From a virus, in the IMG/VR virus record IMGVR_UViG_3300045135_000343, positions 1 to 29,420 of that record: DNA of 29,420 bases. One strand, 5' to 3'. The notes under the pieces are model-generated. The model was not told the DNA's origin. It made no database searches and saw only the letters and a program-made list of their open reading frames with translations. This document shows, one piece after another, positions 1 through 29,420 of the stretch. Both the position numbers and the translations under genes were made by a program. Each line of letters begins with the position of its first letter. The first letter of the stretch is position 1.

Positions 1-2
1 TT

Positions 3-596
3 GAAGCTAGTAGGCAAAAGCTACCGCCTAATGCTGTGGACGACCTTGGTGGAGACCTGTCTTTGCTTTACGGAAAGGATGTTAGCGTTGGAGACTTCCT
101 TGGTAATATGCAAGCGATTGGTGGTAGGGCCGATTTCGGTGAGTCAATATTAAGTGATCTTGGTGTAAAGGGAATTAGATATAAGGATCAGTTTTCTAGG
201 GGTGGCGAGGAAGGAACAAATAACTACGTCATTTTTGATCCAAGGGTAATAGAAATTTCAAGAACATATAGCATCTCAATCCCACAGGCATCCGAATTAC
301 TTGCACAGCAAGATAGACAGCGTGAAGGTCTTTTGTCACAGATCGATCCTGTAGAGCAGAGGGTACAGCAATTAATGCAACCGCTAGCTCAAGAGTCAGG
401 CTATATCTACGGTGATATACTTCCTATTAAGCGATCAACCGATCCAGCAAGAAGAGAAGAGTTCCCCTATGGTCTGGAGCCTGCCATACCTAATATGGCC
501 AGGGGCCTGCTAGAAGAGGCTGTAAGGGCATACGAAATGAACAAGGCTGGGCGTCAAAGAGAGGCTGCTCAATCGGCAATGGGGTTATTGTTTTAA
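3..596 (+). CDS. 3' part of a phage polyvalent protein with an ART-like domain (5' partial)
   Basis: The frame is open from base 3, so the gene begins before the window. A GTG at 36 is in frame but is probably internal. The residues around the motifs GVKGIRY, GTNNYVIFDP and VIEI resemble the C-terminal half of the ADP-ribosyltransferase-like module (ART-PolyVal) found in large phage polyvalent proteins. In those proteins the domain is thought to modify host targets after ejection. The NAD-binding N-terminal half of the fold is outside the window, so activity cannot be judged. Roughly 95 residues follow the module, with an ILPIKR segment and a helical end. The stop overlaps the next start (TAATG). 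The family call is from remembered motif shape; the injected-effector role is inference. Confidence 0.6.
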   Translation, partial: EASRQKLPPNAVDDLGGDLSLLYGKDVSVGDFLGNMQAIGGRADFGESILSDLGVKGIRYKDQFSRGGEEGTNNYVIFDPRVIEISRTYSISIPQASELLAQQDRQREGLLSQIDPVEQRVQQLMQPLAQESGYIYGDILPIKRSTDPARREEFPYGLEPAIPNMARGLLEEAVRAYEMNKAGRQREAAQSAMGLLF

Positions 597-1024
597 TGCC
601 AAATCCATACGAAAATTACGGCATTCTTGATATGCTTAAAGATGCCAACCTTTCTCATTATGCGAAGAATGCAGTTCAGGCATGGGAACACGCTGGAATG
701 CCAGAGCAGTATTCAAGGCAACTAAAGAAGATGTACCCAGAAATAGGTAATCGTGTAGACCGAGGTATATTGGATATGGCGCTAAACTATGCGGGCGCTT
801 ACGACTTCGCTGCTCGCCCTGGTGTTGATCCAGAAAAGGCCAAAGAGATGGCAAGGGCTTACCAGTATAGACACTACGGAAGCAGGCCAGAAGACACAAT
901 CCAAGACTACTACGAGAACGTAGAAGGCATTAACGCTTTTACCGGCCAAAGAATGTCAGATGAAGATCTATTAAGACAGGCTTACGAATTTGCGAGGCAG
1001 AAGTATGAAGCCCAGAAAAGGTAA
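596..1024 (+). CDS. Hypothetical protein, 142 aa
   Basis: I do not recognise this protein. The start ATG overlaps the stop of the upstream gene by one base, which indicates translational coupling. It is soluble, mainly helical and rich in Tyr, Ala and charged residues, with no membrane segment or signal peptide. A central region around residues 60-85 (LNYAGAYDFAARPG) and a charged C-terminal helix (ARQKYEAQKR) are the most structured-looking parts. It sits between the polyvalent-protein end and the small basic proteins, so a virion or accessory role is possible but not shown. The last 20 bases overlap the next gene. Confidence 0.7.
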   Translation: MPNPYENYGILDMLKDANLSHYAKNAVQAWEHAGMPEQYSRQLKKMYPEIGNRVDRGILDMALNYAGAYDFAARPGVDPEKAKEMARAYQYRHYGSRPEDTIQDYYENVEGINAFTGQRMSDEDLLRQAYEFARQKYEAQKR

Positions 1025-1238
1025 GGCAAAGGTCAAGGTGACCTCAACAGGTAAGAAGGTCTCATACGGCCAGAAGGGCGCATCGGTAAAGCCCGGCACA
1101 AGCAAGGGCGACTCTTACTGTGCTCGATCAGCGGGTCAGATGAGAGACTTCCCAAAGGCAGCAAAAGACCCAAACTCACCACTTAGGTTATCACGCAAAC
1201 GCTGGAAATGTTCCGGCACTAAATCAAGGAGCAAGTAA
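1005..1238 (+). CDS. Small basic Cys-containing phage protein, 77 aa
   Basis: The start is taken at ATG 1005, with a GAGG Shine-Dalgarno-like stretch at 994-997, rather than a TTG at 990. The first 30 residues are Lys-rich. They are followed by the compact motif GDSYCARSAGQM, then FPKAAKDPNSP and RKRWKCSG. Proteins with this pattern are common as small uncharacterised ORFs in aquatic phages. Two cysteines and the strong positive charge suggest nucleic-acid or virion association, but no function is established. It overlaps the gene before it by 20 bases, and its stop shares a base with the next start. Confidence 0.72.
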   Translation: MKPRKGKAKVKVTSTGKKVSYGQKGASVKPGTSKGDSYCARSAGQMRDFPKAAKDPNSPLRLSRKRWKCSGTKSRSK

Positions 1239-1276
1239 TGGCTGGATGCAAAGGAAAGAAGAGGAAGACCAAATGA
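1238..1276 (+). CDS. Candidate 12-residue basic microprotein
   Basis: This is a 12-codon frame (MAGCKGKKRKTK). Its ATG overlaps the preceding stop as TAATG and its TGA overlaps the next ATG as ATGA. AAGGAG at 1226-1231 lies six bases before the start, a near-ideal ribosome binding site. It is too short for normal gene finders. It may be a real peptide with one Cys and seven basic residues, or simply a coupling cistron that hands ribosomes to the next gene. Confidence 0.45.
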   Translation: MAGCKGKKRKTK

Positions 1277-1371
1277 AGCCATGCAAATCATGTGTAACGC
1301 CTATGAAGTGTAAGGCGGCTGGCAAGTGTTTAAACAAGCAATCTGGCAAGAAAAGACCTGTGTATAAGTAA
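1273..1371 (+). CDS. Small Cys/Lys-rich protein, 32 aa
   Basis: The start overlaps the previous stop (ATGA). The sequence begins MKPCKSC and continues TPMKCKAAGKC, giving four cysteines as CxxC-x5-C-x5-C, with a Lys-rich tail. The spacing could bind a metal ion. It is the last of three overlapping mini-genes and is followed by a 52-base gap holding a promoter-like site. Similar tiny Cys/Lys-rich ORFs are familiar from aquatic phages, but I know of no function. Confidence 0.55.
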   Translation: MKPCKSCVTPMKCKAAGKCLNKQSGKKRPVYK

Positions 1372-1393
1372 GGGGGTCAGTTTTATAAGTCTG

Positions 1394-1402
1394 TGCTAGA
1401 AT
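1394..1402 (+). promoter_or_regulatory. Extended -10 promoter candidate before the adaptor gene
   Basis: TGCTAGAAT fits the extended -10 form TGN-TANNNT, 22 bases before the adaptor ATG and in one of the few gaps of this operon. No good -35 box is seen, as is usual for extended -10 promoters. Sequence-only call. Confidence 0.4.
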
Positions 1403-1423
1403 TAGCAAAACAGTGAGACCACT

Positions 1424-2047
1424 ATGGCAATTGAAACATATTCACAATTGAAGACATCGATAGCGGACTTCCTTAACCGGGATGATCTGACTACTGTTGT
1501 TCCTACGTTTATCTCACTGGCAGAGGCACAGATAAACAGGGACGTTAGGCACTGGAAAATGGAAAACAGGGCCACGACTACCATCGATTCCCAGTACGCG
1601 ACAAGACCGAGCGATTGGGTAGAGACGATACGCTTTCACTTAACAGGTAGCGGGACTAGATCTCTTGACCTGTTAGGTGCACAAACAATGGCAGACAAGC
1701 GCCAGGGCTCTGAAGACATCGGTGGCATACCAAAGTATTACCGGCACTCAGAGAGCCAGTTTGAGTTCTATCCAACACCTAACGCGAGCTTTACGGCGGA
1801 GCTTCTTTACTACCAGAAGATTCCAGCCTTATCTGACAGCAACACAAGCAACTGGCTACTGGAAGAGTTCCCGGATGTTTATTTATATGGGTCACTGACT
1901 CACTCGGCGCCTTACCTGTCCGAGGACGAAAGGATTGCCGTATGGGCACAGTTATACTCTGCGGGTGTTGCTCGCGTTAACCAATCATCAGACGACTCGA
2001 TCTATTCGGGCTCTGGCTTAACAATGAAAATCAGGGGGCTTGGATGA
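1424..2047 (+). CDS. Head-tail adaptor protein, SU10-type
   Basis: At 207 residues this has the length and layout of the phage adaptor (connector) family described for phage SU10 and related to P22 gp4/T7 gp11-type rings. These sit under the portal and join it to the short tail. The N-terminal helix pair (YSQLKTSIADFLNRDDL, then FISLAEAQINRDVRHWKM) is the family hallmark. A beta-rich middle (TTIDSQYATRPSDW) and a helical C-terminus follow. Its neighbours, a nozzle protein at 6123 and a portal at 15875, fit the role. Translation is coupled to the next gene through an ATGA overlap. It is placed upstream of the portal, which is unusual. Confidence 0.85.
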   Translation: MAIETYSQLKTSIADFLNRDDLTTVVPTFISLAEAQINRDVRHWKMENRATTTIDSQYATRPSDWVETIRFHLTGSGTRSLDLLGAQTMADKRQGSEDIGGIPKYYRHSESQFEFYPTPNASFTAELLYYQKIPALSDSNTSNWLLEEFPDVYLYGSLTHSAPYLSEDERIAVWAQLYSAGVARVNQSSDDSIYSGSGLTMKIRGLG

Positions 2048-2424
2048 GCTTTTCTAACTATCTAGAGACAAAGGTTCTGGATCATGTATTTGGTGCAACT
2101 GCGTACACTGCTCCCGCAACTTTGTACGTTGGACTGTATACTGCAACACCTAATGACGCAGGCGGTGGCACAGAGGTGTCTGGTACTGGTTATGCTAGGC
2201 AGTCTGCTGCGTTTACTACGTCTGGAGATACAACCAGTAACACTTCTGCCATTGAGTTCCCAACTGCTGGCTCTAACTGGGGCACTGTGACTCATGTAGG
2301 CGTGTTTGATGCGTCCACGTCTGGGAACCTGCTTGTCTATGGTACACTCGCCACAAGCAAGCTGGTGGAGTCTGGTGACGTATTTAGGATACCTGCCGGC
2401 GACTTGGATATCAGCCTAGACTAA
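2044..2424 (+). CDS. Small phage tail (fibre-associated) protein, Gp80-like
   Basis: This 126-residue protein begins MSFSNYLETKVLDHVFG, then has ATLYVGLYTATP, GGGTEVSGTGYAR, NWGTVTHVGVFD and a C-terminal IPAGDL. I associate this pattern with a widespread small beta-sandwich protein annotated as phage tail fibre protein or Gp80-like. It is probably a virion surface or tail component. There is no signal peptide or membrane segment. It overlaps the adaptor gene by 4 bases and the next gene by one, so the three are translated together. Confidence 0.75.
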   Translation: MSFSNYLETKVLDHVFGATAYTAPATLYVGLYTATPNDAGGGTEVSGTGYARQSAAFTTSGDTTSNTSAIEFPTAGSNWGTVTHVGVFDASTSGNLLVYGTLATSKLVESGDVFRIPAGDLDISLD

Positions 2425-3062
2425 TGCTATACGGCGCCTACAAATACGGTAGGGCTGCATACTCAACAGCCGACCTAGAAGAAGGCTCAGTCTTAATAAG
2501 CGGCCTATCGGCTGTCTCTGCTGACTCGACAAGGGTAAGGGAGTCCTCTGCGTCAATTGCTGTAGCGTCTAGCGTTACAACCAGCGGGTTCGTTACTCGT
2601 AATGCCCAGTCTGCCACAAGCGCATCGTCAAGCGTATCGGCGGCAGGTGAGAGGATACACTTAGGTCAGTCATCTGCGTCTGCCGCGTCAAGCGTCACAT
2701 TTAATGGCCAGGTGACTAGGAACGCATCAAGCGTAACAAGCGCCTTGTCTAGCACCTCGATCACGGGTCAGATACTTGTCAACGCCGGGTCAAACATAAT
2801 CAGCCTGTCCACTACGGTAATGGCTGGGGCGGTAACAAGGAACGCATCGGCTTCAGGCTCCGCATCTGGCTCGTTTGTTGGCTCTGGTGTAATACTCTGG
2901 ATAGACAACCCAGACGCTGGTGGCAGTTGGAGTGATATACCTATTGCCGGCGGCGAGTGGACTGACGCAGTAATACCAGAACCAGATTGGAGCTCGGTTC
3001 CTGTTGGCTCTGCGGTGTGGACTAATTCGGCTGAGACTGCTGATATTTGGGAAGCGGCTTAG
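2424..3062 (+). CDS. Repeat-rich virion protein with 20-residue Gly and 10-residue Trp repeats
   Basis: The family is not recognised, but the architecture is clear. After a 34-residue head, six consecutive 20-residue units run from residue 35 to 154. Glycines sit at 55, 75, 95, 115, 135 and 155, and VTRNA recurs. The units are Ser/Ala/Thr/Val-rich and look like beta-strand repeats. The C-terminal part then has tryptophans exactly ten residues apart at 159, 169, 179, 189, 199 and 209. This suggests a two-part elongated fibre or spike. It lies between two tail-fibre-type genes. An extended -10 promoter for the following fibre gene begins at its stop codon. Confidence 0.7.
   Translation: MLYGAYKYGRAAYSTADLEEGSVLISGLSAVSADSTRVRESSASIAVASSVTTSGFVTRNAQSATSASSSVSAAGERIHLGQSSASAASSVTFNGQVTRNASSVTSALSSTSITGQILVNAGSNIISLSTTVMAGAVTRNASASGSASGSFVGSGVILWIDNPDAGGSWSDIPIAGGEWTDAVIPEPDWSSVPVGSAVWTNSAETADIWEAA
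2526..2885 (+). repeat. Six 60-bp units coding 20-residue repeats
   Basis: Residues 35-154 divide into six 20-residue units without insertion or deletion. Five begin with Gly, and VTRNA occurs in three of them near the unit start. At DNA level the units have diverged, so protein rather than DNA periodicity is being kept. Confidence 0.75.
2904..3053 (+). repeat. Five 30-bp units coding Trp-anchored 10-residue repeats
   Basis: Residues 161-210 form five decapeptides with Trp at position 9 of each (169, 179, 189, 199, 209), usually followed by Ser or Thr. Spacing is exact. Confidence 0.75.
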
Positions 3063-3071
3063 TGTTATAAT
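3063..3071 (+). promoter_or_regulatory. Extended -10 promoter candidate before the tail fibre gene
   Basis: TGTTATAAT is a perfect extended -10 element, in the 50-base gap right after the preceding stop and 41 bases before the fibre ATG. No convincing -35 is present at 16-18 bases. AGAGGAAG just before the ATG is the fibre ribosome binding site. Confidence 0.5.
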
Positions 3072-3112
3072 GGATCAAATTTAATCGCCCGGCTGGGCAA
3101 AGAGGAAGAACA

Positions 3113-5425
3113 ATGGCAGATACTACAACCACAACGTATTCGCTAACCAAGCCAGAGGTCGGTGCTTCTGAGGATACCTGGGGAACCAAGCTCAATGCTA
3201 ACCTGGACGCAATCGATGACCTGCTAGATGGCACGACCCCTGTCACAGGCATTGACATTAACTCAGGAACCATTGATAACACAGTAATCGGTGGCACAAC
3301 TCCAGCAGCTGTAACAACGTCATCTCTTGTAGCCACTACAGTAGACATCAACGGCGGCACAATAGACGGCACAGTCATTGGTGGTTCTTCTGCGGCGGCT
3401 GGGACTTTTACGACAATCACAGCATCCGGTGAAATTACAGCAAACGGTGGCATAGCATTGGGTGATGGTGACGTAGCTACGTTTGGTGCTAGTGATGATT
3501 TACAGATTTATCACACAGGTTCTAATTCAGTAATTGCAGATACTGGCACTGGTAATTTAATTGTACGCGCTAATGATTTGAGGATGACTTCCTATGCTCT
3601 TGAGCATAACTTTTTGCAAGCAAACGAATCTGGCGCTGTAACGCTTTACTACGACAACGCAGCCAAACTAGCCACAACCTCCACAGGCATTGACGTAACA
3701 GGCACAGTCACGGCTGATGGGTTGACTGTTGATGGTGGTCTTGCATTTACTGATTCAGGCTCAAGCAATCGCAGTGTTTTATATTTAGATGGCTCAGATA
3801 ATGTAGTGATTGCTACAGGCACTACCGCAGGCACAAGAGGAATAGATTTATATACAAATAACAGCAAAAGCCTTTCTGTTGCTGAAAGCGGCGACATCTC
3901 ATTCTACGAAGACACGGGCACGACTGCAAAGTTCTTCTGGGACGCTTCTGCGGAGTCGCTGGGTATTGGTACGAGTAGTCCTACGGCAACGCTGGATGTT
4001 GTGGGCGGCGCAAAGCTGACCGGAACTGTTGTTACAACAGCAGGGTCTGACGCATTTTCTGCTGGCGCAGGTACTGGCACAAGCATTCGTGCAAACGCTA
4101 TATTCAAAGGCACAGACGCATTAGGCAACGCACGAACAAGCTACATCGGAACCAACATCTACGGCACAAACGGCAGCATGGAGTTTAGTAACAACGTGGC
4201 TGGCCTGACCATGAGTATTGCTCCCGACGGCAACGTGGGTATTGGTACTAGCAGTCCATCACAGATGCTTGAGCTAAGTGCAAACAATGGCTTATCAGGC
4301 GTTGCTAATGTTTTACGCTTCAATGATTCAGACGTTGGAGTTACTGCGGCTCAACCAACTGGACGTATTGAGTTTGCAGAAAACGACGGAGGCGACACTA
4401 CTGTATCCGCCTTTCTTGAAGTAGAAACAGTCAGCACATCAGGCGGCGGTGAAATGACCTTTGGTACTGGTTCGGCTGGTGTTACTGCCACAGAACGCAT
4501 GCGCATAGACAGCAGCGGTAACTTGCTTGTTGGTGGGACAACTTCGGTATACAACGACACCAATAGAGGTCTTATAGAAATCAATGGTACAAATAACTCT
4601 TTGCTTGCCTTGACAGTAGGTGGAGCTGAAGCTAGCTACTTGTATCACACAGGTTCTAACCTTAGTTTGTGGAACTCTAAAGCAGGTTACTTACGTTTTG
4701 CAACAGGCAACGCAGAAGCCATGCGCATAGACAGCTCAAGCAACTTGCTGGTGGGGACTACTAATACAGCACCTGCAAGCTCAGGAAACGTAGCAGGCTC
4801 TAGTTTACTTGCTATAGGTAAAGCAGAGCATTCACGAGACGGTGGAGTTGTTCTTGCGCTTAACCGTAAAACCTCTGATGGCGACATTGTAGACTTCCGC
4901 AAAGACGGCACAACCGTGGGGAGTATTCGTAGCGTCTCAGGAGATAGCATTGCAGTAGGAACAGCAGATACAGGCTTACGTTTTGCAGATGCAATTAAAA
5001 AGATACACCCTTATGATATAGACAGCGGAACAAATAGCGATAATTTAATTGATTTAGGAGATACTAATAAGAGATTCAACGACATCTACGCCACCAACGG
5101 CACAATCCAAACATCTGACCGCAACGAAAAGCAAGACATTGAAGTCCTATCTGAAGCTGAACAGCGTGTAGCAGTAGCCGCTAAAGGTCTGTTGCGTAAG
5201 TTCCGCTGGAAAGATTCTGTTGAAGAAAAAGGTGACGATGCTCGCATACACTTTGGAATCATTGCTCAAGACCTACAAGCCGCTTTTGAAGCTGAAGGTT
5301 TAGACGCAGGACGCTATGCAATGTTTATCAGTTCAACATGGACAGACGAAGAAACAGGTGAAGAGCGTAGCCGTATGGGTGTACGTTATTCAGAACTACT
5401 CGCATTTATTATTGCCGCAATCTAA
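3113..5425 (+). CDS. Tail fibre with C-terminal S74 intramolecular chaperone/peptidase
   Basis: This 770-residue fibre has an N-terminal anchor-like segment ([20 protein letters not shown]), then two copies of a repeat containing GTIDxTVIGG. A long beta-rich shaft follows, with repeated GIGTSSP and MRIDSSxNLLVG motifs. The C-terminus begins SDRNEK at residue 668 and matches the peptidase S74 chaperone of phage endosialidases and fibres. S668 and K673 have the family's catalytic Ser/Lys spacing. Cleavage before S668 would release about 103 residues after trimer folding. The domain includes [10 protein letters not shown] and ends [13 protein letters not shown], with none of the usual trailing coiled coil. 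It should bind the host surface. Part of the shaft (about 3480-3850) looks AT-richer than its flanks. Confidence 0.88.
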
Positions 5426-5436
5426 CGGAGATACAC

Positions 5437-5730
5437 ATGACAACTTGGACAATCGCACAACTAGAAAGAAACACAGCAGACGGTGGGGTCGTAGTAGCCC
5501 ACTGGCGAGCCACAGTAACTGACGGAGACTACTCTGCAAGCTCTTACGGCACTGTAGGCTTTACACCTGATCCTACTGCACCTGACTTTGTACCGTTTGA
5601 GTCACTCACAGAAGCTGACGTACTAGCATGGGTCTATGAGTCTGTAGATAAAGATGCTACTGAAGCGGCTCTGGCGGCTAACATTGAAGACCAGAAAGCT
5701 CCACAGACCGTAGCGGGCACACCATGGTAA
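5437..5730 (+). CDS. Small tail-associated protein, DUF7936-like, 97 aa
   Basis: The sequence begins MTTWTIAQLER and carries GGVVVAHWRATVTDGDYSA, YGTVGFTPDP and FESLTEADVLAWV. This is the pattern of a small phage protein usually found directly after a tail fibre gene and filed as a domain of unknown function. It may assist fibre attachment or folding, but no function is known to me. The start has a GGAG site and lies 11 bases after the fibre stop. Its stop overlaps the next start. Confidence 0.75.
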   Translation: MTTWTIAQLERNTADGGVVVAHWRATVTDGDYSASSYGTVGFTPDPTAPDFVPFESLTEADVLAWVYESVDKDATEAALAANIEDQKAPQTVAGTPW

Positions 5731-5912
5731 AGCAAGCGCTCAAGTCCAGAACAGTACAGTTTGGCGTAGCACTAGCCTGCTTGTCTGTGCTTCAGGGCTT
5801 TGTAGGCTTTATACCTGCAAGTCCTGCGGTACAGGCTGTGATAGGCTGTGCAATCGCTAGCGGTATTGTTGTTCTACGTTTTATGACAACCATGCCAGTA
5901 AGTGAGAAGTAG
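5724..5912 (+). CDS. Small two-helix membrane protein, holin-like
   Basis: These 62 residues have a basic N-terminus, a hydrophobic segment at about 11-30 (VALACLSVLQGFVGFI), a short turn with prolines, and a second segment at about 33-54 (VQAVIGCAIASGIVVLRFM). This two-helix hairpin layout resembles class II holins and small DUF7940-type phage membrane proteins. The separate lysis cassette at 20.8-22.2 kb has a better holin, so this could be a second holin, an antiholin, or unrelated. It overlaps the preceding gene by 7 bases. Confidence 0.6.
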   Translation: MVKQALKSRTVQFGVALACLSVLQGFVGFIPASPAVQAVIGCAIASGIVVLRFMTTMPVSEK

Positions 5913-5924
5913 ACAGGAAGATCA

Positions 5925-6119
5925 ATGATTACTGTAAATGATGTAGAATACGCTGAAGAAGATCTGACTGAAGAAGTAAAATACCTAGTCGCTCAGGTTA
6001 ACGATATTGATCAGAAGCTAGCCGGGCTAAGGTTTCAAGCCGATCAACTGGTCGCTGCGAAGAATGCTTTTTCTGACGCCATTGTGAAATCATTACAGGG
6101 CGATAACCACTCGGAGTAG
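5925..6119 (+). CDS. Small coiled-coil protein, DUF6447-like, 64 aa
   Basis: A short N-terminal beta-hairpin (ITVNDVEYAEEDL) is followed by a helix with heptad-like hydrophobics (VKYLVAQVNDIDQKLAGLRFQADQL). This matches small uncharacterised phage proteins filed as DUF6447 or similar. It has no enzymatic motif. It is placed between the holin-like gene and the tail nozzle gene with short gaps and probably belongs to the same transcript. Confidence 0.6.
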   Translation: MITVNDVEYAEEDLTEEVKYLVAQVNDIDQKLAGLRFQADQLVAAKNAFSDAIVKSLQGDNHSE

Positions 6120-6122
6120 GTA

Positions 6123-7598
6123 ATGCCTTTATTGAGACTTGAAATACCGCCTGGTGTTTTTAGAAACGGCACAGACTATGAGTCATCCGGAAGATGGAGA
6201 GACGCAAGTCTAGTCCGATGGCAGAACAACTCCCTCCGCCCTGTTGGTGGATGGGAGCTCAGAGAGGCGTCTGCTACTACCGAACCGCCAAGGGGCGCTG
6301 TTACTTGGGTTGATAACTCGGGTGACATTCACTACGCAATGGGTACGGCTAGCAAGCTGTTTACATCAAATGCCAGCAATACGATTGTTGATATCACACC
6401 TGCCGGGTTTACTACGGGCAACGTGGACGCACAAGAAAACTTAGCGTTTGGTGGTAGTTTCTACGGTACCGCTTATTACGGTGTGGCAAGGCCTAGCGGA
6501 ATCCCCCAGGAGTGCACAACGTGGTCGCTCGATAACTGGGGTGAGTACCTTGTTGCTTGTTCTACTGATGACGGAAAGGTCTATGAGTGGCAGCTAAACA
6601 ACGCGGTCGATGCCCAAGTGGTAAGCAATGCGCCAGTAGATAACTTGTCAGTCATTGTCTCAGAGGAAAGATTCCTGTTTTGCTTAGGCGCAGGAGGAAA
6701 CCCGAGAAAGGTCCAGTGGTCTGATCGAGAAGACAACACGACCTGGACGCCTCTTGCTACCAACGAGGCTGGTGACATTGAGCTCCAGACAAACGGCGAG
6801 ATTATGTGCGGGGTTCGTATTCGTGGCCGCATGGTGATTCTAACCAACGTAGATGCTCACGTTGCCACTTACTCTGGCCCGCCGATTGTGTACGGCTTTG
6901 AGCGCGTAGGGACAGCCTGCGGTACGATATCTCGAATGGGCGCCGTAGCGGTCGATGAGGGCGCGTTCTGGATTGGGTCTAAGGGTTTCTTTGCCTACAA
7001 CGGCTCAAGCGTTCAGGAGCTCCCCTGTGAGGTTTCTGACTACGTGTTTAATAATATGAACCAGTCTCAGAGATCTAAGGTGGTCGCTGTTCATAACTCT
7101 CAGTATGGTGAGGTGTGGTGGTTCTATCCATCTGCGTCATCGATAGAAAATGACCGTTACGTTGCCTATGACTACAAAGAGCAGCACTGGCTAATCGGCG
7201 AATTGTCACGCACTGCGGCAGTTGATCGTGGTGTGTTCCGTCACCCAATTTGGTTTGATGCCTCTGGGAACATTTATAACCACGAGGTTGGCAACTCTCA
7301 CAACGGGTCATCGATCTTCGTTGAGAGCGGCCCGGTATCTCTTGCTAACGGTGACCAGATAATGAAGGTCAGCCAGTTGATACCAGATGAGCTAACCCAG
7401 GGTCAGGTGTCCGCAACATTTAAGACTCGGTTTTATCCCAACGATGTAGAAAGGGATTACGGTCCTTATGATATGTCTAACCCGACAAGTGTCAGGTTCT
7501 CTGGCAGGCAGGTCAGGATGCGTCTTGATGGCGATGACCTTGCCGATTGGAGGGCAGGTATAATGCGTGTCGAGGCACGACCGGGCGGTAAGCGATGA
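6123..7598 (+). CDS. Tail nozzle / packaged-DNA stabilisation protein, P22 gp10-like
   Basis: The 491 residues begin with a motif typical of the P22 gp10 (Phage_stabilise) family: PPGVFRNGTDYESSGRW, then SLVRWQNNSLRPVGGW. The body is beta-rich with several propeller-like segments (YEWQLNN, NPRKVQWSDRE, FWIGSKGFFAYNGSSVQEL, GEVWWFYPSA). Proteins of this family form the hexameric nozzle below the adaptor ring, closing the channel and holding the DNA in. It ends RVEARPGGKR and overlaps the next gene (ATGA). With the SU10-type adaptor at 1424 and the P22-type portal at 15875 it completes a short tail. Confidence 0.85.
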   Translation: MPLLRLEIPPGVFRNGTDYESSGRWRDASLVRWQNNSLRPVGGWELREASATTEPPRGAVTWVDNSGDIHYAMGTASKLFTSNASNTIVDITPAGFTTGNVDAQENLAFGGSFYGTAYYGVARPSGIPQECTTWSLDNWGEYLVACSTDDGKVYEWQLNNAVDAQVVSNAPVDNLSVIVSEERFLFCLGAGGNPRKVQWSDREDNTTWTPLATNEAGDIELQTNGEIMCGVRIRGRMVILTNVDAHVATYSGPPIVYGFERVGTACGTISRMGAVAVDEGAFWIGSKGFFAYNGSSVQELPCEVSDYVFNNMNQSQRSKVVAVHNSQYGEVWWFYPSASSIENDRYVAYDYKEQHWLIGELSRTAAVDRGVFRHPIWFDASGNIYNHEVGNSHNGSSIFVESGPVSLANGDQIMKVSQLIPDELTQGQVSATFKTRFYPNDVERDYGPYDMSNPTSVRFSGRQVRMRLDGDDLADWRAGIMRVEARPGGKR

Positions 7599-8251
7599 GC
7601 ATTGCCCAGAATCCTCCTCCACCTCTCGGCCCAGATTGGAAGCCTTGGGGTGAGCGCCTGATTGATTACCTAAAGCGGGTAAGGTCTAAATTGCCATTCT
7701 TTGAGACAGGCGACAGCGCCACAGAGGACGGCGTAATGCTATGGGACACAACCGGCTACCCTGTTATATCTAAGGGTGGAGAATACCGGCAGATAGTCCT
7801 TGCTGACGGCTTTGGGACCTTTGTTAGCAACACCGACCAGACCACAACCTCGAACACTGCGACAGCGATTAGCTGGGACTCTATGGCGTTTGGTGATGGC
7901 GTATCTATGGGAACCCCATCGTCAAGGATCGTATTCGAGGAAGCCGGGTACTACCTAATTGCCTTCTCGGTACAGATTACATCTTCATCGTCTAGCACGA
8001 AGACCCTGTACTTCTGGCCTAGACTCAACGGTACAGATGTACCCAACTCCACAATCAAGGTCTCACTGCATAACAATGGCGGAACAATTGTAATGTCTCG
8101 ATCTGCTATTTTTAATGTAAGCGCAGACGACTACTTAGAGGCATATTGGGCCACAGATGATGCCGATGCTACTTTGGATGCGTCTGCCTCTACAGCATTC
8201 GCACCGGCAACGCCATCTGTTATACTATCGGTAACGAGGTTAAGACAATGA
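7595..8251 (+). CDS. C1q/TNF-like jelly-roll virion protein, probable receptor binding or head fibre
   Basis: The first 35 residues are an anchor with a proline run (NPPPPLGPDWKPWGERLI). From about residue 80 the strands follow the C1q/TNF jelly-roll pattern: ATAISWDS, SRIVFEEAGYYLIAFSVQI, KTLYFWPRLNGTDVPN, AIFNVSADDYLEAYWAT and a final VILSVTRLRQ. Trimers of this fold occur at phage fibre tips and head fibres. The gene directly follows the nozzle gene, which favours a tail role. A promoter-like site for the next gene lies inside its 3' end. Confidence 0.7.
   Translation: MSIAQNPPPPLGPDWKPWGERLIDYLKRVRSKLPFFETGDSATEDGVMLWDTTGYPVISKGGEYRQIVLADGFGTFVSNTDQTTTSNTATAISWDSMAFGDGVSMGTPSSRIVFEEAGYYLIAFSVQITSSSSSTKTLYFWPRLNGTDVPNSTIKVSLHNNGGTIVMSRSAIFNVSADDYLEAYWATDDADATLDASASTAFAPATPSVILSVTRLRQ
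8198..8226 (+). promoter_or_regulatory. Promoter candidate inside the 3' end of the jelly-roll gene
   Basis: TTCGCA, a 17-base spacer and TATACT with TGT immediately before the -10 make an extended -10 promoter with a partial -35, 22 bases before the ATG at 8248. It would give separate transcription of the ejection-protein and head genes downstream. It is also coding sequence, so chance is possible. Confidence 0.4.
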
Positions 8252-8616
8252 GCCTATTTGCTGAGTTAACAAGATGCCGTCAATGGATTGAGGCTGCCTT
8301 AGAGTATAGCGGCGGAACACATACCTTTGATGACATTGTGGGTGCAGTCTACGCTGGGCAGATGCAGTTCTGGCCGGCAGAGAGCGCTTGCGCTGTGACA
8401 GAGATCGTAACCTTCCCAAGGCGCAAGGTGTTACACATATTTTTGGCCGGCGGTAATATGCAGGAGATCGTTGATATGGACGGCCCTGCGGCAGATTTCG
8501 CAAAAGCAAACGGGTGCACTGCAATGACTATTGCTGGTCGGCGCGGGTGGAAAAAGATACTAGAGCACAAAGGGTATTCTGAGCAATTTACTACCCTATC
8601 AAAGGAGATACTATGA
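8248..8616 (+). CDS. Conserved phage protein with GNAT-like fold, 122 aa
   Basis: The segments ALEYSGGTHTFDDIVGAV, MQFWPAESACAVTEI, FPRRKVLHIFLAGG and TIAGRRGWKKILEHKGYSE look like a reduced GNAT acetyltransferase, with the last segment resembling the C-terminal GNAT helix and strand. I recall comparable proteins between tail and internal virion genes of podoviruses, usually unnamed. The acetyl-CoA pyrophosphate loop (Q/RxxGxG/A) is not obvious, so enzymatic activity is doubtful. It overlaps both neighbours by 4 bases (ATGA at each end). Confidence 0.65.
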   Translation: MSLFAELTRCRQWIEAALEYSGGTHTFDDIVGAVYAGQMQFWPAESACAVTEIVTFPRRKVLHIFLAGGNMQEIVDMDGPAADFAKANGCTAMTIAGRRGWKKILEHKGYSEQFTTLSKEIL

Positions 8617-9635
8617 GCGGTGGTAAGGGCGGAAGCCAGTCATCAAAGGTTCAAATCCCCAAGTGGATTGAAGAGCCAACAATCAGAAACCTGGCACGGG
8701 CAGAGCAAGTCGCCCGAATGGGTTACCAGCCTTACTACGGGCCAGAGGTTGCCGCCTTCACTCCCATGCAACAGCAGGCAATGCAGTCTCAGTATGATGC
8801 CGCTTCAGCGTTTGGAATGGCACCTATGGGCGGTGACGCAATGGCGGGAATGCCTACCGCAACAGAGTATTCCGGCGGGGTTAGGGGTTACGGCTCTGGT
8901 GATATTTTCGAACAGTCAGTCAATGAATTCCAGAAGCGACAGCCAGATCAGGCGGCAATCTATAACCAACAATTTGTTGGGCCAGATACTGGCAACTATG
9001 ATGTTTACGCTCCAGGAAAACAGAAACCTATTATGGGCTCTGGCGGAGGTGAGGGTATGCCTAGTGACCCCGGTGGAGCTGACCCACTCACCAATCTTGG
9101 TGGGGGTGCAGGTAATTTAGGTTTTGCGGGTGATGGCTTTAATCCTGGAGGTCCAGGCGGAATGCCCGGCGGTATGCCTATTGACTACACCACTGGCCAG
9201 CCTTTTAACCCAGGCAATATGACCGGTCCATTCGTGGCTCAAGGAATGGGCGCCCAGATACCTGGCTCCCCAATGATTGGCGGCTCTAACTCTGGTTCTT
9301 CAGATCCTTTCGATCCGTTTACTAGTGGAAGAGGTGGTGTAACTGGTACGCCGGTTGATTTTCCAAAAGGGGAGTCGGGGCACCCAGATTCAACCGACTT
9401 AATGATACGCAACCAAATGTCTGGCTTCGGTATGCCTCAAGTTGGAATAAATTTACCAAATCCAGGTATGGATTTTAATGTGCCACCGGCTTCTGGCTTT
9501 AGTGCTCTAGGCTTTAACCAGTCTCAATTTGGCCAACCTCCGGCAATGCAGGCTCAACTTCCAATCAGAGTGGCAGACCCTAGACAAATGCAGTTCGGAC
9601 GATCTACCGGGCTATTCGGAATGATGGGAGCTTAA
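8613..9635 (+). CDS. Gly/Pro/Met-rich internal virion protein candidate, 340 aa
   Basis: Only the N-terminal 65 residues look folded (VQIPKWIEEPTIRNLARAEQ, then YQPYYGPEVAAFTPMQQQAM). This start recurs in proteins next to ejection proteins of aquatic podoviruses. The remaining 270 residues are low complexity, rich in Gly, Pro, Met, Asn and Ser, with GGPGG and GGMPGG runs, and are likely disordered. A flexible internal or tail-tip virion component is the best guess. AAAGGAG at 8600-8606 precedes the ATG, which overlaps the previous stop. Confidence 0.65.
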   Translation: MSGGKGGSQSSKVQIPKWIEEPTIRNLARAEQVARMGYQPYYGPEVAAFTPMQQQAMQSQYDAASAFGMAPMGGDAMAGMPTATEYSGGVRGYGSGDIFEQSVNEFQKRQPDQAAIYNQQFVGPDTGNYDVYAPGKQKPIMGSGGGEGMPSDPGGADPLTNLGGGAGNLGFAGDGFNPGGPGGMPGGMPIDYTTGQPFNPGNMTGPFVAQGMGAQIPGSPMIGGSNSGSSDPFDPFTSGRGGVTGTPVDFPKGESGHPDSTDLMIRNQMSGFGMPQVGINLPNPGMDFNVPPASGFSALGFNQSQFGQPPAMQAQLPIRVADPRQMQFGRSTGLFGMMGA

Positions 9636-9636
9636 T

Positions 9637-12171
9637 ATGGCAGGACAACAATTTGGTGGAACGGCACCCGGAATGCAGCCCCCTAGTGGATATTCTAATG
9701 GACGAGCACAATCACCTTTAATGGGTGAATTAGGGTTATCACCATTAATGCAACGACCGCAATTTGGCGGACCACCAATACCTCAGATGCCTCAATTTAG
9801 CGGACAGCCTCCTCAAACTGGCGGACCTGGCTCACCTATTAATAGAGCACCTACAACAGACCCCGCAGGGTTCGATTCAAACATTGCACTACATAGTTGG
9901 CCTTTGCCACAAAGTGCTCCTCCAAATGTATTCCAGCAATCTGCCGGTGGTTTAACTGGCGCAATGGCCGGAACCCAAAGAGAGATGGGTTACAACCCTC
10001 AAAGCGTTTCGCCAATGTTTGCCAATGCAGCCCAAGCAAATGCTATGGGGTTTCAGGCGGCACCTGTATCATCGACTGGATATAACGCAGCGCAAGGCGG
10101 GGCTCAAGGGTATAACGCAAGCTTGGCTGGATCGACTGGCTACAATGCCGCTCAAACAGGAGCAACCGGATATAACGCCGCCCAAGCAATGGCTCAAGGC
10201 TACAGACCTACTGATGTTTCAAGCACGGGTTATGGCGCTCAAAACGTAACCGGGCAAGGCTTCCAAGCGGCAGGTGTTGGCTCCCAAGGGTTTCAGGCCG
10301 CCGGTGTTGGGTCTCAAGGTTATCAAGCGGCAGGTGTCGGCTCTCGGGGCTTCCAAGCGGCTGATGTTGGATCGCAAGGCTTTCAAGCAGCCGATCTTCA
10401 ATCTCAAGGGTTTAATGCGGCTGGCGTTGCATCTAGGGGATATCAAGCCGAGAGAACTGGGGCGGCCCCTGTAGTTGGTGCAGATAGGGTTCAAGCTGGA
10501 CAACTAGCCTCAACCAATCTTAATCAATATACCAATCCGTTTGAGTCTCAGGTGGTACAGAACACTCTTTCGGACTTAGAGCGCCAAAGACAGATGAGCC
10601 TTAACCAAACCGGCGCTCAAGCTACAGCGGCAGGTGCATTCGGTGGTTCTCGCCAAGGCATAATGGAAGCGGAAACTAATCGAGCATTCGCAGAGCAGGC
10701 GGCTAAAACTGCGGCTCAGTTACGCTCTCAGGGCTTCCTAACAGCCCAGCAAGCGGCTCAACAGGATATCGGCACAAGAATGCAAGCGGGCCTTGCTAAT
10801 CAGCAGGCGGGCTTACAGGCAGGCACAACAAGTGCTCAACTCGCACAGCAGAGAGCATTACAGAACCAAGCCGCAGTTAATCAAGCGTCTCAGTTTGGCG
10901 CTCAGGCGTTTAACCAGGCCGCCGCACAACAATCGGCACAGCAACAGGCCGCTAGCCAGTTCGGTGCATCTGCTGCCAACCAAGCAGCGGCGCAAAGATC
11001 GGCTCAACAACAGGCTGCAAGCCAGTTTGGCGCATCTGCCGCTAACCAAGCCGCAGCACAAAGGTCAGCGCAACAGCAGGCGGCTTCACAGTTCGGTGCC
11101 AGTGCCACCAACCAAGCACTATTATCAACCCAAGCTGCACGGAATCAAGCGGCACAGTTTGGCGCATCTGCCGCTAACCAAGCTGCTGCTCAAGCTTCTG
11201 CACAACGGCAAGCCGCTAGTCAATTTGGAGCGTCTGCTGCAAATCAGGCGGCGGCACAGGCATCTGCACAACAGCAGGCGGCATCTCAGTTCGGCGCCTC
11301 AGCCCAAAACCAAGCGGCACTTGCAAGCCAGGCGGCTCAGAATCAAGCGGCACAATTTCAGGCTGCGGCAAGGAATGCGGCACTTCAGCAGACGGCGGCA
11401 CAAAGAACACAAGCCGGTCAGTTCGGCGCACAAGCTCAGAACGTGGCTGCATTACAAAACGCTGCGGCTCAGAATCAAGCGGGTCAGTTCGGTGCATCCG
11501 CTGCTAATCAGGCATCACTGGCTAACCAAGCAGCGCTCAATCAAGCCGGTCAGTTTGGTGCTCAGGCTGCCAATGTTTCTGCCTTGCAGAATGCTCAACT
11601 TGGAAGCCAGGCGTCTCAGTTCGGTGCCCAAGCAGCCAACACCCAAACCCTAGCCAATCAGGCGGCACTTAATCAGGCTAGTCAATTTGGTGCGGGAGCG
11701 TTTAACCAAGCCCAAGCTCAACAGGCCGCTCAACTCCAAGCGGCTAGACAGTTTGGTGCAGGGGCTCAGAACAAGGCGTCACTTGCGAATCAAGCCGCTC
11801 TTAATCAGATGGCTCAGTTCAATGTCGGCAACCAGTTCCAAGGTCAGCTTGCTAATCAGCAGGCAGGTCTTCAGGGCTCAAAGCAGAGGCTCTCAGCGGC
11901 CGGTCAGCTTGGTACCTTGTCTAACCTTGGCTTTGGCATGGGTCAGCAGATTCAGTCTGGTATGGCTCAACAGGGCGCTTTACAGCAGGCTCTACAGCAG
12001 CGAATCATTGACGCGGCACGACAGCAGTACACAGGTTACCAGCAACAGCCCTCTACGGCTCTTGGCTACTTGGCTTCTGCCCTTGGTGTTGCTCCTGTTC
12101 CGCAGACAACCACAACATCTCGACAGCCGGGCTTGTTTGATTACCTGACCCTCGGCGCATCGATGTTTTAG
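9637..12171 (+). CDS. Ala/Gln/Asn-rich repeat protein, probable internal virion/ejection protein
   Basis: The 844 residues fall into clear parts. A Pro/Gly-rich head covers residues 1-137. Fourteen exact decapeptides of type GFQAAGVGSQ occupy 138-277. A folded-looking helical region lies at about 295-390 (NPFESQVVQNTLSDLERQRQ, AGAFGGSRQGIMEAETNRAF). Fifteen exact 22-residue repeats built on QFGASAANQAAAQ occupy 419-748, followed by a short Q-rich tail. The 295-390 region is what I recognise from podovirus internal virion proteins. The 22-residue repeat is two 11-residue (hendecad) units and predicts a long alanine-rich helix. A role as a DNA-ejection conduit or packed internal protein is inference from position between nozzle and portal genes. 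I see no Cys. A +1-frame Arg-rich ORF inside it is a by-product of the repeats. Confidence 0.7.
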   Translation: MAGQQFGGTAPGMQPPSGYSNGRAQSPLMGELGLSPLMQRPQFGGPPIPQMPQFSGQPPQTGGPGSPINRAPTTDPAGFDSNIALHSWPLPQSAPPNVFQQSAGGLTGAMAGTQREMGYNPQSVSPMFANAAQANAMGFQAAPVSSTGYNAAQGGAQGYNASLAGSTGYNAAQTGATGYNAAQAMAQGYRPTDVSSTGYGAQNVTGQGFQAAGVGSQGFQAAGVGSQGYQAAGVGSRGFQAADVGSQGFQAADLQSQGFNAAGVASRGYQAERTGAAPVVGADRVQAGQLASTNLNQYTNPFESQVVQNTLSDLERQRQMSLNQTGAQATAAGAFGGSRQGIMEAETNRAFAEQAAKTAAQLRSQGFLTAQQAAQQDIGTRMQAGLANQQAGLQAGTTSAQLAQQRALQNQAAVNQASQFGAQAFNQAAAQQSAQQQAASQFGASAANQAAAQRSAQQQAASQFGASAANQAAAQRSAQQQAASQFGASATNQALLSTQAARNQAAQFGASAANQAAAQASAQRQAASQFGASAANQAAAQASAQQQAASQFGASAQNQAALASQAAQNQAAQFQAAARNAALQQTAAQRTQAGQFGAQAQNVAALQNAAAQNQAGQFGASAANQASLANQAALNQAGQFGAQAANVSALQNAQLGSQASQFGAQAANTQTLANQAALNQASQFGAGAFNQAQAQQAAQLQAARQFGAGAQNKASLANQAALNQMAQFNVGNQFQGQLANQQAGLQGSKQRLSAAGQLGTLSNLGFGMGQQIQSGMAQQGALQQALQQRIIDAARQQYTGYQQQPSTALGYLASALGVAPVPQTTTTSRQPGLFDYLTLGASMF
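10048..10467 (+). repeat. Fourteen 30-bp units coding decapeptide repeats
   Basis: Glycine, nearly always followed by Phe or Tyr, recurs every ten residues from residue 138 to 268 with no slip. Consensus is G-[FY]-x-A-A-x-V-x-S-[QTR]. The middle units (about 10255-10380) are the most alike in DNA, suggesting recent duplication there. Confidence 0.85.
10891..11880 (+). repeat. Fifteen 66-bp units coding 22-residue repeats
   Basis: The pair QF occurs at residues 419, 441, 463 and so on to 727, always exactly 22 apart, fifteen times. The third residue is Gly in nearly all. Units near 10960-11100 and 11160-11290 are almost identical in protein but differ in synonymous bases. Confidence 0.88.
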
Positions 12172-12179
12172 GGGATAAA

Positions 12180-12563
12180 ATGAACCAAATGGACGCACTA
12201 ATGAGAGCCCAGGCCCAAGCGCGCTTTGATGCCGCTCGGGCTGGTTTGCCGCAAGAGTTTTACTCTCCTGAGATGAGCATGGCCGCACAGCCAAATATGT
12301 CTCCGGTAAATCCAATGGAGCCGGCAGGGTCCGCTCAACAACAGGCTCCCCAATACCAAAACCCTTTAGCTAATTATCAGGGTTTAGCTCCCATGCAACA
12401 CAATGTAGCGGATATTCAGCGTGGCGGTGGTATAATTCAACCACTTCAGGTTCAGATGACTCCTCCAGGTACTGGCATGGCAGGCGGTCAAGGAAACAAA
12501 AAAGACAGTGCTAGCGGCCTTTTAGAGATGCTAGCAAAAGCAATAGCAGGAGGCACAGCTTGA
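12180..12563 (+). CDS. Hypothetical Met/Pro/Gln-rich protein, 127 aa
   Basis: Not recognised. The N-terminus is helical (MDALMRAQAQARFDAARAG), the middle is Pro/Met/Gln-rich and likely disordered, and the C-terminus has a short amphipathic helix (SGLLEMLAKAIAGG). It lies inside the run of internal virion genes with a 9-base upstream gap. Its stop overlaps a TTG start of the next gene. A TGGTATAAT element at 12428-12436 within it matches an extended -10 box but may be coding chance. Confidence 0.65.
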   Translation: MNQMDALMRAQAQARFDAARAGLPQEFYSPEMSMAAQPNMSPVNPMEPAGSAQQQAPQYQNPLANYQGLAPMQHNVADIQRGGGIIQPLQVQMTPPGTGMAGGQGNKKDSASGLLEMLAKAIAGGTA

Positions 12564-13714
12564 ACGGCTACCAATTAACACCTGAGCAGATACGCCAAGC
12601 ACAGATGATGGCGGCAATGACCAACCAACAAATGTCTCCGCAAGCGCCACAGCAGGCTCCTCAGCAGGCACCTCAGCAGGCACCTCAAAAGCCGGGCTTA
12701 CTGTCTCGCATTGGTAGTGGTATATCTAACTACCTTAGCGATCCAGAGAATAGAGCTCGTCTTGCTGCGGGTTTTAACACCATGCGTTTAAACCCAGACC
12801 CAAACATTGCGGCAATGGCTCAGTCTAGGATTGAGAGCTCTCAACAGCAAAAATTGCTGAAAAGCCAGGCCAATAAGACTGCGGCGGTCTTTAGAGCGCA
12901 GGGCCAAGCAGAGCTTGCCGATATGATAGAGCAAAACCCAGAGATGGCTTTAGAGATTACAAAAGCGTTTTATGCTAATCAGTTTAAGTCGCCAAGTGTT
13001 TTTCAGCAGAAAATAGACGCCGCAAAAAAATTAGGGCTGTCAGACGAACAGGCATTTGAAAGGGCTATGAGCGGTTCCGGAACAACTATCAATATGCCAG
13101 GCGGCGCGGAAACGGAAATATATAAAACAGCCATTCAAAAAGACTACGCTTTAGCAGAAGAGGCTCAAAAGTCCTTATCGTCAATTCAAAATTTAAACCA
13201 GACTATTGACTTGATTGAGAGCGGAAACGTAACCCTTGGCATTGGGTCTTCGTTCAGACAAGACATAGATAGAATGAAGGCGTTTTTTGGTGATGAAAAT
13301 GCAATTAAGTCAGCGTCATCTACAGCACTGTTAAACGCTTTACTTGGGCAGGATGTTTTCGGGGCGATCAGCAGCCTTGGCATTGGGGCAAGAGGCTTAG
13401 ACACCCCTGCTGAAAGAGAGTTCCTGCGAAGCGTTCTGACTGGTACAACAGAAATGACTCCAGAAGCCTTGTTGAGAATGACAAACCTCAGAAAGAAATA
13501 CGCAGAGAAAGTCATTGAAAAATACAACAAGGCTGTAGATGGCGGTCAATTTAAATACATGGGCGAAAATTTTCAGAACAGGTTTGCCCCAATAGATTAC
13601 ACTCCATCATATCTATTGAGCAGGCCGTCTGGGGTTCCAGAGTCAACGTGGAGCAAGATGAGCGAAAGAGAAAAGCGACAAGCCGTTGAGTTGTTTTCAA
13701 ATGGAGCTAACTAA
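12560..13714 (+). CDS. Internal virion / ejection protein candidate, 384 aa, TTG start
   Basis: The start is TTG at 12560, overlapping the previous stop (TTGA), with AGGAGG at 12548-12553 six bases upstream. After a Q-rich leader and four QAPQ tetrapeptides come LLSRIGSGISNYLSDPENRARLAAGFNTMR and a largely helical body (about residues 85-330, for example DTPAEREFLRSVLTGTTEMTP). The late DTPAEREFL...LTG pattern is one I associate with podovirus internal virion proteins. The protein has no clear membrane helix. It sits between two other ejection-type genes, which supports the call. Confidence 0.68.
   Translation: MNGYQLTPEQIRQAQMMAAMTNQQMSPQAPQQAPQQAPQQAPQKPGLLSRIGSGISNYLSDPENRARLAAGFNTMRLNPDPNIAAMAQSRIESSQQQKLLKSQANKTAAVFRAQGQAELADMIEQNPEMALEITKAFYANQFKSPSVFQQKIDAAKKLGLSDEQAFERAMSGSGTTINMPGGAETEIYKTAIQKDYALAEEAQKSLSSIQNLNQTIDLIESGNVTLGIGSSFRQDIDRMKAFFGDENAIKSASSTALLNALLGQDVFGAISSLGIGARGLDTPAEREFLRSVLTGTTEMTPEALLRMTNLRKKYAEKVIEKYNKAVDGGQFKYMGENFQNRFAPIDYTPSYLLSRPSGVPESTWSKMSEREKRQAVELFSNGAN
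12641..12688 (+). repeat. Four 12-bp units coding QAPQ
   Basis: Four consecutive units of form CAR-GCN-CCN-CAR code QAPQ repeated four times. The last three units differ by only a few bases. Such tracts vary readily in copy number. Confidence 0.8.
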
Positions 13715-13716
13715 GA

Positions 13717-15861
13717 ATGTCCCTTACCGCAGAACAAGAAGCCTTTTTGGCATCAATCGAAGCCAAAGGAAGCCGGCCTGATAAAGCCTCAATTCTTGGT
13801 ACCCCTCTTATGCTCACCGATGACGGGGGTAGAATTTATGACACCCCAGAAGGCCTGGTGTTTACGTCTCCAGGGTATTCAACTTCAGACCAAAAAGTTA
13901 TACGAGAAATCATCAAAGAGCAAAAGAATAAAGGCGGAAAAACCCCAAGGGAGATGGCGGAGTCGCGCATCAGGCAGGATATTTTGGGTCAAGCACCAAT
14001 TGCATCGAGAGGCGCTGCCGCAATACAAGGTCTTCCATTTGTCGGTGAATATGCAGATGAATTGATTGGTTTAGCAAGCCCGAGAATTCAACAAAACGTA
14101 AGGGCCGCCCAATCTGCAATGTCAGAAGAGTATCCAATTACAACAGGTGCCCTTCAGACGGGAACCGCAATTGCAGCAACGGCTCCATTCCTTCCGGCAA
14201 GGGTTGCAGGAACTACCTTAGAAAAAGCGCTAAAAACCGGTGCTTTAGGAACGGTTTTCGGCGGGGCGGAAGGTGGTTTTAGTGGTTATGGCAGAGGCGA
14301 GACGCCCGAGCAAAGAATGGAGTCAGCAGAATCTGGAGCTAAGTGGGGTGCTGGCGGCGGCGGTATCGGTGGCTTTGTATCCCCATACGTAGAAAAGGGT
14401 ATTTCTAGACTATTTGACAAGCCGGTTAGAACGCTTGCTGCGGAGCTTGGAATTTCTAACGAGGCCGCTCAGGTTATTCGTAGCACCTTTAGCCAGGGCG
14501 GTAATATGCAAGACGCAGTTACTGCTGTCGAGCAGGCCGGCAGAACGGGCATGATTGCCGATGCAAATGCTGCAACCAAGGCCCTGACCGATGCTGTAGC
14601 GGCAACTGGCGGGGAGGCATCTGAAATAGTGTCTAGCTCGGTCCGCCAAAGAGCAGAGTCCGCAGGAAGAGAGTTGTCGTCTCAATTAGATGAAACTTTA
14701 GGTGGTGTACCTGCTGGAACCCAGTCTGTCCTCGAAGAGGTGGCTGGTAGAACCGCATCGGCTAGGGGTAGGCTTTATGATGCCGCACTAGGTAGCCCAA
14801 TTGATTACACATCTACTGCTGGGGCTGCAATAGAAAGCCTTTTTGAAAGAATACCTGACAGGGTTAAGGTTGAGGCAATTAGAAGAGCCAACGAAGCCAT
14901 GCAGATGGAGGGCACTAGAGGCCAGACAATGCAGATACGGGCAATCATAGGTGATGACGGCTCGGTTTCTTTTTCAGAAATGCCCAATATGACCCAATTG
15001 AACGAGCTTAAGATTGCATTGCAAGAAATGGCTCAGGATATGGTAAACCCAAGAACTGGCCAGATGACCCCAGAAGGAAGACGTTATCAGAAGATAGCCG
15101 GTGAATTACGCGGGGCTCTTACAGAGGCAAACCCAATCTACGGAAGGGCCGTGGACTTGGGTGGAGAAAAAATACAGGAAGAAAATGCCTTCATGCTTGG
15201 TCTTGATATCTTAAAAGACAAGACAACAAGGGAGCAGGCGCAACGAGGCCTAAGCGGGATAACAGAGGCGCAACGCGATCTTGTGAAGCGCGGGGCAAGG
15301 TCAAACATAGATGAGACGCTTGCAAACGTAAAAGCCGCAATGGATGCCGGCGGAGAAACAGAAATAGCAGAGGCAAGAAAGCTTCTTAGAAACCTAAGTA
15401 GCAGGGCTAACCGCGACAAGTTGCAAATGCTTTTGTCCCCAGAAGAGTATGCGGAATTTGAGCGCACCCTGATGCAGGCTTACATGGCTATGGACTTGAG
15501 GGCCTCAACTGCAAGAGGTTCTCAGACTGCAATTAGGCAACAGGTCCAAGGTGATATAGAGCAGGCCACTTCTGGCGGGGTTCTAAGAAACATTCAGCAG
15601 GGCAAGCCGGCAATGGCAACCCAAGATATTATTAAGGCTCTGACTGGCGCAACCGATGAATTCACCGTACAACAAAGGCAAGCTGTTTATGCAGACTTGG
15701 CTAGAGTTCTCGTTGGACGCCAGGGTAAGGACGCGCAGGCGGCGTTAAATTATATTCAGCAAGCGGTTGAGAATGGTAAGATTGACCAAAAGAGGGCTGC
15801 ATTTGTTGCAAATGTAATAAACCGGGTGTCAATCCCTGCTGGCTCAGAAACTGCTCAATAA
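13717..15861 (+). CDS. Large internal virion / ejection protein, 714 aa
   Basis: This is a helical protein with an N-terminal segment (SLTAEQEAFLASIEAKG), a 60-residue Gly/Ala-rich hydrophobic stretch at about 140-215 (TGTAIAATAPFLPARVAG, GALGTVFGGAEGGFSGYG, GGGGIGGF), and a long charged helical remainder with conserved-looking AEREL-type helices. Glycine-rich amphipathic stretches of this kind are common in proteins that leave the capsid before DNA and line a channel through the envelope. It lies between another internal protein and the portal gene. I assign a probable ejection role; no lysozyme or transglycosylase motif is visible. Confidence 0.7.
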   Translation: MSLTAEQEAFLASIEAKGSRPDKASILGTPLMLTDDGGRIYDTPEGLVFTSPGYSTSDQKVIREIIKEQKNKGGKTPREMAESRIRQDILGQAPIASRGAAAIQGLPFVGEYADELIGLASPRIQQNVRAAQSAMSEEYPITTGALQTGTAIAATAPFLPARVAGTTLEKALKTGALGTVFGGAEGGFSGYGRGETPEQRMESAESGAKWGAGGGGIGGFVSPYVEKGISRLFDKPVRTLAAELGISNEAAQVIRSTFSQGGNMQDAVTAVEQAGRTGMIADANAATKALTDAVAATGGEASEIVSSSVRQRAESAGRELSSQLDETLGGVPAGTQSVLEEVAGRTASARGRLYDAALGSPIDYTSTAGAAIESLFERIPDRVKVEAIRRANEAMQMEGTRGQTMQIRAIIGDDGSVSFSEMPNMTQLNELKIALQEMAQDMVNPRTGQMTPEGRRYQKIAGELRGALTEANPIYGRAVDLGGEKIQEENAFMLGLDILKDKTTREQAQRGLSGITEAQRDLVKRGARSNIDETLANVKAAMDAGGETEIAEARKLLRNLSSRANRDKLQMLLSPEEYAEFERTLMQAYMAMDLRASTARGSQTAIRQQVQGDIEQATSGGVLRNIQQGKPAMATQDIIKALTGATDEFTVQQRQAVYADLARVLVGRQGKDAQAALNYIQQAVENGKIDQKRAAFVANVINRVSIPAGSETAQ

Positions 15862-15874
15862 ATAGGAATCAACA

Positions 15875-17977
15875 ATGATCTTAGAACCAAAAGGCGCAGA
15901 CGAAGTTGAAGGCATTGCCAGAGAGGCCGTTAATGACGCGGTAGACTTTGTTGAGTCTGAAATTGCTGAAGACCGAATCAAGGCTCAAAGATACTTCGAT
16001 GGCGAGGTCGATATCGGTGAAGAGGAAGGCCGATCTAAAGTAGTTTCTACCAAGATAAGAGACACTATCAGAGCGATTAAGCCAAGCCTGCTTAGGGTAT
16101 TCCTTTCGACAGATCGTCCCGTAGAGTTCGTCCCAAGCGGCCCAGAGGACGTTGCCGTTGCAGAGCACGCAACAAAGTACGTCAACTACCTATTTAATGA
16201 GCTTGGCGGGTATAGAATCTTAAATGATTGCTTCCATGACGCCCTGCTCAAGAAGGTTGGTATTGCCAAAGTCTACTGGGACACATATACGAAATCTGAG
16301 ACGTTTGACTACTCCGGTCTGAACGAGCAGGAGTACACGGCAATAATCAATGACGATAACGTCCAGGTTATTTCTGAGTCGAAGGTAATGCAGATTGAGA
16401 TCGACCAGATGGGCATGGAAATTGAGATGCCTTACTACGACCTCAAGGTCTCGTATCAAAGCGAAAAGGGCAAGCTGTGCGTTGAGTCTATCCCTCCAGA
16501 GGAGTTCTTTGTAGATCGTAACGCCAAGTCTATTGAGGACGCCTATGTTGTTGCCCACAGGACAGAGATGCGTGTCGGCGAGCTTGTCGCTATGGGATAT
16601 GACTTTGATGAAATATCAAGCTTAGGCGGCCTGGGACACTCTGACACCTTCTCAGAGGTTGAGAGGTATGAGCGTAGAGGGTACGAAGAGGATTACTCTG
16701 ACGAGGACGTACAAGACCCCTCAATGCGTATCGTGGCGGTTACTGAAGCCTACATGAAGATCGATGTAGAGGGCACAGGGATACCTGAGCTTTACAAGGT
16801 CCTGATGGCTGGATCTAACTACAAGATTTTGGATTACGAGCCCTGGGGTGAGATTCCGTTTGCAGTGTTTGAGGTTGACCCAGAGCCACATACATTCTAT
16901 GGCCGGTCAATCGCTGACATTCTGGTTAACGAGCAGGACGCATCTACAGCAATGCTCCGTGGCGTTCTAGATAACATTGCTTTGACCAACAACCCAAGAA
17001 CCGAAATGATTGACGGCATGGTCAATATCGATGACCTGTTAAATAACGAGATCGGTGCCGTTGTTCGTGTTAAGCAGGCCGGCGCCTTGAGAGAGCTTGT
17101 TGTGCCTTTCGTTGCGGGTCAGGTCTTGCCTGCGATGCAATACTTCGACCAAGAGATTGAGTCCAAGACTGGTGTTACCAAAGCATCATCCGGCTTAAAC
17201 CCTGACGCATTACAAAGCACGACCGCTGCCGCTGTTAACGCAACCATCCAAGCTGCCGCCGGTCAGGTAGAGGTCATTGCAAGGAACCTAGCAGAAGGCG
17301 GTGTTCGCCGGCTGTTTAGCCTAATGCTGAAGCTTGTGGTTGAGAATTCAGACGAAGAGAAAATGATGCGCCTGTCTGGCCAGTTCGTGCCTATCGATCC
17401 ACGTATGTGGAACACTGACATGGATGTGTCGGTAAACGTAGGCCTCGGTACTGGCAGAGAAGACCAGAAGAACATGGCCCTCCAGCAAGCTTTACAGATG
17501 CAGATGCAGATCTGGCAATCTTACGGCCCCGGCAACGGATTGGTTGGAATGACAAACATCCGAAACACGCTTGCAGATATGCTGGCACTCCAAGGCGTAC
17601 GCAATGCCGACCGTTACTTTGCGCCGATGGACCCACAGACAGAGCAGATGCTAATTCAACAACAGCAGGAGATGGCTCAACAACAGGGTCAGCAGCAAGC
17701 TATGGACCCAGGCATGGCTATGGTCCAAGCAGAGCAAATAAAAGCCCAGCAGAAGTCGCAAACTGATATGATTAAGCTTCAAATTGAAGCACAGAAGGCT
17801 TTGGCTGAGGATGACCGCAAGCGAGACGAAATGGATCAAGATTTGCTCGTAAAAGCGGCCGAAATCATAGGAAAGTACGGCACCGCCGTAGACGTTGAGA
17901 GAATCAAGGCAATGCAGGCAGAGCCTCGATATCCTCAGCAGTCGCCAGCCCAGGCTGTTGTTGGGGGTAGATTTTGA
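15875..17977 (+). CDS. Portal protein, P22/SU10 type
   Basis: The 700 residues match the P22-like portal in length and layout. The N-terminal helices (VNDAVDFVESEIAEDRIKA, YFDGE), a clamp-like region with SKVVSTKIRDTIRAIKPSLLRVF, and the VGIAKVYWD and PPEEFFVDRNAKS segments belong to the wing and clip. The stem/crown region has NEQDASTAMLRGVLDNIALTNNP and GVTKASSGLNPDALQSTTAA. The C-terminus (about 585-690) is a Gln-rich helical barrel. Twelve copies form the vertex for packaging and ejection. The AGGA site before ATG 15875 supports the start. The scaffold and capsid genes follow, as expected. Confidence 0.92.
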   Translation: MILEPKGADEVEGIAREAVNDAVDFVESEIAEDRIKAQRYFDGEVDIGEEEGRSKVVSTKIRDTIRAIKPSLLRVFLSTDRPVEFVPSGPEDVAVAEHATKYVNYLFNELGGYRILNDCFHDALLKKVGIAKVYWDTYTKSETFDYSGLNEQEYTAIINDDNVQVISESKVMQIEIDQMGMEIEMPYYDLKVSYQSEKGKLCVESIPPEEFFVDRNAKSIEDAYVVAHRTEMRVGELVAMGYDFDEISSLGGLGHSDTFSEVERYERRGYEEDYSDEDVQDPSMRIVAVTEAYMKIDVEGTGIPELYKVLMAGSNYKILDYEPWGEIPFAVFEVDPEPHTFYGRSIADILVNEQDASTAMLRGVLDNIALTNNPRTEMIDGMVNIDDLLNNEIGAVVRVKQAGALRELVVPFVAGQVLPAMQYFDQEIESKTGVTKASSGLNPDALQSTTAAAVNATIQAAAGQVEVIARNLAEGGVRRLFSLMLKLVVENSDEEKMMRLSGQFVPIDPRMWNTDMDVSVNVGLGTGREDQKNMALQQALQMQMQIWQSYGPGNGLVGMTNIRNTLADMLALQGVRNADRYFAPMDPQTEQMLIQQQQEMAQQQGQQQAMDPGMAMVQAEQIKAQQKSQTDMIKLQIEAQKALAEDDRKRDEMDQDLLVKAAEIIGKYGTAVDVERIKAMQAEPRYPQQSPAQAVVGGRF

Positions 17978-18243
17978 GTATTAAAGATAAGGCCGCCGCT
18001 GTACGCCGTCTGATTAATGACGAGATAGTACAAGAGGTCTTACAAGAGATTCGGGAAGAGCAGGTAAATGTCTTCCTGAGTACGGCAACCTTTCCGGAGG
18101 ACCGTGAATCAGCGCATGATATAATTGTTGCGCTTAACAAGATCGAGGACAAGTTCCAAGGCATTTTAGCTGCGGAGGCTATCCACGATAAACGTGAAGA
18201 GAAGAGGACATCAGCACCGTGGACACGACTGAAACTCAAGTAA
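17974..18243 (+). CDS. Small helical protein between portal and scaffold, 89 aa, TTG start
   Basis: A TTG start overlapping the portal stop (TTGA), with a GGGGG stretch about 7 bases upstream, gives an 89-residue helical protein. It has a central ATFPEDRESAHDIIVALNKIEDKFQ segment and a basic end. Small genes in this position are common in SU10- and P22-like phages but I know no function. The last 25 bases overlap the scaffold gene, which begins with GTG. Confidence 0.65.
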   Translation: MSIKDKAAAVRRLINDEIVQEVLQEIREEQVNVFLSTATFPEDRESAHDIIVALNKIEDKFQGILAAEAIHDKREEKRTSAPWTRLKLK

Positions 18244-19181
18244 ATGACGGCACTATTGAGAGTGCAATTGCAAAACTGATCCAACCCGAAGAGCCAGAGC
18301 AACCTGAAGTAGAGGACGCTGACTACGAGGAGAAGGATCAAGAGGAACCCGAGCAAGAGCCCGAAGAGTCAGAAGATGACTACGAAGGCGAGGACGAAGA
18401 AGATACTGAAGAAGAGTACGAAGAGGATTCAGCCCCTGAGCTATACACCGTCAAAGTTGACGGCAAGGAAGAACAGGTAAGCCTAGAAGACCTCAAGCGT
18501 GGATATTCAGGTCAGAAGTACGTCCAGAAGGGTATGCAGGAAGTCGCTCAGATAAGGAAAGAGGCTGAAGAGACTTACGCTGCTTTGATGGCTGCTCGCC
18601 AGCAGACAGACCAGTTGCTACAGGTAGCACAGAGTGGTCAATTAATGACCCCTCCAGTTGCCCCAGATCGATCAAAGTTTGACTCTGACCCCATAGGTTA
18701 TATGGAAGAAAAGTTAAACTACGATGAGCAAATTAAGCAGTACCAGAACCAATCGGCACAGGTTCAGCAGGTTTTACAGCAGCAGAGCTACGCAGAGCAA
18801 CAGGCCCAGCAGGCTTACTTGCAACGCGAGCTAGAATCTTTGAGGACCAATGTCCCAGAGTTTGCTGACCCTAAAACTGCTGAGAAAACTAAGAATTTAA
18901 TTCTTAGGGCAGGCCAAGAGACATACGGGTACTCACCTGAAGAGATCGGCATGGTCACAGACCACCGGGCTTTGAAGGTACTACTCGATGCGGCCAGATA
19001 CCGAGAGATGATGGGCGGCAAAGAGCAAGCAAGGAAAACCAAGACGGCACCCAAGTCACGGCCCGTTAAAGGTGGAGCCAAGCAAACTGGATCTAATGTT
19101 AAGGCGATCAGAGAACGGAAATCTAGACTGAAAAGGTCCGGAAGCATCGATGATGCACTGGGCTTAATACTTAACGCTTAA
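18219..19181 (+). CDS. Capsid scaffolding protein
   Basis: The 320 residues carry the usual scaffold signature. An extremely acidic, disordered part at about 20-70 (runs of Glu/Asp/Tyr) is followed by LYTVKVDGKEEQVSLEDLKRGYSG, a Gln-rich coiled coil at about 170-210, and a strongly basic C-terminal tail (RERKSRLKRSGSIDDAL) that would bind the inner capsid. It lies directly before the major capsid gene, as in most phages. The start is GTG 18219 with AGAGGA about 10 bases upstream. It is expected to leave the capsid after procapsid assembly. Confidence 0.87.
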   Translation: MDTTETQVNDGTIESAIAKLIQPEEPEQPEVEDADYEEKDQEEPEQEPEESEDDYEGEDEEDTEEEYEEDSAPELYTVKVDGKEEQVSLEDLKRGYSGQKYVQKGMQEVAQIRKEAEETYAALMAARQQTDQLLQVAQSGQLMTPPVAPDRSKFDSDPIGYMEEKLNYDEQIKQYQNQSAQVQQVLQQQSYAEQQAQQAYLQRELESLRTNVPEFADPKTAEKTKNLILRAGQETYGYSPEEIGMVTDHRALKVLLDAARYREMMGGKEQARKTKTAPKSRPVKGGAKQTGSNVKAIRERKSRLKRSGSIDDALGLILNA

Positions 19182-19196
19182 TTGAGGTAGTTTACT

Positions 19197-20162
19197 ATGG
19201 CACAGCCAACTAACACTTTTGACAGCTATGATGCTGTCGGTATCCGCGAGGATTTACAGGACGTTATCTATGATATCTCTCCTGAAGAGACTCCCTTTTA
19301 TTCTGCTTGTAAGAAAGTAAAAGCAAGCAACACGTTCCACGAGTGGCAGACTGATGCCCTTCGCTCGTCTGCGGCTAACGCACACGTTGAAGGTGACGAT
19401 ACTGCTGCAAGTGCAGCTACTGCGACTTCACGTCTCGGCAACTACACCCAGATCTTCAAGAACGCCGTGTCAATTCCTGACACTGACGAAGGCTTGAAGA
19501 AAGCTGGTCGCGCCGCTGAGATTGCGTACCAGACTCTGAAGATCGCTAAAGAGCAGAAGCTCGACATCGAGAAGGCATTGTTTGACAACAACGCTCGCGT
19601 TGCTGGCAACTCTACCACTGCTCGTGAACTCGCTGGCGCACCTGCCTGGTTGATCACCAACACTGTATTTGGTGCCAACGAAGGCGCTGACCCTACTGGT
19701 GACGGTACTGATGCTCGAACTGATGAGACAACTGCATTGACTGCATTCTCTCAGACCAAGTTCGACACTGTTATGCAGTCTATCTGGGAGCAGGGTGGAA
19801 AGCCTGATGTTGTTTACTTGTCTGCGTTCCAGATGAACAAGGCTTTAGACTTCACTGGCATGAACAACCAGCGTTCAACTATCGGTGCTGCCGTTGGTGG
19901 AACTAACGCTGTTGTTAACGCTATGGATGTCTATGTTACTCCTTGGGGTACTGTAGAGTTTATGCCTACTCGTGAGAACCGTTCACGTGACGTATTCATC
20001 ATGCAGTCTGATATGTGGGCTGTTGGTGTACTTCGTCCTACCAAGAACAGTGCTCTTGCTAAGACTGGCGACTCAACTCGCCGTCAGGTATTGACTGAGC
20101 TTACTCTTGTTTGTAAGAACGAGAAGGCTTCAGGCATCATCGCTGACAACACAACGTCATAA
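19197..20162 (+). CDS. Major capsid protein, SU10-type HK97 fold
   Basis: This 321-residue protein starts MAQPTNTFDSYDAVGIREDL, then YDISPEETPFYSACKK and FHEWQTDAL. That is the recognisable start of the SU10 major capsid family (DUF5309), with the HK97 fold. Later landmarks are LGNYTQIFKNAVSIPDT, KPDVVYLSAFQMNKAL, VYVTPWGTVEFMPTR and the P-domain end ELTLVCKNEKASGII. A GAGG site lies before the ATG, and codon use looks more even and highly expressed than in the neighbours. A strong terminator directly follows the stop, consistent with a high-level transcript ending here. Confidence 0.93.
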   Translation: MAQPTNTFDSYDAVGIREDLQDVIYDISPEETPFYSACKKVKASNTFHEWQTDALRSSAANAHVEGDDTAASAATATSRLGNYTQIFKNAVSIPDTDEGLKKAGRAAEIAYQTLKIAKEQKLDIEKALFDNNARVAGNSTTARELAGAPAWLITNTVFGANEGADPTGDGTDARTDETTALTAFSQTKFDTVMQSIWEQGGKPDVVYLSAFQMNKALDFTGMNNQRSTIGAAVGGTNAVVNAMDVYVTPWGTVEFMPTRENRSRDVFIMQSDMWAVGVLRPTKNSALAKTGDSTRRQVLTELTLVCKNEKASGIIADNTTS

Positions 20163-20168
20163 GTTACT

Positions 20169-20192
20169 GGGGGCTTCGGCCCCCGTTTCTTT
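20169..20192 (+). terminator. Rho-independent terminator after the capsid gene
   Basis: A perfect 6-bp GGGGGC/GCCCCC stem with a stable TTCG tetraloop is followed by G then TTTCTTT. It begins 7 bases after the capsid stop. It is the clearest terminator in the window. Confidence 0.93.
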
Positions 20193-20203
20193 AAGGATTT
20201 CAG

Positions 20204-20383
20204 ATGAAGTTTAAAGTAGTTATCTCTTCTCTTTTTGTTGACGGTAAGAAGAAAACCCGTGGCGATATTGTTGACCTCACACAGGTAGAGGCGGCAAAAT
20301 ATGGGGTAAACCTAGAGCATCACGTAGAGCCAAAGGTTGTTCGCAAACCCCGTATCAAGAAGGTAGCAAAAAGTGAAGATTGA
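20204..20383 (+). CDS. Small head-region protein, 59 aa
   Basis: AAGGA at 20193-20197 precedes ATG 20204. The 59 residues (FKVVISSLFVDGKKKTRGDIV, then VEAAKYGVNLEHHV) form a short beta-hairpin followed by a basic tail. The pattern resembles small phage proteins after the capsid gene that are filed as DUF7210-like or head-associated. No function is known to me. It overlaps the next gene, which starts with GTG, by 11 bases. Confidence 0.65.
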   Translation: MKFKVVISSLFVDGKKKTRGDIVDLTQVEAAKYGVNLEHHVEPKVVRKPRIKKVAKSED

Positions 20384-20660
20384 CGAGAAGCTCATCACAC
20401 TTGACGACAACAAGTTTGCCGTTAAGACAACGTATAGCAACGACCCGTACCTGGAGCGCACCCGGTTATTGCGAGAGCATGGCGCCGGCAAGCTGCCAGA
20501 GTCGTGGTGTGTTGGTTCAATCCCTATGCACCTGCTGGCCCAGTGGATGAAAGAAGAGAACGTATCCTGGGAAGACAAGGAAGGCAGAACCAAGTTGATT
20601 ATGCGTAAACTCAATGACCCTAACTTTAAAAAGCTTAGGATCGTAGAGGGCAAGGTGTAA
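20373..20660 (+). CDS. Hypothetical post-capsid protein, 95 aa
   Basis: The GTG start lies inside the previous gene. The sequence has DPYLERTRLLREHGAGKLPESWCVGSIPMHLLAQWMKEENV and ends DPNFKKLRIVEGKV. This sequence recurs, in my memory, in small proteins after the capsid gene of SU10-type phages, without assigned function. It is soluble, with one Cys. The stop overlaps the next ATG (TAATG). Confidence 0.7.
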   Translation: MKIDEKLITLDDNKFAVKTTYSNDPYLERTRLLREHGAGKLPESWCVGSIPMHLLAQWMKEENVSWEDKEGRTKLIMRKLNDPNFKKLRIVEGKV

Positions 20661-20779
20661 TGCCAGTCAAGAAGGTAGGCAAGAAGTATGCCATCGGCTC
20701 TGGTAAGGCAATGTATAAATCAAAGGCTGCTGCTGATCGAGCGTATAAAGCCTATCTAGCCAAAAAAGGAAAGCGGTAA
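20660..20779 (+). CDS. Very small Lys-rich protein, 39 aa
   Basis: The 39-residue protein (VKKVGKKYAIGSGKAMYKSK, then AAADRAYKAYLAKKGKR) is strongly basic. It sits between two TAATG overlaps, so it is coupled on both sides. The GYxxGSxGKxYxSKAxAxRAYKAY layout is typical of tiny uncharacterised phage proteins near the lysis or head genes. Function unknown. Confidence 0.65.
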   Translation: MPVKKVGKKYAIGSGKAMYKSKAAADRAYKAYLAKKGKR

Positions 20780-21048
20780 TGGACGATCAGTCTTGGCGCA
20801 ACAGGGTAGACAAGAAACTAGACGAAATAAACGAAGCGATTGTGACTCTAGCAAGAATAGATGAACGAATTGTAACCTTGTTCAAAAGGATGGATCGTTA
20901 CGAGACCACCCAGGAGGAGCACGGGGGTAAGATTGCCGAGTTGCAGAAGGCATCGGAATCTAGGACCGCCGTTTTTTCTAGGGCTGAGAGGCTTCTCTGG
21001 ATTGTTATTACGGTCGCCGTTGGTTCGGCTGGATTCTGGGGCAGATAG
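20779..21048 (+). CDS. Coiled-coil protein with C-terminal membrane anchor, XhlA-like
   Basis: These 89 residues have heptad-type hydrophobics at about 10-55 (DKKLDEINEAIVTLARIDERIVTLF) and a single membrane helix at the end (LLWIVITVAVGSAGFWG). This is the layout of haemolysin XhlA-type and related holin-accessory proteins, which work with a holin. It opens the lysis cassette, with one-base overlaps to both neighbours. The layout does not fix its exact role; an inner-membrane regulator of lysis is a reasonable inference. Confidence 0.65.
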   Translation: MDDQSWRNRVDKKLDEINEAIVTLARIDERIVTLFKRMDRYETTQEEHGGKIAELQKASESRTAVFSRAERLLWIVITVAVGSAGFWGR

Positions 21049-21479
21049 TGATTGCAGAGCTTGCCGCATTCAATGCCGCTTACTCAGTAGTTAAAGAGTT
21101 CGTAGCAAACGGTAAAGACTTAACCGACTGCTTTGGTTTTATCGGTCAGATGACCACAGCCAAAGAAGATTTAAAGTTACGGCAAGCAAAGAAGAATGGC
21201 TTTACTAGTGACGCTGAGGAATTCGCCGCCCTGGAGCAGATCAAGCAAGCCGAAGACGAGTTAAGAGAGTTGATGCAGTATTACGGTCGAGCAGGTCTAT
21301 GGGATGACTTTGTGAAGTTCCAGGCAGAGGCCAGAAAGGCACGACTTTTAGAGCGTAACGAGAGGATCAAGAAGATCAATCAACGCTGGCAGTATGCAAG
21401 CATTATAGTCGCTGGTTGTCTTGGACTCATTGGTGTATACGCTATCTTCATGGTAGCTAGTGCGGCGCTAGGGGATTGA
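21048..21479 (+). CDS. Lysis-region membrane protein, 143 aa
   Basis: The GTG start overlaps the previous stop (TAGTG). The N-terminal 100 residues are helical (AFNAAYSVVKEFVANGKDL, YYGRAGLWDDFVKFQAEARKAR), and a single membrane helix lies near the C-terminus (YASIIVAGCLGLIGVYAIFMVA). I associate this layout with uncharacterised genes between the coiled-coil anchor and holin in marine phages. A spanin-like or holin-regulating function is possible. No lipobox is present, so it is not an outer-membrane spanin. Confidence 0.6.
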   Translation: MIAELAAFNAAYSVVKEFVANGKDLTDCFGFIGQMTTAKEDLKLRQAKKNGFTSDAEEFAALEQIKQAEDELRELMQYYGRAGLWDDFVKFQAEARKARLLERNERIKKINQRWQYASIIVAGCLGLIGVYAIFMVASAALGD

Positions 21480-21480
21480 T

Positions 21481-21825
21481 ATGTGGCAGGCATTGATTGC
21501 ACCAGTAACAGAATTAGTCAGTGGACACTTAAAGCGCAAAGCGGAAGAGAAACAGGCCCAGCACGAACGCAAACTTGAAGTCATCAAGCACGAAGCCAAC
21601 TGGGACAACATTCAAGCAACAAATAGCGGAACATCTTGGAAAGACGAATGGTTTACGTTGCTTTTTTCGGTGCCGCTCGTGATGGCTTTTGTACCAGAAA
21701 TGGTACCGGTTGTGAGTAAAGGCTTTAATGTCCTTGAGACTATGCCTGATTGGTACAAAGGGTTCTTGGGTGCAGCGGTTGCTGCTTCTTTTGGCATACG
21801 TACTTTATCTAACTGGAAAAAATGA
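21481..21825 (+). CDS. Holin, GTA-holin (3-TM) type
   Basis: The N-terminal half is a charged helix (LKRKAEEKQAQHERKLEVI). The second half has SWKDEWFTLLFSVPLVMAFVP, MPDWYKGFLGAAVAASFGIR and a final basic NWKK. This order matches the holin family described for gene transfer agent release, with at least two visible membrane segments. It would make the inner-membrane lesion that lets the lysozyme reach the cell wall. The lysozyme gene overlaps its stop by 4 bases (ATGA). Confidence 0.78.
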   Translation: MWQALIAPVTELVSGHLKRKAEEKQAQHERKLEVIKHEANWDNIQATNSGTSWKDEWFTLLFSVPLVMAFVPEMVPVVSKGFNVLETMPDWYKGFLGAAVAASFGIRTLSNWKK

Positions 21826-22244
21826 AAAAACTTATTGAGATGTTGAAGCGGCAAGAGGGTGTGTCCAAGTGGGCATATGAGGACCACCTGGGGTATATAA
21901 CGGTTGGTGTTGGTAGATGCCTAGACCCAGAGAAGGGTTTAGGGCTGTCAGACGATGAGATTGATTACCTGCTAAAAAACGACATAGAGAGATGCTACCG
22001 AGAGCTTGAGGTCTTTTCTTGGTTTATGGATCTAGATCAGGTCAGACAAGAAGCCTTGGTATCGATGTTATTCCAACTTGGCTTGCCTAACTTTTTAGAG
22101 TTCAAGAAGACCCTCAAGCACCTCGCTGAAGGTAAGTACTCCCAGGCTGCCGCTGAGTGCTTAAAATCCAAGTGGGCGGTCCAGACCCCCAACCGGGCTA
22201 AAGAAATCTCTTACATGATCGAGACCGGTCAGTACGTAAAATAA
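21822..22244 (+). CDS. Endolysin, T4-type lysozyme (GH24)
   Basis: The 140 residues carry the T4 lysozyme active site, with E12 (RQEG), D21 (YEDHLGY) and T27 (ITVGVG) at the T4 E11/D20/T26 spacing. It cleaves the beta-1,4 bond between MurNAc and GlcNAc. No signal peptide or signal-anchor is present, so export depends on the holin. It is slightly shorter than T4 lysozyme (164 aa). Later landmarks are LVSMLFQLGLPNFLEFKKTL and ending SYMIETGQYVK. It closes the lysis cassette before an intergenic promoter. Confidence 0.9.
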   Translation: MKKLIEMLKRQEGVSKWAYEDHLGYITVGVGRCLDPEKGLGLSDDEIDYLLKNDIERCYRELEVFSWFMDLDQVRQEALVSMLFQLGLPNFLEFKKTLKHLAEGKYSQAAAECLKSKWAVQTPNRAKEISYMIETGQYVK

Positions 22245-22248
22245 AAAG

Positions 22249-22262
22249 CCCCGCCAAGGGCA
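22249..22262. terminator. Weak hairpin after the endolysin, possible degenerate terminator
   Basis: GCCC and GGGC form a 4-bp stem with a 6-base loop. AAAAA precedes it, giving a U-run only if read on the minus strand. No T-run follows on plus. It looks like a worn bidirectional terminator at the lysis/early boundary. Confidence 0.3.
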
Positions 22263-22306
22263 ATTAAAACCCTCCCAGCAAAAAAAACTTCAAAATAAAT
22301 CAACTT

Positions 22307-22340
22307 ATCTATTGCATATAGTCAATAGATGACTTAACAT
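22307..22340 (+). promoter_or_regulatory. Early promoter with palindromic operator over the -35 box
   Basis: TTGCAT (22312-22317), a 17-base spacer and TAACAT (22335-22340) form a sigma70-type promoter. The perfect inverted repeat ATCTATTG-N8-CAATAGAT (22307-22314 and 22323-22330) covers the -35 box and spacer. It is the only substantial gap between lysis and recombination genes, and a Cro/CI-like regulator is encoded 1.4 kb downstream on the same strand. Autoregulation by that protein is inference. Confidence 0.65.
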
Positions 22341-22370
22341 TTGTCTTGTGGAATGACGGAGGGAAACCAC

Positions 22371-22532
22371 ATGGACGAACTAAATCAAGTTGAATACTCA
22401 GAATGGCTGCGCTGGTGCGGAGCCGTTGACGCTGATCTATACACTAACCCGCTCGATGACAATCCAGACTATTTGGCTGGGTTTGCGGAGCGCTATGCTG
22501 AACTTGAATGCGAGGGACACAACAATGCATGA
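22371..22532 (+). CDS. Small acidic early protein, 53 aa
   Basis: ATG 22371 is chosen because GGAGGG at 22358-22363 lies 7 bases upstream; an in-frame TTG at 22341 falls in the promoter. The residues (YSEWLRWCGAVDADLYTNPL, then DYLAGFAERYAELE) suggest a short helical acidic protein. It is not recognised. It is the first gene behind the early promoter and its end overlaps the next gene by 8 bases. Confidence 0.6.
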   Translation: MDELNQVEYSEWLRWCGAVDADLYTNPLDDNPDYLAGFAERYAELECEGHNNA

Positions 22533-22797
22533 AGACTGCCATTACTGCGGTAAAGAACTTTTAATCACTAACCACACTGTCTGCCCAGAGTGCGCAGAAA
22601 TGCGCATCTTAGACTTGGCGCGTGAGAACAAAACCCTATTAGCGGAAATTGTTGTCGGTGAGTATGTGGCCAATATGGATGACTATTTGGACAAAATTTT
22701 ATATGCCTGGGAATCTAACGATTCCGACAAGGCGTTCGATGCGATACTGGATGCGTTCAGTGGCGCGGTACTTAAAGCAATGGAGGGTAAGTTATGA
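22525..22797 (+). CDS. Zinc-ribbon protein, 90 aa
   Basis: The start is ATG 22525 with GAGGGA at 22512-22517. The N-terminal 23 residues have two CxxC knuckles (CHYC at 5-8 and CPEC at 20-23), a short zinc ribbon. The remaining 65 residues are helical (ILDLARENKTLLAEIVVGEYV, then AFDAILDAFSGAVLKAM). It could bind DNA, RNA or a protein partner. The ERF gene follows with a 4-base overlap, so it shares the recombination operon. Function unknown. Confidence 0.68.
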   Translation: MHEDCHYCGKELLITNHTVCPECAEMRILDLARENKTLLAEIVVGEYVANMDDYLDKILYAWESNDSDKAFDAILDAFSGAVLKAMEGKL

Positions 22798-23429
22798 AAT
22801 CAAGTGATTCACTAGAGAAGTTATCTTTAGCCTTGTGTGCAGCACAGGGAGCAATGGGGGGCGCTGTTAAGGGTAGCGCCAACCCTTTCTTTAAATCGTC
22901 TTACGCAGACCTTACAAGCGTGATTAAGGCAATCAAGCAACCATGCTTTGACAATGGTCTATCTTATGTGCAGCTACCGCACCGTGACGGTAACTCAATC
23001 GGCGTAGTCACTCGCTTAATGCACACGTCAGGCCAGTGGCTAGAGCATGAGTTTACCTTACCCATGGTCAAGGGCGACCCACAAGCAGCGGGTAGCGCAA
23101 TAACGTACGCAAGACGGTACGCTTTACAGGCGCTATTCGGCATACCTGCGGTTGATGATGACGCGGAGGCAGCAGTACTTCGCAACGGCGAACAGCCAAC
23201 GCTAAAAGATGAGTACGCGGATCTGGTCGATCATTTAGCGGATAGCATCGAGGCAATCAAAACAGGCATTCAGATCGGTGATCTAGTGATGGCCAAAGAG
23301 GCATGGGACGAGCTAACAGAGGAAGAAAAAATCGGAATCTGGAAAGCGCCAAGTAAGGGTGGTGTATTCACCACAGAAGAGCGGTCGATAATGAAATCGA
23401 CTGAATTTAGAGCAGCAACGGGAGATTAA
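22794..23429 (+). CDS. erf: ERF-family single-strand annealing protein
   Basis: The 211 residues carry the ERF hallmarks: LALCAAQGAMGGAVKGSANPFF, then KSSYADLTSVIKAIKQPCFD, GVVTRLMHTSGQWLEHEF, and GSAITYARRYALQALFGIPAVDDDAE. ERF proteins, known from phage P22, form rings that anneal complementary single strands in phage recombination and circularise DNA. The C-terminal 60 residues are variable and charged, as usual. The SSB-like gene follows directly, so the two are probably partners. Confidence 0.9.
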   Translation: MKSSDSLEKLSLALCAAQGAMGGAVKGSANPFFKSSYADLTSVIKAIKQPCFDNGLSYVQLPHRDGNSIGVVTRLMHTSGQWLEHEFTLPMVKGDPQAAGSAITYARRYALQALFGIPAVDDDAEAAVLRNGEQPTLKDEYADLVDHLADSIEAIKTGIQIGDLVMAKEAWDELTEEEKIGIWKAPSKGGVFTTEERSIMKSTEFRAATGD

Positions 23430-23431
23430 AC

Positions 23432-23686
23432 ATGGAATACGATAACACTAATCGTGGGGTATTGTTTCGCAACGATAAGAAAGAAACGGAGAAGCACCCA
23501 GACTTCACTGGATCGATGGACGTAGGCGGTGTAGATCATTACCTATCGGCTTGGGTTAGAGAGAGCAAACAGGGGAAGAAGTTTTTCTCAATCTCGATCA
23601 AGCCCAAGAATGACGTAGCAGTGCCGGCTATTCAGAAGGCGAAGCAGGCTGTCGAAGAAAACTTTGAAGACGATATTCCATTTTAA
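23432..23686 (+). CDS. Single-strand-binding-like protein, 84 aa
   Basis: A short beta-rich core (NRGVLFRNDKKE, DFTGSMDVGGVDHYLSAW, KQGKKFFSISIKPK) is followed by a helix and an acidic end with the tip DDIPF. That end is nearly the conserved SSB C-terminal tip, which recruits other replication and repair proteins. The core resembles small DUF736-type phage OB-like proteins. Its place right after ERF fits ssDNA handling. It is half the length of a normal SSB. Confidence 0.65.
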   Translation: MEYDNTNRGVLFRNDKKETEKHPDFTGSMDVGGVDHYLSAWVRESKQGKKFFSISIKPKNDVAVPAIQKAKQAVEENFEDDIPF

Positions 23687-23696
23687 GGAGCAGTAA

Positions 23697-23891
23697 ATGC
23701 AAGACATAAACCACAAGATCAAATGCGCTATGACTGACAAGTCTATGACATCCGAGCGCCTGGCTGAGGTGCTCAATGTTAGCCGGCAAACGATTCACAG
23801 ATACAGGACTGCTAAGGATTTGAAGTGGTCAACAGTGGTAAGAATCTGTGACGGGTTAGGAATAACCGTTGAAGATCTTTGTAAGTATTAA
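23697..23891 (+). CDS. Cro/CI-type HTH regulator, 64 aa
   Basis: The whole protein is one HTH_3-type domain: SERLAEVLNVSRQTIHRYR forms the two helices of the HTH, and STVVRICDGLGITVEDLCKY the following helices. AAGGAG at 23686-23691 precedes ATG. Cro-like proteins of this size bind palindromic operators as dimers. The palindrome at 22307-22330, at the head of its operon, is a candidate site. No oppositely oriented CI-type gene is seen, so it need not indicate lysogeny. Confidence 0.85.
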   Translation: MQDINHKIKCAMTDKSMTSERLAEVLNVSRQTIHRYRTAKDLKWSTVVRICDGLGITVEDLCKY

Positions 23892-23897
23892 CGAAAA

Positions 23898-23930
23898 AAG
23901 CCCCTTGATCTGGAGGGAACCAAGGGGCTT
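23898..23930. terminator. Strong 10-bp hairpin; terminator only when read on minus
   Basis: AAGCCCCTTG and CAAGGGGCTT are perfect arms with a 13-base loop containing GGAGGG. An A-run precedes it, so the U-run lies on the minus transcript. On plus only TT then GCACT follows, so it may be an RNA-stability element or processing site on the 3' end of the regulator message. Confidence 0.55.
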
Positions 23931-24287
23931 GCACTGGAGGGAGTGCGTGAGGTATCATTGAAGTGCGAAAACAATGATGAATGTAGTTTACCACACCAGT
24001 TTTACAAACAACAATCATCTGTCGCCTAGTCGAGCCTAGTTAAATAGTGCTGTCTCATGGTGCAGCCGCTCAATAAAGCCAGAATCAATCTACGACCTTT
24101 AGAGGACGGGAATAAACAGCGTTTAGTGGTGACAAGTAATGGGCAGGTTTTGGCAGCCTGATCGGAGATACCCACCGATGAAATGTTTGCTGATGACTGT
24201 AGATTGAATGGACTAAGCTGGTATTATGGTTATGGATTAGGGTCACCCTCAGTCCTCTAAATGACAACTATTGTCTAAAGGAAAGCC
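23931..24287 (+). ncRNA. Candidate structured noncoding RNA or cis-element
   Basis: This 357-base stretch has no supported gene. Visible helices are GCACT/AGTGC (23931-23946), ATCATTG/CAATGAT (23954-23978), TAAAC/GTTTA (24113-24125), CAGGTT/AGCCTG with one G-U (24144-24160) and ATCGG/CCGAT (24161-24179). Two longer pairs cross: TCAATCTAC (24085-24093) with GTAGATTGA (24199-24207), and TTTAGAGGAC (24098-24107) with GTCCTCTAAA (24252-24261). GGTGAC (24128-24133) pairs with GTCACC (24242-24247) inside the second helix. Crossing pairs imply a pseudoknot. I recognise no known RNA class. It could be an RNA, a 5' leader of the gene at 24288, or a DNA site such as an origin. Confidence 0.45.
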
Positions 24288-24461
24288 ATGAATATTTACC
24301 AGAGACTAGCCGAAAGGATGCAGGATGAAGATACAGATTATGCGAGTATCTTAATCACTGATGACGGGGTAGAAATTTACACAAGTATAAGCTTTGATGA
24401 TTTAAAGGCTTTACTTATGGAAATAATAATGTTAGAAAAAGACAACTCAATAGTTCATTGA
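24288..24461 (+). CDS. Small hypothetical protein, 57 aa
   Basis: AAAGGAAAG at 24277-24285 precedes ATG 24288. The 57 residues (IYQRLAERMQDEDTDYASIL, then GVEIYTSISFDDLKALLMEI) form a short acidic alpha/beta protein with no known motif. It follows the structured gap and is the first gene of the second half of the early operon. A GACAA-CTA-TTGTC palindrome at 24263-24275 lies just upstream of its ribosome binding site. Confidence 0.6.
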   Translation: MNIYQRLAERMQDEDTDYASILITDDGVEIYTSISFDDLKALLMEIIMLEKDNSIVH

Positions 24462-24486
24462 GTAAAACCAACCGCTGGAGGGCGAT

Positions 24487-24684
24487 ATGAACCAAGAACA
24501 ACAAATCCTAGATTACCTACGCCAAGGGAACGCAGTGACCCCGCTTGTAGCCTTAGAGAAGTTTGGCTGCATGAGGCTGGCTGCGAGGGTCTATAGACTG
24601 CGTGAGCAGGGTTTCAATATAGAGACCAGGCACAAGCGTTCTAATAACAAGGTGTACGCTGAGTACTACTTGGGGGATGAGTGA
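24487..24684 (+). CDS. Helix-turn-helix protein, HTH_39-type, 65 aa
   Basis: The sequence ILDYLRQGNAVTPLVALEKF, then GCMRLAARVYRLREQGFNI, matches the small phage winged-HTH family I know as HTH_39. A short beta-wing (ETRHKRSNNKVYAEYYL) follows. CTGGAGGG at 24474-24481 precedes the ATG by 5 bases. Such proteins often lie near replication genes. The next gene overlaps its stop (TGATG). Confidence 0.78.
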   Translation: MNQEQQILDYLRQGNAVTPLVALEKFGCMRLAARVYRLREQGFNIETRHKRSNNKVYAEYYLGDE

Positions 24685-25037
24685 TGATCTTAAACACTGG
24701 ACAGGAGTGGGAAGCAGATGAAGCAGACATTATCCAATGGCAGCGTACGTATCCTGCCGTTGATGTATTCGCCGAGATTGCAAAGATGGAGAGTTGGCTC
24801 GACGCCAATCCCAAGAAACGAAAGACTGCGCAGGGGATTAAGCGATTTATCAATTCTTGGCTGGCGCGCGCGCAGGATAGGGGTGGCTCTTCGCCGTTCA
24901 AAAGTACTGAAACAAAGTCAATACGTCAGAGATCGAATCTGGACGATCTCACGGACGTAAGCTGGCTAGAAGGTGTCATAAAAGAGAAAATGAAAGTATA
25001 CTTTACTGCTAAATACGGGACGTTTTACGATGGCTAA
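24684..25037 (+). CDS. Stand-alone C-terminal-like domain of a phage replication protein, 117 aa
   Basis: Residues 8-70 (EWEADEADIIQWQRTYPAVDV, EIAKMESWLDANPKKRKTAQ, IKRFINSWLARAQDRGG) match a module normally at the C-terminal end of phage replication initiator or helicase-loader proteins. Here it stands alone without the N-terminal DNA-binding or AAA part. ATG 24684 is preferred over GTG 24681 because GGGGG is then 6-8 bases away. The remaining residues are polar. It may work with the upstream HTH protein as a split initiator, which is inference. Confidence 0.7.
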   Translation: MILNTGQEWEADEADIIQWQRTYPAVDVFAEIAKMESWLDANPKKRKTAQGIKRFINSWLARAQDRGGSSPFKSTETKSIRQRSNLDDLTDVSWLEGVIKEKMKVYFTAKYGTFYDG

Positions 25038-25386
25038 AAGACCTAGAGCGTCAACAGCGCAGCAGATTGAGGAAATTACGAGCACTTGGTTATACAAGAC
25101 GGGCGAGGCGTTTTCTGTGAATGACATGCTTTATAAGTGCCCAACAGTTACATGTGTGGCTCGGATGAACCAGCTTATGGCTGAGATGTTGTCTATAGGC
25201 TTGGTTGATAAGGTAAGGGAGCGGGGCGTGGTAAGGTTTAAAAAACCCATGGCCAGCTTGCTAAAGCAAAGGTGGATCAGTGAAGCGGCCGAGGACTTAT
25301 GCGCTGGAAATTATGTCGGAAACCTCTCGGGAAAAACGTCTCTCGATGTTAGAGAAAGTCCCAGATCACTTGCAAGCTCTTGTTAA
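25030..25386 (+). CDS. Hypothetical early protein, 118 aa, winged-HTH-like
   Basis: The region AQQIEEITSTWLYKTGEAFS, VNDMLYKCPTVTCVARMNQL and MLSIGLVDKVRERGVVRFKKP reads as three helices plus a short hairpin, like a winged helix. It is not assigned to a family. Its last 107 bases are shared with the next ORF in another frame. Its final 20 residues look unlike a conserved protein end. It overlaps the previous gene by 8 bases. Confidence 0.6.
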   Translation: MAKRPRASTAQQIEEITSTWLYKTGEAFSVNDMLYKCPTVTCVARMNQLMAEMLSIGLVDKVRERGVVRFKKPMASLLKQRWISEAAEDLCAGNYVGNLSGKTSLDVRESPRSLASSC

Positions 25387-25468
25387 GAGGCACGTTGAAG
25401 TAGCCTATGAATTACGAAAAAGTGTGGGTAATAAGAGACAAGAAAGACGCGCCAAGGGTGGTCGGTGA
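25280..25468 (+). CDS. Overlapping small phage protein, DUF7696-like, 62 aa
   Basis: GTG 25280 (AGGTGG about 8 bases upstream) opens a frame with KRPRTYALEIMSETSREKRL, then EKVPDHLQALVKRHVEVAYE. The pattern PxxYAxxIxxxxxREKRxxxLExVPxHLQxLVKxHV resembles a small phage protein family near NinB genes. It overlaps the preceding gene by 107 bases and NinB by 62 bases, all in different frames. Its composition looks more protein-like than the tail of the preceding gene in the same DNA. Confidence 0.58.
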   Translation: MKRPRTYALEIMSETSREKRLSMLEKVPDHLQALVKRHVEVAYELRKSVGNKRQERRAKGGR

Positions 25469-25850
25469 CTTACTTAACTGGGTGGATGGGTGGGATTTTA
25501 ATCACCCTTTGGTCATTAAACCGGGAAAGTATTCCAACCCCAGGTCACTCTCTCAGAACGCCCTGGTTCACACTTGGTTCAGCGTTATGGCCAAGCACTT
25601 TTCCAAGAAGGTTGAGGTGGACGCAGAGCAAATGAAGTTACTAATGAAAAACAAATTCCTCGGCACAGAGGATGTGGTAGTTGGGAACACCGTAATTGAA
25701 GGCCAATTAAAAAGGACTTCTAAATTGACTAAGGGTGAGATGACTTACTTTATGAACCGAGTGCACGAGTGGGCAGCCGATCACGGCGTTAACTTGCCTA
25801 TCCCGGCGGACTCTGAATACATGAAGATGATGGAGTCTCAAAGGGGTTAG
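25407..25850 (+). CDS. ninB: NinB (Orf) family recombination protein
   Basis: The 147 residues include NPRSLSQNALVHTWFSVMAK, then FLGTEDVVVG, KRTSKLTKGEMTYFMNRVHE and HGVNLPIPADSEYM. These are the NinB hallmarks. Lambda NinB/Orf binds single-stranded DNA and SSB and replaces host RecFOR in recombination. The SSB-like DDIPF tip protein at 23432 is therefore a plausible partner. The start lies inside the previous small gene with only a distant AAGAGG, so translation is likely coupled. Confidence 0.87.
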   Translation: MNYEKVWVIRDKKDAPRVVGDLLNWVDGWDFNHPLVIKPGKYSNPRSLSQNALVHTWFSVMAKHFSKKVEVDAEQMKLLMKNKFLGTEDVVVGNTVIEGQLKRTSKLTKGEMTYFMNRVHEWAADHGVNLPIPADSEYMKMMESQRG

Positions 25851-25852
25851 TA

Positions 25853-27022
25853 ATGAACGAGTGGGAAGGTTATTTGCCGTTTTGTCAGAGCGAGCGGCAG
25901 AGAGAATTAATTGCTTTAAGGGCTCAAGGATTGGCAGCCGAAAAAGTTGCGGAAGTGATGGGTATCAATCGGCGCAATGTCGCTGCCATGAGCGCGAGAA
26001 TTAAAGCCAGAGCTGCGAAGCAGGGTTATTCACCTGAACACGATATGTTGCATACGGTTCCTGATAACTTCTCTGTATCTGGTACATCCACATTGTACAA
26101 AGACGGCGAGCCCGTAATGCAGTGGGTCAAATCTAAAAACGACACTGTAGCAATGTTTGAGGAAGCGCTGGAGCACTTTAAAGAGGGGCTGGTAGAAGAC
26201 GTACAGGGTAAGGCAGAACCTATCGAAAAGCCTACTAATGACAAAGACCCTAATCTAGCTGCCACCTATCTGATCGGTGACCACCACCTGGGCATGGTGG
26301 CATGGACGCCTGAAACGGGCGATGACAATTACGATATCTCCATATCCACCAAGCTATTATTTAACGCAGTTGATACCTTGTCGCAGATGAGTTCGCACGC
26401 AGATATCGGGGTTCTGATAAACCTCGGTGACATGATGCACGCCAACAACCTTAAAAACCAAACAGGCAGCCAGACGCATACCCTTGATGTAGACGGTCGA
26501 ATGGGTAAGGCAATACGAGCAGTTGGGCAGATGTACAAAAGACTTGTTACGCGAATGCTAGAAGCGCACAGCGAGGTCTGGGTGATTAACGTAAGAGGAA
26601 ATCATGACCCTGACGCCTCACTCTGGCTTAATGAAATGGTCAAGATGTATTACGAGCGCGAACCGAGAGTTAAGGTATTCGATAACTACAACAAATTCCT
26701 GCATTTTAAGTGGGGCTATAACCTAGTCGCGCTACACCACGGAGATAAGATCAATGTTCAGCGCCTTTATGAAAAGATTACAAGCAGCTTGGCAAAAGAA
26801 TGGGGTGAGTCTCGGTATCGTTTCGCCTGGACGGGTCATATACATCATAAACAAGCGCACGAGATCGGTGGTTTGCATCATGAGAGTTGGAACGTACTAC
26901 CACCGACTGACTCGTACCATTCGGAGCATCTTTACGGCTCGAGCCGAAGCATGACAACCGTTCTACTACACAAAGAGTTTGGTGAGCATTCCCGGTTCAA
27001 AGTGGGGATCGACCAGCTGTGA
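25853..27022 (+). CDS. Phage metallophosphoesterase with N-terminal HTH
   Basis: An N-terminal HTH (residues about 15-55: RELIALRAQGLAAEKVAEVM, GINRRNVAAM) is followed by a calcineurin-type metal core: D143 and H145 in GDHHLG, D193 in NLGDMMH, N250-H251-D252 in RGNHD, H295-H296, and G328-H329-x-H331 in TGHIHH. All two-metal ligands appear present, so it should hydrolyse phosphodiesters; the substrate is likely DNA or a nucleotide. The HTH suggests DNA binding. It lies between NinB and NinG, as in many lambdoid-like recombination regions of aquatic phages. Confidence 0.88.
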   Translation: MNEWEGYLPFCQSERQRELIALRAQGLAAEKVAEVMGINRRNVAAMSARIKARAAKQGYSPEHDMLHTVPDNFSVSGTSTLYKDGEPVMQWVKSKNDTVAMFEEALEHFKEGLVEDVQGKAEPIEKPTNDKDPNLAATYLIGDHHLGMVAWTPETGDDNYDISISTKLLFNAVDTLSQMSSHADIGVLINLGDMMHANNLKNQTGSQTHTLDVDGRMGKAIRAVGQMYKRLVTRMLEAHSEVWVINVRGNHDPDASLWLNEMVKMYYEREPRVKVFDNYNKFLHFKWGYNLVALHHGDKINVQRLYEKITSSLAKEWGESRYRFAWTGHIHHKQAHEIGGLHHESWNVLPPTDSYHSEHLYGSSRSMTTVLLHKEFGEHSRFKVGIDQL

Positions 27023-27276
27023 AAGTAAAATCAGACGGAAGCACAGCCAGATACTACGAACTGCCAGAGGGTGCTACGGAGCTACAGCACCTAATCAGCC
27101 ATAAGAACATGAACGCACAGATTGGTGAAATCTTCAGATCGTGCTATAGGTATAACGAAGTGGATCACAGCGATATGCTCAGGGACGCTAAGAAGATGCG
27201 GTTCTACGCTCAAGCCGAGATTGATAGATTAACCAAGGGGGGAGCAAAAAATGATAGCGATAATGATATGCGATGA
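27019..27276 (+). CDS. DUF3310-like (T7 gp1.7-type) protein, 85 aa
   Basis: GTG start overlapping the previous stop (GTGA). YYELPEGATELQHLISHKNM, IGEIFRSCYRYNEVDH and MLRDAKKMRFYAQAEIDRL match the DUF3310 pattern. T7 gp1.7, the known member, is a nucleotide kinase, but this copy is short. Catalytic ability cannot be judged. The C-terminus is polar and overlaps the next gene. Confidence 0.72.
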   Translation: MKVKSDGSTARYYELPEGATELQHLISHKNMNAQIGEIFRSCYRYNEVDHSDMLRDAKKMRFYAQAEIDRLTKGGAKNDSDNDMR

Positions 27277-27442
27277 CTGTGATGTCCAGATGCAGGAGGT
27301 CTTTACCGCATCGGAAAATTTTAAGCTCAGGGGCTGGATGTGTGAGTCCTGTTTACACTTCGCGCCAGCCATCGGTCGAGAGAGGGGGTACACAAAGGAT
27401 GACTTTGAAGAAAAAAACAAAGACGATAGCCGGGCTGGTTGA
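27251..27442 (+). CDS. Zinc-ribbon protein, 63 aa
   Basis: ATG 27251 with GGGGGGAG upstream starts a frame with CDDC at residues 7-10 and CESC at 31-34, a zinc-ribbon spacing, followed by FAPAIGRERGYTKDDFEE. It overlaps the gene before by 26 bases and NinG by 44 bases. It lies beside NinG, itself a zinc-binding protein, so it may join the same complex. Function unknown. Confidence 0.62.
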   Translation: MIAIMICDDCDVQMQEVFTASENFKLRGWMCESCLHFAPAIGRERGYTKDDFEEKNKDDSRAG

Positions 27443-27812
27443 AGACGCCGCTACCATTCTGCAACGCATTGTAAGGATGAAGGCAGCCGATGAGAGCGGA
27501 TACTGCCAGTGCGTGACTTGTGGAAAGGTAGGCCACTGGAAAGAAATGGACGGCGGTCACTACATATCTCGGACCTACACTCAGCACAAGCTACTCGAAG
27601 AGAACATCCACCCCCAGTGTAAGGGCTGCAATCGATTCGCCCACAAGATACACGATGACTACTCCAGGTACATGAGGGAGACCTACGGCGCCGAGTTTGT
27701 CGATTGGCTGTCTGATACTAAGAGGCAGACCAAGAAGTATTCGCGCCCAGAGATTGAGGACTTGATCGCCGAACTGAAGGAAAGAGAAAAAGAATTGAAA
27801 AAAAACCTATAA
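27399..27812 (+). CDS. ninG: NinG (Rap) family recombination protein
   Basis: ATG 27399 is chosen over an earlier in-frame start, because the 42 residues before it are unlike NinG and fall inside the previous gene. The 137 residues have CQCVTCGK, WKEMDGGHYISR, NIHPQCKGCNRFAHKIHDDY and a charged C-terminal coiled coil. The Cys and His pattern is a zinc-binding HNH-like fold. Lambda NinG (Rap) is a structure-specific nuclease resolving recombination intermediates. GAGGGGG at 27382-27388 lies about 10 bases upstream. Confidence 0.87.
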   Translation: MTLKKKTKTIAGLVEDAATILQRIVRMKAADESGYCQCVTCGKVGHWKEMDGGHYISRTYTQHKLLEENIHPQCKGCNRFAHKIHDDYSRYMRETYGAEFVDWLSDTKRQTKKYSRPEIEDLIAELKEREKELKKNL

Positions 27813-27828
27813 AAGGTAAACAGAAGTG

Positions 27829-27857
27829 TTGATACATATATCAGTATTTGAGATGAT
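27829..27857 (+). promoter_or_regulatory. Second early promoter candidate with a palindrome over the -35
   Basis: TTGATA (27829-27834), a 17-base spacer and GATGAT (27852-27857) form a weak sigma70-type promoter in the 90-base gap before 27903. The inverted repeat TGATA-CATA-TATCA (27830-27843) overlaps its -35 box. The arrangement copies that at 22307-22340. The rest of the gap holds no other signal except the AGAGGG ribosome binding site. Confidence 0.4.
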
Positions 27858-27902
27858 TCTCTTGTCGGGTGAGGCAACCCACTAACTGGAGAGGGAAAGA
27901 CA

Positions 27903-28052
27903 ATGAAAAAGAAACCAATGGCAGAAACCTACGAACAGATCAGAATCCGCAAGCGCAGGGAGTTTATCGAGAACGCGCTTTGGTCAATCGGCGCAGTGTT
28001 CTTTATGGTGGTCGGCGGTATCGGACTTGCTGGCGCTTGGCTGGGGTTGTAA
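27903..28052 (+). CDS. Small single-pass membrane protein, 49 aa
   Basis: AGAGGG before ATG 27903 is a good site. The first 25 residues are basic (KKKPMAETYEQIRIRKRREF), followed by one hydrophobic helix (ALWSIGAVFFMVVGGIGLAGAWLGL). The charge layout puts the N-terminus in the cytoplasm. It could act at the host membrane early in infection, but nothing further can be seen. It is the first gene behind the second promoter candidate. Confidence 0.62.
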   Translation: MKKKPMAETYEQIRIRKRREFIENALWSIGAVFFMVVGGIGLAGAWLGL

Positions 28053-28054
28053 TC

Positions 28055-28210
28055 ATGGCGAGAAATTACAAGCTAACGCCCGAGCAAGTCAAAGCCATTC
28101 GCATTAATCGATACGGCAAGACTGACAAGCAGCAGGCTAAAGAGTATGGCGTGCACAAGAATACGATTTACAGAGCGCGTCACGGCATGATCTATCAGAG
28201 TATATTCTGA
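28055..28210 (+). CDS. Small HTH protein, 51 aa
   Basis: YKLTPEQVKAIRINRYGKTD, then KQQAKEYGVHKNTIYRARHG, reads as a short HTH of the type found in phage regulatory and homing-endonuclease-associated proteins. ATG 28055 is two bases after the previous stop; an in-frame extension from 27869 lies in another gene and looks non-coding. It overlaps the methyltransferase start (TGATG), so it may regulate it. Confidence 0.65.
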   Translation: MARNYKLTPEQVKAIRINRYGKTDKQQAKEYGVHKNTIYRARHGMIYQSIF

Positions 28211-29235
28211 TGAGATATGGATCAGTGTGCAGCGGTATCGAAGCCGCAACAGTAGCATGGCACTCACTTGGTTGGGTGCCTTCTTTTTTTTCTGAGATAG
28301 AAAAGTTCCCACGCGAAGTTCTGGCTCATCATTACCCAGATGTACCTTTGCATGGCGACTTCACAACAATTGGAGAAAATCAGTATGGATCAATTGACCT
28401 TCTTGTCGGAGGAACCCCCTGTCAATCCTTCAGTATCGCAGGACTCAGAAAAGGACTGGACGATGACCGTGGTAACTTGGCACTCGAATTCATTAAACTT
28501 GCTCAACGAGAGCGCCCACGATGGGTGGTCTGGGAGAACGTGCCCGGCGTCTTGTCTAGTAACGGAGGAAAAGACTTTGGCTCCTTCCTCGGGGCGCTGG
28601 GGGAAATCGGGTATGGGTTCGCCTACCGAGTTCTTGACGCTCAATACTTCGGAGTGGCCCAAAGACGCAGACGTGTGTTTGTTGTCGGATACCTTGGAGA
28701 CTGGAGACGTGCCGCAGCGGTTTTATTTGAGCGCGAAAGCCTGCGCGGGAATCCTGCGCCGAGCAGAGAAAAGGGGGAAAAGCCTGCCCCCACAGTTACA
28801 TCAGGCCCTCCATTCAGTCGCACAGGAAATGACCGAGTAGAGTGCGATGCTTACATACCAGAAGTAGCCAGCACGCTACAGACAACAGCAAACGATTACA
28901 GCCGAGCAGACGGCTTTAATGCAATCGCCACAGCATCTTCTACGGTGGCGTATGACATGAAGCAGCACCACAACCCACAGCCAACGGACACATTTTCGCT
29001 AACGGCTGGTAATTGCAACATGGTGCGTGGGGATACTCCACTTTTACAGATGAGCCTACAAGTACGCCGCCTCACCCCAACAGAATGCGAGCGCCTACAG
29101 GGATTCCCTGACGGCTACACCAACATCAAAGACAAGTGCCCAGACGGCCCTCGATACAAGGCACTGGGCAACTCAATGGCTGTCCCAGTGATGCGGTGGA
29201 TAGGCGAACGAATACAGGAGGTCGATAAACTATGA
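28210..29235 (+). CDS. DNA cytosine C5-methyltransferase
   Basis: Motif order is complete: I (CSGIEAATVAWH, residues 7-18), IV with the catalytic cysteine C71 in GGTPCQSFS, VI ENV (109-111), VIII QRRRRVFVVG (151-160), a variable target-recognition region about 175-280, IX (RRLTPTECERLQGFP) and X (YKALGNSMAVPVMRWIG). It transfers a methyl group from SAM to cytosine C5. With no restriction enzyme nearby it is an orphan enzyme, likely protecting phage DNA. The length, 341 residues, is typical. A second open frame overlaps residues about 59-210 in +1. Confidence 0.93.
   Translation: MRYGSVCSGIEAATVAWHSLGWVPSFFSEIEKFPREVLAHHYPDVPLHGDFTTIGENQYGSIDLLVGGTPCQSFSIAGLRKGLDDDRGNLALEFIKLAQRERPRWVVWENVPGVLSSNGGKDFGSFLGALGEIGYGFAYRVLDAQYFGVAQRRRRVFVVGYLGDWRRAAAVLFERESLRGNPAPSREKGEKPAPTVTSGPPFSRTGNDRVECDAYIPEVASTLQTTANDYSRADGFNAIATASSTVAYDMKQHHNPQPTDTFSLTAGNCNMVRGDTPLLQMSLQVRRLTPTECERLQGFPDGYTNIKDKCPDGPRYKALGNSMAVPVMRWIGERIQEVDKL
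28385..28840 (+). CDS. Nested ORF in the +1 frame of the methyltransferase, 151 aa
   Basis: ATG 28385, with GGAGA at 28372-28376 eight bases upstream, opens 151 codons entirely inside the methyltransferase gene. It starts MDQLTFLSEEPPVNPSVSQD and later has DGWSGRTCPASCLVTEE, PSSGRWGKSGMGSPTEFLTL, ETGDVPQRFYLSAKACAGIL and RRAEKRGKSLPPQL. I recall similar sequences annotated as separate phage or prophage proteins near C5 methyltransferases, which suggests a conserved dual-coding pair. It could also be a by-product of conserved methyltransferase motifs. Nothing in the sequence indicates its activity. Confidence 0.5.
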   Translation: MDQLTFLSEEPPVNPSVSQDSEKDWTMTVVTWHSNSLNLLNESAHDGWSGRTCPASCLVTEEKTLAPSSGRWGKSGMGSPTEFLTLNTSEWPKDADVCLLSDTLETGDVPQRFYLSAKACAGILRRAEKRGKSLPPQLHQALHSVAQEMTE

Positions 29236-29420
29236 ACCTGGTCGAGTCAGAAGTCGGTGTGTTGATTCACACCTGCACCAAAAGCCAAGTTAAGCAGATT
29301 CGCAAGTTAAGGGACCAGGGGTACCCTTTCAAAACGATTGGTTATAAACTATCGATGAGCGCTGGCAGAGTGTCACGCTTTGATAGAGTTTATGAAAAGT
29401 TCGGCATAGAGGTTTTTGCT
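29232..29420 (+). CDS. HTH protein, 3' partial
   Basis: The ATG overlaps the methyltransferase stop (ATGA) and the frame stays open to the window end, 63 codons. QVKQIRKLRDQGYPFKTIGY, then KLSMSAGRVSRFDR, is a resolvase- or sigma-like HTH in which the middle helix and recognition helix are clear. The rest of the protein and its size are outside the window. It may be a small regulator or the N-terminus of a larger DNA-binding protein. Confidence 0.6.
   Translation, partial: MNLVESEVGVLIHTCTKSQVKQIRKLRDQGYPFKTIGYKLSMSAGRVSRFDRVYEKFGIEVFA

Follow-up and report, generated by a model that had tools for sequence, protein, structure and literature searches.

Two unrelated pseudoknotted RNA folds that can occupy the same place beside a predicted early promoter in environmental phages

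Why would a phage leave several hundred nucleotides without a gene just ahead of its early genes, and what might they encode? We addressed this question in a window of 29,420 nt (the whole stretch of DNA analysed, from IMG/VR record IMGVR_UViG_3300045135_000343), all recognisable genes of which lie on the + strand with protein relatives that suggest phages of marine Gammaproteobacteria, among others. The original prediction had placed a gene-free region at 23931-24287, and measurement bears this out with a non-coding stretch of 396 nt (23892-24287). It also stated that almost no other gap exceeds 100 bases; the others above that length measure 145, 118 and 399 nt, the longest (1025-1423) containing small basic ORFs. 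The bounds it gave need refining, since the RNA described below does lie inside them (~23963-24275) but the part up to ~23963 is a separate hairpin and promoter segment. Elsewhere in the window, a second intergenic gap (22245-22389, 5' of the Erf/SSB/HTH genes) combines the palindrome TCTATTG-N8-CAATAGA (22308-22329) with a terminator-like hairpin on the - strand (22248-22261). At 20168-20185, immediately 3' of the major head protein gene, the hairpin TGGGGGCTTCGGCCCCCG with TTTCTTT after it has the look of a strong + terminator, and a further + terminator-like hairpin, with TTCTTTTTTT, lies at 28259-28290 within the beginning of the DNA methyltransferase gene.

Both of the crossing helices that had been predicted, of 9 and 10 bp, are present and perfectly Watson-Crick (helices a and b, Table 1). 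When 23931-24287 was shuffled 1000 times with dinucleotides preserved, 42 shuffles contained a helix of 10 bp or more and 4 a crossing pair with helices no shorter than 9 and 10 bp, while along the contig just 1 of 243 sliding windows held a crossing pair of such length. The original appeal to chance is therefore right that crossing helices are rare, but the significance obtainable from a single sequence is only modest, so that proof has to be comparative. Total folding energy was ordinary on both strands (MFE z of -0.23 on + and -1.01 on -), such that folding energy alone would overlook the structure. P4-type immunity (C4/CI) RNAs are short antisense products of processing that pair with matching parts of a leader. 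One candidate complementary pair considered in that comparison (24096-24103/24274-24281) is absent from loci L008, L014 and L045.

Table 1. Features of the leader locus and its surroundings, in window coordinates
Feature	Position	Strand	Details
Gene order, first part		+	portal, scaffold, major head protein, tail fibre/spike, lysozyme, Erf, SSB, HTH, gap
Gene order after gap		+	winged-HTH protein, rep-like protein, NinB, exonuclease, NinG, DNA methyltransferase
Cro/C1-type HTH protein, 64 aa	23697-23891	+	upstream neighbour of gap
GC-rich hairpin, A-run before it on +	23898-23930	-	reads as intrinsic terminator on -, just upstream of -35 box
Predicted sigma70-type promoter	23929-23958	+	-35 TTGCAC 23929-23934, 18-nt spacer, -10 TATCAT 23953-23958
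RNA 5' domain	23963-24025	+	GCGA 23965-23968 / TCGC 24022-24025, enclosing P0; from folds of ~30 loci
Hairpin P0	23976-23980 / 24015-24019	+	GATGA / TCATC
T1 core RNA	24026-24275	+	reaches ribosome-binding site of first early gene
Hairpin H1	24026-24029 / 24036-24039	+	
Hairpin H2	24049-24052 / 24063-24066	+	
T1 pseudoknot	24085-24261	+	helix a crossing helix b; span of four strands
Helix a, 5' strand	24085-24093	+	TCAATCTAC; partner 24199-24207
Helix b, 5' strand	24098-24107	+	TTTAGAGGAC; partner 24252-24261; crosses helix a
Hairpin H3	24144-24147 / 24157-24160	+	
Hairpin H4	24161-24165 / 24175-24179	+	
Helix a, 3' strand	24199-24207	+	GTAGATTGA; partner 24085-24093
T1 local hairpins	24239-24249 and 24263-24275	+	
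Helix b, 3' strand	24252-24261	+	GTCCTCTAAA; partner 24098-24107
Shine-Dalgarno-like AAAGGA and first early-operon gene	24277-24461	+	57 aa, start 24288

Relatives were collected by scans with the Erf protein (15 loci sharing the locus) and the rep-like protein (80 loci, overlapping the Erf set in part). Most have an ORF-free stretch of ~280-470 nt between the HTH gene and the early genes, and it holds one of two cores, either that of the window, T1 (~250 nt, in a whole leader RNA of ~310 bases, 23963-24275), or a second one, T2. The T1 RNAs of L008, L014 and L045 are 90-99% identical (98.8% for L008), against only 61-79% for nearby genes of L008 and L014. Helices a and b are nearly invariant in this first set of four close relatives. 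Diverged T1 RNAs (L140/L142, L264/L284, L267/L276/L309, L278/L286 and L307) were recovered with 16- and 17-mers taken from outside helices a and b; because exact words were the means of search, T1 RNAs more diverged still will have been missed. A scan with the 17-mer CCTGATCGGAGATACCC returned the known T1 loci and chance matches, nothing more.

Helix a is rebuilt in every diverged T1, where the window's pair gives way to TACGACAAC/GTTGTTGTA, TCCGACAAC/GTTGTTGGA, TCAATTCC/GGGATTGA, GTTAAACGCC/GGCGTTTAAC or TAACCACC/GGTGGTTA. The inner six pairs of helix b read GAGGAC/GTCCTC, GAGGGC/GCCCTC or GATGGC/GCCATC, and with double-sided change in only 2 of its 10 pairs it is the weaker of the two helices. 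In the A7 alignment of 10 distinct T1 rows, representing about six independent lineages, 96.2% of cells pair and both sides change in 17 of 33 pairs, counts that kinship among the sequences inflates; covariation is 0.477, compared with 0.161 in shuffled controls (0/500) and no more than 0.111 in slid ones. Effect size and slid controls leave little doubt that the T1 pseudoknot is real, and the predicted pseudoknot thus survives comparison with homologues, compensatory changes in both helices being found among the 10 distinct sequences. T1 counts of 13 G.U against 1 A.C place the RNA on the + strand. The window has H1, H2, the crossing helices a and b, H4 and the conserved unpaired stretches, and its membership of T1 stands on pair counts because it is among the training rows of model R2. 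A coding explanation of T1 was ruled out by indels among the window, L008 and L014 that break the frame, and weak R2 matches in L308, L270, L290 and L304 were rejected as lying inside long ORFs.

Comparison likewise located the predicted promoter, which a simple promoter scan of the window did not report. Two hexamers separated by 17-18 nt recur at the equivalent place in nearly all relatives, upstream of both cores, with -35 variants TTTAC[AT], TTGCAC and TTGTCC and -10 variants TATCAT, TATACT, TATCTT and TAAGGT or a variant; a strict hexamer rule missed them in L101, L108, L111, L120 and L128 and chose other sites in L011, L045 and L099. In short-form T2 loci the -10 box ends ~7-8 nt before helix P1, such that the core itself would form the 5' end of the RNA. 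The 5' domain is common to T1 and T2 loci. In long forms, the window among them, the initial GTGCGA pairs with the TCGC immediately 5' of the core, around a P0 stem whose sequence varies among loci with its pairing retained; closure is less clear in B-type loci. Taken together with covariation, these positions establish that 23963-24275 encodes a structured, pseudoknotted + strand RNA running from just past the predicted promoter to the ribosome-binding site, and its position relative to the conserved promoter would place it at the head of the early transcript, as a 5' leader.

The terminator-like hairpin upstream is kept, with differing stem sequences, in most relatives that have a long 5' domain, and occupies the equivalent position in L002, L008, L014, L015, L067, L103 and others. 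In L092, L103 and L110 it is followed on + by CTTTAC, the short T-tract running into the -35 box. It adjoins the + promoter, yet the window shows no genes on the - strand. Across the promoter lie two overlapping palindromic sites (23929-23982), GCAC..GTGC around -35 and ATCATTG..CAATGAT around -10/+1, and they vary among phages yet remain symmetric (ATCTTGTA/TACAAGAT in L067, CTCTAT/ATAGAG in L092). They are possible operators for the neighbouring HTH protein, itself a possible regulator of the leader promoter.

The second core, T2, is an unrelated pseudoknotted fold of ~190 nt with strong covariation, whose 52 distinct sequences form alpha, beta and gamma groups. The A3 alignment of beta T2 (27 rows) supports eight helices, among them the pseudoknot that the P5 loop forms with a segment 3' of P1, with 97.2% paired cells, double changes in 22 of 38 pairs and covariation of 0.478 against 0.182 shuffled (0/500); alpha T2 (A4 alignment) is similar. 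One pseudoknot pair varies within beta, CGGTT/AACCG becoming CGGTA/TACCG in L086, L115 and L121, and inspection suggests equivalents in gamma (TTGACT/AAGTCA) and alpha (GAGC/GCTC). Here too the counts, 55 G.U against 2 A.C, place the fold on the + strand. Covariance model R1, with a training set of 27 distant T2 RNAs, all beta, recovers untrained alpha-T2 and gamma-T2 loci at E of 6e-10 or better and, with E allowed to reach 10, finds no match to the window, L008, L014, L044 or L045, these E-values being rough. One T2 18-mer matches at least 120 IMG/VR stretches, some of them parts of contigs already in the set, and R1 confirms 80 of the 80 that were fetched among the matches listed. In most T2 RNAs (A3, A4) the ACCCU of the P4 loop could pair with a conserved 3' AGGGU, a possible second pseudoknot; in the L086 group this loop is altered and the 3' end is not. 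Distant T2 loci (L072, L080, L086, L099, L115, L121 and others) carry a conserved hairpin, GGCGAGGCTTGCCGAGCC, just 5' of the first start codon and followed by ATAGGAG and that codon, with a matched change in L115 (GGTGAGGCTTGCCGAACC); it resembles an RNA element in its own right, linked to translation.

How the two cores relate is clearest from L014 (T1) and L015 (T2), which are 95.7% identical in the HTH gene, 85.2% from promoter to P0 and 90.5% in the next gene, with cores that align no better than shuffled sequence (61.0 vs 63.4%). Such nearly identical flanks mark T1 and T2 as natural substitutes. A second, B-type promoter (TTGTCC..TATCTT) carries T2 in L017, L019, L024, L042 and others and T1 in L264 and L267, and in L278 and L307, which belong to another lineage, T1 precedes genes for helicase and primase. 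Relatives differ in the gene that opens the early operon, the leader being followed by 57-63 aa proteins, an HNH endonuclease or a 165-aa gene before helicase/primase. Shared flanks, both promoter types and another lineage together argue that T1 and T2 replace each other at a fixed place, irrespective of the first gene. An HNH endonuclease gene adjoins the RNA in L267 (1043-1558, - strand), and a long insertion by the promoter hairpin of L004 (4200-4850) may hold a similar - strand gene. Homing could be what moves the T1 and T2 cassettes.

The suggestion that the RNA is unlike any known class agrees with our searches, as no Rfam 15 family matched the window, five T1/T2, ten T2 or four T1 loci at gathering threshold; the sole match among the loci searched was an unrelated tRNA elsewhere in L307, and permissive Rfam searches gave chance-level matches only. 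ARAGORN found no tRNA or tmRNA. A hammerhead ribozyme, brought to mind by the CUGAUGA of T1, was rejected, given CUGAUUA in L278, L286 and L307, no nearby GAAA in L014 and no Rfam match. Blastn found neither core in GenBank phages and plasmids, although for DNA this diverged absence is unproven, and a GTDB genome scan for T2 gave three chance matches lacking the remainder of T2. Among cultured protein relatives, T1 is absent from Pseudoalteromonas Pq0 and HS1, Vibrio 1.122/1.275 and Octadecabacter DB2, and T2 from Pq0, HS1 and Vibrio 1.122/1.275. A literature search found no description of T1 or T2. Both may figure, unnamed, in a large catalogue of structured phage RNAs compiled by computation.

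We think it rather probable, judging from structure, strand, position, exchange of cores and sequence constraint, that the RNA serves the entire early transcript as a cis-acting leader, whatever its first gene. To our knowledge, few structured RNAs are known at phage early promoters, the well-studied case that acts on polymerase as nascent RNA being put. In HK022, putL and putR are RNA elements downstream of early promoters (putL just past PL) that act as nascent RNA, each of ~70 nt with two stem-loops, suppressing pausing and termination via the beta' zinc-binding domain of RNA polymerase (Nat Commun 2022, PMC9378689). T1 likewise lies 3' of a predicted phage early promoter and before replication genes; it differs in having ~250 nt and a covarying pseudoknot (T2 has ~190 nt), which is about three times the length of put, and neither core has a recognisable sequence, fold or Rfam link to it. 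By this analogy, the nascent leader would fold on leaving RNA polymerase and modify the elongation complex for anti-pausing or antitermination, such that one promoter could drive the long operon. This put-like action is our leading mechanism, advanced tentatively; a single-copy leader at the extreme 5' end, with any first gene and a replaceable fold, would suit an operon-wide switch. It is weakened by the scarcity of intrinsic terminators (first 3 kb), which leaves antitermination with no obvious target. Strong terminator-like hairpins downstream of T2 (24 loci, 65 kb) are equally rare on the two strands, 5 and 5, and a stricter finder reported no + terminator-like hairpin in the window's early genes.

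Other structured RNAs resemble T1 and T2 in part. GOLLD is known from phages, and GOLLD, ROOL and OLE are much larger than T1 and T2. All three are large, highly structured ornate RNAs (PMC12286853). T1 and T2 share that general character with them but are 5' leaders tied to an early promoter and have no Rfam match. The T4 gene 32 leader also has a pseudoknot within a phage mRNA leader; it is short and serves autoregulation of one gene, whereas the first gene after T1 or T2 varies. The phi29 packaging RNA is phage-encoded, structured and of similar size, but T1 and T2 sit at an early promoter, in a genome of another kind, and have no Rfam match.

The main rival to a cis-acting leader is a trans-acting RNA, in which the structured 5' part of the early transcript, cut off or still attached, would have its target in the machinery of host or phage (RNA polymerase, the ribosome, a nuclease or the packaging motor, for example); we regard it as possible though somewhat doubtful. 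Many unpaired stretches of T1 are invariant (the loop GTCGAGC, GCTCAAKAAAGCCAGA, AATAAACAG and GAGATACCC), suggesting a conserved partner, with the reservation that GCTCAAKAAAGCCAGA also served as a search key and owes part of its invariance to that selection. Independence from the first gene would fit as well, and the A/T-rich linker after the RNA in distant T2 loci is a plausible cutting site. However, no terminator of its own is seen, the RNA is always first in the operon, and T1 and alpha-T2 abut the next gene's ribosome-binding site.

That last position would suit a leader for translation or mRNA stability, its fold shielding the 5' end or governing the ribosome-binding site that follows, since T1 and alpha-T2 lie immediately 5' of the Shine-Dalgarno sequence and start codon and, by inspection, the P4 loop could pair with the 3' AGGGU in most T2. 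We consider this unlikely given that first genes vary, that distant T2 loci have no start codon close after AAAGGG, and that the changed P4 loop of the L086 group is unmatched at the 3' end. A replication element, a structured transcript priming or activating DNA replication (cf. ColE1 RNA II), is improbable. Replication and recombination genes do follow within 0.3-0.9 kb, helicase and primase among them in L307, but early operons usually begin near such genes anyhow, no repeats or iterons were found nearby, and GC-skew does not turn at the leader. Of the roles first proposed (a noncoding RNA, a cis-acting leader or a replication element), the pseudoknotted leader is thus backed by covariation and promoter position, and the replication element has no specific support. 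Hardly credible is a - strand transcript terminating at hairpin 23898-23930, for which a strong terminator-like hairpin with TTTTTT on -, retained in relatives, can be cited, against the G.U over A.C asymmetry that places the fold on + in both families and a promoter and 5' domain that suit the + strand.

Returning to the cis-acting leader, we put forward with some reserve the view that T1 and T2, as unrelated pseudoknotted RNAs not described before, may perform one and the same task at the 5' end of phage early transcripts and be exchanged by recombination, an all-RNA analogue of N/nut versus put that would be widespread in environmental phages. That one locus accepts either fold, in several lineages of compact phages, amounts to a natural experiment in which the effect common to T1 and T2 is the function, and covariation-backed models make both RNAs searchable and directly testable.
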